A program made the position numbers and the translations under genes. Shown here piece after piece: positions 1-64,000 of a stretch of 64,000 nucleotides of DNA. Within the stretch, counting starts at the first letter, position 1. The number at the start of each line of letters is the position of its first letter. The notes under the pieces are model-generated. The model saw only the letters and a program-made list of their open reading frames with translations, had not been told where the DNA came from and made no database searches. The stretch comes from Guyparkeria halophila (lineage in GTDB: Bacteria; Pseudomonadota; Gammaproteobacteria; Halothiobacillales; Halothiobacillaceae). The stretch covers positions 1,743,501 to 1,807,500 of the forward strand of contig NZ_CP140153.1 in NCBI RefSeq assembly GCF_034479635.1, in the 5' to 3' direction.

Positions 1-558
1 GTTGCCTCCTGCAGAACATCCCAGGAGGCCCCGAGCACGACCCCGAGCGTGCTGAACGTGACGGCCCAGATGATGCTTGCCGGCACGTCGAACAGCAGGA
101 AACGGCGATACGGCACCTCAGAGGCGCCCGCGAGAAACGGCACGATGATCCGGGTGGGGGTGGACACCCGGCCCAGGACGATGGCCCATTCGCCCTTGCG
201 CTGCATGAAGCCCTGCACCCGCCGGATGGACGGGCCGAAGAAACGCTCCAGCGGCGCCCACTGCAGCATGCGGGTGCCCCAACGACGCCCGATATAAAAA
301 CCGGTCGCATTCCCCATGAGCGTGGCCGACACCACGACACCCAGCAGCGGTCCCATCTCGATCTGACCACGGGAGGCCAGGATGCCCCCGATCACCACAG
401 CCACCTCGCCGGGCGTGAAAAAGCCGAGAAAGAATGCGGCCTCCGCCCAGCAGAGCACCCCCAGCACGACATAGATCGTCAGGGGCGAGAGCTCCAGAGC
501 CGACTGAAGAAGCTTGTCGATGAGTTCACCCGTGTGCGGTTCAAAGGGAGCCGAAAAG
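1..558 (-). CDS. DedA/VTT-domain membrane protein, cut by the window edge, start unresolved
   Basis: Reading the minus strand from 558 down to base 1 gives an open frame with the VTT (SNARE-associated/DedA) hallmarks: a hydrophobic N-terminus, FLGFFTPGEVAVVIGG, then GRRWG and a GRVSTPTRIIVPFLAGAS block typical of this family of lipid scramblase/transporter-like inner-membrane proteins. The C-terminus lies outside the window. The start is odd: an in-frame TAG sits at 564-566 and no ATG, GTG or TTG occurs in frame until a GTG at 465-467, which would remove the first hydrophobic stretch. The duplicate at 5436-5603 lacks one G (549 region) and reads in frame from an upstream ATG, so this copy may carry a +1 frameshift. 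Family call is firm, start is not. Confidence 0.75.
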
Positions 559-985
559 TATAGCTATCGCGCCCGAGACCGCGCGGACGGCGATCAACGC
601 CATGACGCGAACAGGGACTGTTCGCCAGCCGACTGCCTGTTCGGACACTCGCCGGTCCGACTTAGTTCTCTCATAGCCGACGAACAGCCGACGGGGCGAA
701 CAGGCACTTAAGGACGAGGAACTGCACCCGAGATACGCGACAGTCCGAGAGCGTGGCCGTTGGGAGCTAGGCGTTCGTCGAAGGGGGGCCAGGCGCAACA
801 TGGGGCCTGGGCACCGGCAAGACGAGTGGAAGACGCTGACGGTGCGGCGCGCCTGCGGGAGTCGCCAGCCGTTTACGCTGCGTATTTCAGGCGCGAAAAC
901 GTGACTCTAAAGCCGAATTAGCAGCGCCGAGCGGGGCAGCGTTGCCAACAATCAGTCGCTTCGCTAGATCCGACCCCGCCTAGCC
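442..985 (-). repeat. Long direct repeat, copy 1 (includes type-1 repeat copy A at about 770-985)
   Basis: This stretch recurs at 5443-5985 in the same orientation. The first 330 or so bases (5' end of the DedA gene plus upstream DNA) are nearly identical, with scattered single-base changes and one indel; the remaining 200 bases are related but diverged. The diverged part belongs to a dispersed family here called type-1, also seen at 1846-2073 and 2777-2904, ending in GATCCGACCCC at 967-977. A TATACT-like -10 lies at 558-563 on the minus strand. No gene is supported in 559-1004. Confidence 0.85.
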
Positions 986-1004
986 CACCTGCACCACCTA
1001 TTTG

Positions 1005-1394
1005 TCAGGAGCCGGGAACGGGGGTCTGGCAACGTTTACTCAAAGAATTGTGAGCCAGCCACGCCCCCACTACCAACAGCGCCACGTACGCGAAAATTTC
1101 GTAAACCACGATGACGGTGGTGATTCCATGAAGCGTCGTGTCAAACAACGCCGGACCTCGAAACACCAGAACGGGAGAAGCGACGGCAAGAGCGGCCCAA
1201 AAGGCATACCTACCGGTAAGCCAGGCGATGGGGTAACTCATCAACCCGCCTACCACCAGCGCGGCCAGGAAACCCTGCAACACCAACAGAGCGATGGCCG
1301 ACCGAAGATCCTGACCGGGTGGGAACAAGTTTGGAAGAAGCTCAAGCAAATACCCATAGGCTATAAACCCGATCAACGCCAGCACGATCAGCAC
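1005..1394 (-). CDS. Small integral membrane protein, unknown function
   Basis: The product is about 129 residues and almost entirely hydrophobic, with four predicted membrane segments separated by short loops (YGYLLELLPN, TGRYAFW, VVYEIFAY) and a short polar C-terminus. I do not recognise the family. The listed start is a GTG at 1394; the frame stays open about 29 codons further upstream (reading NGFRYVYFVRF just before it) without an ATG, so the N-terminus is uncertain and could have been trimmed by rearrangement. The gene sits with its 3' end 20 bases from the end of type-1 repeat copy A, the same arrangement as the SGNH and NERD genes nearby. Confidence 0.55.
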   Translation of the reverse strand: MLIVLALIGFIAYGYLLELLPNLFPPGQDLRSAIALLVLQGFLAALVVGGLMSYPIAWLTGRYAFWAALAVASPVLVFRGPALFDTTLHGITTVIVVYEIFAYVALLVVGAWLAHNSLSKRCQTPVPGS

Positions 1395-1571
1395 AAGAAA
1401 GCGAACAAAATAAACATAGCGGAATCCATTCCCAAGGTCAGGAAAGGCACGATATCAGTAATGGCACCGCACGTTCACCGAACACATCGTGCGCAAAACT
1501 GAATCGCCCCCGGGGGTTTCTAGACACTCGCGAGCCGGTTGAAATAGCGCTCCATTCATCGGGCTGGGCGT

Positions 1572-1765
1572 CCCCTTCGCCTTGCCGAGCGGCCGGGGTG
1601 TCGCAGGGTCGGCGCCACAGGGACGTGGCGCCGAGGCTCGCCGCGACAGGAGGTCGCGTCGAACCGACCCGTACGCGGCACCCGGGACGGGAGGGAAGCC
1701 CGCAGGACCAAGGCGAGGGGTGCCCTTCTCTTTGGGTATTTTCTCTTGGGCAAGCAAGAGAAAGT
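1572..1765. repeat. Type-2 structured repeat, copy 1
   Basis: About 150 bases plus a tail hairpin, repeated at 10070-10262. Nested complementary arms are visible: CCCTTCGCCTTG (1573-1584) with CAAGGCGAGGGG (1709-1720); GGGGTGTCGC with GCGGCACCC; GGGTC with GACCC; an inner hairpin GGCGCCAC/GTGGCGCC; and a second inner hairpin CGCGAC/GTCGCG. A further hairpin TTTCTCTTG/CAAGAGAAA follows at about 1738-1764. The inner hairpin differs in sequence but stays paired in the second copy. Similar intergenic elements are known to me from other gammaproteobacteria; I cannot name it. Open frames across it are artefacts. Confidence 0.7.
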
Positions 1766-1845
1766 GCCTCGCGCGCTGGGCACCGCTCAGTAAAGAAACC
1801 ACTTTACGTAACAGCGTGCGAAAAAAGCAGCCTGTCGCGCTAAAT

Positions 1846-2073
1846 GGTTCTGACCCCCTTTTTCCTAGCGTTTGTCGAAGGGGTTCCGGCACCACTCGGG
1901 ACCTGGGCACAGGCAAAACCTGTGGGTGACGCGAACGATGCGGCCCACCTACGTCAGTCGCCTGTCGCTTACATCGCCGATTTCAGGCCCGAAAACGCGG
2001 CTCGAAAGCCGGATTAGCCGGGGCATCGACGTGCAAATCTCCAATAATCCAACGCTTAGATAGGTCAGACCCC
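1846..2073 (-). repeat. Type-1 repeat, copy B
   Basis: Related over about 200 bases to 770-985 and 5765-5985: shared landmarks in order are GTCGAAGGGG, ACTCGGGACCTGGGC, a GATTTCAGGCCCGAAAACG-like segment containing the near-palindrome TTTCGGGCCTGAAA, and GGTCAGACCCC at 2063-2073. It is also bounded on the left by GGTTCTGACCCC (1846-1857). The TAA stop of the SGNH gene (2076-2078) lies three bases beyond its right end. With the type-2 element this fills the 680-base gap 1395-2075; no gene is supported there. Confidence 0.7.
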
Positions 2074-2075
2074 GC

Positions 2076-2666
2076 TTAGCCCCGGAACCACCAATCCGGC
2101 GACGAGGCGATCACCTCCGTCATTCGCGCATAACCCGTGCTCTCCGGGTGGGCGCCGTCACCCTGCTGCACTGCTCGGCGGTAGGCCGCTTCATCAGCCA
2201 GGGGGCCGAAAAGATCGATGAAGGGAACGCCGCGCTCACGGGCCAGGCCGGCAAACGCCGCGGACAACGATTCGATACGGTGGTTGTGCTCGTCGTCATC
2301 GACTGGTGGCGGACCCACGACCAGACACAGGACCGAACTCGCGAAGCCGAGCATCGTGTCGAGGTTGGCGACAGATTCCTCAAAGGGTACGCGCGTCGAA
2401 TCCTTCTCCCACATGGTGTCATTCACGCCGCAGGAGAGCACGATCCGTCCGTCACAGTCGGCGGGCAGCCTTGGGGTGCATTCGGCCTCCAATCGCCGGC
2501 AAATATCGCGGCTGGTCTCCCGGCGCACGCCCAGGTTATAGCCGGTCACCGGGATGCCCTGCCCGTGCGCGTCACGGCACAGTCGGCCCGCCCAGCCCAG
2601 CGCAGACTCGTCGCCCATGCCGTTGACGAATGAATCACCAACGAAGCAGATGCGGATATCTTTCAT
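2076..2666 (-). CDS. SGNH/GDSL-family hydrolase
   Basis: A 196-residue protein with the four SGNH blocks: FVGDSF with nucleophile Ser12 (block I), GYNLG with Gly45 (block II), GVND with Asn82 (block III) and DGAHP with Asp170 and His173 (block V). This is a complete esterase/acylhydrolase active site; the substrate cannot be told. There is no signal peptide, so the enzyme is probably cytosolic. The start ATG at 2664-2666 is chosen because residue 1 directly precedes the conserved first strand (KDIRICFVGDS); the frame extends 38 codons upstream into type-1 repeat DNA without family similarity. It ends inside the edge of type-1 repeat copy B. Confidence 0.85.
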   Translation of the reverse strand: MKDIRICFVGDSFVNGMGDESALGWAGRLCRDAHGQGIPVTGYNLGVRRETSRDICRRLEAECTPRLPADCDGRIVLSCGVNDTMWEKDSTRVPFEESVANLDTMLGFASSVLCLVVGPPPVDDDEHNHRIESLSAAFAGLARERGVPFIDLFGPLADEAAYRRAVQQGDGAHPESTGYARMTEVIASSPDWWFRG

Positions 2667-2776
2667 CTGATGCACTACGTCCGACTGTTGAAGAACTGAC
2701 GCGGCACCCGCCCGCAGTGTGCACCGTGGGGTCGACTCGGTGAAGCGGACGGAATGATTGCAGGCCAGCCCCTTGC

Positions 2777-2904
2777 CCATCGTCTGGGGCGTCGCCGCTT
2801 ACAACATCCATTTCACGCCCAAAAACGCGGCACTAACGTCAAATTAGACGGGGACAGAAGCGAACTATCCGCGCATATTCAACGGGTTAGCTAGGTCCGA
2901 CCCC
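2777..2904 (-). repeat. Type-1 repeat, copy C (partial)
   Basis: A shorter relative of the type-1 repeat: GTCGCCGCTTACA, TTTCACGCCCAAAAACGCGG, an AATTAG segment and GGTCCGACCCC at 2894-2904 align in order with copies A, B and D, with more divergence and the left half missing. The gap from the SGNH start to the next gene (2667-3097) holds this element and then about 190 bases (2905-3097) in which I see nothing. Confidence 0.55.
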
Positions 2905-3097
2905 ATACGCGATCGCGAACCAGGAGCCGACACCAGATGGGGAGCAGTTCGAGTGCGGTAGGTTGATCCATACAAATGGCTTAACTGCCGCGGTTGACCC
3001 TATCAGGTTTGCCAGCGATTACCCGCCATACGTATCGATTCACCCAGTCACTGGCGAGGCTGCAGCAAGCAACGATGGGCCGGTGTGCTGGGTCTGA

Positions 3098-3577
3098 TCA
3101 CGGGATCTCGAGGTAACGCTTAAAAGGGCCTTCCGGCAATTGAAGGCGCTCTTCAGATAACCACCCCCAAACCGTATCGCGCTCGGCGTTCAACCGCTTT
3201 CGATCATCAAGATCATCCGCGCTGAGAGGATCCCGACTCTCTAGCTTTCGGTTCTTGGACTGAAGGACGCTGGCTTGATCCATGATGTGCTCAACGTAGC
3301 TATGTACGTCGAAGCGGTACAGGAACTGGGACCGGACCTTCTCCTTGATGAGCCGATCATAGTCCTCGAGCCTTGCATCGCCGCGCTCGCACACCGTGGA
3401 CAGGAAATCGGCCGTGGCCCGGTAGAGGGCCATCCGGTCGTCGTGTAGCTCGTGTCGGCGTCGGAGCTCATTCGTTCGCCACTGGGCGTAGGCAATCCAC
3501 GCCACGACACCCGCTATCACCGGCACCAGCGCGGCGGACACGGCCTCCACGATGACGGAAAACGTGTCCAGGCTCAT
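3098..3577 (-). CDS. Hypothetical single-pass membrane protein
   Basis: A 159-residue product with one N-terminal membrane segment (about residues 8-30, VSAALVPVIAGVVAWIAYAQW) followed by a charged, helix-prone cytoplasmic region rich in Arg, Glu and Asp. No family recognised; the layout resembles small DUF4760-like or phage-associated membrane proteins, but that is only an impression. Its ATG overlaps the TGA of the upstream DUF4124 gene by four bases (ATGA at 3574-3577), so the two are almost certainly translated from one message. Confidence 0.6.
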   Translation of the reverse strand: MSLDTFSVIVEAVSAALVPVIAGVVAWIAYAQWRTNELRRRHELHDDRMALYRATADFLSTVCERGDARLEDYDRLIKEKVRSQFLYRFDVHSYVEHIMDQASVLQSKNRKLESRDPLSADDLDDRKRLNAERDTVWGWLSEERLQLPEGPFKRYLEIP

Positions 3578-4095
3578 GGCTGCCAGTCCTGCGACCAGTA
3601 CGAGACTCGCCCATCACGAAAGGTGACGGCGTTCAGGTACGACCGGTAGTTGACTCGCTTCCAGTACAGCCAGCGCTCGCTGCCCGACGTGATGTCCGTC
3701 TCGTCAGGATCACCCCACGAGTCCCGCACGTCGTCCTTTGTCATGCCCTCGATAACACGGTCGTCCATCTTCGCGTCGCGGACCTTGGCCTCCCACTCGT
3801 CGCGGGCCTTCTTGTCCAGCACCGCCTGGCGGCGGCGATCCATATTCGACTGGATCTCGGCTTCGCGCCGGCGATCGTACTCCTCGGCCATCCGCCGCTG
3901 CGCCTCGAGCGGGTCGCCCGCCGAACGCGGCGCCTCGTGCCCCTCGTCATGCAGCTGGACCTGCTCGCTGGGCGCATCCGGACACGGCATGTCGGAAAAG
4001 GTCACCGCCCCGTCAGGTCCAGTGCACTTGTACGCGGCCGCCTGGGCGGCGCCGGTGACGGTGAGAAAGGCGATGGTGAGTGTGGTGCGGAGCAT
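3574..4095 (-). CDS. Secreted DUF4124-domain protein with BamE/SmpA-like tail
   Basis: A 173-residue protein starting at ATG 4093-4095, preceded by an AGGAGG ribosome site seven bases away; a longer frame adds nine residues without a site. Residues 1-19 form a signal peptide cut after AAQA. Then comes the DUF4124 signature YKCTGPDGAVTFSDMPCP (two Cys), a charged helical middle with Arg/Glu repeats, and a C-terminal GMTKDDVRDSWGDPDE segment like the GMSKDEVR motif of BamE/SmpA folds. It is presumably periplasmic; function unknown. First gene of a two-gene unit with the membrane protein at 3098. Confidence 0.75.
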   Translation of the reverse strand: MLRTTLTIAFLTVTGAAQAAAYKCTGPDGAVTFSDMPCPDAPSEQVQLHDEGHEAPRSAGDPLEAQRRMAEEYDRRREAEIQSNMDRRRQAVLDKKARDEWEAKVRDAKMDDRVIEGMTKDDVRDSWGDPDETDITSGSERWLYWKRVNYRSYLNAVTFRDGRVSYWSQDWQP

Positions 4096-4222
4096 GGCGG
4101 CCTCCTTGTGCCATGCGGGCATAACAGCCCGATATTAGTCGTGTCGGCTTCAACAGCCGGGCCTTCATTCTGATAAGAAGGCCCTGGCAAGGCAAATGAC
4201 CGGGCGGCTTGTGGGTTGGACC

Positions 4223-4302
4223 GGTCACAAGATGATTATGTGACCCCTCCCTCCTGGAACAGCTTTACTGACTGGGAGAGTCTGACGATGTGACGTTCAG
4301 AC
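4223..4302. promoter_or_regulatory. Two inverted repeats upstream of the methyltransferase leader
   Basis: GGTCACA (4223-4229) is complementary to TGTGACC (4239-4245) with nine bases between, and GTCTGA (4280-4285) to TCAGAC (4297-4302) with eleven between. The second lies just before the ribosome site and ATG of the 37-residue micro-ORF at 4314. They could be operators or leader hairpins; there is no direct evidence for either. The gap 4096-4615 contains these, two micro-ORFs and a third hairpin. Confidence 0.4.
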
Positions 4303-4313
4303 GGGAGATAAGC

Positions 4314-4427
4314 ATGGCGAAGCACGACTTAAAATCATCTTTTAACCACACGGGCACGCAGGTGTGCGATCTCTGCCGACGGTTAGGACCTTGCGCGTGT
4401 TTCTTGATCGTGGTGATCAACGGATGA
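4314..4427 (+). CDS. Cysteine-rich micro-ORF in the methyltransferase leader (37 aa, putative)
   Basis: ATG at 4314-4316 follows GGGAGA with five bases between, and 37 codons run to TGA at 4425-4427. The peptide has Cys18, Cys21, Cys27 and Cys29 (CxxC then CxC), a possible metal site, and a hydrophobic tail. Its stop overlaps the ATG of another 16-codon frame (ATGA, 4424-4427). Whether it is translated is unknown. The position, directly ahead of an orphan D12 methyltransferase, recalls the small zinc-binding Com protein of phage Mu, which activates translation of mom; there is no clear sequence match to Com. Confidence 0.3.
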   Translation: MAKHDLKSSFNHTGTQVCDLCRRLGPCACFLIVVING

Positions 4428-4461
4428 AACCACTGAAGGGCTTCGAGGCGAGGAGGGATCG

Positions 4462-4551
4462 GTGGGAAACGTAATCTTGAGTGGAAAAGGGCGACCTTGC
4501 ATTGGCTGCCACCAATGCAAGGCCCCTGAACCCACGGGGCACCGCCCGTGA
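4462..4551 (+). CDS. Second cysteine-containing micro-ORF (29 aa, putative)
   Basis: A GTG at 4462-4464 is preceded by AGGAGG (4451-4456), and 29 codons follow to TGA at 4549-4551. The peptide carries Cys13, Cys16 and Cys19 (CIGCHQC). An 11-base-pair hairpin lies inside the frame, so the cysteine pattern may be accidental and the true role of the segment may be RNA structure. Reported because it repeats the theme of the micro-ORF at 4314; low confidence as a gene. Confidence 0.2.
   Translation: MGNVILSGKGRPCIGCHQCKAPEPTGHRP
4495..4540 (+). promoter_or_regulatory. Strong leader hairpin ahead of the methyltransferase
   Basis: CCTTGCATTGG (4495-4505) pairs perfectly with CCAATGCAAGG (4512-4522) around a six-base loop, and GCCCC (4522-4526) pairs with GGGGC (4536-4540). 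There is no T-run, so it is not a standard intrinsic terminator. It sits about 75-95 bases upstream of the GTG start of the methyltransferase and could control its expression. Confidence 0.5.
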
Positions 4552-4615
4552 GAGCAGACAAGGCCCTTCCAGCCACTAGCGGCAGAAGGAGCCTATCACG
4601 AAGGAGCTTTCACCG

Positions 4616-5380
4616 GTGGCCAATCCCATCATCCCGTGGATGGGCGGCAAACGTCGCCTTGCCCGTCGAATCATCCCCCTCATCCCGTCCCACGAATGTT
4701 ACGTCGAGCCCTTCGCAGGTGCCGGCGCAATCTTCTTTCGCAAAGACCCAAGCAGGGTCGAAGTCCTTAACGATGTCGACGCCGACCTGGTCAATCTCTA
4801 CCGCGTGGTGCAGCACCACCTCGAGGAGTTCGTTCGTCAGTTCAAGTGGGCATTGGTCTCGCGCCAGTCATTCCTCTGGAACCAGCACGCTGACCCAGAC
4901 GGCCTGACGGATATCCAACGGGCGGCTCGTTTCTACTACCTCCAAAAGCTAACCTTTGGTGCCAAGCCGACCGGACGGACCTTCGGTGTCTCCACAACAA
5001 CGCCACCGCGCCTGAACTTGTTGCGTATGGAGGAGGATCTCAGCGAAGCCCACCTGCGACTGTCACGCGTGGTTGTTGAACGCCTGGATTGGTTGGAGTG
5101 CATGCGTCGTTACGACCGCCCCAGCACGTTCTTTTACTGCGACCCTCCATACTGGGAGACCGCCGGTTACGGCAAATCCAAAGACCTGAATCTCGACCAC
5201 TACGAGGAGCTGGCCAAGCAGGCCCGAGACGGCAAGGCCAAGGTGATGGTCAGCATCAACGATCACCCCGATATCCGGGAGGTTTTCCGCGGCTTCGACA
5301 TGACCGAACTGGACATCAGCTATACCGTCGGAGGCAAACGCAAAGCAGCAAAAGAACTGCTCATTCGTTCATGGCATTAA
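4616..5380 (+). CDS. D12-class DNA N6-adenine methyltransferase (orphan, phage type)
   Basis: The 254-residue protein begins ANPIIPWMGGKRRLARRI, the usual start of Dam/DpnM (D12) adenine methyltransferases. The SAM-binding motif I is YVEPFAGAGAIFF (about residues 29-41) and the catalytic motif IV is DPPYW (about 176-180). It transfers methyl groups to adenine N6 in DNA. The GTG start at 4616 follows AAGGAG nine bases upstream; it lies inside the palindrome CACCGGTG. No restriction enzyme gene is adjacent, so it is orphan, like the prophage enzymes that follow Com-type genes. It is the only plus-strand gene within the duplicated-repeat interval, which suggests separate acquisition. Confidence 0.9.
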   Translation: MANPIIPWMGGKRRLARRIIPLIPSHECYVEPFAGAGAIFFRKDPSRVEVLNDVDADLVNLYRVVQHHLEEFVRQFKWALVSRQSFLWNQHADPDGLTDIQRAARFYYLQKLTFGAKPTGRTFGVSTTTPPRLNLLRMEEDLSEAHLRLSRVVVERLDWLECMRRYDRPSTFFYCDPPYWETAGYGKSKDLNLDHYEELAKQARDGKAKVMVSINDHPDIREVFRGFDMTELDISYTVGGKRKAAKELLIRSWH

Positions 5381-5435
5381 GCCTTCACGAAGCGCGCACG
5401 TTAATCCGCAAATCTGCGCAAACTATCGCGCCGCT

Positions 5436-5603
5436 TTACACTTCCGCCCAGCAGAGCACCCCCTGCACGACATAGACCGTCAGGGGCGAGAGCTCCAAAG
5501 CCGACTGAAGAATCTTGTCGATGAGTTCACCCGTGCGCGGTTCAAAGGAGCCGAAAAGTATAGCTATCGCGCCCGAGACCGCGCGGACGTCGATCAACGC
5601 CAT
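5436..5603 (-). pseudogene. 5' fragment of the DedA gene, duplicated
   Basis: From ATG at 5603 the frame reads ALIDVRAVSGAIAILFGSF and continues into LIDKILQSALELSPL...VLCWAE, matching the start of the DedA gene at the left edge, and then stops (Val-stop) where homology ends near 5443. Only the first roughly 50 codons are present, so no functional protein is expected. It preserves the frame that the left-edge copy seems to have lost. Confidence 0.75.
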
Positions 5604-5985
5604 GACGCGAACAGGGACTGGTCGCCAGCCGACTGCCTGTTCGGACACTCGCCGGTCCGACTTAGTTCTCTCATAGCCGACGAACAGCCGACGGGTCGAA
5701 CAGGCACTTAAGGACGAGGAACTGCACCGAGATACGCGACAGTCCGAGAGCTTGGCCGTTGGGAGCTAGGCGTTCGTCGAAGGGGGTTCAGGCGCCACTC
5801 GGGACCTGGGCGCAGGCGAGACGTTGTGAAAGACGCGGGCGATGCGGCCTGCCTGCGCAAGTGGCCTGCCGCTTGTATCGCCAATTTCAGGCCCGAAACG
5901 TGGCTCTAAAGCCCAATTAGTTGGGCTGCGCGGGGAAGCCTTGCCAACAATCCGTGGCTTAACTTAGGTGCGACCCCGCCTAAAG
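5443..5985 (-). repeat. Long direct repeat, copy 2 (includes type-1 repeat copy D)
   Basis: Same orientation and order as 442-985. It begins at TCCGCCCAGCAGAGCACC and ends at GGTGCGACCCC (5967-5977), eight bases before the end-proximal region of the NERD gene. A small hairpin GCCCAA/TTGGGC occurs within the type-1 part. It fills most of the 612-base gap 5381-5992; no intact gene is seen in it. Confidence 0.85.
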
Positions 5986-5992
5986 CAACAGA

Positions 5993-6766
5993 TCATTCGA
6001 TGTCCTGCCTCGCTCGGCAGACGGGAAAGGCCGAGCAGCCCCAGAAACGATTGCCGACATTGGTGCCACGCTTGACCGTCCGCAATACCATTTCGCTGCC
6101 GCACTTCGGGCACTGCCGTGCGGCATTCGGCTCGGCACGGCTTTTCAGTTGCGCCACATGCTGGCGATGGGTCTCCCACGTCGGCGCGAGTCGGCCCGAC
6201 ACGATCGTGGCAATCACCTCTTGCACCTGTGCGTCAGTCAGGACGTTCTTCCTGAAGGAACGGATGTAGCGCACGTACCCGCCGCCATGGATGACGTTGG
6301 CCGGCATGGGTGTCTTGAACGTGCTCTCCCCCGTGAAGGCTACGACTGAATGAATCACTTCGCCCGGCACGTCGAGCATCGCCTCGAGCGCCTTGCCGTG
6401 CTTGTAGTTCTGCCGGAGCGGGTTCTGGAAGGCCACCGTCTTGCGGTAGATCTTCTGGGTCCATTTCGGCTGACTCTCGCCACCGAAGATCCAGCCCTTC
6501 ATGTGCTTGGTCTCGACCACGAAGATGCCGAAACAGGAGACGAAGACGTGATCGATCTGCGTGGTGCCGTCCGGGGTAGGCACCGTGACGTTGTGCATCG
6601 CGTGATAGACGTCGGCGGGTAACCGCAGTCGCGCGGCCAGCTTCACCAGGAACTCGCCGACCATGCCCTTGAACCAGGGTGTCTTGATCAGTGCGAGCAC
6701 CACGGCGACCGGTATCAACCACCACATGGTGCCAAGCGCACTCACGATCGCGGGGAGGAAATCCAT
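5993..6766 (-). CDS. NERD-domain nuclease-like membrane protein with C-terminal zinc ribbon
   Basis: A 257-residue protein. Residues about 14-28 form one membrane segment. The NERD (nuclease-related) domain follows, with the PD-(D/E)XK-type residues Asp72, Glu85 and Lys87 in QIDHVFV and FVVETKHMKGWIFG. The C-terminus has a topoisomerase-type zinc ribbon, Cys219, Cys222, Cys244 and Cys250. This combination is common in uncharacterised proteins suspected in DNA processing or defence. Its stop lies beside type-1 repeat copy D. The start fits the hydrophobic N-terminus. Function beyond the nuclease fold is inferred. Confidence 0.85.
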   Translation of the reverse strand: MDFLPAIVSALGTMWWLIPVAVVLALIKTPWFKGMVGEFLVKLAARLRLPADVYHAMHNVTVPTPDGTTQIDHVFVSCFGIFVVETKHMKGWIFGGESQPKWTQKIYRKTVAFQNPLRQNYKHGKALEAMLDVPGEVIHSVVAFTGESTFKTPMPANVIHGGGYVRYIRSFRKNVLTDAQVQEVIATIVSGRLAPTWETHRQHVAQLKSRAEPNAARQCPKCGSEMVLRTVKRGTNVGNRFWGCSAFPVCRARQDIE

Positions 6767-7001
6767 TCCGCTGCATCTCCCGAAAAATCGAATCGTATAC
6801 CAGCTTCGAGAACGGGAGAACGATCACGGCACAAACTCACCCGCTCTGAACAGGGCCTGCTTTCCTATCGCCGACCAACGGCGTCTATAGTTCAAGTAAA
6901 CCGACCCGATCGACAACAGGGGCCGAACGCATCGAAAGATGCCGGCTCCCCGGACCTCTTTGGGAGCGACATCCCGCCCAGCGACCTCGAGGAATGCCGA
7001 C

Positions 7002-8057
7002 ATGAGCCCTCTGGAATGGACCATCGGTCCGGTCAATCTCGTTGATGCCCTGATCGCCTTGGGGGTTGCGGCGGGCATCTTCGCCCTGCTCGTTTTTGCC
7101 CAGCGCGTGCTCCTCAACCGCTGGGGCAAGTTTGCCGAAGGAACGACCAATACCATCGACGACGACCTGGTGGCCGTACTGCGGCGCTCCCAGTGGTGGT
7201 TCCTGCTGGTGATGGCAATTTACCTCGGCACGCTGCATCTCGATCTCCCGGCTCAGGGCGACCGGTTCGTCCGGTCGGTGACCGTGCTGGTCCTGCTGCT
7301 GCAGGCCGGCCTGTGGTCCAGCACCTTTCTCGTCCAGCGACTGGAGCGCTACCGGCTGAAACGACGCGAGACCGATCCCGGCAGCGAAATGACGCTCAGC
7401 GCGGTCGGCTTTCTCGGGCGGATCGCGCTGTGGTCGTTCGTCCTGCTGCTCGCCCTGGACAACCTCGGCATCAACGTCACCGCCCTGATCGCCGGGCTGG
7501 GCGTGGGTGGCATTGCCGTCGCCCTGGCGGTGCAAAACATCCTCGGCGACCTGTTCGCCTCCCTGTCGATCGTGCTCGACAAGCCTTTCACCGTCGGGGA
7601 CTTCCTGATCATCGACGACCTGCTCGGCAAGGTGGAGCACGTCGGTCTCAAGACCACTCGCCTGCGCAGCCTTTCGGGCGAGCAGCTGGTGTTTTCCAAC
7701 TCGGATCTGCTCCAGAGTCGCATCCGCAACTACGGGCGCATGCACGAACGGCGCGTGGTCTTTGAAATCGGCGTGACCTACCAGACGCCCCGGACCAAGC
7801 TGCAGATAATCCCCACCATCATGCGCGAGGCCGTGGAATCGGCCGAAGAGACCCGTTTCGACCGCTCCCATTTCAAGGCCTACGGGAATTTCTCGCTCAA
7901 CTTCGAAACGGTGTACTTCGTGCTTAGCGCCGACTACACCCGCTACATGGACATCCAGCAGGCAGTGAACCTGCATGTCCATCAGCGTTTCGAGGAGGAA
8001 GGCATCGAGTTCGCCTACCCCACCCAGACACTGTTCATCGCCACACCCGACGCCTGA
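7002..8057 (+). CDS. MscS-family mechanosensitive channel
   Basis: A 351-residue membrane protein with three or four N-terminal membrane helices, then the pore-lining TM3 and its neighbour GLGVGGIAVALAVQNILGDL, followed by the beta domain (KPFTVGDFLIIDD, SGEQLVFSNSDLLQSRIRNY) and an alpha/beta C-terminal domain. This is the standard MscS layout; it opens under membrane tension to release solutes during hypo-osmotic shock. A longer frame adds 21 residues with no membrane character; ATG 7002 directly precedes the first hydrophobic region. It is transcribed divergently from the NERD gene and is followed by a CsbD gene, consistent with an osmotic stress theme. Confidence 0.9.
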   Translation: MSPLEWTIGPVNLVDALIALGVAAGIFALLVFAQRVLLNRWGKFAEGTTNTIDDDLVAVLRRSQWWFLLVMAIYLGTLHLDLPAQGDRFVRSVTVLVLLLQAGLWSSTFLVQRLERYRLKRRETDPGSEMTLSAVGFLGRIALWSFVLLLALDNLGINVTALIAGLGVGGIAVALAVQNILGDLFASLSIVLDKPFTVGDFLIIDDLLGKVEHVGLKTTRLRSLSGEQLVFSNSDLLQSRIRNYGRMHERRVVFEIGVTYQTPRTKLQIIPTIMREAVESAEETRFDRSHFKAYGNFSLNFETVYFVLSADYTRYMDIQQAVNLHVHQRFEEEGIEFAYPTQTLFIATPDA

Positions 8058-8173
8058 GGCGGAAGGGTACGCGGACGGTTCTGAAAAGCTGGCCAGTCGC
8101 AACTAATCTCGCCAGACGGTGCGGCACCTCCGGTGCGCCCGCTCGTCTTTTCTATCAGTCGGAGGAAACCGCG

Positions 8174-8371
8174 ATGGATGCAGAGCAGATCAAGGCCAAC
8201 TGGAACAAGGTCAAGGGCGACATCAAGAAGCAATGGGGCAAACTGACCGACGACGACCTCGCCGAAGCCGAGGGTCATCGTGACTACCTGATCGGCAAGA
8301 TCCAGGAGCGTTACGGCATTGCCAAGGACGAGGCACGCCGGCAGCTAGACGAATTCGAGAAGAAGCTCTGA
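8174..8371 (+). CDS. CsbD-family stress response protein
   Basis: A 65-residue, highly charged helical protein of the CsbD family: it starts MDAEQIKANWNKVKGDIKK and contains WGKLTDDDLAEAEGHRDYLIGKIQERYG, the family core. CsbD proteins accumulate in general stress; the molecular role is not known. A GGAGG ribosome site is eight bases before the ATG. It lies 116 bases after the MscS gene, probably with its own promoter. Confidence 0.9.
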   Translation: MDAEQIKANWNKVKGDIKKQWGKLTDDDLAEAEGHRDYLIGKIQERYGIAKDEARRQLDEFEKKL

Positions 8372-8690
8372 CTGGCTGCACAAGGAAACGCGGCATCAAG
8401 ACACAGCCGCCCAATGGCTTTGCCCTCCCCGCCCGTGCTTGCAGGCCTCCCGACCACGGGCGGGGGAGCCACCTACCCGGCCATACCCACCGCCCAACTC
8501 GCCCCGCCCCGTGAACCGGAATTTCCATGCGGGTAAAGGGTTCTGACCCCTTTTCTCGACGCGGCTATGGACACACCACAAAACCTCGGCATGCAATTTT
8601 GATTAGCCCGCCCACCATATTCGTTCACACCGACATAACCGGGTAGAGTCGCTGCGTGACGATATTCACACCGAACAAGGAGCGTCCCGA
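8372..8690. other. Intergenic gap with one GGTTCTGACCCC motif
   Basis: No gene is supported. The segment holds a GC-rich CCCGCCCGTG...CACGGGCGGGG inverted repeat at about 8428-8467, possibly the CsbD terminator, and GGTTCTGACCCC near 8538-8549, the same motif that bounds type-1 repeat copy B. The last 100 bases are less GC-rich and probably carry the promoter of the next gene. Confidence 0.4.
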
Positions 8691-10049
8691 GTGAATCAGC
8701 TACCCGATTTCCTGAAACATGGCGAACCCGCCCGTCTCTTCCCGGTCCTCGCCGACACCAACAGGGAACAGCGGATCGCATCGATCCTGCTGGCCGCCCT
8801 GCCGCAAATCCCAGCGCTCGCAACCGAACTGTTCCGCACCGCCGGCATCCGTATCGGCAAGCGCTCGAAGATCGAGACATTTACCGAAGTGGTGCTCAAG
8901 GAGACCAAACCGTCATCCTGCCGCCCGGACGGACTCATCGTTGTGTCGACGCCGAAGTCCACTTGGACCGCGCTCGTTGAAGCGAAGATCGGAAAAGCCG
9001 AGCTCAATCAGGAACAGGTCGAGCGATACCTGAACCTTGCCAAGGCCAACGGCATCGATGCCGTCATCACCCTTTCAAACCAATTCGTCGCCCGCGCCGA
9101 TCATCCGCCGGTGCCGGTTTCCAAGACACTGCTCAGAAAAACCGAGCTTTTCCACTGGTCCTGGACCTGGATCGCCACCCAGTGCGAGATCCTCGACTAT
9201 CAGCAGGCGGTCGAAGACGAAGAGCAGTTGTTCCTGCTCGAAGAACTCACCCGGTTCCTGAACCACTCCGGCACCGGTGTCGAGCGCTTTACACAGATGG
9301 GCAAGGACTGGAAAGACCTAGTCATGGCAGTAGCCAACCAGGAGAAGCTCAAGAAAACCGGGGAAGACGTCGAGAGTGCCGTCGGGTGCTGGCATGCCGA
9401 AGAACGCGACCTGAGCCTGCAACTGTCACGTCATGTCGGCCACCCGGTAAAAGCCAAGATCGAGCGCAAGCTGGTCGATGATCCCAATCAACGACTCAAG
9501 CAAGGCATCTCCGAACTGGTGGATACCCATCGGCTGCAATCGAGCTTTCTGGTTCCCGACAGCGCCGCCGACCTGGACGTCTGTGCCGACCTTGCCCGCA
9601 AGACCATCACCGTCAGCATGAAGCTCAAGGCCCCGCAGGACCGAAAGTCCACCAAGGCCCGCGTCAACTGGCTAATACGCATGCTGAAGAAGGATGATCC
9701 CCGACTTTTGATTCGAGCGTACTGGCCGGGACGCGCACCGTTCACACAGAAAGACATTGCCGCCGTGCGGGAAGACCCGACCGCACTGCAAACCGACAAC
9801 GAGAAATCCACCCCGCATTCCTTCGAGGTACTGCTCGTCGAGGGGTTGGGCAAGCGTTTCAATGGTCGCCGGACCTTCATCGAGGACCTCGAACGCCTCG
9901 TCCCCGAGTTCTACGACCTAGTTGGGCAGCATCTGCACGCCTGGCAACCCAAGCCACCCAAGCCGGTCGCTAGAAAGCCGAAGGAATCCCTTGAAGCGCT
10001 ACCTAAAGAATCATCGGGCGAGCAAGAAGAAATGGATACCGGCACCTAA
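8691..10049 (+). CDS. PD-(D/E)XK nuclease-like protein, possible defence gene
   Basis: The 452-residue protein carries a recognisable PD-(D/E)XK core near the N-terminus: RPDG with Asp80, then VEAKIG with Glu97 and Lys99, followed by the helix QEQVERYLNLAKANGIDAVITLSN typical of the fold. The remainder (about 200-420) is not recognised and ends in a Pro/Lys-rich tail. ATG 8691 overlaps the GAGTGA context after an AAGGAG site. This is probably a DNA- or RNA-cutting enzyme or regulator; a defence role is inferred from neighbours (adenine methyltransferase, NERD, FRG) and is not shown by sequence. Confidence 0.7.
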   Translation: MNQLPDFLKHGEPARLFPVLADTNREQRIASILLAALPQIPALATELFRTAGIRIGKRSKIETFTEVVLKETKPSSCRPDGLIVVSTPKSTWTALVEAKIGKAELNQEQVERYLNLAKANGIDAVITLSNQFVARADHPPVPVSKTLLRKTELFHWSWTWIATQCEILDYQQAVEDEEQLFLLEELTRFLNHSGTGVERFTQMGKDWKDLVMAVANQEKLKKTGEDVESAVGCWHAEERDLSLQLSRHVGHPVKAKIERKLVDDPNQRLKQGISELVDTHRLQSSFLVPDSAADLDVCADLARKTITVSMKLKAPQDRKSTKARVNWLIRMLKKDDPRLLIRAYWPGRAPFTQKDIAAVREDPTALQTDNEKSTPHSFEVLLVEGLGKRFNGRRTFIEDLERLVPEFYDLVGQHLHAWQPKPPKPVARKPKESLEALPKESSGEQEEMDTGT

Positions 10050-10065
10050 TCATCGGGCGGGGAAG

Positions 10066-10262
10066 CCCCCCCTTCGCCCTTGCCGAGCGGCCGGGGTGCC
10101 GCAGGGTCGGGGCGGCATGGACGCCGCCCCGAGGTTCGCCGCGACAGGACGTCGCGGAGGACCGACCCGTCCGCGGCACCCCGGACGGGAGGGAAGCCTG
10201 CAGGGCCAAGGCGAGGGGTGTACTTCTCTTTGGCTCACTCTCATGGAAAGCACAAGCAAGTG
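10066..10262. repeat. Type-2 structured repeat, copy 2
   Basis: It starts about 20 bases after the stop of the PD-(D/E)XK gene. All main stems of copy 1 are kept: CCCTTCGCCCTTG (10070-10082) with CAAGGCGAGGGG (10207-10218), GGGGTGCCGC with GCGGCACCCC, GGGTC with GACCC, and CGCGAC/GTCGCG. The first inner hairpin is now GGGGCGGC/GCCGCCCC, changed on both arms relative to copy 1. The tail hairpin is degenerate. It fills the gap to the FRG gene. Confidence 0.7.
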
Positions 10263-10329
10263 CCTGGTACGGCTAAAGAGGACGACAGCAGAATCAAATC
10301 TGGGTGCTGAACACAAGGCGCCAAGCTTC

Positions 10330-11619
10330 TCACGCGCCCTTCTCGAAACTAAATTTTCTTGCAACATACCTCGCGGAATTCTCAATGTAAGGAAAAACTG
10401 TACTTTCGTTTATATTAAGAAGGTCTAGCTCTTCTAATATATCTTTCTTATTACTAACTGAAACACGTGCGATATCGATATCATCAGTCCCCGACTCATC
10501 AAAGACCGCATCCTGACCAAACAACAAAAATGCACCTGACTGTGACGCAATCCTATCGTTACTCTTTTTTCCTTTCACGCAAACGATCCGCCTCAAATCT
10601 TCTGGGTCGACACGAGACTCAAAAAATGGCTTCTCTTCTCTAATAAAATGAAGCAAACGGCCAACAGGCTTCTGGTTGTTAAAATCAGGCAAGTTGAAAT
10701 CAATCAAATCTTTCTCTGACTTGGGGAGCCGCGCCAAGTTAGCGATACAGCTCGCCACATCTGAATCGAAGTATTTAACTTGCTTACGATCCATTGAAAA
10801 AATTACGACCTCACCATCTTGCTCTGGCGCCGATCGGCACGAAAAATAAAGCGCAATCAATGGATTAGATGTTATATCAAGCAAACGAGTTGGAAGAGAA
10901 TAATGCTGCATCCTCACAAGGGAATCCAGAGTGTACACATCGCCTTGAAAGTCAGACGAATTGGAAACCAATAGCTCTCTATACAGTATGTGCTCGTTAT
11001 CTAGATAAATATAATTCCCACTATTATCGGTCCTAAACAAAGACGGCTCAATACGATACGTCTTCTTCGAATGACCACGATAAAAAACCTCTTTCTGCCT
11101 CGGGAATCCGAGTTCAAAAATCTTTGAAATAAAACCCTTTACAGTACTAACCCTCGGATTAGAAGATCTGTCTTTAGCCGGCTCCTCTTCTTGAGGTGTA
11201 ATCGGCGAAACATTCTCCTCAATAACTTCGTATTTTTTTAACACTCGAAGCAAGTCAACATCTTTGACAGCCCAATGTGTCCTATTGATCTCCCACCCCC
11301 TTATATCAAGCAGAGGCGCATAAGGATTAATAGCATCGAAGGGAATTTCCGGTATAGAGTCACTAAACTCAAACTCTATAACCAAAAAAGGCCCCGAGCT
11401 CGCAATAGAAGTAAGGTATCCAATTCTCATTGGGTCATCCTCTCCTTCATATGCAAACAAGCAGGGATATGCCTTTAGACTGGCAAGCTGTTTCGCGGAA
11501 AGGAAATCGTATTTAGTAACAATATCTTTGTTGGTGTACTCGAGAAACCTACTTTTATGGAACTTATAAAACCCTTGCTCCCAAGCACCTTTTTCAGCTG
11601 TAACTAAATAGTTATACAC
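10330..11619 (-). CDS. FRG-domain protein, AT-rich, horizontally acquired
   Basis: The product is 429 residues. The C-terminal half is an FRG domain: VFYRGHSKKTYRIEPSLFR, then MQHYSLPTRLLDITSNPLIALYF, the family signature. The N-terminal half (about 1-140) is not recognised. The GTG at 11617-11619 is preferred because AGGGAGG lies six bases before it; the longer frame begins at a TTG. The base composition is visibly AT-rich and codon use unlike all neighbours, a strong sign of transfer. FRG proteins often occur in defence islands and prophages; no biochemical role is established here. Confidence 0.85.
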   Translation of the reverse strand: MYNYLVTAEKGAWEQGFYKFHKSRFLEYTNKDIVTKYDFLSAKQLASLKAYPCLFAYEGEDDPMRIGYLTSIASSGPFLVIEFEFSDSIPEIPFDAINPYAPLLDIRGWEINRTHWAVKDVDLLRVLKKYEVIEENVSPITPQEEEPAKDRSSNPRVSTVKGFISKIFELGFPRQKEVFYRGHSKKTYRIEPSLFRTDNSGNYIYLDNEHILYRELLVSNSSDFQGDVYTLDSLVRMQHYSLPTRLLDITSNPLIALYFSCRSAPEQDGEVVIFSMDRKQVKYFDSDVASCIANLARLPKSEKDLIDFNLPDFNNQKPVGRLLHFIREEKPFFESRVDPEDLRRIVCVKGKKSNDRIASQSGAFLLFGQDAVFDESGTDDIDIARVSVSNKKDILEELDLLNINESTVFPYIENSARYVARKFSFEKGA

Positions 11620-11642
11620 AACCGCCTCCCTTCGAAACAAAA

Positions 11643-11669
11643 AAACCCGCTATTCGCGGGCTTTTTAAC
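11643..11669 (-). terminator. Intrinsic terminator after lysS, possibly bidirectional
   Basis: CCCGC, a five-base loop TATTC and GCGGG form the stem, flanked by an A-run on the left and a T-run on the right, so it can stop transcription from lysS on the minus strand. On the other side it lies just upstream of the FRG gene start. Confidence 0.8.
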
Positions 11670-11690
11670 ATTAATCCTAAGTTACTGAAA

Positions 11691-13187
11691 TCATTCCGGC
11701 CGCATATGCGGAAACAGTAGCACGTCCCGAATCGACGCCGAGTCGGTCAACAACATGATCAACCGATCGATGCCGATCCCCTCCCCCGCCGTCGGCGGCA
11801 TGCCGTGCTCCAGCGCCCGGATGTAGTCGGCGTCGAAGTGCATGGCCTCTTCGTCGCCGGCGTCCTTCTCGTTGACCTGCTGGGCGAAGCGCTCGGCTTG
11901 GTCCTCGGCGTCGTTGAGCTCCGAGAAACCGTTGGCGATCTCGCGCCCGCCGACGAAGAACTCGAAGCGCTCGGTGACGAACGGGTCGTCGTCCTTGCGG
12001 CGGGCCAGCGGTGAGACCTCGGCCGGGTACTCGGTGATGAAGGTCGGGTCGTGCAGCTTGTGCTCGGCAGTTTTCTCGAAAATCTCGATCTGTACCTTGC
12101 CCAGCCCGTACGAGTCCTTGAGCGGGATGCCCAGCTTCTCGGCCACCGCGCGCGCCTTGTCTTCATCGTCGATGTCGTCGGCGGTCAGGTCCGGGTTATG
12201 ACGCAGGATCGCCTCGCGGACGGTCAGGCGCTCGAACGGCTTGCCGAACTCGAAGGTATCGCCCTGGTACTCGATCGAGGTGCCGCCGTGGACTTCCTGC
12301 GTGCACTGGCGCAACAGGTCCTCGGTGAGGTTCATCAGGTCCAGGTAGTCGGCGTAGGCCTGGTAGAACTCGATCATCGTGAACTCGGGGTTGTGCCGCG
12401 TGGAGAGCCCCTCGTTACGGAAGTTGCGGTTGATCTCGTAGACCCGCTCGAAGCCACCCACCACCAGGCGCTTGAGGTACAGCTCCGGTGCGATGCGCAG
12501 GTACAGCGGCATGTCGAGCGCGTTGTGGTGGGTCATGAACGGCTTGGCCGCCGCGCCGCCGGGGATGACGTGCATCATCGGCGTCTCGACCTCGAGATAG
12601 CCGCGCTGGTTGAGGTAGTCGCGGATGAACTGGATCACGCGCGAGCGCAGGCGGAAGGTCTTGCGCGCCGATTCGTTCATGACCAGATCGAGGTAGCGCT
12701 GGCGATAGCGCGACTCGGTGTCCGACAGGCCGTGGAACTTGTCCGGCAGCGGGCGCAGGCTCTTGGTAAGCATGCGCAGGGTGTCGACACGCACGGAGAG
12801 CTCGCCCTTGTTGGTCTTGAAGAGCACACCCTCGCCGCCGACGATGTCGCCGATGTCCCAGGTCTTGAAGTCCTGGTAGACGTCCGTGCCGACGTCGTCA
12901 CGGGCGACGTAGAACTGGATGCGGCCGGACTGGTCGAGGATGGAGAGGAAGCTCGCCTTGCCCATCACCCGCTTGGCCATGACGCGACCGGCGACGGCGA
13001 CGCGCACGGTGTTTTCCTCGAACCAAGGCTTGTCGTGCTCGCCGTACTCGGCCTGCAGCTCGCCTGCCATGTGCTCGCGGTCGAAGTCGTTGGGGAACGG
13101 GTTGCCGGTCTCGCGCAGCTTCTTGAGCTTCTCGCGACGTTCGGCAATCAGTTGGTTCTCGTCGAGGGCGGGCTTTTGCTCGGCCAT
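11691..13187 (-). CDS. lysS: Lysyl-tRNA synthetase, class II
   Basis: A 498-residue class II lysyl-tRNA synthetase. The N-terminal OB-fold anticodon-binding domain ([16 protein letters not shown]) is followed by the catalytic domain with motif 1 ([16 protein letters not shown]), motif 2 ([14 protein letters not shown]) and motif 3 ([12 protein letters not shown]). It charges tRNA-Lys in the cytosol. The open frame extends 63 codons upstream into REP DNA; ATG 13185-13187 ([13 protein letters not shown]) is the family start. It follows prfB on the same strand, the common prfB-lysS order, separated here by a 390-base REP cluster. Confidence 0.97.
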
Positions 13188-13246
13188 GGTTTCGGCTCTT
13201 GGTGGTTGGGTTGGGCCGGGTTGCCGGCGTGTCTGTTCGGTCAGTT

Positions 13247-13570
13247 GTAGGAGCGCCTTCAGGCGCGATGTTGTCGGGCTGCGATTCGGTTTCGCGGCTA
13301 AAGCCGCTCCTACGGTTGTCTGGTTGTGGGAGCTTGCCGTGCCATTGTGTGGCAAGCGAATCGCGCCCTGGTCCATTGACTTGGGCGCGAGTCCCCGTTT
13401 CGGCCTTGTATTCGGCGTGAACGGGGACGGCCGCCGTTGCGGCCTTCGCGAGCGGGGCTCGCTCCCACGGTGGGGCTTCGTTCGCGTTTCGCGGCTAAAG
13501 CCGCTCCTACGGCAACATCGTCACGCGGTCTGTTGCGTTTTGCGTTTCGCGGCTAAAGCCGCTCCTACGG
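13247..13570. repeat. REP/BIME cluster between prfB and lysS
   Basis: At least four REP-like units occur: GTAGGAGCGCCTTCAGGCGCG at 13247-13267 and three copies of TTCGCGGCTAAAGCCGCTCCTAC in the opposite sense near 13291, 13489 and 13547, each a GC-rich hairpin. Interspersed are other units (GTGGGAGCTTGCC..., GCCTTCGCGAGC...GCTCGCTCCCAC). These are the GGAGCGGCTTTAGCCGC type familiar from Pseudomonas and Xanthomonas relatives. They form the whole 388-base gap 13188-13575. Confidence 0.9.
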
Positions 13571-13575
13571 TGTTC

Positions 13576-14674
13576 TTACAAGCCGCTCTTGAGGCTGGCC
13601 TCGATGAACGGATCGAGGTCGCCGTCGAGCACGGCCTGCGTGTTGCCGGTCTCGTGGCTGGTGCGCAGGTCCTTGATGCGGCTCTGGTCGAGCACGTAGG
13701 AGCGGATCTGGCTGCCCCAGCCGACGTCGGCCTTGGTGTCCTCGACCGCCTGGGCCTCGGCGCGACGCTTTTGCATCTCCAGCTCGTAGAGCTTGGCCTT
13801 GAGCTGCTTCATGGCGCGGTCGCGGTTCTGGATCTGCGAGCGCTCGGATTGGCAGGCGACCACCACCCCGGTGGGGATGTGCGTGAAGCGCACGGCGGAT
13901 TCGGTCCGGTTGACGTGCTGACCGCCGGCGCCGGAGGCGCGGTAGACGTCGACGCGGATGTCCGCCGGGTTGACCTCGATCTCGATGTTGTCGTCGATCT
14001 CGGGGGAGACGAACACCGAGGCGAACGAGGTGTGGCGGCGGTTGTCCGAGTCGAACGGCGACTTGCGCACCAGGCGGTGCACGCCGGTCTCGGAGCGCAG
14101 CCAGCCGAAGGCGAACTCGCCCTCGAAGCGGATGGTCACCGACTTGATGCCGGCGACTTCGCCGTCGGAGATCTCGGTAATCTCGGTCTTGAAGCCGTGC
14201 TTCTCGCCCCAGCGCAGGTACATGCGTAGGAGGATCGATGCCCAGTCCTGCGCCTCGGTGCCGCCGGCACCGGCCTGGATGTCCATGAAGGCGTTGGACT
14301 CGTCCATCTCGCCGGAGAACATGCGGCGGAACTCGAGGTCCTCGATCTGACCCTCGAAGGTGGCGACGTCGGATTCGACCGAAGCGATGGTGTCCTCGTC
14401 GTCTTCCTCCCCGGCCATCTCGAGGATCTCGCGCGCGTCGGTCAGCCCGTCGCGCATCTCGGAGAGCGTGTCGACGATGCGCACCAGCGAGGCGCGCTCC
14501 TTGTTCAGTGCCTGGGCGCGATCCGGATCGTTCCAGACGTCGGGAACTTCCAGCTCGCGATCGACCTCTTCTAGACGTTCTTTCTTCTGATCGTAGTCAA
14601 AGGTACCCCCGGAGCGACTCGGAGCGCTCGATGAGGTTGTCGATTCGATTCACGATCGGATTGATTTCGGCCAT
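13576..14674 (-). CDS. prfB: Peptide chain release factor 2, with programmed +1 frameshift
   Basis: RF2 ends translation at UGA and UAA. The first 25 codons run from ATG 14672-14674 ([14 protein letters not shown]...LRGYL) to an in-frame TGA at 14597-14599; the rest, 340 codons, is in the +1 frame. It contains the stop-recognition tripeptide SPF (in [16 protein letters not shown]) and the catalytic GGQ ([16 protein letters not shown]). Total length of about 365 residues is normal. The frameshift lets RF2 level control its own synthesis. It is upstream of lysS on the same strand. Confidence 0.97.
14596..14602 (-). other. prfB programmed frameshift site
   Basis: On the minus strand the order is a Shine-Dalgarno-like GGGGG run, TAC, then CTTTGAC, with TGA as codon 26. 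This is the conserved RF2 autoregulatory slip site: CTT shifts to TTT when RF2 is scarce. Confidence 0.95.
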
Positions 14675-15007
14675 GGAATGCGGTTTCGCTGGTAGTCGAT
14701 AAGAGTTGAAGCAAGCGTCATCCGATCAAATCCGGGTGACGCCCGGATTCGACGGGAAGTGCGGTAGTTTACTGAATGCCCACGGTTACCTCAAAGCGCA
14801 TGGAGACGGGAAAACGAGGGACCGCCATCGCCATATTCCCAAGCGTTTTCCCTGTGGCATGATGACGCTCATCCGCGGGGGCCCGCGCGGCCCCTGGACA
14901 CGTTGCACCTGGACACGTTGTACCCGATCGATCCGGCAGTGAGCCGCGATCTCGGCGCGGCCCGGATTTCCGACCCAACGGACGACCACTACCGACGACC
15001 ACTACCC
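14675..15007. other. Divergent intergenic region between prfB and dacB
   Basis: No gene is supported. A hairpin AATCCGGG (14729-14736)/CCCGGATT (14742-14749) is present; without a T-run its role is unclear. Promoters for both flanking genes should lie here, but I see no box good enough to name. Confidence 0.4.
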
Positions 15008-16543
15008 ATGGAACCGATGCTCTCCGAACACACGTCCACGCGCCGTTCCTCCCCCCGGACCGCCGGGCGGCTCCTCCAGGCCAAGGCCAAGACCCTGGGC
15101 CGTACCTTGGGCCGTACCTTGGGCCTTTCCTTGGGCCTGGCCTGCCTGCTGGTCGTGCCGTGGGCGGCCCCGTCGGCGAACAGCGCGCTGCCGGCCACGG
15201 TGAACTCGGAGTTGGCGGCCCAGAAGCTGGATGCCAATCATCTCGGGCTGTGGGTGCAGGCGGTCGACAGCGATACCCCGCTGATCAACCATCAGGGCGA
15301 GCGATTGTTCAATCCCGCCTCGGTGATGAAGCTGGTGACCACGGTCGCCGCCCTGGACGTGCTCGGGCCGACCTTCAAGTGGAAGACCGAGTTCCTGGCC
15401 GACTCGATGCCGGTCAACGGCGTAATCAAGGGCGATCTCTACATCAAGGGCTACGGCGACCCGTGGTTCCGCAGCGAGGATCTGTGGGACGTCGTGCGCC
15501 GCCTGCGCGAACTGGGGGTGAAGGAGATCCGCGGGGACGTGGTGCTCGACGACTCGTATTTCGCCCCGATCGCCGCCGACCCGGGCGATTTCGACAACCG
15601 CCCGGACCGCGTCTACAACGCCCTGCCCAACGCGTTGCTGCTCGACAACCGCGCCGTGCGTATCAGCATCACGCCCCACGGCGAGGACGAATCGGCGGTG
15701 ACCACCTGGCCGCCGAACCCGCGCATGGCGCTGGACAACAGCCTCAAGCTTGTCAATCAGCCCTGCCGCAATAGCACCAACCAGCCGGTGATCGACATCC
15801 GCAACCCTACCGATCCGGGCGCGGAGATCCAGGTGCGCGGCACCGTCTCGCGCCAGTGCGCACCGCATCTGTACTACCGCGTCGCCGGCGACCCGCACGA
15901 TGCCTTCTTCCACGCCTTCAAGCAGCTGTTCGAATCCGCCGGCGGCACGATCACCGGGCACTGGCGCGAGGGGCTGGTGCAGGCCGGTTCGACACGGCTG
16001 CTCAGCCATGATTCGCGGCCGCTGTCGAACTACCTCTGGCTGATGAACAAGTGGTCGAACAACGTCATGGCGCGCCAGATCATGCTGACCATGGGCGCGG
16101 AACTCGAGGGTACGCCGGCCACCGAGCTCAAGGCCGCCCGGGTGATCGAACGTTGGGCCACCGATCGTGGCCTGAACTGGGACGGCGCCGTGGTCGAGAA
16201 CGGCTCGGGGCTGTCGCGCATCTCCCGGCTGTCGCCACGTCAACTCGGCAACATGCTGCTGTCGGTGTGGAAAAGCCCGTACATGCCCGAGGTGATGGCC
16301 ACCCTGCCGATTGCCGGGATCGACGGCACCATGCGCAAGCGCCTGACCAGCGGCTCGATCCGCGGCCACGCCCACATCAAGACCGGCACCCTGCGCGACG
16401 TGCGCGCCGGGGCGGGCTTCCTGCTCGCCAAATCGGGGCGGCGCTACGTGGTGGTCATGCTGCACAACGAACAGGGCGTGCAGTACGGCGGCGGCACCCG
16501 CGTGCAGGACGCGCTGCTCACCTGGCTGTACGAGAACGGTTGA
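15008..16543 (+). CDS. dacB: D-alanyl-D-alanine carboxypeptidase/endopeptidase, PBP4 type
   Basis: A 511-residue S13-family penicillin-binding protein that trims and cleaves peptidoglycan peptides in the periplasm. The three active-site motifs are present: SVMK (SxxK) near residue 111, SNN (in MNKWSNNVMARQ) and KTG (HIKTGTLRDV). The export signal contains a 15-base tandem repeat (GRTLGRTLG then LSLGLA) ahead of the hydrophobic stretch. ATG 15008 gives a long basic n-region; a start six bases later (15017, MLSEHT) is equally possible, and the frame also extends upstream. Single gene, flanked by hairpin-rich DNA. Confidence 0.93.
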   Translation: MEPMLSEHTSTRRSSPRTAGRLLQAKAKTLGRTLGRTLGLSLGLACLLVVPWAAPSANSALPATVNSELAAQKLDANHLGLWVQAVDSDTPLINHQGERLFNPASVMKLVTTVAALDVLGPTFKWKTEFLADSMPVNGVIKGDLYIKGYGDPWFRSEDLWDVVRRLRELGVKEIRGDVVLDDSYFAPIAADPGDFDNRPDRVYNALPNALLLDNRAVRISITPHGEDESAVTTWPPNPRMALDNSLKLVNQPCRNSTNQPVIDIRNPTDPGAEIQVRGTVSRQCAPHLYYRVAGDPHDAFFHAFKQLFESAGGTITGHWREGLVQAGSTRLLSHDSRPLSNYLWLMNKWSNNVMARQIMLTMGAELEGTPATELKAARVIERWATDRGLNWDGAVVENGSGLSRISRLSPRQLGNMLLSVWKSPYMPEVMATLPIAGIDGTMRKRLTSGSIRGHAHIKTGTLRDVRAGAGFLLAKSGRRYVVVMLHNEQGVQYGGGTRVQDALLTWLYENG

Positions 16544-16566
16544 AGGCCGCTGGCGCCTGAACCGAC

Positions 16567-16800
16567 CGTAGGAGCGCCTTCAGGCGCGATACCTTCGGGC
16601 TTTGTTGGTGTTTCGGGGCTAAAGCCACTCCTACGGACCGGGACGGCCGCCGGCGCGGCCTTCGCGAGCAGGACTCGCTCCCACAATGGGTAGCGACGCC
16701 TCGGGGCAATCCATTTCTCACTGTGGGAGCTTGCCCTGCAAGCGAATCGCGCGGTCGCGCGAGCCCCCGCTTCGGACTATTTCCTCGCTCAACCGGGGAC
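16567..16800. repeat. REP cluster between dacB and tilS
   Basis: GTAGGAGCGCCTTCAGGCGCG occurs at 16567-16587, paired with GGGGCTAAAGCCACTCCTAC ending near 16634, then GGCCTTCGCGAGC...GCTCGCTCCCACA and GTGGGAGCTTGCC units, the same set as at 13247-13570. It lies between the convergent dacB and tilS 3' ends, a usual REP location. Confidence 0.85.
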
Positions 16801-16829
16801 GGCCGCCGGCGCATCGAGGTCCAGGCGGG

Positions 16830-18237
16830 TTAATCTCCCTCGCCTGCCCGCCGTTCGCTCACCGCCCAACCCGGCTCGCCCGGGGCCGGCCGGAACGCGA
16901 CATCCACCAGCCAGTGCTCGCCGGCCAGCACGGCGGCCAGTTGCCCGCCGATCTCCACCCCGATGGCCGCGGGCCGCTCCCAGGGCGGGATGCCCTGATC
17001 CTGGAACCACTGCTTGACCGGCAGGCTCGGCCGAGCCTCGGCCGGGCGCAATCGTTCGCTGCCGCCCACCGGCCGCAAGCGCCACGCGTCGACCGATTGC
17101 CGCAATGCCGCCCCATCGCCGCTACCGGCGCGGGTCGACCGGCGGCAGATGGCTCGCCCGCCCTCGAGAGGCAGGCAATGCTGGTCGGCCGGCCAGTCGA
17201 GCGGTCGCGTCGGTTCGGGCAAGACCTTCAACCAGTGGATGTGGTCGCGGTAGCGGCGCAGCTGGCCGCCGGGCCACTCGAGCAGGGGTTGGCGGTCGGC
17301 TGCGGCGGTACGCAACTGGGCCAGCCATTCGCCCAGCCGTTCGGGCGGCGGGGGCAGGCATCCCAGGCGGGCGAGCCACTGGCGCAGCAGGTTGCACTGG
17401 CGATGCGGCGGCAGTGCCGCGGCCTTGTCCCAGGCAAGCGTCGGCCCGTCCAGTGGCTGGTCGGCGTCCATCTCGGCCAGTTCCCCGAGCAGTCGCTGTT
17501 CCATCACCAGTCGCTGGGCACTGGTGCGAATCCGCCCGACGGCATCGGGCCAGAATGTGCGCAATTCGGGCAGGACGTAGTGGCGCAGGTGATTGCGGGC
17601 GAATCCGGGGTCGTCATTGGCCGGGTCGTCGACCCAGCCCAACCCGCTGTCACGCGCCGCTGCCTCGAGCTCGTCACGGGGCGTTTCCAGGAAGGGGCGC
17701 CAATGGGCGAACGCCCCGCGCGGACGCCAGGCGGACATGCCCGACAGGCCCTGTCCGCCGGACCCACGCATCAGGGCAAGCAGGATGGTTTCGGCCTGGT
17801 CGTCGGCGTGGTGGGCAGTGACGAGTACGGGGGGATGGTCGGGGTCGTTCGAGGCGGATTCGACCAGCGCGTCATCCAGCGCCCGGTAACGCGCCTCGCG
17901 CGCCGCCGCCTCGGTCGATCCGCGCCCCGCGCCTGCCGAGGCCCGTTTGACGGCGACCCGGCGCACCTCGAACGGGCAGCCATGGGCCTGGGCCTGCTGA
18001 CGGGCGATCTCGACCCAGTCCGGGGCGTCGGGGTGCAGGCCATGATCGACGTGAACCACCGACAGGCGCGCAAAGCGCCCCTGGTCTTGCCATTGCGACA
18101 ATCGGGCCAGGGCGCCAAGCGAATCGCGCCCGCCGGAACTGGCGAGCAGGACATGGGCGTCATGCAGCGAGGGGACCGACGGGGTGGGCCGGTCGTCGCC
18201 GGCCGACGGATCCCGGCGGGTGGCCCGGCGGGTGGCG

Positions 18238-18257
<20 letters not shown>
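16830..18257 (-). CDS. tilS: tRNA(Ile)-lysidine synthase
   Basis: A 475-residue PP-loop ATPase that converts the wobble cytidine of tRNA-Ile(CAU) to lysidine. The P-loop signature SGGRDS is at residues 41-46, followed by [15 protein letters not shown] and the [17 protein letters not shown] motif characteristic of TilS; substrate-binding and C-terminal domains follow. The start lies inside accA (20-base overlap, 18238-18257), so accA-tilS are translationally linked, an order found in many gammaproteobacteria. Confidence 0.95.
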
Positions 18258-19197
<940 letters not shown>

Positions 19198-19341
19198 AGA
19201 CGGCTGCGCTGTATGGGCGGGTAGTTAGGTATGCCGCCTCGCCATTGCATCGGGACCGAAAAGGCCGCCCATGGTCGCGAGACAGACGCGTATTGTGCCG
19301 AAATTGCCGCCCCGGCGTAAATCGGCGCCTGGGTGGATCGT

Positions 19342-20217
19342 CTAGCGATCGCTCCCGACGCTTGCCGGGTGCGGGCTGTGCACGGCCAGGTTGTCGATCA
19401 GTCGGACGCGACCGAGCCGCGCGGCGACCAGCAGCCGCCCGTGCGTGACCAGTCGGGTCTGCTCCTCGAAACGTTCATCGTCACAATAGACCAGATAGTC
19501 GACCACGAAGCCCTGCTGGGTCAGCCAATGACGGGCACCGGCGAGGGTCGCGGCGACCGTGTGGCCACCGGCCAGCGACTCCGCGGCGCGCTTCAAGGCG
19601 CGATGCACCGCCGGGGCCTGGCGGCGCTGTTCGGCATCGAGAAAACGATTGCGCGAGCTGATCGCCAGTCCATCAGGCTCCCGGTGGGTCGGCTCGATCG
19701 CGAGCTCCACCGACATGTCGAGATCGGCCACCAGGCGGCGGATCACGGCCACCTGCTGGGCGTCCTTCTCGCCGAAGACGGCCACGTCCGGACGCACCAG
19801 GTTGAACAGCTTGGTGACCACGGTCGCCACGCCGGTGAAATGGCCTGGGCGGGTCGCGCCTTCCAGGCGCTCGCCCAACGGGCCGGCGTCGACGCGCACG
19901 ATGTCCTTCTGGCCATGCGGATAGAGCTCCGGCTCGGTCGGCAGGAAGACCGCCGCCACCCCGGCCCGCTCGAGCAGTTCGAGGTCGCGCTCCTCGGTGC
20001 GCGGATAACGCGCCAGGTCGTCCGGGTCCTCGAACTGCAGCGGATTGACGAAGACGCTCACGACCACCGTGTCGGCGCGTCGCTTGGCGTGATCGATCAA
20101 CGCGAGATGGCCGGCGTGCAGGTTGCCCATCGTCGGCACGAAGCCCACGCGCCGGGCATCGAATGCCACCGACTCGCGCCAGTCGCGCAGCTCGGCGATA
20201 TCGCGAATCACCTCCAT
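19342..20217 (-). CDS. panC: Pantoate-beta-alanine ligase
   Basis: The 291-residue enzyme joins pantoate and beta-alanine with ATP to make pantothenate. Family motifs are VGFVPTMGNLHAGHLALI (with the HxGH nucleotide-binding signature), FGEKDAQQ and SSRNRFLD. The ATG (20215-20217) overlaps the panB stop (TGATG), showing translational coupling. The open frame continues far upstream through panB in another reading frame, which is a shadow. Last gene of the pcnB-folK-panB-panC unit. Confidence 0.96.
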   Translation of the reverse strand: MEVIRDIAELRDWRESVAFDARRVGFVPTMGNLHAGHLALIDHAKRRADTVVVSVFVNPLQFEDPDDLARYPRTEERDLELLERAGVAAVFLPTEPELYPHGQKDIVRVDAGPLGERLEGATRPGHFTGVATVVTKLFNLVRPDVAVFGEKDAQQVAVIRRLVADLDMSVELAIEPTHREPDGLAISSRNRFLDAEQRRQAPAVHRALKRAAESLAGGHTVAATLAGARHWLTQQGFVVDYLVYCDDERFEEQTRLVTHGRLLVAARLGRVRLIDNLAVHSPHPASVGSDR

Positions 20218-20999
20218 CAGAAGCTTTCCTCGGCGGTGGGGAAACGGCGCTCGCGCACGGCCTCGACGTAGGCGGCAAACGCGCCGTGGATCGATCCGCC
20301 CTCGACCAGGAAATCGCGCACGAAGCGCGGCGGCTTCTCGGTCAGGCCCAGCATGTCGTGCATCACCAGCACCTGGCCGTCGGTATCGGCCCCGGCACCG
20401 ATGCCGATCACCGGCACGTCGACCGCTTCGGCCAGCGCGCGGCCCAGTTCGCTGGGCACGCATTCGACCACCAGCAGGTCGATGCCCGCGGCGACCAGGG
20501 CCTGGGCGTCGTCGAGGATGCGGCGGGCATCGGCCGCCTCGCGGCCCTGCACCCGGTAACCGCCCAGCTTGCGTACCCGCTGGGGCAGCAATCCGACATG
20601 CCCGCAGACCGGCACCCCGCTCTGGGTCAGGGCGCGCACGATCTCGGCCTTCTCGGCGCCGCCCTCGAGCTTGACCATGTCCGCGCCGCCCTCGCCCATA
20701 AGCACGCCGGCGGCATCCAGTGCCCGGTCGACGGTCGCATCGCTGAGAAACGGCATGTCGGCGATCACGAGCGCATCGCCCACACCGAGACGCACCATGG
20801 CCGCGTGGTAGGCGACGTCGTCGATGGAAACGGCCAGCGTGTCGCGCTGACCCTGGACCACCATGCCGAGCGAATCGCCCACCAGGAAGGCATCGACCCC
20901 GGCCGCGGCGGCGGCCCGCGCAAAGCCGGCCTCGTAGGCCGTCAACATGGCAATGGGTGTGCGATCGATCTTGGCCTGGCGCAATCGGGAACGGGTCAT
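20217..20999 (-). CDS. panB: 3-methyl-2-oxobutanoate hydroxymethyltransferase
   Basis: A 260-residue TIM-barrel enzyme that makes ketopantoate from 2-oxoisovalerate and methylenetetrahydrofolate. Motifs: MLTAYEAGFARAAAAAGVD, VGDSLGMVVQGQ, KLEGG, GHVGLLPQ and ECVPSEL. It precedes panC directly and overlaps the end of folK by four bases (ATGA, 20996-20999). Pairing folate (folK) and pantothenate genes links supply of the folate cofactor to its use. Confidence 0.97.
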   Translation of the reverse strand: MTRSRLRQAKIDRTPIAMLTAYEAGFARAAAAAGVDAFLVGDSLGMVVQGQRDTLAVSIDDVAYHAAMVRLGVGDALVIADMPFLSDATVDRALDAAGVLMGEGGADMVKLEGGAEKAEIVRALTQSGVPVCGHVGLLPQRVRKLGGYRVQGREAADARRILDDAQALVAAGIDLLVVECVPSELGRALAEAVDVPVIGIGAGADTDGQVLVMHDMLGLTEKPPRFVRDFLVEGGSIHGAFAAYVEAVRERRFPTAEESF

Positions 21000-21604
21000 G
21001 TCGATCTCCGCGTGGGGGTGGTGCGAACGTCCTTGCCGTCACCGGGGCGATCGGTCGTGCGGGGACGAGCCGCACCGGTTGCTCCGGTCTCGTCGCGGCC
21101 GCGCTGCCAGCGCATGGCCCGCATGAAGCGCAGCGGATGATCGGCAACCGCCTCCAGCCAGCCGGCCAGGGGCGCGCCATCGGGCAGGCGCGCATCCGGG
21201 CGGATCTCGAGCCACGGGGCGAGCACGAAGTGCCGATGCACAATTTCCGGATGCGGCACGGTCAGTTCGGGGGAGTCTATCTGGCGGTCGCCGAAGGCGA
21301 GGATGTCCAGGTCGAGCATGCGTTCGCCCCAGTGACGCGTGTAGGAGCGTCCGGCCGCCCGCTCGAGGCCCTTGAGGGCGCGGAGCAGCGCCTCGGGAGC
21401 CAGCGCGGTCTCGATCTCGACGACGGCGTTGATGTAATCCGGCTGGTCCTGCGGGCCGATCGGCGGATTGGCGTAGAGGCCGGAGACCGCGCGCACCCGG
21501 CAAAGCGGCAGGCTGTCGATCGCCTCCACCGCCCGTTCGATCTGGTCGACCGGGTCACCGAGATTGGCGCCCAGGCCGATGGTCGCGATTTCCCGAACCA
21601 TCAC
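20996..21604 (-). CDS. folK: 2-amino-4-hydroxy-6-hydroxymethyldihydropteridine pyrophosphokinase
   Basis: The 202-residue HPPK starts with GLGANLGDP and has the pterin and Mg-ATP motif GERMLDLDILAFG. It activates the pterin for dihydropteroate synthesis. About 40 residues beyond the catalytic core form an Arg-rich, low-complexity tail (from about residue 163), not seen in standard HPPKs; its overlap with the panB start may have driven the extension. Two possible Met starts are adjacent; the gene begins 20 bases after pcnB. Confidence 0.93.
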   Translation of the reverse strand: MMVREIATIGLGANLGDPVDQIERAVEAIDSLPLCRVRAVSGLYANPPIGPQDQPDYINAVVEIETALAPEALLRALKGLERAAGRSYTRHWGERMLDLDILAFGDRQIDSPELTVPHPEIVHRHFVLAPWLEIRPDARLPDGAPLAGWLEAVADHPLRFMRAMRWQRGRDETGATGAARPRTTDRPGDGKDVRTTPTRRST

Positions 21605-21624
21605 TATCCCCCGCGTGGCCGGAA

Positions 21625-22989
21625 TCAGCTACCGGCGGATTGCGGCTTGCCGCCTGGCTTGCGCCGACGGGGGCGACGGCGGCGTTTCTTGCCGAAATCC
21701 GACGGCTGCAATGCCTCGATCGGCGCCTCGTCGCGGCTGCCCCGTTCCGGGGCGTGCCGACGCCAGAAGGTGCAGACCGCCTCGTCGACCTCGTTGGTCC
21801 GCGAGCGCAGGCAGAGGAAATCCACCGCCGCCCGGAACCATGGCGCCTCGGTCAGTGCGCGCTGCTCGTCGGTCAATTTGTCTTTGCCCTTGTCACCGGC
21901 CTTTGCACCGGGGACCGGGACGTGACGCTCGAGGTCCGGCTGCAGGGTCCAGATCGCGCGGATGATCTCGGCCAGCCGGCGCGGGATCATCAGGCGGCGT
22001 GCCGCCACGGCCAGCACCTCGTCGGCCGCCAGCACCATCGCATCCTCACCCGGCACGCGCTGGTGCATCCACTGGACACGGTGGCGCCCCAGCATCCGCC
22101 AGAACAGGCCGGCGAACAGGAAGGCCGGGTTGACCGGCAGGTCCTTGGCGACCCGCTCGTCGGTCGCCTCGAGCACCGGCTCGATCAGCACCCAGTCGCT
22201 CGCCGGGTCGTTGGGCTCGATCCAGGTCGCCAGGCCGTCGAACAGGTACTCGAGCAGGCCGAGGCGCTTGAGCTCGAGCACGGTCTGCCGGCCGGCGCCG
22301 CCTTGCAGCAGCTTGACGGTCTCGTCGAACAGGCGGGCCGGGGAAATGTCGGCGAGCGTCTCGCGGCAATGCGAGATGGCCTGCTCGCTGTCGGGCGTGA
22401 GGTGAAAGCCGAGCTTGGCGGCGAAGCGCGCGGCGCGCAGCATCCGCACCGGGTCCTCGCGGTAGCGCGCCTCGGGCTCGCCGATCACGCGCAGCCGACC
22501 GCTGTGGATGTCGGTCAGGCCTTCGACGTAGTCGATCAACTCGCCCGAGGCGAAGTCGAGGTAGAGCGCGTTGCAGGAGAAGTCACGCCGCCAGACATCC
22601 TCGTCGATGCTGCCGAAGACGTTGTCACGGGTGATCATGCCGCCGTCGGCGCGCTTGATCTCGCCGGTATCGCCACCGCGGAAGGTGGTCACCTCGATCA
22701 GCTCGTCGCGGAAGACCACGTGCACGATCTTGAAACGCCGGCCGATGATGCGCGCCCGCTTGAACAAGCGCTTGACCTGCTCGGGGCGGGCGTCGGTGAC
22801 CACGTCGAAGTCCTTGGGGCTGCGGCCGCGCAACAGGTCGCGGACGCAACCGCCAACGGCGTAGGCCTCGAAGCCGCCCTCGTGCAGGCGCTCGAGGACG
22901 AACCGAGCGTTGTCGCTCAGGTCATTGAGCGAGATGCCATGGGTCTCGGCGGGAATGCGGGTCTGGGTTGGAGTCACGTTGTCTGACAA
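21625..22989 (-). CDS. pcnB: Poly(A) polymerase I
   Basis: A 454-residue class II nucleotidyltransferase that adds 3' poly(A) tails to RNA and speeds decay. The catalytic signature is YAVGGCVRDLLRGRSPKDFDVV, followed by RRIIGRRFKIVHV and RRDFSCNALYLD. A strongly basic C-terminal tail (KKRRRRPRRRKPGGK) is typical of PcnB and helps RNA binding. First gene of the pcnB-folK-panB-panC unit. The conserved hairpin motif at 23100 lies upstream. Confidence 0.95.
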   Translation of the reverse strand: MSDNVTPTQTRIPAETHGISLNDLSDNARFVLERLHEGGFEAYAVGGCVRDLLRGRSPKDFDVVTDARPEQVKRLFKRARIIGRRFKIVHVVFRDELIEVTTFRGGDTGEIKRADGGMITRDNVFGSIDEDVWRRDFSCNALYLDFASGELIDYVEGLTDIHSGRLRVIGEPEARYREDPVRMLRAARFAAKLGFHLTPDSEQAISHCRETLADISPARLFDETVKLLQGGAGRQTVLELKRLGLLEYLFDGLATWIEPNDPASDWVLIEPVLEATDERVAKDLPVNPAFLFAGLFWRMLGRHRVQWMHQRVPGEDAMVLAADEVLAVAARRLMIPRRLAEIIRAIWTLQPDLERHVPVPGAKAGDKGKDKLTDEQRALTEAPWFRAAVDFLCLRSRTNEVDEAVCTFWRRHAPERGSRDEAPIEALQPSDFGKKRRRRPRRRKPGGKPQSAGS

Positions 22990-23099
22990 AACGGTCTGCC
23001 ATTGATCGCCGTGGCCGGCATCGACCCGGTTGGGGCGCTGTGCGGGCCGGTCGCGTCAGTTCGAACGCACCGACGGGCCACGGATGGGTTATCGAACCC

Positions 23100-23170
23100 C
23101 TGCACGGATTGCAGCGCCACTCTGACTCGCAGAGTCGTATTGCTATTCGTGCAGAGGCTCCTCAGGAAAG
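23100..23170 (+). promoter_or_regulatory. Conserved intergenic hairpin motif, copy 1
   Basis: CTGCACG (23100-23106) pairs with CGTGCAG (23148-23154); an inner hairpin ACTCTG/CAGAGT is nested inside, and AGGCTCCTCAGG follows. Related hairpins with a TTCCTTA tail occur at 45711 and 49164. It lies between divergent pcnB and mrpA. The rest of the 22990-23477 gap holds an 18-base palindrome and no gene I can support. Confidence 0.45.
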
Positions 23171-23232
23171 GCGAAGTCTATCACTATGGCCGGGCTCGCG
23201 TGATTTACCCGCCGACCCGGCCAACCTCATGA

Positions 23233-23250
23233 CCCGGGTCGCGACCCGGG
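23233..23250. promoter_or_regulatory. 18-base perfect palindrome upstream of the mrp operon
   Basis: CCCGGGTCGCGACCCGGG is its own reverse complement. It lies 228 bases before the mrpA start in the divergent pcnB-mrpA gap and could be an operator, or a chance product of GC-rich DNA. Confidence 0.35.
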
Positions 23251-23477
23251 CCACGGTCGGGGCGCCTGCCGATCCCGGCTCGCGCGCGCCCGCAGGATAA
23301 ACACGTGTGGCGGGGCGCAAATGCGATGCTGTCGCGGCTTTAGCGGCAATCCCGCCGACTTTCTGTGCTAGGATTTTGCGCTGGGAAGGTCGCGCAGGCC
23401 TTCCCGAATTGTACCCACCGGGCAGCCGAACCGACCCTGGGTCCAGGCCCCATTCCACCCGCATAAGGACGGTGTTC

Positions 23478-26357
23478 GTGAACGCGATCGAACTCTTGGC
23501 CGCAGTCGTCTTGCTGCCGTTCCTGGCCGCCCCGCTGGCAGCCTGGAGCGCCCGATTCAACCGTTATGCGGCCGCCTGGGTGGCGGGTGGCGTCACGCTC
23601 CTTGCCCTGGCGATCTTCTCCTGGCTGGTCGTGTTGCACATCGGCCAGATGCCCGTGGCCACCTCGCACGCGTGGATCGAGGCCGCGGGGCTGTCCTTCG
23701 GTTTCCGCCTCGATGGCCTGTCGCTGCTGTTCACCGGCCTGATCCTGGTGATCGGCCTGCTGATCGTCATCTACGCCCGCTACTACCTGTCGCCCAACGA
23801 CTCGATGGGGCGCTTCTTCGCCTACATGATGATGTTCATGGGCGCGATGCTGGGCGTGGTGCTCTCCGAGAACATGATCAACCTGGTCATCTTCTGGGAG
23901 CTGACCTCGCTGGCCTCCTTCCTGCTGATCAGCTACTGGCAACACCGGAAAGAGGCCCGCTACGGCGCGCGCCTGGCCCTGGCGATCACCGGTGCCGGCG
24001 GGCTGGCGCTGCTCGGCGGCGTGCTGATCCTCGGCCATATCGTCGGCTCCTACGAGCTGACCGACGTGCTGGCATCGGGCGAGCTGATCAAGAACCACGA
24101 GCTCTACGCCCCGGCGCTGATCCTGATCCTGCTGGGCGTGTTCACCAAGTCCGCGCAGTTCCCGTTCCACTTCTGGCTGCCCAACGCCATGGCCGCACCG
24201 ACACCGGTGTCGGCCTACCTGCACTCGGCCACCATGGTGAAGGCGGGCATCTTCCTGCTGGCGCGCTTCTTCCCGGCGCTGGCCGGCACGGAACTGTGGG
24301 TGATCATCGTCTCCACCGCCGGTCTGATCACCTTCCTGCTGGGCGCCTACACCGCCCTGTTCCGGCATGACCTCAAGGGGCTGCTGGCCTACTCGACCAT
24401 CAGCCACTTAGGGTTGATCACGCTGCTGTTCGGCTTCGGCACGCCGCTGGCCGCCGTGGCGGGCATCTTCCACATCATCAACCACGCCACCTTCAAGGCG
24501 AGCCTGTTCATGGTCGCCGGCATCGTCGACCACGAGACCGGCACCCGCGACATGCGCCGGCTGGGCGGGCTGATCAAGTACATGCCGCACACCGCGGCGC
24601 TGGGCATGATCGCGGCGATGGCGATGGCCGGCGTGCCGCTGTTCAACGGCTTTCTCTCCAAGGAGATGTTCTTCACCGAGTCGGTCCGCGTGGCCGGCGA
24701 CCTGGGGCCGGTGTGGCTGTTGCCGATCCTGGTCTCGCTGGGCGGGCTGCTGTCGGTGGCCTACTCGCTGCGTTTCGTGCATGACACCTTCTTCGGCAAG
24801 CCCGATGGCGACCTGCCGAAAAAGCCCCACGAGCCGCCCGGCATGATGAAGCGTCCGGTCGACCTGCTGGTGGTGCTGTGCCTCGCCGTGGGCATCCTGC
24901 CCGCGCTGGTGGTCGGCCCGCTGCTGCACGTGGCGGTGAGGGGCGTCCTGCAGGCCGAGCCGCCCTACTACAGCCTGTCGCTGTGGCACGGCTTCAACCT
25001 GCCGCTGCTGATGAGCGCCGTGGCCCTGATCGGTGGCCTGGTCATCTACCTGTACCGGGCGCCGATCTTCCGCTGGCATGCCCGCTCGCTGGCGCATCTC
25101 GACGCCCGCGTCGTCTACAACCGCAGCATGGAACTGCTGATGCGCAGCAGCGCCGGCGTGACGGCCCTGGTGGACAACGGCCGCCTGGGTCGGATCGTGA
25201 TCATGACGCTGATCTTCTCGCTGATCGCCGGACTGGTCGGCTACTTCCATGCCGCCGGATTGCCGGGCGTGCAAGCGGCGCTCGACCGCGGCACGGTCGA
25301 AGACAGTGGCGACTGGGTGACCCTGCTGGGCATCCTGTTGATCATCATCGCCACCCTGGTCACCGTGATCGGCCATCGTCAGCGCCTGTTCGCCCTGATC
25401 ACCATGAGCGTGGCCGGCCTGGGCGTGGCGATGATCTTCGCGCGCTTCTCCGCGCCGGATCTCGCCATGACGCAGCTGTCGGTCGAGGTGGTCACCATGA
25501 TCCTCCTGCTGCTGGCGCTGTTCTACCTGCCGCAGCAGAGCCGCCGCCTTTCCTCGCCGAGCCGGCGTTGGCGTGATGCGGGCATCGCCACCGTGATCGG
25601 CGGCGGCATCGCGGCACTGACCTACGCGATCATCAGCCGGCCGTTCGAGACGATCTCGGGGTATTTCCTCGAACACTCGGTGCCCGGCGGTGGCGGTACC
25701 AACGTGGTCAACGTGATCCTGGTCGACTTCCGGGGCTACGATACCTTCGGCGAGATCACGGTGCTGGCACTGGCCGCGCTGGGCATATTCGCCATGCTGC
25801 ACAACCTCTCGCTGCCCTCGTCGCGCCGCGACCCGTTCGGCCGGGCGTGGAGCGATGATCCGCATCCGTTGATGCTGCGCACCTTCACGCAGATCATCCT
25901 GCCGCTGACCCTGCTGTTCGGCGTCTACGTCTTCCTGCGCGGGCACAACGAGCCGGGCGGTGGCTTCATCGCCGGGCTGATCGTGGCCAGCGCCCTGGTG
26001 GCGCAGTACATGGCCAACGGCATCGAGGCCGCCGAGCGCAAGCTGCACCTGCCGATCCACGGCATCATCGGGGCAGGGATCCTGATCGCACTGGGTACCG
26101 GGCTGGTCGCCACGGTCGTGGGCGTGCCGTTCCTCACCTCGGCGACCTGGCACTTCACGCTGCCGGTGGTCGGCGAGATCCACCTGGCCTCGGCCATCGC
26201 CTTTGACCTGGGCGTGTTCCTGGTGGTGGTCGGCTCGACCATGCTGATCCTGCTCAACCTCGGCCGCCTGACCGATCACGCGGTCGAGCACCCCGACTAC
26301 GCATCCATCGAGGCAAGCCCCGCCGGCAACCAGACTCGCGGGGGGAGAGACGCATGA
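23478..26357 (+). CDS. mrpA: Na+/H+ antiporter subunit A fused to subunit B (MrpAB)
   Basis: A 959-residue, multi-spanning protein. The first 500 or so residues are the NuoL-like MrpA core with [56 protein letters not shown] and the conserved lysines of the proton path; after about residue 800 an MnhB domain begins ([34 protein letters not shown]). Such A-B fusions are usual in proteobacterial mrp/pha operons. GTG 23478 is chosen for the AGGA site eight bases upstream; the frame extends further without family match. It drives Na+ (or K+) efflux using the proton gradient. Confidence 0.95.
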
Positions 26358-26725
26358 CCAACCTGGCCATTTCCCTGCTGATCGGCGTGCTCACCGGGGC
26401 CGGCGTGTACCTGGTGCTGCGCGCCCAGACGTTCCCGGTGGTCCTGGGCCTGACCCTGATGTCCTACGGCGTCAACCTGTTCCTGTTCACCATGGGCCGG
26501 CTGCACACCGCGGCCCCGGCGGTGGTCGGCGCCGCCGAACAGTCGGCCGATGCCCTGCCCCAGGCGCTGGTGCTGACCGCCATCGTGATCGCGTTCGCCA
26601 TGACCGCCTTCGTCATCGTGCTGGCGCTCAAGGCGCGCGCCGCGCTGGGCAATGACCATGTCGACGGCACGCACATCCCCGAGGCCAACCGGGTGATCGA
26701 TCGCCGAGAGGAGCCGCGCGCATGA
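26354..26725 (+). CDS. mrpC: Na+/H+ antiporter subunit C
   Basis: The 123-residue NuoK-like subunit has three membrane helices and the signature [19 protein letters not shown]. Its ATG overlaps the mrpA stop (ATGA, 26354-26357), and its own end overlaps mrpD the same way. It forms part of the Mrp membrane complex. Confidence 0.95.
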
Positions 26726-28347
26726 CCGCCAACCTGATTACCCTGTTGGTCCTGCTGCCGGTCGCCCTGGCGGCGATCCTCGCCATGACGGACAAGCGGG
26801 CGCCCGGCCTGTCGCGCGGCATCAGCCTGGCCGGCGTGGCGGTGTTGCTGGTCGTGAGCGTCGGGCTGTTGCTCGGCGGTCAGGGCAACACCCCGCAGGT
26901 GATCGAGCTGGGCAGCTGGGCCGCGCCATTCGGCATCGTCTGGGTGTTCGACCGGCTGTCCGGCCTGATGGTGGTGCTCACCTCGATCGTCGCGATACTC
27001 TCGCTGCTCTACGCGGTGCGCCGCGACGAGGACAGTGCCGGCCCGCACTTTCACGCCCTGTTCCAGGCGCAGCTGTTCGGCCTGAACGGCGCGTTCCTCA
27101 CCGGCGACCTGTTCAACCTGTTCGTGTTCTTCGAGGTGCTGCTGCTGGCCTCCTACGGCCTGCTGCTGCACGGCAACGGCCGCAAGCGTACCCGGGCGGG
27201 TTTCCACTACGTCGTGGTCAACCTGATCGGCTCGACGCTGTTCCTGTTCGCGGTCGGGGCGCTCTACGGCACGGTCGGCAGTCTGAATCTGGCCGACATC
27301 ACGCTCAAGCTGCCCCAGATCGCCCCGGACGCGGTGCCGATCGTCACCACGGCGATCTTCCTGCTATTCACGGTGTTCCTGATCAAGGGCGCGGCCTTCC
27401 CGCTCTATCTCTGGCTGCCCGGGGCCTACGGCTACGCCTCGATCCCGGTGGCTGCCCTGTTCGCGATCATGACCAAGGTGGGGCTGTACTCGGTGCTGCG
27501 GGTCGACTCGGTGATGCTCTCGGGCAACTCCATTGGCGGGCTGGTCGAGACCACCGCGCTGATCGCGCCGTGGCTGCTGTGGCTGGGCCTGATCACCCTG
27601 CTGCTCGCCGCGCTGGGTGTGGTGGCCGGGCGTTTCCTGCGTCGCCAGGTGGCCTACCTGATCGTGGCCTCGGTGGGCACGATCCTGATCGCCCTGGGCC
27701 TGGTTACCGGTTCCGAGCGGGAGCTGGCGATCAGCGGTGCGCTGTTCTACTGGATTCACACCACCGTGCTGAGTGCCGGCTTCTTCCTGTTGGCCGGCCT
27801 GTTGATGCGCCACCGGCCCGAGGCCGGTGACGGCATCGAGGCCGCCCCGCCCATGCCGCACGCGGTGCTGGTCGGCTCGCTGTTCTTCGCCTACGCAATC
27901 GCCATGGCCGGCCTGCCGCCGCTGACCGGTTTCTTCGGCAAGGTGATGATCCTGGCCGCCGCGTTGGACAACCCGCTGATGGCGCCGATCTTCGCCGTGG
28001 TGCTGGTCAGCGGGCTGATCATGGTGATCGCCCTGGCGCGCGCGGGCAGCCGGCTCTTCTACCAGTCACAGGCCACGCCGGGCCACCCCGCTCACGCCAC
28101 CGTGTGCGACGGGCGCACGCCGTTGCCGGGCCTGGCCCTTGCCATCGCCCCGTTGGCCGTTGCCACGGTGATGGTGGTGGGCGCCCAGCCGCTATCCGAC
28201 TGGCTGGACGTCACCGCCGAGCAGATCACGACGCCAGCGGGCTACCTGGAGGCGGTGATGCCCGACGGCATCCTGTCGCCGGAAACCGCGCCCGGCAAGT
28301 TCGGCCAGGATTACCCGGATTACCCGGATTACGAGGGAGGTCACTAA
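26722..28347 (+). CDS. mrpD: Na+/H+ antiporter subunit D
   Basis: A 541-residue NuoN/M-like proton-translocating subunit. Visible core motifs are FNLFVFFEVLLLASYGLLLHG, LIKGAAFPLYLWLPGAYGYASIPVAALFAIMTKVGLY and FFLLAGLLMRH. It overlaps mrpC by four bases and ends immediately before mrpE. The C-terminus carries a short tandem repeat (DYPDYPDYEGGH) from a nine-base DNA repeat, absent from the conserved fold. Confidence 0.95.
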   Translation: MTANLITLLVLLPVALAAILAMTDKRAPGLSRGISLAGVAVLLVVSVGLLLGGQGNTPQVIELGSWAAPFGIVWVFDRLSGLMVVLTSIVAILSLLYAVRRDEDSAGPHFHALFQAQLFGLNGAFLTGDLFNLFVFFEVLLLASYGLLLHGNGRKRTRAGFHYVVVNLIGSTLFLFAVGALYGTVGSLNLADITLKLPQIAPDAVPIVTTAIFLLFTVFLIKGAAFPLYLWLPGAYGYASIPVAALFAIMTKVGLYSVLRVDSVMLSGNSIGGLVETTALIAPWLLWLGLITLLLAALGVVAGRFLRRQVAYLIVASVGTILIALGLVTGSERELAISGALFYWIHTTVLSAGFFLLAGLLMRHRPEAGDGIEAAPPMPHAVLVGSLFFAYAIAMAGLPPLTGFFGKVMILAAALDNPLMAPIFAVVLVSGLIMVIALARAGSRLFYQSQATPGHPAHATVCDGRTPLPGLALAIAPLAVATVMVVGAQPLSDWLDVTAEQITTPAGYLEAVMPDGILSPETAPGKFGQDYPDYPDYEGGH

Positions 28348-28881
28348 ATGCGTCGCATCCTGCCTCAACCGCTGCTCAGCCTGATCCTGCTGATCAGCTG
28401 GCTGGTGATCAACAACAGCATTCATCCCGGCTCGATCGTCATGGGCGCGATCGTCGCGCTGGTGATCCCCTGGATCACGCATCGCTTCTGGGAGATCCGC
28501 GCCGGGGTCAAGAACCCGGCTGCTCTCGCCGGCTACATCGGCGTGGTGCTGGTCGACATCATCCGGGCGAACTTCGTCGTGGCCCGCCAGGTGCTGGGCC
28601 CCAACCGCGCGCTGCACTCGCAACTGTTCGAGATGGAGCTGGATCTCCAGGGCGCGCTGCCGGTGAGCATCCTCGCCGCGACCATCACGCTCACGCCGGG
28701 TACGGTCTCCTGCCGGATCAGCCCCGACCAAAGCCGGCTGTGGGTGCATGCCCTGCACGCCGACGATCTGAGCGAGGAGATCGCCGAGATCAAGCAACGC
28801 TACGAATCGCGCCTGATCCGGGTCTTCGGCCAGACCGTCGACGCCGGACACGCCTCATCCAACCCGGGGGCAGAATCATGA
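28348..28881 (+). CDS. mrpE: Na+/H+ antiporter subunit E
   Basis: The 177-residue MrpE has two N-terminal membrane helices and a cytosolic C-terminal domain with ALPVSILAATITLTPGTVS and HALHADD, both family hallmarks. The ATG directly follows the mrpD stop (TAAATG), and its stop overlaps the mrpF start (ATGA at 28878-28881). Confidence 0.94.
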   Translation: MRRILPQPLLSLILLISWLVINNSIHPGSIVMGAIVALVIPWITHRFWEIRAGVKNPAALAGYIGVVLVDIIRANFVVARQVLGPNRALHSQLFEMELDLQGALPVSILAATITLTPGTVSCRISPDQSRLWVHALHADDLSEEIAEIKQRYESRLIRVFGQTVDAGHASSNPGAES

Positions 28882-29147
28882 TCCACGTCAGCCTCGGCAT
28901 CGCCCTGGTCCTGATCGTCATCGCGATGGGGCTTGCGACCTACCGCCTGTTCAAGGGCCCCGACCAGACCGATCGGGTACTGGCCCTGGACACGATGTCG
29001 ATCAACGCCATCGCCCTGCTGATCGCCCTGGGCATCTGGTTCGAAACCTCGATCAACTTCGAGGCCGCATTGCTGATCGCCGTCCTGGGCTTCATCACCA
29101 CGGTGGCGTTGAGCAAATACCTGATTCGCGGCGACATCGTCGAATAG
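28878..29147 (+). CDS. mrpF: Na+/H+ antiporter subunit F
   Basis: An 89-residue protein with three membrane helices and the family core FKGPDQTDRVLALDTMSINAIALL and GDIVE at the end. The start ATG 28878-28880 overlaps mrpE; a longer frame upstream is a shadow of mrpD-mrpE. Confidence 0.94.
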   Translation: MIHVSLGIALVLIVIAMGLATYRLFKGPDQTDRVLALDTMSINAIALLIALGIWFETSINFEAALLIAVLGFITTVALSKYLIRGDIVE

Positions 29148-29160
29148 CCCGGAGGCCATC

Positions 29161-29511
29161 ATGCTTTTCGAACTCATCGTCAGTTTCCTGATCCTGTTCG
29201 GCGCTGCCTTCGTGCTGCTGGGCTCGCTGGGTCTGGCCAAGCTGCCGAGCTTCTTCATGCGCCTGCATGGCCCGACCAAGGCCTCCACCTTGGGCGTGGG
29301 CAGCATCCTGCTCGCCTCGGCGGTGTACTTCTCCAGCCGCGGCAGCCTCTCGGTCCACGAGATCCTGATCCTGGTCTTCCTGTTCCTGACCGCCCCGATC
29401 AGCGCCCTGCTGATGGCACGCGCCGGCATCCACCGCGAACTCTCCGGCGACAACCCCCGCCATGAATCGGCCGGCACGGTACCGAAAGACAACGAGCCGC
29501 CAAGCTCGTAG
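29161..29511 (+). CDS. mrpG: Na+/H+ antiporter subunit G
   Basis: The 116-residue MrpG has three membrane helices and the signature GSLGLAKLPSFFMRLHGPTKASTLG. It is preceded by GGAGG seven bases before the ATG and is the last gene of mrpABCDEFG; a strong terminator lies 30 bases after its stop. Confidence 0.94.
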   Translation: MLFELIVSFLILFGAAFVLLGSLGLAKLPSFFMRLHGPTKASTLGVGSILLASAVYFSSRGSLSVHEILILVFLFLTAPISALLMARAGIHRELSGDNPRHESAGTVPKDNEPPSS

Positions 29512-29541
29512 CGCCTGGCAACACTCGCCCCGAACGGCGAA

Positions 29542-29577
29542 CGCCCCGTGCCGATCCAAATCGACACGGGGCGTTTT
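29542..29577 (+). terminator. Intrinsic terminator of the mrp operon
   Basis: CGCCCCGTG (29542-29550) pairs with CACGGGGCG (29565-29573), followed by TTTT. It sits between the convergent mrp operon and the PAS sensor gene. Confidence 0.9.
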
Positions 29578-29616
29578 CCTTCTAGGGTGATGGCCCCGGG
29601 GGAGCCACGGACCGGA

Positions 29617-31842
29617 TCAGTCGATCGCCGTGCAGACCTGGTGGAGTCGCTCGATCGCCTTGAACAGGCCGGGCGTAATCTCCCACCGGTCCTGGCTGAT
29701 GTAGAGACGCACGGCGACCACGCCCGCCTCGCCGACCGGTTCGGGCAGCATCACCACGCTGTGCCCGACGGCGTTGATGATCGCGGCATTGCCGGCACCG
29801 ACGACCTCGCCGCGCTCACCGGGATCACCGGGATCACCGGGATCGCCGGCGTCACTGTGCACCCAGCGCCCCTCGCCACTGACCAGGGCCCGACCCAGTT
29901 CGTCGGCCAGCGGGCGCAGCAACGCCTGGTGATGGCGCAGGCCCTCGGGGAGGTTGGCCTCCAGGTAGGCGATCAGCGCGGCGCGATCATGGATCTCGGC
30001 GGTTGCCAGGGAAATCGTGCGGACATCGAGGAACGGACTGGTTCGCTGCTCGGCCAGCGCCGCTCCCAGCACCTCGCGCTCGGTAGCGGGCAGGACCGCG
30101 CAACGGGCCGTCAGGTGATCGATCTGCGCCCGCAGCGCGGAGTCATCGGTCGCCCGTGCCGGGCGCAACATGCCGATCATCCGCTGCGGCTGCCCCTCGC
30201 CGTCACGCAGCACACGCAACTCCAGCCACATCGGCCCCACCGCCCCCTGTCCCGGCACCCGACCTTCGAGGGCAACCCGATCGACCGCGCCACGGGCGAA
30301 ATACGCCGGCAGGGCGGTCTCCGGGTCGCCGGCCAGCGGCGAGCCGGGGTCGGTGGGTTGGAACAGCTCGAACAGCGGTGCACCCACCAGGGTCTCGCGG
30401 GCGCGACCGAACCAATCGGCGGCCTGCCGATTGGCGACGATTACCTGGAATCGGCGGGGATCGACTTCGATCAGGCCTAGCGCCGGCATGTCCAACCAGG
30501 CGTGGTGCCAGAAGTCACGCTCGCGCACGATGTGCGCGCTCCGGGCGCCGTAGCGCCCGCGCAGATAGCGCCACAGGAACAGCAGCGCGGCAAACAGGCC
30601 GAGCGTCGACAGCATGGCCGTCAGGCTCAGCCATTTTTCCAGCTGATCGACCGGCGCGAGCACCTTGCGACGGTCCTGCAACACGAGCAGACGGGAGGAA
30701 AGACGATCGAGGGCGACGGTCGCGTAGACACGATCGGCGCCCTCGATCCGGGTCACGCCCTCCCCGGTATCGCCCCCGGTATCGCCCCCGGTATCGTCCC
30801 CACCATCGCCCCCGGCATCCGAGGACACACCCGCTTCCGACAGGCCGACCCTGAGGCGGTCGACGATCGCCGCCGGTGTCTCGCTGACCGTCGAGGACTC
30901 GTCCCTGGGATCGAGCACCAGCATGGGCCAGAAACTCGAGCCGGTGGCGGGGTCGGCCGGGGCGTTGATCAGCAGGGTCCGCAGGCCCTCGCCGGCACGC
31001 ACCTGCAACCCGTCATCCTCGGCGTCCGACAACAGGCTCTCGGTGTTGAGTCGGGTCCAGAACATCAGATACCACGGCCCGCGACTGACGGCCGTGCGGT
31101 CGTCGTAGACCGGGAGTATCCAGAACAGGTCGGCACCACCCCGGCCACGGGTGAATCGCGTCACGGTGTGGACTTCGCCCGTGACCGCCGCCTGGTCGAA
31201 ATGGCGCATGTCCGGTGGCACGACGTTGGTGGCCCCCGTCTGCAGTTGCGGGGTGCGATCCGGATCCAGGAGGGTGATCGAGCGGAACCGGCTGACCAGG
31301 CTTCCCCGCCGCAGGTCATCCGGGAAGCCATCGGTCTCGCCCTCGTCGAGGCGGGCGACCCACCCCTTGAGCCAGTCGTGACGCTGCGCCACGGCATCGA
31401 CCTGCTGGTCGCGCTCGTCGATCCAGTTATCCAGTTCGATGGCGCGAATGGCCGCCAGATTGGCGACTTCCCGCTGGGCCTTGTCCAGCAGCAGGGGCGC
31501 GTACTGCCGGGCCGCCACCGCGGCAATGAAGATCTGCATCACCGCGATCAGCACCAGCGCAACCAGCATGGCAACCAGCCAGCCCTGACGGGCGCGCGGC
31601 CGGCCCGGCCCGAAATCGACACCGCCCTGGCGGGCCGCGGTCAGGCGGTCGACCAGTACGTAGAGCACCGCGCCGGTCACCAGCACGAAGATCTCGCCGA
31701 AGACCAGCCCCGCCGTGGAGATCTCCCAATGGGCCCCGCCCAGCCGCCCGAGGAGCCATTGGGTAACCCAGATCCACAGGGAGGCGAGCAGCAGGTATGC
31801 GACCGTGATCGGCAACGCCGGTCGCATGGCCCCGAATTTCAT
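29617..31842 (-). CDS. Membrane-bound PAS-domain sensor without a recognisable output domain
   Basis: A 741-residue protein: two short membrane segments and a third near residue 90-115, a large periplasmic sensor region (about 115-415) with a CHASE- or dCache-like start (AAVAARQYAPLLLDKAQREVANLAAIRAIELDNWI), a further membrane helix (about 420-445), a PAS domain (WHHAWLDMPALGLIEVDPRRFQVIVANRQAADWFGRA) and a C-terminal region (about 570-741) that is not a kinase, GGDEF or EAL domain. Two low-complexity repeats, GGDTGGDTGG and GDPGDPGDPG, interrupt it. It starts two bases after gltX ends, so the two are probably cotranscribed. Output unknown. Confidence 0.75.
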   Translation of the reverse strand: MKFGAMRPALPITVAYLLLASLWIWVTQWLLGRLGGAHWEISTAGLVFGEIFVLVTGAVLYVLVDRLTAARQGGVDFGPGRPRARQGWLVAMLVALVLIAVMQIFIAAVAARQYAPLLLDKAQREVANLAAIRAIELDNWIDERDQQVDAVAQRHDWLKGWVARLDEGETDGFPDDLRRGSLVSRFRSITLLDPDRTPQLQTGATNVVPPDMRHFDQAAVTGEVHTVTRFTRGRGGADLFWILPVYDDRTAVSRGPWYLMFWTRLNTESLLSDAEDDGLQVRAGEGLRTLLINAPADPATGSSFWPMLVLDPRDESSTVSETPAAIVDRLRVGLSEAGVSSDAGGDGGDDTGGDTGGDTGEGVTRIEGADRVYATVALDRLSSRLLVLQDRRKVLAPVDQLEKWLSLTAMLSTLGLFAALLFLWRYLRGRYGARSAHIVRERDFWHHAWLDMPALGLIEVDPRRFQVIVANRQAADWFGRARETLVGAPLFELFQPTDPGSPLAGDPETALPAYFARGAVDRVALEGRVPGQGAVGPMWLELRVLRDGEGQPQRMIGMLRPARATDDSALRAQIDHLTARCAVLPATEREVLGAALAEQRTSPFLDVRTISLATAEIHDRAALIAYLEANLPEGLRHHQALLRPLADELGRALVSGEGRWVHSDAGDPGDPGDPGERGEVVGAGNAAIINAVGHSVVMLPEPVGEAGVVAVRLYISQDRWEITPGLFKAIERLHQVCTAID

Positions 31843-31843
31843 A

Positions 31844-33247
31844 TCAGGCGCCGATCCGGTCCCGGAAGGCGTTGAGCCGCTGATGGCTGCGCACGCGGCC
31901 CATCAACTCCAGAATCACGCCGAAGCTCGGTGACGAGGTATGCCCCAGCAGGGCCAGGCGCAACACCGGACCGACCTTGCCGAGCTTGAGGTCGAGCGTC
32001 TTGGCTACCCCCTTGACCGTCGATTCGAGCGTCTCGCTGCTCTCCCAGACCGACTCGTCCTCCAGCGCGACGATCAGCGCATCGACCACCATCGCCGCCG
32101 AGGCATCGAGCTTTTCCATCGCCTTGGGGTCGGGCTCGACGACATCCTGGTAGAACGGCTGGGCCTCTTCGGCCATCTCGACCAGCGTGTGTACGCGATC
32201 CACGTAGGCCGGCACGATCGCCGCCGGTTTCGGACCATCCTCGTCCGGGTCGATACCCAGATGACCCAGATGCCAGCGCAGTTCGGCGGCCACGTCGGCT
32301 ACCGGCAGCTCGCGCATGTAGTGCTGATTGAGCCAGCGCAGCTTTTCCGGGTTGATACTCGAGGCCGAGTGATTGACGTCGACCAGATCGAACAACTGGA
32401 CCAGCTCGGCCCGCGAGAAGATCTCCTCGTCGCCATGCGACCAGCCCAGCCGGACCAGGTAGTTGAGCAGCGCCTCGGGGAGGAAGCCATCATTGCGGTA
32501 CTGCACGACGCTGACCGCGCCGTGGCGCTTGGAGAGCTTCGCCCCGTCCGGGCCGTGGATCATCGGCAGGTGCGCGAACGACGGGGGCTCGACACCCAGC
32601 GCGCGATAGAGATTGATCTGGCGCGGCGTGTTGTTGAGATGATCGTCACCACGCACGACATGCGTGATCTGCATGTCCATGTCGTCGACCACGACGGTGA
32701 GGTTGTAGGTGGGCGTGCCGTCGCCGCGCGCGATGATCAGGTCGTCGAGCTCGTCGTTGCGGAAGGTCACGCGACCGCGGATCGCGTCCTCGACCACCAC
32801 CAGTCCATCCAGCGGGTTCTTGAAACGCACCACCGGCTTGATGCCCTCCGGCGGCGTGCCGGTGAAATCGCGATAGCGGCGGTCGTAGCGCGGCTTCTCG
32901 CCACGCTTCATCTGTGCCTCGCGCAGCGCGTCGAGCTCCTCGCGGGTGGCGTAGCAGTAATAGGCCTTGTCCTCGGCCAGCAACCGATCGATCACCTCGC
33001 GGTACCGATCCATCCGTTCGGTCTGGTAGAACGGCCCCTCGTCGTAGTCCAGCCCCAGCCAGGTCATGCCCTCGAGGATGGCGTTGACCGATTCGGGATT
33101 GGACCGTTCGCGGTCGGTGTCTTCCACGCGCAGCACGAACTCGCCGCCGTGACGGCGAGCGAACAGGTAACTGAACAGGGCCGTACGGGCGCCGCCGATG
33201 TGCAGGTAGCCGGTGGGCGACGGGGCGAAACGGGTGCGAACGGTCAT
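31844..33247 (-). CDS. gltX: Glutamyl-tRNA synthetase
   Basis: A 467-residue class I synthetase with the HIGH motif as HIGG (PSPTGYLHIGGARTALF) and the KMSKS motif as KLSKRHG. Length matches bacterial GltX (about 470). It charges tRNA-Glu; two tRNA-Glu genes occur in this window at 59280 and 59453. The PAS sensor gene follows with a one-base gap. Confidence 0.96.
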   Translation of the reverse strand: MTVRTRFAPSPTGYLHIGGARTALFSYLFARRHGGEFVLRVEDTDRERSNPESVNAILEGMTWLGLDYDEGPFYQTERMDRYREVIDRLLAEDKAYYCYATREELDALREAQMKRGEKPRYDRRYRDFTGTPPEGIKPVVRFKNPLDGLVVVEDAIRGRVTFRNDELDDLIIARGDGTPTYNLTVVVDDMDMQITHVVRGDDHLNNTPRQINLYRALGVEPPSFAHLPMIHGPDGAKLSKRHGAVSVVQYRNDGFLPEALLNYLVRLGWSHGDEEIFSRAELVQLFDLVDVNHSASSINPEKLRWLNQHYMRELPVADVAAELRWHLGHLGIDPDEDGPKPAAIVPAYVDRVHTLVEMAEEAQPFYQDVVEPDPKAMEKLDASAAMVVDALIVALEDESVWESSETLESTVKGVAKTLDLKLGKVGPVLRLALLGHTSSPSFGVILELMGRVRSHQRLNAFRDRIGA

Positions 33248-33331
33248 CGATACCTCGGGAACAGCGGAAACGTGGTCGCGGATGGCGGGGCGCGGCTCGC
33301 CCCGGCCGGGACAAAGCGGACATTATAGAGG

Positions 33332-34936
33332 TTAAGGGGCTTGTTTCGCAGGCGCGAGAGCCGAACACGGCAGGGCCACGTCATGCTTGCTGCGAAACGG
33401 GGTCGAGACCAGCGCCTCGATCGGCACCGCCCCCCGCAGGCGTCGCACCACGATACCGTCGGGCGAGCCGGCGCAGAAACCCGTCACGGCCACCTCGCTG
33501 CCCAGCTCGACGATAGGTTGCCGCAGCCGACCGTAAAAGTTGTATTCGTCGCGATACTTGCCCACAAACGCGATCGGATGACCGTCGTGCTGCAGCTCGC
33601 CGACCCGCGTCGCGAACGACTTGAAGTCGAAGGCCGGACGCAAGGGCAGTAACGCCAGGTGAAGCAGGACCATCCCGACACCGGTGGCCAGCGCCACCGC
33701 CACCACCTGCCGCGGTCCACGTCGAGCGAGCCACAGCCAGGCGCCACCCAAGAGCAACGCCACGCCCACGGCACTCACCCAGCCCGGCAGCATGTCGATC
33801 AGCCCGTGACCCGTCGACCAGGGCAGCACGATCAGCACCACCCCCATCGCGAACCAGAAGACGGCCGCCGCCCGGCTGCGCAAGGCCTGCGGCGATTCGA
33901 CCGGGCCGGCGAGCAAGGCGGCCGTGGCGAGTGACAGCGCCGGGATCATCGGCAGCAGATAGTGCGGCAACTTGCCCGAGGCGAGCGACAACAGACCGAA
34001 CGGCACCAGTACCCAGGCCAGCATCAGTCGGCCAAACCGCGGGTCGGGCCAGACCGATTGCCCCGCCGCCCACTCCTTCCACGCCCGCCGCAGCAGCCCG
34101 GGCAGGAGCAGTGTCCACGGCAGAAACAGCAGCGGCAGCACCCACAGGTAGTAGTAGATGGGCTGGGCATGGTCGAAGGCGTCCACCGCCCGCCCGGCCA
34201 TCTGCCCCCAGAGGATGGCCTCGGCGTAGGCGGGCCCACCCAGTTGCGCCGCCCAGAGCGCCCAACCGAGCGCCACGCAGGAGCCGAGAAACCCGACCGC
34301 GCCGGCCTGGACGAACCAGCGCCAGGATGGCCGCATGCCGGCCCACCACGGAGCAGCGACCGTCAGTGGCACCAGGTAGATCAGGGCAAACGGCCCCTTG
34401 GCAAGCACGCCCAGGGCCGTGCCCAGAAACAACCACAACCAGCCGCGACGGCGCCCCTGTCCCAGTTCAAGCAGGCCGAAAATGCCGAGCAGGACGAAGA
34501 ACACCACCAGCTGGTCGAACATCGTCATGGTGGCGAAACCCAGCCAGTAGATCGTCCCGGCGAGAATCCAGGGCGCCAGGCCGGCAATGATCGGCCGAGC
34601 CGGGAACAACCGACGCGCAACCGCGCGGATCAGCAACAGGCTGCCCAGGGCGAAGGCCGGGCCAACCAGCCGCGGCGTGATCTCGTTGACGCCGAACAGC
34701 GCCCAACCCACGTGGATCAGCCAGAACAACAGCGGCGGCTTGTGACTGTAGGGCTCGCCGTTGAGCAACGGCACGATCCACGAGCCCGACTGCCACATCT
34801 CCCAGGCGACGCCGAGGTAGCGCGTCTCGTCGACCGGCATCAGCGGTCGCGTCAGCAGCGCGACGCTCACTACCAGCAGGAACAGTGGCAACCAGCCCCA
34901 TTCGAAAACGCGATTCCAGACGCCATTCCCCGACAT
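33332..34936 (-). CDS. ArnT/PMT-like membrane glycosyltransferase
   Basis: A 534-residue GT-C fold protein with about 12 membrane helices. The first periplasmic loop holds the catalytic-type acidic motif PVDETRYLGVAWEMW, followed by PYSHKPPLLFWLIHVGWALFGVNE, both characteristic of the ArnT/GT83 family that transfers sugars from polyprenyl phosphate donors to lipid A or other acceptors. The C-terminal 100 residues form a soluble domain. The acceptor cannot be told; arn genes are not adjacent. Confidence 0.85.
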   Translation of the reverse strand: MSGNGVWNRVFEWGWLPLFLLVVSVALLTRPLMPVDETRYLGVAWEMWQSGSWIVPLLNGEPYSHKPPLLFWLIHVGWALFGVNEITPRLVGPAFALGSLLLIRAVARRLFPARPIIAGLAPWILAGTIYWLGFATMTMFDQLVVFFVLLGIFGLLELGQGRRRGWLWLFLGTALGVLAKGPFALIYLVPLTVAAPWWAGMRPSWRWFVQAGAVGFLGSCVALGWALWAAQLGGPAYAEAILWGQMAGRAVDAFDHAQPIYYYLWVLPLLFLPWTLLLPGLLRRAWKEWAAGQSVWPDPRFGRLMLAWVLVPFGLLSLASGKLPHYLLPMIPALSLATAALLAGPVESPQALRSRAAAVFWFAMGVVLIVLPWSTGHGLIDMLPGWVSAVGVALLLGGAWLWLARRGPRQVVAVALATGVGMVLLHLALLPLRPAFDFKSFATRVGELQHDGHPIAFVGKYRDEYNFYGRLRQPIVELGSEVAVTGFCAGSPDGIVVRRLRGAVPIEALVSTPFRSKHDVALPCSALAPAKQAP

Positions 34937-35163
34937 ACCACCCTCCCGACTCGAGTCACCCCAACGGTACCCTGGGTATAGCCCGGGTATTGATCGCAGG
35001 CATTTCCCCGTCCTCTTCGTCCCCGATCAACTCAGGCAGCCAATCGACCGATTGCCCGACTGACCGGGACCGGGAAACGCGCAGATGGCACATCTCGTGC
35101 TTCGAGAGATACGCTGGACCGCCACGACCACTCAATACCATGCTCCCAATGCCGAGACCACCC

Positions 35164-36072
35164 ATGACCGGATACCCCGTCACGCGCCGCACGACCTGGT
35201 TGGCAATCGCTGCCCTACTCCTGCCGATCCCGACAGTCGCCGCACCGGCAACCGACTCCGAACACTGCCAAGCCAATCACCGGCTGGTCATGACCGAGGC
35301 CCGGCTCACCCACGAGCCCGGCGACGTCAGGGGGCTCCCGGCCGCACTTGCCGATCGGCTAGCGAGTCGACTGGAAGCGGCCGGACAGCAGGTGGTCGAC
35401 ATCACCCGGCCGACCCGAAGCGAGGGGCTGGAGCCTGCGATGGACGCGTTCTCCCGGCATGGCGCGCCCTACTTCCTGCGACTGGTGGCGAGCGATCTTG
35501 GCACCGAGGGCCGCCCCTCGGGCATCGTTCTGCTGCCCGATCGTTACGAGCCTCGCGGCGGACAGCTTACCGCCACCCTCGACGATGGCGCCCGGGGCGC
35601 GCGACTGGATACCTGGCGGATCGATCTGTCCACCGCCGACGGCAAACCATTCTCGCCCGAGATCGCCGCGGACTCGACCCGTTTCTGGGAGAGCGATTGG
35701 GGTGAGTCGCTGGATGCCGCGATCGAGACGATGGCAAAAAGCGTGCTCGACACACTGGAATGCCGGCCGCTGGTCGGGCGGGTGCTGTCCACCGAAAGTC
35801 GCGGCGGCGGCACCGATCTGCGGATCGATCTTGGACGAGCCGACGGACTGGCCGCCGACGATCGCTTGATCGTCGTCGAACCGGGCGTACCGACCGACTC
35901 GCTTGGCGTCAATCTCTTGACTCGCCCTGTCATGGAAATCACCGCCGGCCCGGTACGCGAACCGATGAACCTGGGCGAGGCCCGGGTCACGTTCCTGGGC
36001 GAAAACGACGCCACGGTTCGCTATCAGGGAAATCGCGCGGTCGAACGCGGCGACCTGGTGCAGGTGAGGTAG
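35164..36072 (+). CDS. Secreted protein resembling flagellar assembly protein FlgT
   Basis: A 302-residue protein with a signal peptide (about residues 1-25, cut after VAA). The N-terminal part (TEARLTHEPGDVRGLPAALADRLASRL) and TolB-like middle domain, with a C-terminal SH3-like segment (LGEARVTFLGENDATVRY and VERGDLVQVR), recall FlgT of the Vibrio H-ring. No flagellar genes are near, so this is tentative. ATG 35164 is chosen for the signal peptide; in-frame ATGs at 35140 and 35149 are also possible. Divergent from the glycosyltransferase gene. Confidence 0.5.
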   Translation: MTGYPVTRRTTWLAIAALLLPIPTVAAPATDSEHCQANHRLVMTEARLTHEPGDVRGLPAALADRLASRLEAAGQQVVDITRPTRSEGLEPAMDAFSRHGAPYFLRLVASDLGTEGRPSGIVLLPDRYEPRGGQLTATLDDGARGARLDTWRIDLSTADGKPFSPEIAADSTRFWESDWGESLDAAIETMAKSVLDTLECRPLVGRVLSTESRGGGTDLRIDLGRADGLAADDRLIVVEPGVPTDSLGVNLLTRPVMEITAGPVREPMNLGEARVTFLGENDATVRYQGNRAVERGDLVQVR

Positions 36073-36076
36073 AACC

Positions 36077-36179
36077 CGGGCCAGCACCCAGGCCAAAACT
36101 AGGGCCAAAACTAGAGCCATAACTCGGGCTCAACGTGGCCCCGGGATATCCCCTATCCCCCTATCCTCCTATCCCCGGG
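36077..36179. repeat. Short tandem repeats between the FlgT-like gene and metZ
   Basis: GGGCCAAAACTA-type units occur three times (about 36086-36131), and CCCCTAT/CCTCCTAT units repeat at about 36148-36175 inside a CCCGGG...CCCGGG frame. The segment lies between convergent genes, with no clear T-run. Confidence 0.6.
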
Positions 36180-37382
36180 TCAATCGACGGCTTCGCCCAG
36201 CCCACGGGCCAGGTCGGCAATGATGTCCTGTGGGTCCTCGAGACCGACCGACAACCGCACCATCCCCTCGTCGATGCCCGCCTCGGCGCGCGCCTCCGGC
36301 GACAGTCGGCCATGGGTGGTGCTGGCCGGGTGGGTGATGGTGGTCTTGGTATCGCCGAGATTGGCGGTGATCGAGAGCATCCGCGTGCGGTTGATCACCT
36401 GCCACGCCGCCTCGCGCCCGCCCTCGACCACGAACGAGACGATCGCGCCCGGGCCGGTCTGCTGCGCGGCGATGATGGCCGCCTGCGGGTGGTCGGCAAG
36501 CCCCGGGAAATGGACCTTGGCGACCCGCTCGTGGGCCACCAGCCAATCGGCCACCTCGCGGGCGTGGCGACTGTGGGCCTCCATGCGCAGGTTCAGGGTC
36601 TCCAGTCCCTTGGCGAAGATCCAGGCATTGAACGGTGCCATGGTCGGCCCGCAGGTGCGCAGAAAGCCGCGCACTTCCTTGCCGACCCGCTCGGCATCCC
36701 CCACCACGGCCCCGCCGACGGCGCGACCCTGGCCGTCGAGGAACTTGGTCGCCGAGTGGATCACGATGTCCGCCCCGAGGCTCAAGGGCCGCTGCAACGC
36801 GGGGGTGCAGAAACAGTTGTCCACCACCAGCGCCGCATCATGGGCATGGGCCAGGTCCGCCAGTTGGCGGATGTCGGCGACCTCGGTCAGCGGATTCGAC
36901 GGCGTCTCGATGAACAGCAGGCGCGTGCGCGCGTTGATGGCGGCCTCCCACTGCGACCAGTCGGTCAGGTCCACCCAGTGCACCACTAGGCCGAACTTGG
37001 CCAGGTACTTGTCGAACAGCACCTTGGTGGTGCCGAAGACCTGGCGCGCGATCACCACCTCGTCACCGGCCTCGCACAGCGCCATGAAGGTGGTCAGGAT
37101 CGCGGCCATGCCCGAGGCGGTGGCGACACAGTCCTCACCGCCCTCCATCGCTGCCAGGCGTTCCTCGAAAATGCGCGTGGTGGGGTTGGTAAAGCGGGCG
37201 TAGATATTGCCCGGTTCGTCGCCGGCGAAGCGCGCGGCGGCCTGCTCGGCCGACTCGAAGGTAAAACTCGACGTGGTGAAGATCGGCTCGCCGTGCTCGC
37301 GCTCCGGTGTCGGATGGTGACCGACGCGGATGGCCTGGGTCGCGAGCGACCAGTCGGGATCGGGGCGGTGCGAATCGGTCAT
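36180..37382 (-). CDS. metZ: O-succinylhomoserine sulfhydrylase
   Basis: A 400-residue PLP enzyme of the Cys/Met metabolism family that makes homocysteine from O-succinylhomoserine and sulfide. The PLP lysine is in HSATKFLDGQGR, the form typical of MetZ; other motifs are YARFTNPTT, SGMAAILTTFMALC and VVDNCFCTPALQRP. ATG 37380-37382 matches the usual start TDSHRPDPDWSLATQAIR; the frame continues upstream into yqcC. Direct sulfhydrylation suits organisms with ample sulfide. Confidence 0.93.
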   Translation of the reverse strand: MTDSHRPDPDWSLATQAIRVGHHPTPEREHGEPIFTTSSFTFESAEQAAARFAGDEPGNIYARFTNPTTRIFEERLAAMEGGEDCVATASGMAAILTTFMALCEAGDEVVIARQVFGTTKVLFDKYLAKFGLVVHWVDLTDWSQWEAAINARTRLLFIETPSNPLTEVADIRQLADLAHAHDAALVVDNCFCTPALQRPLSLGADIVIHSATKFLDGQGRAVGGAVVGDAERVGKEVRGFLRTCGPTMAPFNAWIFAKGLETLNLRMEAHSRHAREVADWLVAHERVAKVHFPGLADHPQAAIIAAQQTGPGAIVSFVVEGGREAAWQVINRTRMLSITANLGDTKTTITHPASTTHGRLSPEARAEAGIDEGMVRLSVGLEDPQDIIADLARGLGEAVD

Positions 37383-37414
37383 GGGATATCCGGTCTTGTC
37401 GATCGTGCCCGCCA

Positions 37415-37762
37415 TCAGCGGGCGTTGAAGAAATGCCAGGCCAGGTTGTCGAACTCGGCGATCGCCGCCAGCAGGCGGTCGGTGTCTTCCTCGAGTTCGG
37501 CGAACTGGTGCTCGGCCAGCGGCGCCATCGAGCAGTTTTCCGGTGGCGTACCGAATCGGTCCAGCAGCTCGGCCATCTGCGGCAGGAACACCCACTGCAG
37601 CCACTCCTCGAACGCCAGGGTGTCAAAGCAGAACGGGTTGGGACTGGCCAGCGCCTGTTCGCTGGGTCGCTGATCCGACCAGAGCCCGGCCTGTTGCAGC
37701 TCGTGGGCAATCTGGTCAAGTTGGCGCAGCATCATATCGGTGCTGGGGCGAACGTGTTCCAT
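37415..37762 (-). CDS. yqcC: YqcC-family protein
   Basis: A 115-residue helical protein of the YqcC/DUF446 family, recognised by FCFDTLAFEEWLQWVFLPQM and LLAAIAEFDNLAW. Function is not established; in E. coli it neighbours truC. It starts 27 bases downstream of thiD on the same strand and is followed by metZ, so thiD-yqcC-metZ may form one unit. Confidence 0.85.
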   Translation of the reverse strand: MEHVRPSTDMMLRQLDQIAHELQQAGLWSDQRPSEQALASPNPFCFDTLAFEEWLQWVFLPQMAELLDRFGTPPENCSMAPLAEHQFAELEEDTDRLLAAIAEFDNLAWHFFNAR

Positions 37763-37789
37763 CGGCTCCTCGCGACTTCTCGGCTGGTC

Positions 37790-38650
37790 TCAGTGCACCC
37801 GCGATGAGCCGGGTGGTTCGTCGTTCATGTCAACCCCACCCTCATCATCGGCCCAGAACAGCCGGTGGGGGATCAGCTGGCCGCGACCGATGGCCGCGGC
37901 GTGCATCAGGGTCTGGTGGGTGTATTCAAGCCCTTCATGGACGGCATTGACCGGGTCACTGCCCTGGGCGATCAGACCGGCAATCGCCGAGGACAGGGTG
38001 CAGCCCGAGCCATGGAACTGGCCGGCCAGTCGCTCGTAGACAAAGCGCCGTGGCGGCTCGACGCCATAGAGCCAGTTCTCCACTTTCTCGCCCGGCTCGT
38101 CACCGCCCTTGAGCAGGACATATTCCGCCCCCAGCGCCGAGAGCATCTGACCGCGCTGATCGAGGGTGCTCGCATCCGGCGCCAGCACACGGGCCTCGTG
38201 GGCATTGGGCGTCACGATGGTCGCTCGCGGGAACAGGTGCTCGACGATCGCCGCGGCAACGGCATTCTCGGCGAGCGATCCGCCGCCGCCGGCGACCAGC
38301 ACCGGGTCGAGCACCACCGGAATGTCCGGGTAGCGCGCCAACACCGAGGCGACCGCCTCGACCAGTTCGACGGTGCCGAGCATGCCGATCTTGATCGCGC
38401 CGACCGGCATGTCCTTGAGCACCGCCAGGGACTGGTCGATCACCAGTTTCGGATCGCTGGCAACGAAACCGTGCACGTTGACCGTGTCCTGCACGGTCAG
38501 CGCGGTGATTGCCGTGGCCGGATGCACGCCCTGGCTGACAATCGCCTCGATGTCGGCATGGATGCCGGCCCCGCCACTGGGGTCATGTCCGGCAATGGCC
38601 AGGACAACGGGGACTTCGGGGGCATCGGTAAGCGTCGGTGTGGTTTCCAT
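37790..38650 (-). CDS. thiD: Hydroxymethylpyrimidine/phosphomethylpyrimidine kinase
   Basis: A 286-residue ribokinase-fold enzyme that phosphorylates HMP and HMP-phosphate for thiamine synthesis. Motifs: AGHDPSGGAGIHADIEAI at the start, GAIKIGMLG, VVLDPVLVAGGG, and the anion-hole/catalytic GSGCTLSSAIAGLIAQG. First gene of the thiD-yqcC-metZ run, divergent from yihY; the shared promoter region is 38651-38841. Confidence 0.94.
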   Translation of the reverse strand: METTPTLTDAPEVPVVLAIAGHDPSGGAGIHADIEAIVSQGVHPATAITALTVQDTVNVHGFVASDPKLVIDQSLAVLKDMPVGAIKIGMLGTVELVEAVASVLARYPDIPVVLDPVLVAGGGGSLAENAVAAAIVEHLFPRATIVTPNAHEARVLAPDASTLDQRGQMLSALGAEYVLLKGGDEPGEKVENWLYGVEPPRRFVYERLAGQFHGSGCTLSSAIAGLIAQGSDPVNAVHEGLEYTHQTLMHAAAIGRGQLIPHRLFWADDEGGVDMNDEPPGSSRVH

Positions 38651-38841
38651 CTGGTGCTAAGCTCCCTCGCAGAAAAGGCCGTAGCGGCAACGGCGTCACG
38701 ATGGCGCCGGGTCGAGCATGATAACGCAGCCAGTGCCACAAGCATTGATCCGGCACGCTCTGCCGCCACACGCACATGGCCCATGCCGTTGACGCGACCA
38801 CCCGTCGCTCCACCAAGCCACGACAAGGACCCGGCTGATCG

Positions 38842-40218
38842 ATGATCCCCTTCACGCCCCGCCAATGGCTCAACTCGGCCAAACGCTGGATCTGGCATCA
38901 CCGACCGACCAGCCGCGTCGGCCGGACCGCGCAGCGCCTGACCCGCGCCATATTGAGCGTGCTGTCCTCGGCGTCGCGCGGGGACCTGCAGCTCAACGCG
39001 ATGAGCCTGTCCTACACCACGCTGCTGTCGATGGTGCCACTGTTGGCGGTGGCGTTCTCGGTGCTCAAGGCCTTCGGCTCGGCCTCGGTGATCGAGCCGT
39101 TCCTGCTCTCGGTGATGGCGCCGCTGGGCGAGGCCGCGGACGAACTGACGCTGCGGTTGCTCGACTTCGTCGACAACATCCGGGTCGGCGTCCTGGGGGC
39201 GGTCGGTATCGCCCTGCTCTTCTTCACGGTCATCGCCCTGATGCAGAAGATCGAACGGGTCTTCAACCACATCTGGAACGTGCACCAACTGCGATCGATG
39301 TCGGCACGGTTCGCCAACTACCTGTCGGTACTGATGGTCGGCCCGGTGCTGGTGATCGCTGCCGGCAGCCTGACCGCCACCCTGCTTGCCGCCCCCGGCG
39401 TTCGCGAGTTTGCCGACCTGTCGGTGCTGGCCACCCTGCTCAAGTGGCTCGGGTATCTCGTCCCGCTGGCGATCTGGACCGGCGCGTTCGCCTTTCTCTA
39501 CCTGTTCATCCCCAACACGCGGGTGCGGCCTGGCTCGGCGTTGGTCGGCGGGTTGGTGGCCGCGATTCTCTGGAATCTGTTGGGACTGTTGTTCGGCGGA
39601 CTGGTCGCCGGATCGACCAGCTATACCGCCGTGTATTCGGCGTTCGCCTCACTGGTGCTGTTCCTGATCTGGCTGCAGATCGCCTGGATGATCGTGCTGG
39701 TGGGCGCAGGCATCAGCTATGCCTGGCAGCACAGCGACCGACTGACGTTGGGCAAGCCCGCACCGGTACACCCGGGGACGCGCCTGGCGGCGGCCATCGT
39801 GCTGCTCGACGAGATCGAGGGTCGCTTCGAGGCCGGCAAACTGCCGCCGGACCGTGACCAACTGGCCGAGCGAGTAGAGCACTACCGGGAACTGGCCCCG
39901 GTCTGGATCGATCCGCTGTTGGAAAAGCTGGTGGAGGCCGATCTGTTGCGCATCACCGAACCGGCCGACACCACCTGCTTTCTACCGGCCCGCCCGGGCG
40001 AGCGCATCACGCTGGCGGCGGTGGAGCAGGCGATCGAGGGCAGCGCACCCCACTTCCCCGGGCCGCTGGTGAAGGCCATCCCGGCCCTGGCACGCTTTGC
40101 CGAACACCGCCGGCAGTGGGAGGAGGACATGGGCGAGACGACGCTGGGCGCCACCCAGCCGGCATCCGACCGGGCGGACGATTCAACTCAACCCGAGACG
40201 TCCGTACCGCGCCAATAG
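38842..40218 (+). CDS. yihY: YihY/BrkB-family inner-membrane protein with C-terminal winged-helix-like extension
   Basis: A 458-residue protein. Residues about 35-300 are the six-helix YihY/virulence factor BrkB core (LSYTTLLSMVPLLAVAFSVL, IERVFNHIWNV, FLYLFIPNTRVRP, YSAFASLVLFLIWLQIAWMIVLVGA). About 130 residues beyond the core form a soluble, helix-rich tail like a winged-helix domain (LLDEIEGRFEAGKLPPDR... LVEADLLRI). It was once annotated as ribonuclease BN; that is not accepted now. Its 3' end overlaps the convergent adenosyltransferase gene by 31 bases. Confidence 0.9.
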   Translation: MIPFTPRQWLNSAKRWIWHHRPTSRVGRTAQRLTRAILSVLSSASRGDLQLNAMSLSYTTLLSMVPLLAVAFSVLKAFGSASVIEPFLLSVMAPLGEAADELTLRLLDFVDNIRVGVLGAVGIALLFFTVIALMQKIERVFNHIWNVHQLRSMSARFANYLSVLMVGPVLVIAAGSLTATLLAAPGVREFADLSVLATLLKWLGYLVPLAIWTGAFAFLYLFIPNTRVRPGSALVGGLVAAILWNLLGLLFGGLVAGSTSYTAVYSAFASLVLFLIWLQIAWMIVLVGAGISYAWQHSDRLTLGKPAPVHPGTRLAAAIVLLDEIEGRFEAGKLPPDRDQLAERVEHYRELAPVWIDPLLEKLVEADLLRITEPADTTCFLPARPGERITLAAVEQAIEGSAPHFPGPLVKAIPALARFAEHRRQWEEDMGETTLGATQPASDRADDSTQPETSVPRQ

Positions 40219-40796
40219 ACCGTGTACTGGCCGTCGCGATCGAGCAGCCGGGCGAACACGAACCAGGCATCTGACAGCCGGTTCAGGTAGGCGGCCAGTG
40301 CGCGGCGTTCGTCGGCCTGATCACCTTCCTGGTTACCCTCCTGGTTACCTTCTTGGCACCAGGACCAGGCCAGCCGTTCGGCACGACGGGTCGCGGTCCT
40401 TACCAGGTGTGCGCGCGCCATGGCCTCGGTACCGCCCGGCAGGATGAATTCCTTGAGCGGCGGCAGGTCGCGATTGCCGGCCTCGATCCAGGCGTCCAGG
40501 CGCTCGAGTGACGGCAACTGGCTCGCCGCGGCCATGTCCCCCATCGCGACGAACCCGCCCAGATCGAAGACCGCCTGCTGCTGCTCGCGGACGAATCCCA
40601 GCCCGTCGGGCTCGGCCGTCAGCGAAACGCTCAGGCTTCCCAGGCGGGCATTGAGCTCGTCGAGCTCGCCCAGCAGTTCGATCGTGAGCGCATCCTTGGC
40701 CAGACGCCGCCCGTCGGCCAGCCCGGTCTCGCCGCGGTCGCCCGTGCGGGTCACTACCCGCGAGAGTCGATTGCGCTCGTTGTCCGATCTCGCCAT
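40188..40796 (-). CDS. Cob(I)alamin adenosyltransferase, PduO type
   Basis: A 202-residue protein of the PduO/MMAB family, which transfers the adenosyl group of ATP to cobalamin. Motifs: VTRTGDRGETGLADGRR (ATP-binding N-terminus), ELLGELDELNARLG, FILPGGTEAMARAHLVRTATRRAER and AYLNRLSDAWFVFAR. A GNQEGNQEGDQ repeat from 12-base DNA units is inserted in the loop before the last helix. The ATG at 40794-40796 removes a spurious upstream extension. It follows the membrane gene at 40807 by ten bases. Confidence 0.93.
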   Translation of the reverse strand: MARSDNERNRLSRVVTRTGDRGETGLADGRRLAKDALTIELLGELDELNARLGSLSVSLTAEPDGLGFVREQQQAVFDLGGFVAMGDMAAASQLPSLERLDAWIEAGNRDLPPLKEFILPGGTEAMARAHLVRTATRRAERLAWSWCQEGNQEGNQEGDQADERRALAAYLNRLSDAWFVFARLLDRDGQYTVYWRGTDVSG

Positions 40797-40806
40797 GCCG
40801 CTCGCC

Positions 40807-41352
40807 CTAGCCCGCCTGGGGCTCGCTCCCCGGAACGTCGGTGGGCCAGTCGAGCGGCCGGCCGACGAGCACCTTGAGGGCAAAGGCGAGAATCGCGATC
40901 ACCCCGTAGGCAAGCCCGGCGACCACACCCAGATCCACGATGCCGTGCCAGGGCTGGGGCAGCAGGCCGACCACGAGCACGAGCACGACCACGCCGGCGG
41001 TCACCGACAGGGCCACGATGCGGCGTTTCTTCGTCGCGTGGATGTAGCCCATGCAGTACAGCGGCGCGAGCAGCACATGCCAGGCGACCGGGTGACGCGA
41101 CAGGTGGACCGCCCGGGCGACCACCCGCGGCGAGAACCCCTTCTGAAATCCCTTGTAGCCCTCGCTGTACAGCATGAACACCATCCAGCCGGCAAAGAAC
41201 GCCCAGTGCCACCAGGCCCAGGGCTCGGCCCAGGCCTCGATGGCATAGAAGGACAGGCGGTAGATCGCCCAGAGCAGCAGCGCGCACAGACCCAGCACGC
41301 CCCAAACGGCCCCGACGGTTCCCAATGGGCCGACTCCCGATGACTTCTCCAC
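40807..41352 (-). CDS. Four-helix membrane protein, unknown
   Basis: A 181-residue protein with four to five membrane segments (WGVLGLCALLLWAIY, WHWAFFAGWMVFMLY, IVALSVTAGVVVLVLVVGLL, LGVVAGLAYGVIAILAFAL) and a conserved-looking cytosolic loop YSEGYKGFQKGFSPRVVAR; homologues of this loop occur in other gammaproteobacteria as hypothetical proteins. GTG 41352 is preferred because GGGAGA lies nine bases upstream; the frame extends to 41502 across the nth promoter. Ten bases separate it from the adenosyltransferase. Confidence 0.7.
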   Translation of the reverse strand: MEKSSGVGPLGTVGAVWGVLGLCALLLWAIYRLSFYAIEAWAEPWAWWHWAFFAGWMVFMLYSEGYKGFQKGFSPRVVARAVHLSRHPVAWHVLLAPLYCMGYIHATKKRRIVALSVTAGVVVLVLVVGLLPQPWHGIVDLGVVAGLAYGVIAILAFALKVLVGRPLDWPTDVPGSEPQAG

Positions 41353-41454
41353 GTTTTCGACTCTCCCGGACGCCGATGCGTCTGACGGTTCATTGACGAG
41401 GGCGCGGAGTTTATCATGCAGCGCACCACCCGATTCCCGAGTGACCCGGACCGC

Positions 41455-42132
41455 ATGAACCCCCGCACCCGACGCGAGATGTTCGCGCGCTTTAAGCGCC
41501 AACGTCCCGAGCCGACCACCGAGCTCGAGTACAACTCAGCCTTCGAACTGCTGGTCGCCGTGGTGTTGTCCGCCCAGGCGACCGATGCGGGCGTGAACAA
41601 GGCGACCCGGCCGCTATTCCAACGCGCCGACACGCCACAGGCGATTATCGACCTGGGGCTCGACCAATTGACCGAAGCGATTCGCACCATCGGCCTGTAC
41701 AAGACCAAGGCCAGGAACGTCTACGCCCTTTGCCAACAACTGATCGACAAGCACGGCGGCGAGGTGCCCGCCGATCGCGATGCACTCGAGGCCCTGCCCG
41801 GCGTGGGCCGCAAGACGGCCAACGTCGTGCTCAACACCGTCTTTCGCCAGCCGACCATGGCCGTCGACACGCACATCTTTCGCGTCGCCAACCGCACCGG
41901 GCTGGCGAAGGGCAAGACCGTGCGCGCGGTCGAGGACCGGCTCTTGAAGGTGATCCCCCGGGAATACCGCCTCGATGCCCACCACTGGCTGATCCTGCAT
42001 GGCCGCTACGTCTGCAAGGCCCGCAAGCCCGACTGCGGCGCCTGTATCGTCTGCGACCTGTGCGACTTCCGCGACAAGACCGAGGACTGCAGCCCCGAGC
42101 TGATCGCCCGCTACGCCACCGAAGAGATTTGA
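41455..42132 (+). CDS. nth: Endonuclease III
   Basis: A 225-residue DNA glycosylase/AP lyase that removes oxidised pyrimidines. The helix-hairpin-helix is LEALPGVGRKTANVVLN with the catalytic Lys, the catalytic Asp is in AVDTHIFRVANR, and the [4Fe-4S] site is CKARKPDCGACIVCDLC. The start is set at 41455 (MNPRTRREMF); an upstream ATG at 41416 adds 13 residues. DUF1841 follows after two bases. Confidence 0.95.
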   Translation: MNPRTRREMFARFKRQRPEPTTELEYNSAFELLVAVVLSAQATDAGVNKATRPLFQRADTPQAIIDLGLDQLTEAIRTIGLYKTKARNVYALCQQLIDKHGGEVPADRDALEALPGVGRKTANVVLNTVFRQPTMAVDTHIFRVANRTGLAKGKTVRAVEDRLLKVIPREYRLDAHHWLILHGRYVCKARKPDCGACIVCDLCDFRDKTEDCSPELIARYATEEI

Positions 42133-42134
42133 GC

Positions 42135-42566
42135 ATGTATTCCAGCGACCGCCGCAAGATGCGCCAGCCCTTCATCGATGCCTGGAGCAAGGGCAAACAG
42201 AAAAAGCCGCTGGCGCCAATCGAGCAGATGATTTTCGAGGTGATCCGCGACCACCCCGAATACCACTCGCTGCTCGACCAGCCCGAGTTCGCCCTGGAGG
42301 CCGACTGGCCGCCGGAGATGGGCGTGACCAACCCGTTCCTGCACATGAGCATGCACCTGTCCCTGCGCGAGATGGTGCAGACCGACCGCCCGGCCGGCAT
42401 CCGCTCGGTGCATTCGGAACTGGCCCTGAAGAAGGCCGATCCGCTCGAGGCCGAACACGAGATGATCGACTGCCTGGGCGAGGCCCTCTGGCAGGCCCAG
42501 CAGAATGGCGGGCCGCCGGACGAGGCCAAGCTCATGGAATGCCTCAGAGACAAGCTCAAGCGCTGA
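42135..42566 (+). CDS. DUF1841 family protein
   Basis: A 143-residue soluble protein of the DUF1841 family: IRDHPEYHSLLDQP, NPFLHMSMHLSLREMVQTDRP and AEHEMIDCLGEALWQAQ are its conserved segments. Function unknown. The ATG follows the nth stop by two bases, so the pair are co-translated; this nth-DUF1841 pairing is common in gammaproteobacteria. Confidence 0.9.
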   Translation: MYSSDRRKMRQPFIDAWSKGKQKKPLAPIEQMIFEVIRDHPEYHSLLDQPEFALEADWPPEMGVTNPFLHMSMHLSLREMVQTDRPAGIRSVHSELALKKADPLEAEHEMIDCLGEALWQAQQNGGPPDEAKLMECLRDKLKR

Positions 42567-42661
42567 GACGGGCCGGTCGACGCGCCGGCCCGACACCGGC
42601 GCCGGCCGGGGTCTAGGCTCGATCGAGACAGCCGTCTCACATCCATTCGAGGTAGGCCCCG

Positions 42662-44998
<2,337 letters not shown>

Positions 44999-45042
44999 AC
45001 CGGGCGAGGGAAACTCGGCACGAATCGGATATCGCTCTGCGC

Positions 45043-45104
45043 GGCTTGGCGAGCCGTCCGTGACCGGTATTGCGTCGCCTTGATCCCGAACGGCTCGTCA
45101 AGCC
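45043..45104. terminator. Imperfect inverted repeat between convergent copA and ycgN
   Basis: GGCTTGGCGAGCCGT (45043-45057) pairs with ACGGCTCGTCAAGCC (45090-45104) with one mismatch around a 32-base loop. No T-run follows, so it may be a structured end of transcription or a processed stem. Confidence 0.4.
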
Positions 45105-45134
45105 AGCGTGCTATCGGAGTCGCGCAGCGTTTGC

Positions 45135-45596
45135 CTAGTCACTCTCCTCGAGCGGCCAGTCGACCACGTGTGCCTCCCAGTCGATCGAGTCACGCTCGTC
45201 GTTCTCGGCGATCACCGCGCGACCGGCCACCGAGTAGCCGCTGGTCATGGTGCTGGCCGGATCCCCGGTGAGCAGCGGGTGCCACGGTGGCAGGTCTCGC
45301 CCCTCGGCAATACGCCGGTAGGCGCAGGTGGGCGGCAGCCAGTCGAATTCCTCGACGTCCTCGGGGCGCAGCCAGACGCAGCCGGGCACCCGGATCTGGC
45401 GGTTGAGGTAGTCGCTGCACTGGCAGGTGCCGGCGTCCAGCAGGTGACAGGCGACATCCGTGTAGTAGACATCGCCCTCCTCGTCCTCCACCTTCTCCAG
45501 ACAGCACTTGGCACAACCATCGCAAAGCGATTCCCATTCGGTCGGGCTCATCTCGGTGAGGCGCTTGTGGCGCCAGAATGGCTGGTCTTCGCTCAT
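45135..45596 (-). CDS. ycgN: UPF0260 family protein (YcgN)
   Basis: A 153-residue cysteine-rich protein of the YcgN/YkgJ family, with [10 protein letters not shown] near the N-terminus and [14 protein letters not shown], clusters that probably hold metal or Fe-S. Function unknown. ATG 45594-45596 ([11 protein letters not shown]) is the family start; the upstream extension has no match. Divergent from the PilB-like gene, with a conserved hairpin motif between them. Confidence 0.92.
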
Positions 45597-45710
45597 GGAC
45601 GGATCGGTTTCGTGCTGATAGACAAAGGGACCGCGGCAGCCTAACACGCCGGGAATCGGGGCCTGCGGATATGGCGGGCGGTATGCGATGATTCGCACAT
45701 TACGGAAACT

Positions 45711-45762
45711 CTGCACGAATGCCATACCACTCTGGTCTGGTATTCGTGCTGAGCTTCCTTAC
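45711..45762 (+). promoter_or_regulatory. Conserved intergenic hairpin motif, copy 2
   Basis: CTGCACGAAT (45711-45720) pairs with ATTCGTGCT (45742-45750), with an inner ATACCA/TGGTAT stem, followed by GAGCTTCCTTACG. It lies 17 bases before the PilB-like start, so it may form in that gene's leader. Confidence 0.45.
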
Positions 45763-45778
45763 GTAACGAGGACAAACG

Positions 45779-47572
45779 ATGACGGAAACGGCCCAGGCCA
45801 TGCCGGTAATGCGCATCGGCAGCGAGACGGACATCAACGAGGCACTGCATTCGGCGCGCAACGCGCGGGTCCAGCGCCTGGGCGAGGTCCTGGTGCAGCG
45901 CGGCGCGCTGAGTCGCGAGGCGCTGGAGAGCGCACTGGAGTCGTTGCGCCATCACCCGGCCACCCACCTGGGCGACTGGCTGGTCGAGCGCAAGATCATC
46001 TCACCCGAGCAGCTCGAACAGGCGCTCTGTTCGCAACTCGGCATCCCGCAGGTCAATCTCGGCGCCTTCGTGCCGCCACCGGAGGTCGCCGCGCAGATTC
46101 CCTACGAGATGGCATTGCGTCTCAATGCGCTGCCGCTGGCGCGCCGGAATTCCGTGCTGGTGGTGGCATCGGCCCGACCGACCGACCAGGAACTGCTGTC
46201 GATCCTGAGATTCTACACCGGGCTGGGCATCGAGCCGGTGCTGGCCACGGCCCACCAGATCGCCAGTGCGATCAACCGTGCCTACCGCGTGGAGTCGGTC
46301 GGGGCCGATCACGAGTCGTTCCTTCGCCACGACGACGAGAACGCAGCACCGACGCCGAACCCGGAACCGGAGATCGAGAACCAGGCGACCAGTGCGCCCG
46401 TGGTCAAGATGGTCAACACGCTGTTGATGCAGGCGATCAGCCGCGGCGCCTCGGACATCCATTTCCTGCCGCGGCGCGACAATGTGCTGGTGCGCTTTCG
46501 CCTCGACGGGGCCCTGCAGACGATCCGCTCGATCGAGAAGGCCCAACTGTTGGCCGTGGTGGCGCGCATCAAGATCCTCGGCCGCATGAACATCGCCGAG
46601 CACCGCCTGCCCCAGGATGGCCACGCCCGCGTGCACATGGGCAAGCAGGAAGTGGATCTGCGCATCTCGGTGATGCCCGCGTTCAACGGCGAGAGCGTGG
46701 TCATCCGCATCCTGAACAAGAACATGGGCCTCAAGCCGCTGGACGCGCTGGGCTTTTCCAAGAGCGACGAGCGCATCATCCGCAACCTGATCGCCCGCGC
46801 CCAGGGCATGATCCTGGTCACCGGACCGACCGGCTCGGGCAAGACCACCACGCTCTATTCGCTGCTCCAGGAAGTGAAGGCCGCCGATCCGCACATCATC
46901 ACGGTCGAGGACCCGGTCGAGTACGACATGGACGGCATCGATCAGGTCCAGGTGCACAGCGGCATCGGGTATACCTTCGGCCGGGCGCTGCGCAACATCC
47001 TCCGTCATGATCCGGACGTGATCATGATCGGCGAGATGCGCGACCTGGAAACCGCCGAAAGCGGCGTCAAGGCCGCCCTCACCGGCCACTTGGTGTTCTC
47101 GACCCTGCATACCAACGATGCGCCCAGCGCGGTGACCCGCCTGGTCGACATGGGCGTCGCCCCGTACCTGGTCAGCTCGACAGTCATGGCCGTGCTGGCC
47201 CAGCGCCTGGTGCGCATCCTCTGCTCGCACTGCAAGAAGAAGCACCAGCCGGAGGCGCTTGTGTGCGAGACCATGGGCTGCGATTCCAACGAGACCTTCT
47301 GGCACTCGACCGGCTGCGATCATTGCGATCAGACCGGCTACGTCGGTCGCACCATGGCCTACGAGCTGATCGTGGTCGACCGGGACATGGGCAATCGCAT
47401 CGCCCACGGCATCACCACCGAGGAGCTTCGTCAGCTGGCCGTGGACAAGGGCATGCGCACGCTGACGCGTCATGGTCTCGAGATGGCGCGTGCCGGGATT
47501 ACCTCACTGGAAGAAGCCTACCGGGTGCGCCTCGAGGACCTCGGTGGCCCGGAAAACGGCAACGGGTCGTAG
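45779..47572 (+). CDS. GspE/PilB-family secretion or pilus ATPase
   Basis: A 597-residue hexameric traffic ATPase. N-terminal MshEN/GspE_N domain (about 30-170), then the catalytic core with DIHFLPR, the Walker A motif GPTGSGKTT (about 348-356), the Asp box, Walker B IMIGEMRD and HLVFSTLHTNDAP; a zinc-binding CSHC...CDHC pair is near the C-terminus. It powers type IV pilus assembly or type II secretion. No pilC, pilD or gsp genes are near, so which system it serves is unknown. Confidence 0.9.
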   Translation: MTETAQAMPVMRIGSETDINEALHSARNARVQRLGEVLVQRGALSREALESALESLRHHPATHLGDWLVERKIISPEQLEQALCSQLGIPQVNLGAFVPPPEVAAQIPYEMALRLNALPLARRNSVLVVASARPTDQELLSILRFYTGLGIEPVLATAHQIASAINRAYRVESVGADHESFLRHDDENAAPTPNPEPEIENQATSAPVVKMVNTLLMQAISRGASDIHFLPRRDNVLVRFRLDGALQTIRSIEKAQLLAVVARIKILGRMNIAEHRLPQDGHARVHMGKQEVDLRISVMPAFNGESVVIRILNKNMGLKPLDALGFSKSDERIIRNLIARAQGMILVTGPTGSGKTTTLYSLLQEVKAADPHIITVEDPVEYDMDGIDQVQVHSGIGYTFGRALRNILRHDPDVIMIGEMRDLETAESGVKAALTGHLVFSTLHTNDAPSAVTRLVDMGVAPYLVSSTVMAVLAQRLVRILCSHCKKKHQPEALVCETMGCDSNETFWHSTGCDHCDQTGYVGRTMAYELIVVDRDMGNRIAHGITTEELRQLAVDKGMRTLTRHGLEMARAGITSLEEAYRVRLEDLGGPENGNGS

Positions 47573-47581
47573 GCGGACATC

Positions 47582-47830
47582 ATGGACCTTTTGCTGATCG
47601 TCCTGGTGGCTGTCGTCATGCTCCTGCTCGCGCTGCGTCGCCGGCGCAAACGCCCCGACGAGCGGCCGCCCTCGCCTCGACCGGCGACGCTGCCCCCGCG
47701 CCGGCAAGGCTGGTCGTTTTCCCGCCACCCGCGCGAGGACTGGCGTTACTGGCGCGACCTGGCGTTCGTCATCGGCCTGGTGTTGGCGCTGCTGGTCGCC
47801 ATGGTGGTGATCGGCGCGCGCAATGGCTGA
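47582..47830 (+). CDS. Small two-helix membrane protein
   Basis: An 82-residue protein with membrane helices at about 2-17 and 60-78, joined by a basic Pro/Arg-rich loop (RRRRKRPDERPPSPRPATLPPRRQGW). Not recognised. It begins nine bases after the ATPase stop and is probably cotranscribed. Length, topology and codon use suggest a real gene. Confidence 0.55.
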   Translation: MDLLLIVLVAVVMLLLALRRRRKRPDERPPSPRPATLPPRRQGWSFSRHPREDWRYWRDLAFVIGLVLALLVAMVVIGARNG

Positions 47831-47840
47831 GGCCGCCGGG

Positions 47841-47870
47841 GCTACCCGGGCTACCCGGGCTACCCGGGCG
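47841..47870. repeat. Nine-base tandem repeat in the gap before cfa
   Basis: GCTACCCGG occurs three and a third times in a row, between the convergent small membrane protein gene and cfa. It is one of several short tandem arrays in this window. Confidence 0.8.
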
Positions 47871-47874
47871 AGGC

Positions 47875-49038
47875 TCACACCGGGCGGCGATAGCCGCCGC
47901 GGGCGCCGGTCGGCGACAGGACGAACTGCCACAACTGGATCTGGCGGGCGCGAAAGCCGCCGGCACAGGATTGCAGGTAGTATTTCCACATCCGACCGAA
48001 CGTCTCGCCATACGCCTCGCGCCACTTGGGCCAGGCTTGCTCGAAGTTCTCGTACCACGCCATGAGGGTGTGATCGTAATCGGCGCCGAAATTGTGCATG
48101 TCCTCGACCACGAAGCGCCCCTCGCAGGCATCGATAACCTGCTGCATGGCCGGCAACTCGCCGTTGGGGAAGATGTACTTGCCGACCCAGGGGTCCGGCG
48201 GCGAGCCTTCGCGGTTCGTGCCGATCGTGTGCAGCAAAAAAAGCCCGTCGGGCTTGAGGCAGCGACGGGCGACTTGCATGTATTCGTCGTAGTTGTGACG
48301 GCCGACATGTTCGAACATGCCCACCGACACGACATGATCAAAGGGCTCGTCGACGTCGCGATAGTCCATTAGCCGGAATTCCACCGGCAGATCGCCCGCC
48401 AGATCCCGGCCCAGGGCGGCCTGTTCCTTCGAGATGGTCAGGCCCACGCACTCCACGCCGTAATGCTCGGCGGCGTAGATCATGAAACTGCCCCAGCCGC
48501 AGCCGATGTCGAGCAACCGCTGGCCGGGCTTGAGCTCGAGCTTGCGACAGATGATGTCGAGCTTGTGCTCCTGGGCCTCGGCCAGCGTCTCGGCCCCGTC
48601 GCCCCAGAACCCGCAGGTGTAGGTCATGCGGGGGTCGAGCATGTCGCGGTAAAAGTCGTTGCCGAGATCGTAGTGATACTCGCCCACTTCCCAGCAACGC
48701 GATCGTGTCTGGCAATTGAGCAGGCGCGCCTTGAGCGCGGGCCACCACAGGCGCGGGGATCGGCCGACCTCGCGGGTCAATTCGGCCCGCAATACGCGAT
48801 CGACGAATTCGTCCACCCGGTCGATCTCCGCCCAGCCGGCCATGAACGCCTCGCCCAGACCGAGATTGCCCCAGCCCAGGATGCGTTCGACCGCCCGTGG
48901 ATCACGGATACGAATGTCCCAGGGACGATCGCCGTCGATACGGATATCGGCCCGCGCCAACAGTTGCGCAAACCGGGAATCGGTCGCGACCGCGTGGTCT
49001 TCGGCCGGCTCCACCTCCATGGTCATTCGCCTGTTCAT
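47875..49038 (-). CDS. cfa: Cyclopropane-fatty-acyl-phospholipid synthase
   Basis: A 387-residue SAM-dependent enzyme that adds methylene to unsaturated membrane phospholipids. Motifs: EYHYDLGNDFYRDMLDPRMTYTCGFW, the SAM site LLDIGCGWGSFMIYAAEHYGV, FDHVVSVGMFEHVG and YIFPNGELP. ATG 49036-49038 has GGAGG six bases upstream; an upstream in-frame start at 49086 has none. Cyclopropanation is often induced in stationary phase, salt or acid stress, consistent with the Mrp and MscS genes. Confidence 0.95.
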   Translation of the reverse strand: MNRRMTMEVEPAEDHAVATDSRFAQLLARADIRIDGDRPWDIRIRDPRAVERILGWGNLGLGEAFMAGWAEIDRVDEFVDRVLRAELTREVGRSPRLWWPALKARLLNCQTRSRCWEVGEYHYDLGNDFYRDMLDPRMTYTCGFWGDGAETLAEAQEHKLDIICRKLELKPGQRLLDIGCGWGSFMIYAAEHYGVECVGLTISKEQAALGRDLAGDLPVEFRLMDYRDVDEPFDHVVSVGMFEHVGRHNYDEYMQVARRCLKPDGLFLLHTIGTNREGSPPDPWVGKYIFPNGELPAMQQVIDACEGRFVVEDMHNFGADYDHTLMAWYENFEQAWPKWREAYGETFGRMWKYYLQSCAGGFRARQIQLWQFVLSPTGARGGYRRPV

Positions 49039-49163
49039 CGAGGACCTCCGTGACTGCCTGTCTGCACGCGACTTGCAAACGAGCATAGACGTTCCCGCCG
49101 CAAATCAACAAGCTAGCCTGCCGACCGGCGATTCTCAATACGCGCGACAAGTCCCCGAGGGAG

Positions 49164-49200
49164 CGCTGCACGGATCGTGCTGTTCGTGCAGAGTTTCCTT
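49164..49200. promoter_or_regulatory. Conserved intergenic hairpin motif, copy 3
   Basis: CTGCACG (49164-49170) pairs with CGTGCAG (49183-49189), followed by AGTTTCCTTAA. It lies downstream of acnB and upstream of cfa, both minus strand; the motif as written reads on the plus strand. Confidence 0.45.
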
Positions 49201-49247
49201 AACTGGCGTCGCCCCGGCGGCATGACCGGGGAGAGGATGGGTGCCGA

Positions 49248-51830
49248 TCAGGCGGTGACCACGGGGATGTCCTTGAGCATCTGCAGCCCCTTGGTGGCCT
49301 CCTCCTGGTACTCCTCGATCTCGTTGAAATTGAGGTAGCGATAGATCTCGGCCGACATCGTCGCCAGGTGGGCGACGTGTTCCTGGTACTCCTCGACCGA
49401 CGGCAGCTTGCCGAGAATCGCGGTCACCGCGGACAGCTCGGCCGAGCCCAGGTAGACGCGCGCGTCTTTGCCCATGCGGTTGGGGAAGTTGCGCGTCGAG
49501 GTCGACATCACCGTCGCCCCGTCGGCCACGCGCGCCTGGTTGCCCATGCACAGCGAGCACCCGGCCATCTCGATGCGGGCACCCGCGCGACCGAAGATGT
49601 TGTAGTAACCCTCCTCGGAAAGCTGGTGCTGGTCCATGCGGGTGGGCGGGGCAATCCACAGCCGGGTCGGCACCGACGCACCACTCGACTCGAGCACCTT
49701 GCCCGCGGCCCGGTAGTGGCCGATGTTGGTCATGCACGAGCCGATGAACACCTCCTGGACCGGATCGCCGGCGACCTCGGAAAGCGGCTTGATATCGTCC
49801 GGGTCGTTCGGGCAGGCGAGCAACGGTTCGGTGATCTCGTTGAGATCGATCTCGATGATCTCGGCGTACTCGGCATCGGCATCCGGCTCGAGCAGTTCCG
49901 GGTTATCGAGCCATCCCTGCATGGCCTCGATGCGACGGCCCAGGGTGCGCTTGTCCTCGTAGCCCTGGCTGATCATCCACTCGAGCAGCGTGATGTTGCT
50001 CTTGAGGAACTCTTGGATCGGCTCGCGACCGAGGCGCACGGTGCAGCCGTTGGCCGAGCGCTCGGCCGAGGCATCGGCGAACTCGAACGCCTGCTCGACC
50101 TTGAGGTCCGGCAGGCCCTCGATCTCGAGCACGCGGCCGTTGAAGACGTTCTGCTTGCCCTTCTTCTCGACGGTCAGCTGACCGCTCTGGATGGCCTTGT
50201 AGGGAATCGCGTTGACCAGATCACGCAGCGTGATACCCGGCTGCATCTCGCCCTTGAAGCGCACCAGCACGGATTCGGGCATGTCGAGCGGCATCACGCC
50301 CAGCGCGGCGGCGAAGGCCACCAGGCCGGAGCCGGCCGGGAAGGAGATCCCCAGCGGGAAACGGGTGTGCGAGTCGCCGCCGGTACCGACGGTATCCGGC
50401 AAGATCATGCGGTTGAGCCAGGAGTGAATCACGCCGTCACCGGCGCGCAGCGAGACACCGCCGCGGGTGGAGATGAACTCCGGCAGCTCGTGCTGCAGGG
50501 CGACGTCGACCGGCCGCGGGTAAGCCGCGGTGTGGCAGAACGACTGCATGACCAGATCGGCGGAGAAGCCCAGGCAGGCCAGTTCCTTCAATTCGTCGCG
50601 GGTCATCGCGCCGGTGGTGTCCTGACTGCCGACGGTGGTCATCTTCGGCTCGCAGTAGGTGCCCGGGCGCACGCCCTCGACACCGCAGGCGCGGCCGACC
50701 ATCTTCTGCGCGAGCGTGAAGCCCTTGCCGGTGTCTTCCGGCTGCTCGGCGCGCAGGAATTCGTCGGACGGTTCCATCTTGAGCGACTCGCGCGCCTTGC
50801 CGGTCAGGCCCCGGCCGACGATCAGCGGGATACGGCCGCCGGCACGCACCTCGTCGGGCAGCGTGCTCGGACGCATATTGAAGGTGGTGATCACCTCGCC
50901 GTTCTTGAGGATCTCGCCCTTGAACGGACGGATGGTGAGCACGTCGCCGGTCTCCATCGCATCGACATCGCACTCGATCGGGAAGGCGCCGGAATCCTCG
51001 GCCGTGTTGAAGAAGATCGGCGCGATCTTGCCGCCGAGCACCACCCCGCCGGTGCGCTTGTTGGGCACATTCGGGATGTCGCGGCCGATGTGCCACTGCA
51101 CCGAGTTGATCGCTGACTTGCGCGAGGAGCCGGTGCCGACCACGTCGCCCACGTAGGCGATCTTGTGGCCCGACTCTTTCAGCTCCTTGATGGTGTCGAG
51201 CGCCTCGGGCATCTTCGACTGGAGCATCGAGCAGGCATGCAGCGGGATGTCCGGGCGGCTCCAGGCCTCCTGGGCCGGGGAGAGGTCATCGGTGTTGGTC
51301 TCGCCCGGCACCTTGAGGACGATCACCTGGATCTCCTCCTCGAGCTTGGGCTTGGCCTTGAACCAGTCGGCGTTGGCCCAGGACTCGAGCACGCGACCGG
51401 CATTCTTGCTGCCCTCGCGGTACTTGTCCTCGACGTCGCGGAAGGCGTCGTAGACCATCACCAGCCGAGAGAGTGCCTTGACGGCATCGTCACCCACGAC
51501 CTCGTCGTCGAGCACATCGATTAGCGGGTCGACGTTGTAGCCACCCATCATGGTGCCCAGGAGTTCCACCGCTTCGTGGCGGTCGATCAGCGGGGATTCG
51601 GCCTCGCCCTTGGCAAGATCTGCGAGGAAGGCCGCCTTGACGTAGGCGGCCTTGTCCACGCCCGGCGGCACGCGCTGGGAGAGCAGGTACTTGAGCTCGT
51701 CGTTGTCGACGTCGGCCGGCGGGTTCTTGATCAGCTCGATCAAGTCGGCGGTCTGCTCGGCAGTCAGTGCCAGCGGCGGAATGTCCTGTTCGGCACGTTC
51801 GGCCTTGTGTTCGCGATAGGCTTCAAGCAT
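49248..51830 (-). CDS. acnB: Aconitate hydratase B
   Basis: The 860-residue TCA-cycle enzyme that converts citrate to isocitrate with a [4Fe-4S] cluster. Organisation is that of AcnB: N-terminal HEAT-like region ([20 protein letters not shown]), swivel domain ([17 protein letters not shown]), then catalytic domains with cluster cysteines in [14 protein letters not shown] and [12 protein letters not shown]. Length agrees with E. coli AcnB (865). Transcribed alone from the region 51831-51964. Confidence 0.97.
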
Positions 51831-51964
51831 GGGTGACCCTCAACGGCTTGTGATCATGAATTCTGGGTAATGATGGTGTTCGCGCCGGCCCGGCCGGCCG
51901 ATCGCAATAAATTCGAAAGAGGCGGGATTCTATCAAATCCGGCGCGCAGGGCCGCCGCTTACCG

Positions 51965-52570
51965 TCAAAGCTTGGCCTGCAGACGCAATCGGTCGAGCCA
52001 CAACAGAGCGATGACCGGCGCGGCGGCCACGATGCGCCCGCCCTCGACATCGGCGAGTGCCTGCTCGATCGGCACCACGCGTACCCGGATGTCCTCGTGC
52101 TCGTGGTCGAGGCCGAACCGGCCATCGACCAGGCCATCACCGTCGCGGTCAATCTCTGCGGTATTCACGCGGGCGAGGAACAGGTAGATGCTTTCGGTCG
52201 TCCCGCCCGGGCTGACCCAGTAGCGGGTCAGCGGATAGAGCTCGTCGATGGCCAGCCCCGCCTCCTCGTCCGACTCGCGCCGGGCGACGTCCTCGGCCGA
52301 CTCGCCCGGCTCGACCATCCCGGCAACAATCTCGGCCAGCCACGGGCCGGTCGGGGCATCCAGTGCGCCGGGACGAAACTGCTCGATCAGCACCACCTCG
52401 CCGCGCTCGGGGTCATAAGGCAGTACCGCCACGGCGTGGCCTCGCTCGAAGATCTCGCGCTCGATCGGCTCGGACCAGCTGCCGTCGAAATACTCGAAGC
52501 GCAGTCGATATCGCTGCAGGGAGAAAAACCCGCGATAGAGGGTCTCATTGGCCAAAAGGTCGAAACGCAT
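51965..52570 (-). CDS. nudF: ADP-ribose pyrophosphatase, NudF-like
   Basis: A 201-residue Nudix hydrolase. The Nudix box is complete, GMVEPGESAEDVARRESDEEAGL, and the flanking VLIEQFRPG, PWLAEIVAG and YWVSPGGTTESIYLF are those of ADP-ribose pyrophosphatases. It splits ADP-ribose to AMP and ribose phosphate. Starts at ATG 52568-52570; divergent from the gene at 52706. Confidence 0.92.
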   Translation of the reverse strand: MRFDLLANETLYRGFFSLQRYRLRFEYFDGSWSEPIEREIFERGHAVAVLPYDPERGEVVLIEQFRPGALDAPTGPWLAEIVAGMVEPGESAEDVARRESDEEAGLAIDELYPLTRYWVSPGGTTESIYLFLARVNTAEIDRDGDGLVDGRFGLDHEHEDIRVRVVPIEQALADVEGGRIVAAAPVIALLWLDRLRLQAKL

Positions 52571-52705
52571 TGGTGGTCGCTCCTGCTACCATCCCATGTT
52601 TGGTTGGACTCGGATTGATCAGCCGGCCGTGTCGAAAACCGGCCCGACCGACCTTTCAGAGTAGCCTACATTTTGGCGAGCACGCTTGCCCGGCCGACGG
52701 ATGCC

Positions 52706-53005
52706 ATGAACACGATTCTTACCCTGCTAGAGCCTCTGATCGGGCGCGAAATCCAGATCGGCGACCAGCGCGGCACGGTAATCGAGATCCACGACGAGCC
52801 GCCTGCCCTGATCATGCGCGCCGAGGGCGGCGCCGATGCCTTTCAGGTGGATTATCTCGGCCGGCCGCGCTCGATGACGCAGCCAACCTGGACCCAGCCG
52901 ATCACCGGTGAATCCGGGCGCGGGCTGCACCCCGATCTGCAACGCCAATTGCCCCGGGAAACGGCCGTCGCCCTGGACGATTTCATCAGGTCGCAACAGA
53001 ACTGA
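52706..53005 (+). CDS. Hypothetical small soluble protein
   Basis: A 99-residue protein, MNTILTLLEPLIGREIQIGDQRGTVIEI..., with a predicted small beta-barrel first half (IGDQRGTVIEIHDEPPALIMR, a fold reminiscent of SH3-like or KOW domains) and a charged helical tail. Similar genes accompany nudF in related bacteria, to my recollection; function unknown. An upstream start at 52673 has no ribosome site. Followed by a tandem repeat and a META-domain gene. Confidence 0.65.
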   Translation: MNTILTLLEPLIGREIQIGDQRGTVIEIHDEPPALIMRAEGGADAFQVDYLGRPRSMTQPTWTQPITGESGRGLHPDLQRQLPRETAVALDDFIRSQQN

Positions 53006-53030
53006 TACGCAACCACTGATACGCAACCAC
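53002..53030. repeat. 14-base tandem repeat at the end of the small gene
   Basis: CTGATACGCAACCA is repeated twice in tandem, beginning at the stop codon of the preceding gene and leaving 28 bases before the META-MliC start. Confidence 0.8.
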
Positions 53031-53057
53031 TTACCCCTCGACAAGGAGTCACGTCTC

Positions 53058-53726
53058 ATGGGAAGCCTTTTTCCTGCTCGCGGCGCTCGCGCCCTCGCCT
53101 TCGGCCTGGTCGCCGGTCTGCTCGTCCCGGCGGCGCAGGCCGCCCCCACCCCGCCGACCGACACGCATTGGCGACTGGCGAACGTCGCCGGTCTCGAAAG
53201 CATCGACCCGTCAATCACCGACCTGGTGGTCGACTCCGAGGGCAATCTCAGCGGGGTTGCCGGCTGCAACCAGTACCGGCGCCCGCTAGGCGATGACGGC
53301 TATGGCGAGATCGCCCTCACGCGCAAGAGCTGCGGGGAGTCGGCAATGGCCCAGGAGGCCGCCTTTGTCCAGGCTCTCGAGCACACCCGGGCGTGGGACA
53401 CCGACGGCGAGCGTCTGTTGCTGCGCGACGCGCAGGGGCGCACCCTGGCCATGATGCTCGAGCCGATCACGCGAACCTACCATTTCGACTGCCAGGGCCA
53501 GTCGGTGGTCTTCGACGTCATTCGTCGTGACCAGATCCGGTTCAGCGTGGACGGCGAGACGGTCCTGATGCAGCGCCAACAGAGCGCGTCGGGCTCGCGC
53601 TACCAAGACGAAAACGGCGAGATGACGTTCTGGGGCAAGGGCACCGAGGGGCGCCTCACGCGTGATGGCGAGACCCGGGAATGCCAGCAGGTTCCGCCGC
53701 CCGACGCCTACTCGATCAACGACTGA
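53058..53726 (+). CDS. Secreted META (HslJ-like) and MliC domain fusion protein
   Basis: A 222-residue protein with a signal peptide (about 1-29, cut after AQA). Residues about 35-135 are a META/HslJ domain (WRLANVAGLESI, SGVAGCNQYRR, ALTRKSCGESAMAQEAAFVQAL). Residues about 140-215 are an MliC-like domain, an inhibitor of C-type lysozyme (YHFDCQGQSVVFDV, VLMQRQQSASGSRYQDENG). The protein should be periplasmic or surface-bound. ATG 53058-53060 follows AAGGAG. The fusion suggests envelope stress protection. Confidence 0.85.
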   Translation: MGSLFPARGARALAFGLVAGLLVPAAQAAPTPPTDTHWRLANVAGLESIDPSITDLVVDSEGNLSGVAGCNQYRRPLGDDGYGEIALTRKSCGESAMAQEAAFVQALEHTRAWDTDGERLLLRDAQGRTLAMMLEPITRTYHFDCQGQSVVFDVIRRDQIRFSVDGETVLMQRQQSASGSRYQDENGEMTFWGKGTEGRLTRDGETRECQQVPPPDAYSIND

Positions 53727-53732
53727 TCAGGC

Positions 53733-54623
53733 TCAGTCCAAGGCCTCGAAGGCCTTCCAGGCCTTGGGCAAGTCAATCGCCTGCTCGAACATCCGCGCCC
53801 AGGGATCGCCTTTCTGCCCCAGCCGGCGGAAGAGGTTCTCGAGGGTGTACCCGTCCGGCCGCAAGTCACCCTTGTCGAGCTCGACCCAGTCCAGTGGGGT
53901 GGCCACGGGCGCGCCCGGCCGGGCCCGAAGGGAATACGGCGCCACGGCGGTCTGGCCGAAGGCATTGCGCATCACATCGAGATACAAGCGCCCGTCGCGG
54001 GCCTCGATACGCTGCTCGGTGGTGAGCTCATCGGGATACTCGACCACCAGGCGTTCGGCCATGCGCGTGGCGAGACCGCGTACCGCGTCGAAATCCGAGC
54101 GGGGCTGCAACGGTGCGACCACGTGCAGACCGGCGGAACCGGTGGTCATCACGAACGGCGACAGCTGGCAGTCACGCATGAGGGCAGCGACCCGGCGCGC
54201 GGCACGTTTCAGCAACCCCATGTCGCCGTCGGGCGGGTCGAGATCGAAGATCATCAGATCCGGCCGGTCGATCGCCCCGCGTCGGGCCGCCCAGCGGTGG
54301 AAGGTCAGTGTCCCCTGGTCGACGAGAAAGGCCAGGCAGTCGACATCCTCGCAAAGCATGTGCTCGACCGATCCGGTCGGCTGGTCGTGACGAATTCGCA
54401 GGCTGCCGACCCGATCGGCGAAATGCCCGGCTCGTGCCTGCTGGAAGAATCCCTCGTGCTCGATGCCGTCGGGAAAACGGTGCAATGTCAGCGGTCGTCC
54501 CTCGAGGTGCGGCAGCATGTACTCGGCTACCCGACGGTAATAGCCCACGACGTCCGCCTTAGTCCATCCCGCATCGGGATACAGGATCTTGTCGGGGCGG
54601 GAGACGTCGCTCGGCGCGGTCAT
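53733..54623 (-). CDS. ligD: LigD-type polymerase/primase domain protein
   Basis: A 296-residue archaeo-eukaryotic primase-like (LigD POL) protein used in non-homologous end joining. The catalytic acidic motif is MIFDLDPPDGD, with TTGSAGLHVVAPL and RPLTLHRFPDGI. Upstream start extension (to 54746) overlaps the phosphoesterase gene and is not supported. It overlaps the phosphoesterase stop by four bases (ATGA, 54620-54623), so the two are co-expressed as a split LigD. The ligase domain and Ku are not in this window. Confidence 0.92.
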   Translation of the reverse strand: MTAPSDVSRPDKILYPDAGWTKADVVGYYRRVAEYMLPHLEGRPLTLHRFPDGIEHEGFFQQARAGHFADRVGSLRIRHDQPTGSVEHMLCEDVDCLAFLVDQGTLTFHRWAARRGAIDRPDLMIFDLDPPDGDMGLLKRAARRVAALMRDCQLSPFVMTTGSAGLHVVAPLQPRSDFDAVRGLATRMAERLVVEYPDELTTEQRIEARDGRLYLDVMRNAFGQTAVAPYSLRARPGAPVATPLDWVELDKGDLRPDGYTLENLFRRLGQKGDPWARMFEQAIDLPKAWKAFEALD

Positions 54624-55138
54624 GCCGACGTCTCTTGCTGCCGGATCTCGTCCAGCGTCCGATCGCTCTTGACCGAGTGCGTCTCGGTGGACACCGGGTT
54701 GCGGCGCGCATCCGCCGCCTTGTCCCGCATCTTGATGAGCAGCCACTGTGGCTTGTCACCGCCCTGGATGCGCTTGAACGCGTAACCGCCACGGATCTTC
54801 TCGCCGTCGAGCCACACCTCGACCAGGCCCTGCTCCAGCCCGTCGGCTACCGACTGGTCGTCGTCGAGGTTTCGGTACGTGCCGCGATCCCAGACCATCA
54901 CCGTCCCCGCACCGTATTCGCCCTCCGGGATCACGCCCTCGAAATCGGCGTAGTCGAGCGCGTGATCCTCGACCTCGATGGCCAGGCGCTTCTCGGACGG
55001 ATCGGTCGAGGGCCCCTTGGGCACGGCCCAGGACTTGAGCACCCCGTCGACCTCCAGGCGCACATCGAAATGGCGCTGACTCGCGTCATGCCAATGGATG
55101 ACGAAGTCGCGCGGCTTGTCTTCGGTTCGTGTGCCCAT
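54620..55138 (-). CDS. LigD 3'-phosphoesterase domain protein
   Basis: A 172-residue protein of the LigD 3'-phosphoesterase family, with FVIHWHDASQRHFDVRLEVDGVLKSWAVPKGP (metal ligands His, Asp, His, Asp) and HALDYADFEGVIPEGEYGAGTVMVWDRGTY, which contains the rest of the active site. It trims 3'-ribonucleotides and phosphates at DNA ends. ATG 55136-55138 chosen; another Met is two codons away. Co-translated with the polymerase gene. Confidence 0.92.
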   Translation of the reverse strand: MGTRTEDKPRDFVIHWHDASQRHFDVRLEVDGVLKSWAVPKGPSTDPSEKRLAIEVEDHALDYADFEGVIPEGEYGAGTVMVWDRGTYRNLDDDQSVADGLEQGLVEVWLDGEKIRGGYAFKRIQGGDKPQWLLIKMRDKAADARRNPVSTETHSVKSDRTLDEIRQQETSA

Positions 55139-55335
55139 GGCATGGCACTCCTCTCGATGATGGACATTCGCATAGGCCGCATGGAGTAAAGCAGTCCTCA
55201 TCGCCGGCTGCCGAGTCCATTTCACGCCCCGGCCATGAGCTGTACTTATGGAACGATTTATATTTCTATGAGTCGGAACACGCAGTCCGTTCGAGCACGG
55301 GCAGAAAACGACATCCAGACCGACGAGGTTTACCC

Positions 55336-55632
55336 ATGCGATCCACCCTCCTTTTCACCCTGCTGGGCACTGTCCTGGTGACCGGCGCCGCCCATGCCGG
55401 CCATGCCAACCCCTGGGCCACCCCGGAAGACGACCTGTTGATGCAGTACCACGACGAGAACCTGGAACAGAGCGTGGACACGCCGGGCGAGGACGAAATG
55501 CTGGGCGTGATGGAACAAGGCGCCTATGGCAAGCTCGGTGGCTCGCCGACCACCGGTGGCCTGAGCGCCGGCACGGGCGGCGCCGGCATGAATGGCGGCC
55601 CCGGTGCCGGAATGGGTGCTGGTCCGCGCTAA
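55336..55632 (+). CDS. Small secreted glycine-rich protein
   Basis: A 98-residue protein with a signal peptide (about 1-21, cut after AHA), a polar acidic middle (HDENLEQSVDTPGEDEMLGVME) and a Gly/Met/Ala-rich tail (GGAGMNGGPGAGMGAGPR). Not recognised. It is followed by a good terminator, which supports its being a real transcription unit. Confidence 0.6.
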   Translation: MRSTLLFTLLGTVLVTGAAHAGHANPWATPEDDLLMQYHDENLEQSVDTPGEDEMLGVMEQGAYGKLGGSPTTGGLSAGTGGAGMNGGPGAGMGAGPR

Positions 55633-55678
55633 GGCGGCACGCCCGACCGGGCGGGAGACATTCCCCACGCCCAAAAAG

Positions 55679-55714
55679 ACGGCCCGCCAACGGGAAAGTT
55701 CGGCGGGCCGTTTT
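55679..55714 (+). terminator. Intrinsic terminator
   Basis: ACGGCCCGCC (55679-55688) pairs with GGCGGGCCGT (55702-55711) around a 13-base loop, followed by TTTT. It ends the small secreted protein gene and could also affect the convergent sensor gene. Confidence 0.88.
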
Positions 55715-55795
55715 CGGTCTGGTTAATCGGTCTGGATAACCGGATCAGAAATCCCAGGGGAAGCCAGAGGCATTGGCTATTCGCCCAGACGGCCC

Positions 55796-58700
55796 CTACG
55801 GAAATACCGCCTGCAGAGAGACATCGCCGGCAGCCACCGGACGGCTGAACAGGTAACCCTGGGCCACCTCGCAGCCGAGCGACTGCAAGAAATGGCGTTG
55901 GGATTCGGTTTCCACCCCTTCGGCCAGCACATCCAGCCCCATGCTCCCTCCGAGTGCCACGATCGCCCGAACGATCGCCTGATCATCCCCCTCCTCGGAC
56001 AGGCCGCGGACGAACGACTGGTCGATCTTGAGCTTGTCCACCGGCAGGTCCTTGAGTCGGGCCAGCGAGGAATGCCCGGTGCCGAAATCATCAATCGAAA
56101 GACGCACACCCAGGGCCTTGAGGTCGCTGAGGATCGGCACAATCGCGAGATCCTCCACCAGGAAGGTCTCGGTAATCTCGAGCTCCAGGGACTCCGGCGG
56201 CATGCCGGTCTCCTCGAGCACCGCCTTCACCAGCGCGACCAACGAGCCCGATCGCAGCTGCCGCCCCGAGACGTTCACGGCCATCCGCCCCGGGTTCGCC
56301 CCCTGGTCAAACCAGCGCATGTATTGACGACAGGCCTCCCGCAGCACATGTGCGCCCAGCGCAACGATCAGGCCGCTGGTCTCGGCTACCGGGATAAAGC
56401 GCCCCGGCGAGACCAATCCCATCTCGGGGGATTGCCAGCGCACCAGTGCCTCCAACCCCAGAATCCGTCCCGTGCTCAAACTCACCTGGGGCTGGTAATG
56501 ACAAACCAGCTCGCCATTGTCGAGCGCCCGCTTGAGCGCGCCCTCGAGGATCAATTCATCGCGTCGCGACTCGGCCATGCCGGGCTCGAAAACCGTCACG
56601 GTACCGCGCCCCTCGCCCTTGGCATGATCAACCGCGGCATGCGCCTGACGGATAAGCTCAGACGCTTCAGCGCCAACGCGGGACGAGACCGCGATGCCGA
56701 TCGAGGCCGTCAGGACCATTTCTATTTTGCCGACATCCACCGGGCTGGCTAGCCACGTCAGCAGCGACCGAGCAAACGCCTCGGCGGCCGCGCGGTCGGC
56801 CCCTGTCAGCAGGACCACGAACTCGTCGGCACTGAAACGGGCGACCAGGTTGGGAGGCTGTACCCGCTCGTCGAGCATCCCCGCAACGCGCATCAGCACC
56901 TGATCGCCCGTGGCATGGCCAAAGGTGTCATTAATCGACTTGAATCGATTCAGGTCCAGGTGCACGACTGCCGCCTCCCCTTCGTCGTGCAGCACCTCGC
57001 CCAACCGACGGGTGAAGTGCGACCAGTTGGGCAGATGGGTAAGGGGATCGAAATCGGTGAGAAAACGGATCGCCTCCTCCGACTGCCTTGCGCGCGTGAT
57101 GTCGGAGAAAACGCTGATGTAGTTCACGATCCGGCCATTGGCGTCGCGCACCGCATTGATCGTCTGCCACTCCAGGAACAGCTCGCCATCCTTGCGGCGA
57201 TTCCACACCTCGCCCTGCCAGCGCCCGCGAGTCAGCAGCGCATCCCACATGTCGTGGTAGAAGCTCGGGTCATGTCGTCCGGAAGACAGCAACTTCGGAT
57301 TCCTGCCCATCACCTCGTCACGGCGGTATCCCGTGACCCGTTCGAAGGCGGGATTGACCGAGATGATCCGCGAGCGGGCATCCGTGACCACGATGCCTTC
57401 ATCCGAACTGTCGAACACCACGGTGGATCGCAGCAGATCGGCCTCCCAGCGATGCCGGTCAGACACGTCCCGGGCGATCGCCAGGATCATGGCCTCACCG
57501 TCATAGTCGAGAAGCCGCAGGCTCACCTCGTAGGGCACATGGCGACCGTCGGCCAGCTCCAGGGTCGTCTCGATCCGATCGTGACCTCGTCACCGGAAAC
57601 CCTCCCGCCAGGCCTCCTGATCGAAACGCCGCAACGTGTGCCGCGTAACCAGGTCACCCGGGCCTCGACGCAGCAATTCGTCGCGGCCGTAGCCAAGTTG
57701 CCGACAGGCCTCCTGGTTCACCTCGACGAACCCGCCGAACCCCGCTGCCTCGAACGGGAACACCACGGCGACATCGTTCATGGCATCAAACAGGGCGCGG
57801 TATTTGCGCTGACTGTCCAGACGCGCCTGTTCGCTGTGCTTGATCGCGGAGACATCCAGGTGCGTGCCGGCAAAGCGCAACGGTTTGCCGGCCATATCCC
57901 GGGCGCTTATCTTGCCCCGCGCCAGCAGCCAGACCCAGTGGCCCTGGGCATGCCGAATGCGAAACTCGACCTCGTAATAACGATCCTGACCGTCCAGGTA
58001 GCGCTGGATCTGGCGCTCGACCAGCGGCCAATCCTCGGGATGGACTCGCTCGCGCCAGTCCTTGCCGCACAACGTTTCGCTATCGGCGCGCTCAAGCCCC
58101 AGCAACTGGAGCCAGATGTCGTTGACCGTCAACGCGTCGCTTTCGAGGTCCCACTCCCAGGTGCCGGCGTTGGCACCCACGATCACGCTTTCCAGGCGCT
58201 CGTTGCGCTCCTGCAGCGCCCTGCGGGTCGCCAGACGTTCACTGATGTCGCGAAACACCCCCACCACGCCATCCAGGCGGCGGTCGAGTGTCTGGATCGG
58301 CGTGGCGTATACCTCGACTGGCACCGGCGTGCCGTCGGCGCGGAAATAGGTATCTTCCTGGGCGTCGAGCCGCTGGCCAGTGCGAAGAACGCGGTGGACC
58401 AGGCAATCCTCGATGGGATGCGCATGGCGGCCGGAGGGATCGGTGTGGATCAACTCATGACTCGGCCGCCCCAGCAGTTGGTCCTGGCTGGCATAGCCCA
58501 GCGTGGCCAGGGCCTGGGGATTGAGGAACGTGAAGCGACCTTCGCTATCGATGCCGAACACGCCCTCGCCGAGGCTCTTGAGCAGCGTGTCGGCAAAACT
58601 CTCCGCTCGGATCAGGTGCGTCAGGTCCTTCTGCACCGAAACGAAATAGCGGGGCTGTCCCGTGTCATCGGGAACCGGCACGGTCTTCCATTGCACCAGG

Positions 58701-59050
58701 TACGGGCTGCCATCGCGCCGATAATTGATGGTCGAGCCCTCGAACGGACGACCCTGCTCGAGACAGGCCCGTAGCTCGTCGAGTACGGATCGATCGGTCT
58801 CCGCCCCCTGGAATATCCTCGGGGTCCGACCGATCAAGTCCTCTGGCCGGTAGCCGGCCATCTGGCACAGAGATTCGTTGACGTAGACGATCCGCGGCCC
58901 GGGAAAAGCGACCTCCGCGTCGGTGATCAGCACCGCGTCGTAGGTGGCATCAGCCAAGCATCCAAAGACGTCGAGCTTATCGCCGGGGAGCGAGGCAATA
59001 TCTGGGTTTCTCGACGGCGATGCATCCCGGGTCGGAGCATTGTCCGGCAT
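55796..59050 (-). pseudogene. Multi-PAS GGDEF-EAL cyclic-di-GMP protein interrupted by one in-frame TGA
   Basis: Reading from ATG 59050 the frame encodes PAS domains at about residues 28-140, 150-270, 290-400 and 405-520, then stops at TGA (57590-57592) after EAWREGFR. The same frame continues without shift: RGHDRIETTLELADGRHVPYEVSLRLL, a fifth PAS, a GGDEF domain and an EAL domain to 55796. The GGDEF motif is degenerate (SADEF), so diguanylate cyclase activity is unlikely; the EAL residues (LEALVRW, ELEITET, DDFGTG, KIDQSFV, EGVET) are kept, so it should degrade cyclic di-GMP. The second part could be translated from an internal GTG at 57538. A sequencing error is possible. Confidence 0.85.
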
Positions 59051-59206
59051 TCGTTTAACAACCTGCTAACCCGTTCCCTGGGATGAAATGGTGAGGGCAG
59101 AAAAAGACCGCCGCGGCGCCCATGATGACACGGGCAACGCCTATATCCGATCACGCGCATAAAAAGCATGTCGCAGCAACGCACTGAGAAATGGCGAGGC
59201 CATACG

Positions 59207-59242
59207 AAGAAACCCTGCCAGCAAGCGTGCTGGCAGGGTTTC
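59207..59242 (-). terminator. Terminator of the tRNA operon
   Basis: On the minus strand CCCTGCCAGCA and TGCTGGCAGGG form an 11-base-pair stem with a four-base loop, followed by TTTCTT. It lies just past the last tRNA-Glu gene. Confidence 0.9.
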
Positions 59243-59279
59243 AGGCGTGGCAGCGGACTTTCCGCCGGCCGGACAAGTA

Positions 59280-59355
59280 TGGCGTCCCCAAGGGGATTCG
59301 AACCCCTGTTACCGCCGTGAAAGGGCGGTGTCCTAGGCCTCTAGACGATGGGGAC
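59280..59355 (-). tRNA. tRNA-Glu (TTC), copy 1
   Basis: 76 bases including encoded CCA; acceptor GTCCCCA...TGGGGAC, anticodon loop CTTTCAC-type with TTC, and T arm GGGGTTCGAATCCCC. Identical to the copy at 59453. Confidence 0.97.
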
Positions 59356-59452
59356 CTAGTTGAAAGGCCGGGAGCGACCCCGGCCGGGCCGGCCACGTTT
59401 CCACGTGACCAACAAGTAAGGCAGCACGCGTGACACGCACTGCCCGACTATA

Positions 59453-59528
59453 TGGCGTCCCCAAGGGGATTCGAACCCCTGTTACCGCCGTGAAAGGGCG
59501 GTGTCCTAGGCCTCTAGACGATGGGGAC
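59453..59528 (-). tRNA. tRNA-Glu (TTC), copy 2
   Basis: Identical in sequence to the 59280 copy. The 97-base spacer between them has no gene. Tandem identical tRNA-Glu genes serve gene dosage. Confidence 0.97.
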
Positions 59529-59533
59529 TAAGA

Positions 59534-59610
59534 TGGTGCGCCCGGGAGGATTCGAACCCCCGACCTCGCGGTTCGTAGCCGCACGCTCTATCCAACTGAG
59601 CTACGGGCGC
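59534..59610 (-). tRNA. tRNA-Arg (ACG)
   Basis: 77 bases with encoded CCA; acceptor GCGCCCG pairs with CGGGCGC and the anticodon loop CTACGAA holds ACG, read as inosine-CG after deamination. Five bases separate it from the second tRNA-Glu. Confidence 0.97.
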
Positions 59611-59612
59611 TT

Positions 59613-59688
<76 letters not shown>

Positions 59689-59712
59689 ATACGTCTCTCG
59701 ACGTGGGGCGGC

Positions 59713-59741
59713 ATATTAATGATCCACCCGGGGTGCGTCAA
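59713..59741 (-). promoter_or_regulatory. Sigma70 promoter of the tRNA operon
   Basis: On the minus strand TTGACG (-35, 59736-59741) and TAATAT (-10, 59713-59718) are separated by 17 bases; a GC-rich discriminator follows, as expected for a stringently controlled tRNA promoter. Confidence 0.85.
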
Positions 59742-59878
59742 CACCCGGGACCATAAAAATGCGGTCATGAGCGCCCTGCCGGGCTAAGCCATTGAAACAC
59801 GGCTTGGCCAGCGCCGACGCCACGGCCATGAAACTCTCACCGCCGACCGTCACGCCACTCGCCCCACAGGCCAAACGC

Positions 59879-59901
59879 AAAAGGCCCGGCGATGCCGGGC
59901 C
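59879..59901 (-). terminator. Terminator of the GlcG-like gene
   Basis: On the minus strand GGCCCGGC, three-base loop, GCCGGGCC, then TTTT. It is 50 bases after the stop of the GlcG-like gene. Confidence 0.88.
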
Positions 59902-59951
59902 AGCAGGACGCCACATCCACCCGATGGTGGCCTGGCCATCAACAACGTGGA

Positions 59952-60461
59952 TCAGAGGAACTCGAGATCCATGGCGACGGCTTCGGCGCCCTTGCGCGCG
60001 CACATCTCGTCGGTCTCGCCGGACGGCGCACCCGAGACGCCGATCGCGCCATAGGTCTTGCCGCCGGCCTCGATGGTCACGCCACCGGCACCGAACATCA
60101 GGCCCGGCACGTGGCCCAAGGCACCGGCACCGCGATCCTCGATCGCCGAGGTGGCCGAGTTGAACGACATGGCGGTGTAGGCCTTGAGCTTGGAAATGCG
60201 CAGCGTCAGGTCCGGGGCAAGCACGTCACGCAGCACGACCTGCTCGTTACCGCCACGGTCGACCACGGTCACGCCCACCTGGATGCCCTCCTCACGGCAG
60301 GCCTCCATGGTGGCCTGCGCGGCCTTTAACGCCATCTCCATCGACAGGCGGTCGATGCTCACGGTCATGGGCTGATCGGACTGGGCCATGGCGGCATTGC
60401 CAGACAGGGCAAGACCGGCGGCGAGAACCGTATTGCGAATCGCGTTCTTGGTGAATTGCAT
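59952..60461 (-). CDS. Secreted GlcG/HbpS-like (DUF336) protein
   Basis: A 169-residue protein with a signal peptide (about 1-26, cut after AMAQ) and the Haem_degrading/DUF336 fold (GIQVGVTVVDRGGNEQVVLRD, SKLKAYTAMSFNSATSAI, VPGLMFGAGGVTIE, IGVSGAPSGETDEMCARKGAEA). Members bind haem or cobalamin-like ligands, or have unknown roles. ATG 60459-60461 has a GGAAAG site. It lies downstream of the old yellow enzyme gene on the same strand (77-base gap). Confidence 0.88.
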   Translation of the reverse strand: MQFTKNAIRNTVLAAGLALSGNAAMAQSDQPMTVSIDRLSMEMALKAAQATMEACREEGIQVGVTVVDRGGNEQVVLRDVLAPDLTLRISKLKAYTAMSFNSATSAIEDRGAGALGHVPGLMFGAGGVTIEAGGKTYGAIGVSGAPSGETDEMCARKGAEAVAMDLEFL

Positions 60462-60538
60462 GGAGCTTTCCTCTGGGGTTGGTTGGGTGGTTGTCGTCAT
60501 CGTCGGGTTCTGTCGACCCGTTTCGGTACGGAGCCGGC

Positions 60539-61636
60539 TTACGCCGGGTCCAATGCGGGGTAATCGATGTACCCCTTCTCCCCTCCACCGTAGAAGGTCG
60601 AGGTATCGGGTTCATTGAGCGGCGCATCACGGCGGAAACGCTCGACGAGATCCGGGCTGGCGATAAACGGCACGCCGAACGCCACGGCCGTGGCGTGGCC
60701 CTGCTCGACGTCGCGCTCGGCGCGTGTCTGGTCGTACTGGAAGTTGCGGATCACCGCGCCGTCGAACAGGGGGACGAGATCGGTAAGATCGAAGGCGGGC
60801 CCCGCCTCACCCGGCGCGCCCTCGCCCATCCCGGCGATGTGGAGGTAGGCCAACCCGAAGGCATTGAGCTCGCGCACCACGTAGGAGAAGGTGCCCCAGG
60901 GATCGCTGTCGTACATGCCGTTGAACGGCTGCAGCGGCGAGATGCGCACGCCGGTCCGTTCGGCGCCAGCCACACGGATCACGGCCGCGAGCACCTCGCG
61001 CAACAGGCGCATGCGATTTTCCAGCGTGCCCCCGTAGCGGTCGGTCCGCTTGTTGGTGCCATCGCGCAGGAACTCGTCGATCAGGTACCCGTTGGCCGCG
61101 TGGACCTCCACCCCGTCGAAGCCGGCCGCCAGCGCACGCTCGGTGGCCCGCGCGTAGGCCTCGACCAGGTCGGGGATTTCCTCGGTTTCCAGCGCACGCG
61201 GCGTCTCGAAGGGTTTCTTCTCACCCGACGGCACGTAGCCCTCGCCGTCAATGGCGATCGCCGACGGCGCCACCGGCAGCTTGTTGCCGGGCTGGAAGTC
61301 CGAGTGCGAGACCCGCCCGACATGCCAGAGCTGCAGGACGATGCGCCCGCCGGCGTCATGCACCGCCCGGGTAATCATCTGCCAGCCGGCCTGCTGCTCG
61401 TCGCTGTGGATGCCGGGCGTGGCCGGATACCCCTGACCCTCCGGCACCACCTGGGTGGCCTCGCTGATGATCAGTCCGGCACCGGCGCGCTGCCGGTAGT
61501 AGGTGCGCATCATCTCGTTGGGCACGTTGCCCGGCACCGTGGCACGACAGCGGGTCAGGGGCGCCATGATGATGCGATTGGGCAGGGAGAGATCACCGAG
61601 GGTGACCGGGGTGAGCAACACGGAATCCTGACTCAT
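60539..61636 (-). CDS. Old yellow enzyme family NADH:flavin oxidoreductase (NemA-like)
   Basis: A 365-residue FMN-dependent ene-reductase. Motifs: NRIIMAPLTRCRA, QLWHVGRVSH, the substrate-binding pair in VEVHAANGYLIDEFL (His, Asn), and YGGTLENRMRLLREV. It reduces activated double bonds or nitro/nitrate esters with NAD(P)H. No TetR regulator like NemR is adjacent. It precedes the GlcG-like gene. Confidence 0.93.
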   Translation of the reverse strand: MSQDSVLLTPVTLGDLSLPNRIIMAPLTRCRATVPGNVPNEMMRTYYRQRAGAGLIISEATQVVPEGQGYPATPGIHSDEQQAGWQMITRAVHDAGGRIVLQLWHVGRVSHSDFQPGNKLPVAPSAIAIDGEGYVPSGEKKPFETPRALETEEIPDLVEAYARATERALAAGFDGVEVHAANGYLIDEFLRDGTNKRTDRYGGTLENRMRLLREVLAAVIRVAGAERTGVRISPLQPFNGMYDSDPWGTFSYVVRELNAFGLAYLHIAGMGEGAPGEAGPAFDLTDLVPLFDGAVIRNFQYDQTRAERDVEQGHATAVAFGVPFIASPDLVERFRRDAPLNEPDTSTFYGGGEKGYIDYPALDPA

Positions 61637-61940
61637 GGAACCTCAAGCACGGTTGTTGACGACACCGGCTGGCGATCGGGTCTGGGCCGGCTAGGGAAAC
61701 GCTGCGCGATTCGATGGCGCCTCTGGCTCTTGGGTTTGTTCGCCAACAAACCGGCAGCCGACGCCGAGCCCAGAGTGATCTCTCGGGCCGAGCCTGGCAC
61801 GGCAACGCCGCCAATGGGCCCTTGGCGAACCGCCGCGGCGTGATCGAATCGGGTAGGGTTTCCCCGGAAAGTTTGGTTAGCCGGCTAACTTGTAGTCCAC
61901 ATGGCCGTCAAATGCCAATCCGCGCACGCCGGCGTGAGGG
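61637..61940. other. Intergenic region with two inverted repeats
   Basis: GGTTTGTT/AACAAACC with a four-base loop lies at 61733-61752, and the 14-base perfect palindrome GTTAGCCGGCTAAC at 61876-61889. The region separates the 3' end of the DUF2288 gene from the start of the old yellow enzyme gene, both minus strand. No gene is supported; the palindromes are candidate operators for the old yellow enzyme gene. Confidence 0.45.
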
Positions 61941-62297
61941 TCAGTGGCGGACGGGCGCCTCGTCCGACTCCTGAACCAGGATCCACGGCGGCGTGACCAC
62001 CGCCCACAGGGTCGCCTCGCCGGCTGCCCAACGGCGCGCGGTATCGGTGTCCAACGCATCGATCTGACCGGCCTCCTGCCAGGCATTCACCGATTCGGCA
62101 CGATCACGCACCACCGCCATCGCGACGTCGACCAGGTCCAGGGTTGGCGCGATCTTGAGGATCTGTCCCTTGGCGAAGAAGCGTTCGAGCTCCGCCCATT
62201 CGATCCGGGCCGTCTGTCCGACCAGTTCGGCGAAGAGGGTGTCGTCGTCGAGAGAGTCCGGCCCCGTCTCGGGAAGATTGGAGGAGATTTCTGTCAT
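61941..62297 (-). CDS. DUF2288 family protein
   Basis: A 118-residue soluble protein of the DUF2288 family (LVGQTARIEWAELERFFAKGQIL, LDLVDVAMAVVRDRA, WAVVTPPWILVQE). Function unknown. ATG 62295-62297 has GGGCA upstream; the frame extends 16 codons further, across the cupin start. Divergent from the cupin gene, with starts only 41 bases apart. Confidence 0.85.
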   Translation of the reverse strand: MTEISSNLPETGPDSLDDDTLFAELVGQTARIEWAELERFFAKGQILKIAPTLDLVDVAMAVVRDRAESVNAWQEAGQIDALDTDTARRWAAGEATLWAVVTPPWILVQESDEAPVRH

Positions 62298-62338
62298 GAT
62301 CTGCCCTTGTTCAATGTATTCGGAAAGGAGAGCCTGCA

Positions 62339-62764
62339 ATGGCAAAACGCCGGCGTTCGGGGCCTGACCGCTCGAGCTACCTCAACCACCGCAGCGTCGT
62401 CGAGCCGATCACGGCCCCCGATGGCTCGGCCGTGCGCGAACTGTTGCATCCGTCCCGTCACGCCATCGACCGCCTGAGCGTGGCGGAGGCGACCGTGGAA
62501 CCGGGGCGGTCGACCCGCCTGCACCGCCACCCCATCGCCGAGGAGGTCTATCAGATCCTCGACGGCGCCGGTGTGCTGGAGCTGGGCGACGAGCGTCTGG
62601 CTGTGGTGCCGGGTGATATCATCCGGATCGCCCCCGGTCAGCCGCACCGGCTCGAGACCAGAAGCGACGTCCCGCTGCGGCTGTTGTGTATTTGCCAACC
62701 GGCCTATTCCGACGAGGATACCGAATTCCTCGACACCCCCGACTCAAGCGACTGCACCACCTGA
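62339..62764 (+). CDS. Cupin-domain protein
   Basis: A 141-residue single-domain cupin. The first motif is STRLHRHPIAEEVYQILDGAG (two His, Glu) and the second GDIIRIAPGQPHRLE (His), a full metal-binding set. Substrate not known. AAGGAG lies seven bases before the ATG. It ends six bases before the small membrane protein gene. Confidence 0.9.
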   Translation: MAKRRRSGPDRSSYLNHRSVVEPITAPDGSAVRELLHPSRHAIDRLSVAEATVEPGRSTRLHRHPIAEEVYQILDGAGVLELGDERLAVVPGDIIRIAPGQPHRLETRSDVPLRLLCICQPAYSDEDTEFLDTPDSSDCTT

Positions 62765-62769
62765 ACGAC

Positions 62770-62946
62770 ATGGTCATCCAGCGCAGCACCCTCGAATTCC
62801 TGATTATCACCCTGGTCCTGGGCAGCATCATGGCCGCCACCCTCTGGCTGGGTCACGGCGCCGGCGTACTGTTCCTGATCGGCTGGGGCGTGGCCGGCTT
62901 CATCTATCTCAAGCGCAAGGGCAAACGCGACACCCCGCGGGACTAG
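62770..62946 (+). CDS. Small membrane protein (58 aa)
   Basis: A 58-residue protein with two hydrophobic helices (LEFLIITLVLGSIMAATLWLG and GVLFLIGWGVAGFIYL) and a basic end KRKGKRD. Unknown. ATG 62770 lies six bases after the cupin stop, so the two are probably co-translated. An upstream frame to 62686 overlaps the cupin and has no match. Confidence 0.6.
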   Translation: MVIQRSTLEFLIITLVLGSIMAATLWLGHGAGVLFLIGWGVAGFIYLKRKGKRDTPRD

Positions 62947-62959
62947 CGCCCCGCTCTAC

Positions 62960-63730
62960 TCAGTCGGCCGCCTCCTCGGCCAACAGCCGGCGCACCCGTT
63001 CCAGGTCTGCCTGGGTATCCACGCCCGGCGGTGGCGTGATCTCGGCGATCTCGATGGCGATGATCTCCCCCATCGACAGGGCGCGCAGCTGCTCGAGCTT
63101 TTCGAGTCGCTCGATCTCCGGGCTACCCGAGGCGACGAAGCGGCGCAGGAAGCCGGCGCGATAGGCGTACAAGCCCAGGTGACGGAAACCGAACAGGCCC
63201 GCCTTGCCCGATTCGGGCACCCCATCCCGGTGAAACGGGATCGGCGCACGCGAGAAGTACATCGCCTCGGCGCGCTCATTGGCGACCACCTTGACCGCAT
63301 CGGAGGAGAGGAATTCGTCGCGCCCGGTGATCGGTACCATCAGGGTCGCCATCGCCGCCTCGGGCTTGGCGCGCAGCAAGTTGGCTACCTGGGCGAGCAG
63401 CACGGGAGGCATCATCGGTTCGTCACCCTGCAGGTTGACCACGACCGTGTCATCGGGGAGCTCGAGGAAGTCGATCACCTCGGCCAGCCGGTCGGTCCCG
63501 GACTCATGCCCCTCGCTGGTCAGTATCGCGCGCGCACCGATCTCGGCCGCCGCCTCCTGGATGCGTTCGTCATCGGTGGCGATGACCACGTGTTCCCCGC
63601 CGGCCGCCACGGCCCGCTCGTAGACCCAGTGGATCATCGGTCGACCACCAATGTCGGCCAGCGGCTTGCCCGGCAGGCGGCTGGAATCGTGCCGCGCCGG
63701 GATAATGATCCAGTCGTTCTCGGCCATCAT
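62960..63730 (-). CDS. kdsB: 3-deoxy-manno-octulosonate cytidylyltransferase
   Basis: A 256-residue CMP-KDO synthetase that activates KDO for lipopolysaccharide core. Motifs: [48 protein letters not shown] and [10 protein letters not shown]. The adjacent Trm112-like gene overlaps its start by four bases (ATGA). The usual order lpxK-ycaR-kdsB is consistent with an lpxK gene beyond the right edge. Confidence 0.96.
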
Positions 63731-63948
63731 GAGCCCGTCTCTCCATTGGCCGGATGTTTCTTGCGCCAGGCCTGGTATTCCTCATCGGACAGCCGGCGGG
63801 CCTCGTCCTCCAGCATCACGGGGATGCCGTCACGGACCGGATAGGCCAGATGGGCCGACAGCGAGATCAGCTCGCCGTTCGACTTGTCGTAGATCAGCGG
63901 CCCCTTGGTCACGGGACACACCAGGATATCGAGCAGCTTCTTGTCCAT
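63727..63948 (-). CDS. ycaR: Trm112/YcaR-family protein
   Basis: A 73-residue protein [18 protein letters not shown]...[19 protein letters not shown], the YcaR/Trm112-like family. The zinc cysteines of Trm112 (CPxCxG and later pair) are reduced here to one Cys (CPVTKG), as in many bacterial homologues. The start ATG at 63948 follows AAGG; a GTG at 63960 is alternative. It overlaps kdsB by four bases. Confidence 0.9.
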
Positions 63949-64000
63949 CGACGGTTTCACCTTGTGGAGTGGTCGGGGCGGGGCCGGCGTGCAGCCGGTC

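Follow-up and report, generated by a model that had tools for sequence, protein, structure and literature searches.

In riboswitch-type leaders, the helix that closes a junction competes with an expression platform, and the D12-methyl RNA motif is, by its name, an RNA preceding D12 methyltransferases. Another described system close to the present locus is the mom gene of phage Mu, a late DNA-modification gene reported to have its start shut by an RNA structure that lies upstream (PMC6483171). M.EcoGII is a prophage-encoded, non-specific adenine methyltransferase of the beta class. Its clade is reported to stem mainly from prophages of enterobacteria (PMC11551740), and the enzyme is described as silent except during phage development, with over-methylation described as potentially lethal (PMC7736820); for M.EcoGII homologues in two STEC strains, no motif is reported as detected (PMC6602927).

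Here, we describe the leader of a methyltransferase gene in a 64,000-nucleotide stretch of the Guyparkeria halophila genome (hereafter the window), for which a first-pass annotation had proposed Com-mom-like control by cysteine-containing micro-ORFs. We consider it probable that positions 4478-4608 on the plus strand are instead a widespread and apparently undescribed cis-acting phage RNA, namely a switch with two folds that would control translation of the next gene, either a DNA methyltransferase or the com that precedes it.

The gene in question (4616-5380, plus strand) encodes a protein of 254 amino acids with a match to PF02086 (E 9e-27, 94.8 bits versus a cut-off of 22) and, in a profile search of PHROGs, to phrog_56. 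From its sequence, the product is a phage-type D12 class adenine methyltransferase of the dam group, and the first-pass call of an adenine methyltransferase with a GTG start (at 4616) was borne out, although the score against the curated Dam family TIGR00571 stayed below its cut-off (108.6 versus 114.85 bits). Among the phage matches, the best are those of VP882 (65% identity), B3 (62%), and phiHAP-1 (62%). A second copy is present in the same genome (locus L005, hereafter the paralog), and the two proteins are 96% identical; when ten other genomes of the genus were searched for the methyltransferase, nine had no match and one had a weak match. Identity between the window and the paralog is 62% over 4123-4313, 75% in the first small ORF of the leader (ORF1), 92% over 4478-4608, and 92% in dam; at the level of sequence, the RNA region is hence preserved to the same degree as the dam gene. 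Also, we noticed by eye that the divergent gene pair beside dam (3098-4122), encoding a protein of 159 amino acids with no Pfam match and a DUF4124 protein of 182 amino acids, recurs beside the second copy (L005 3620-4620), and the whole module of dam and its divergent neighbours seems, from these sequences, to have been duplicated. In the ORF list, the translations at 434-711 and 5436-5707 are near-identical, as if a dispersed repeat flanked the region. A promoter scan of 4100-5500 found none.

The micro-ORFs noted in the first-pass annotation are indeed there. ORF1 (4314-4427, plus strand, 37 codons) is preceded by GGGAGAT as a ribosome site and holds CDLCRRLGPCAC, that is, the claimed CxxC-x5-CxC pattern. 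Its frame, start, and stop are preserved in the paralog and its pN/pS between the two copies is low (0.31, versus 1.02 and 2.33 in the shifted frames; differences at codon positions 1/2/3 of 9/5/14), so that ORF1 is probably coding and translated, on the small number of 28 differences. In the paralog, however, Val takes the place of the leading Cys in the CxxC; no relative of ORF1 was found in 186 loci apart from the two copies, and a reading with one base dropped gave no relative outside them below E 0.6. The ATG of a 16-codon ORF (4424-4474, plus strand) overlaps the ORF1 stop (ATGA), and this ORF ends 3 nt before the RNA element and in the paralog continues in another frame. The 29-codon ORF (4462-4551, plus strand) carries CxxCxxC (CIGCHQC) as had been claimed; nonetheless, it is broken in the paralog by an in-frame stop, with two of the three Cys changed, and sits on a conserved RNA helix (P2, below), and it is therefore judged, from sequence, a by-product of that helix. 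The annotation had itself stated that these peptides are not recognisable Com homologues, which agrees with our finding no Com match for the 37- and 29-codon peptides in Pfam or PHROGs. PF10122 also had no match in the genome, in a weak search that was equally silent in all 14 controls. A Com frame is absent from both copies of the locus, and a frame running into dam, considered as the decayed end of Com, was rejected as being merely overlap with the dam coding sequence. Conservation of the micro-ORFs in homologous loci, on which the proposal depended, was not found: those loci lack them, and the Cys residues are not kept even in the paralog. The two small peptides are thus probably not the regulator. 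As to the two inverted repeats claimed upstream, one was recovered (4223-4237/4333-4347, 87% complementary) and the second was not confirmed by the repeat tool; the 62% identity of 4123-4313 to the paralog makes the repeat there not evidently conserved.

For comparison of leaders, we collected the best 80 matches each from genome contigs and viral contigs together with the copies in the own genome and named phages. This gave 165 leaders (at least 350 bases upstream), composed of 160 contig loci, 3 named phages, the window, and the paralog, and 142 of them were unique. A recognisable Com frame was present in 58 of the 142 and absent from 84; in phage B3, Com is annotated. Since the leaders with no Com resemble each other just before dam, an RNA element was searched for. 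Thirty of these leaders were aligned with MAFFT, and helices were named by eye in this alignment, which was not fitted to any model. Pairs changed on both sides numbered 20 of 29, and the covariation score was 0.340, compared with 0.157 (sd 0.011) for shuffles and never above 0.134 for slid versions; the helix P1 was 95% paired with four of its six pairs changed on both sides. One of the five covariation controls was flat, namely that on further pair types, where 171 of 500 shuffles scored as high.

A covariance model built from those 30 leaders, the window being excluded (R1), scored 51.3 bits at window 4478-4608 (E 3.7e-11 for a search of 721,024 bases, model E-values being rough) and the same with the filters off; the score at the paralog was 49.3 bits. 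It matched 153 of the 165 sources (79/85 and 74/80), or 123 of 135 when the 30 model-building sources are set aside, L060 and L183 being partial matches. The same 12 sources were missed by R1 and by a second model made from 77 sequences (R2), and among them L146 has no upstream sequence and L093 only 334 bases.

As modelled, the element is a three-way-junction RNA of about 130 nt plus the hairpin P4, ending just before the methyltransferase start. All of its parts lie on the plus strand and were placed from the pairing list. Strand A (4487-4492) is the 5' side of P1, supported by covariation, and P2 (4495-4522) pairs 4495-4505 with 4512-4522 around a loop at 4506-4511; the perfect 11-bp hairpin of the first-pass annotation is this helix, and hence part of a larger RNA. 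P3 (4533-4550; 4533-4538 with 4545-4550), which was among the helices of the covariation test, is followed by the junction, and strand D (4548-4555), the 3' part of P3 and this following junction, is complementary to 4606-4613 by eight pairs, one of them G-U. Strand B (4563-4569) pairs with A through 4563-4568 and can pair through 4565-4569 with its alternative partner, strand C (4585-4589), as considered in the B:C test below. The core of P4 (4572-4583; 4572-4574 with 4581-4583) is supported by the model match, and the ribosome-binding region (GAAGGAG and spacer, 4600-4615) includes the partner of D. In the paralog, pair 4498/4519 of P2 is changed on both sides and two further P2 pairs turn into C.A, while a single-base difference in strand C would likewise give C.A. 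The folding energy of 4478-4615 (z -5.63, 0 of 200 shuffles as good) argues against a chance origin of the hairpin region.

On the window and 29 loci (16 + 8 + 5), the element reached no gathering score of Rfam 15, and the matches to it on the minus strand, symR and P26, were weak and below threshold. Such a leader was not described in the literature searched, which consisted of titles and the beginnings of abstracts with most subscription papers outside it; a search by term returned no methyltransferase passage in the portions covered of the RNA-motif papers, and the name of the D12-methyl motif returned nothing. The element is apparently new with respect to Rfam 15 and this literature, and an earlier description elsewhere is possible; with the D12-methyl motif, judged by the name of the latter, it shares a place before D12 methyltransferases.

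The position of the element is regular. Among 138 loci, it stands 141-204 nt upstream of dam, i.e., before com, in the 56 Com loci; in the other 82, which include duplicates of Com loci, it stands 1-36 nt before dam in 73, at 85-97 nt in three, and at 158-198 nt in six. As far as sequence tells, the element precedes dam directly, or com in those loci that have a genuine Com ahead of dam. R2 detected it in KS9, B3, VP882, MuM16-1, phiHAP-1, phiSHP3, Mae-JY22, PhiKM, AM106, and S1 and did not detect it in Bacillus phage ZY1; SfV, PY54, and VHML also carry it (47.8, 31.9, and 34.9 bits). The gene that comes after dam in the Shewanella phage MuM16-1 (L206 1937-2113) is annotated as encoding a C4-type Zn-ribbon nucleic acid-binding protein, whereas Com of other phages stands before dam.

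Scanning with R2 gave 13 hits in 11 of the 369 genomes of the class and 23 hits in 15 of the 398 genomes of the phylum, 31 hits being distinct. A DNA methyltransferase, of one of three kinds, follows next and in the same orientation after 29 of the 31: 26 are of the D12 type, the window and the paralog counted (25 by tblastn, and L223, which lies at the end of a contig, from its first codons), and three match PF01555 (L197, L220, and L224). At L222 and L226, no methyltransferase lies downstream of the element; L226 adjoins an apparent transposase, and both may be relics. The L197 enzyme (103-1488) is ParB-like by reading of its ORF, though PF01555 by domain search, and its place behind the element is possibly a recent swap. 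None of 16 loci of its viral relatives had the element, so the association with a ParB-like enzyme is limited to L197. For the PF01555 family of L224, on the other hand, 79 of the best 80 viral-contig loci had the element (43-61 bits), in a set that is heavy in E. coli and contains 32 unique sequences; the eightieth (L281), truncated where its contig ends, scored 17 bits. Mom loci had the element in none of the 12 searched among 32.

Element DNA from an SfV-type prophage matched 2,672 of 5,426 complete E. coli genomes at 3,961 places, and a stricter search with the methyltransferase DNA and leader matched 1,247 genomes. No annotated feature lay under the element among the 40 matches listed. 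In all five E. coli places examined, the element begins 11-12 nt after an ORF of 64-65 amino acids and is followed, after about 10 nt, by a gene named as DNA-methyltransferase, and an antitermination protein is upstream in four of the five. This small ORF (L361 1092-1289, L366 657-851), which is also in SfV, is conserved and belongs to phrog_331. Judged from these sequences, one element serves unrelated types of enzyme and travels between unrelated phages.

We then turn to the strands that can pair in more than one way. In the 76 loci other than the paralog of an alignment fitted to the model (A4; A5-A7 were fitted likewise), 69 of which have a usable start, strands of the same locus were compared with permuted ones, and the counts out of 2000 given below are permutation counts, not phylogenetic tests or p-values. 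The A:B duplex was more stable than permuted (-8.21 versus -4.32 kcal/mol, n=76, 0/2000), and so was B:C (-6.93 versus -6.02 kcal/mol, n=76, 0/2000). Also, D paired with the start region at -11.39 as compared with -8.35 permuted (n=69, 0/2000); the signal was -12.32 versus -8.64 in the 39 loci with no Com and weaker in the 30 with Com (-10.19 versus -8.79, 1/2000). Segments A, B, E, and P2 were flat against the start region, and relatedness alone is therefore not the source of the D signal; for strand B, considered as the strand closing the start, this absence of signal led to its rejection. In 25 representatives with less than 60% identity, the longest D helix was 6.20 pairs versus 5.01 (0/2000). 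A set outside the models (28 of 30 loci) gave -12.27 versus -9.08 for D (0/2000) with A, B, and E flat; this set keeps L190, L195, and L224 with probably wrong starts, and it includes the near-identical L219 and L223 and some loci close to model loci. Variants changed on both sides of D and the start region were found, namely GTGAGCC with GGCTCAC and GTGATCC with GGATCAC, as well as GTGAGAC with GTCTCAC in L197 and, beside the start codon of PF01555-family genes, AGATCA/TGATCT and GGATCA/TGATCC. The complementarity of D is weak or absent in some loci (e.g., L181, L068, L090, and L205), and strand C is also partly complementary to the start region (z -5.4), so that the partner in the closed state is not unique.

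Because P3 and D:start share a strand, as do A:B and B:C, two exclusive folds are expected. In the OFF fold, D would pair with the ribosome-binding region of the gene that follows, and B would pair with C; in the ON fold, A:B (P1) would close the three-way junction with P2 and P3, and P3 would hold D so as to leave the ribosome-binding region free. Nearest-neighbour folding favours OFF, the mean probability of P1 being 0.04 and the window fold with P1-P3 enforced being 9.5 kcal/mol worse (-63.3 versus -72.8 kcal/mol), and ON would hence need outside help. We infer that the folds interconvert and that translation is thereby controlled: OFF would be the default, so that a methyltransferase which could do harm stays quiet, and a factor favouring the junction would turn it ON; such a factor may be a ligand, a protein of phage or host, or the course of folding as the RNA is transcribed. 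Release by a ribosome at the upstream stop was discarded as the trigger, given that blocking strand A in 68 of the 76 A4 loci, as a mimic of such a ribosome, failed to open the start region (0.464 to 0.455; up in 5 and down in 10).

A static RNA repressor, in which pairing of the start region holds translation low and the junction helices serve stability or another role with no switching, would account for the closed state favoured by folding and for the conserved D pairing; P1, the best covarying helix, nonetheless has no place in the closed fold, and its strand B is also the one used by B:C, and we regard this explanation as unlikely. The location of the element also invites a reading as a trans-acting small RNA or an element of mRNA processing or stability: an upstream ORF of at least 70 amino acids stops within -26 to +6 nt of the element start in 103 of 120 loci, and the element is thus intercistronic in many phages. 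A trans role, however, would not need D to track the start-region sequence of the next gene, which makes this reading quite improbable compared with a translational switch. That the element acts as DNA, whether as a single-stranded hairpin, a cruciform, or a protein or recombination site, would suit its travelling between unrelated phages and the scarcity of G-U pairs (0/180 cells in P1, 2/234 in P2, and 3/148 in P3), but two observations speak for RNA: 29 of the 31 genome hits are oriented alike and sit ahead of a methyltransferase start, and the element is complementary to the start region. So do the ends of the P2 loop, which are C.A in 43 of 76 and U.G in 25 of 76, two pairs that are isosteric in RNA geometry, and we hold a DNA element to be highly improbable.

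Control by the cysteine micro-ORF peptides after the manner of Com and mom could draw on ORF1, which seems coding, and on the true Com frames between the element and dam in the 58 unique leaders mentioned above. Yet the Cys residues differ between the two copies, ORF1 has no relative among the 186 loci, the small ORF that precedes the element in prophages of E. coli contains one cysteine pair at most and is not Com-like, and the element occurs with and without Com; this explanation is scarcely credible. The likeness to Mu is of another kind, and in this part the first-pass proposal stood: the start in the window is predicted to be shut through pairing with a complementary strand upstream of it (D with 4606-4613), and the group often has Com, with com before the enzyme gene in those 58 of the 142 unique relatives. 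On the other hand, the window locus has no Com frame in either copy, the right end of Mu has no element (best 4.5 bits), and the RNA here is placed ahead of com or immediately ahead of the enzyme gene, also where there is no Com. By analogy, therefore, the comparison with com-mom would hold as a way of working and not as membership, and the idea of a structured leader in control survives apart from the peptides.

The switch reading is also akin to riboswitch-type leaders, in that there is a multi-helix junction, P1 shares a strand with an alternative helix, and the start would be closed in one fold; the alternative helices covary, but the ON fold is disfavoured by folding. It differs in that D also takes part, that the element is intercistronic in many phages, and that a ligand is not known. 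More tentatively, and with some doubt, the element may represent a new class of RNA switch of unrelated phages and methyltransferases, which would sense a specific signal of lytic growth, keep self-methylation off in lysogens, and stand unannotated in about half of the complete E. coli genomes; the signal may then come from a metabolite, from a protein of the phage, or from the methyltransferase itself, and if this is true, it could be a new ligand or regulator. A conserved leader closing the start would supply a mechanism for the silence of prophage methyltransferases and reveal the point of action of the on-signal, and it would explain the silence of M.EcoGII if the PF01555 family includes this enzyme. 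With its spread in E. coli, furthermore, the idea of a switch is directly testable in that organism. Elsewhere in the window, 1604-1672 and 10102-10171 match Rfam TwoAYGGAY just above the gathering score (43.2 and 47.2 against 43), and the ORF translations around both matches are similar, so that the two may be copies of a repeat.
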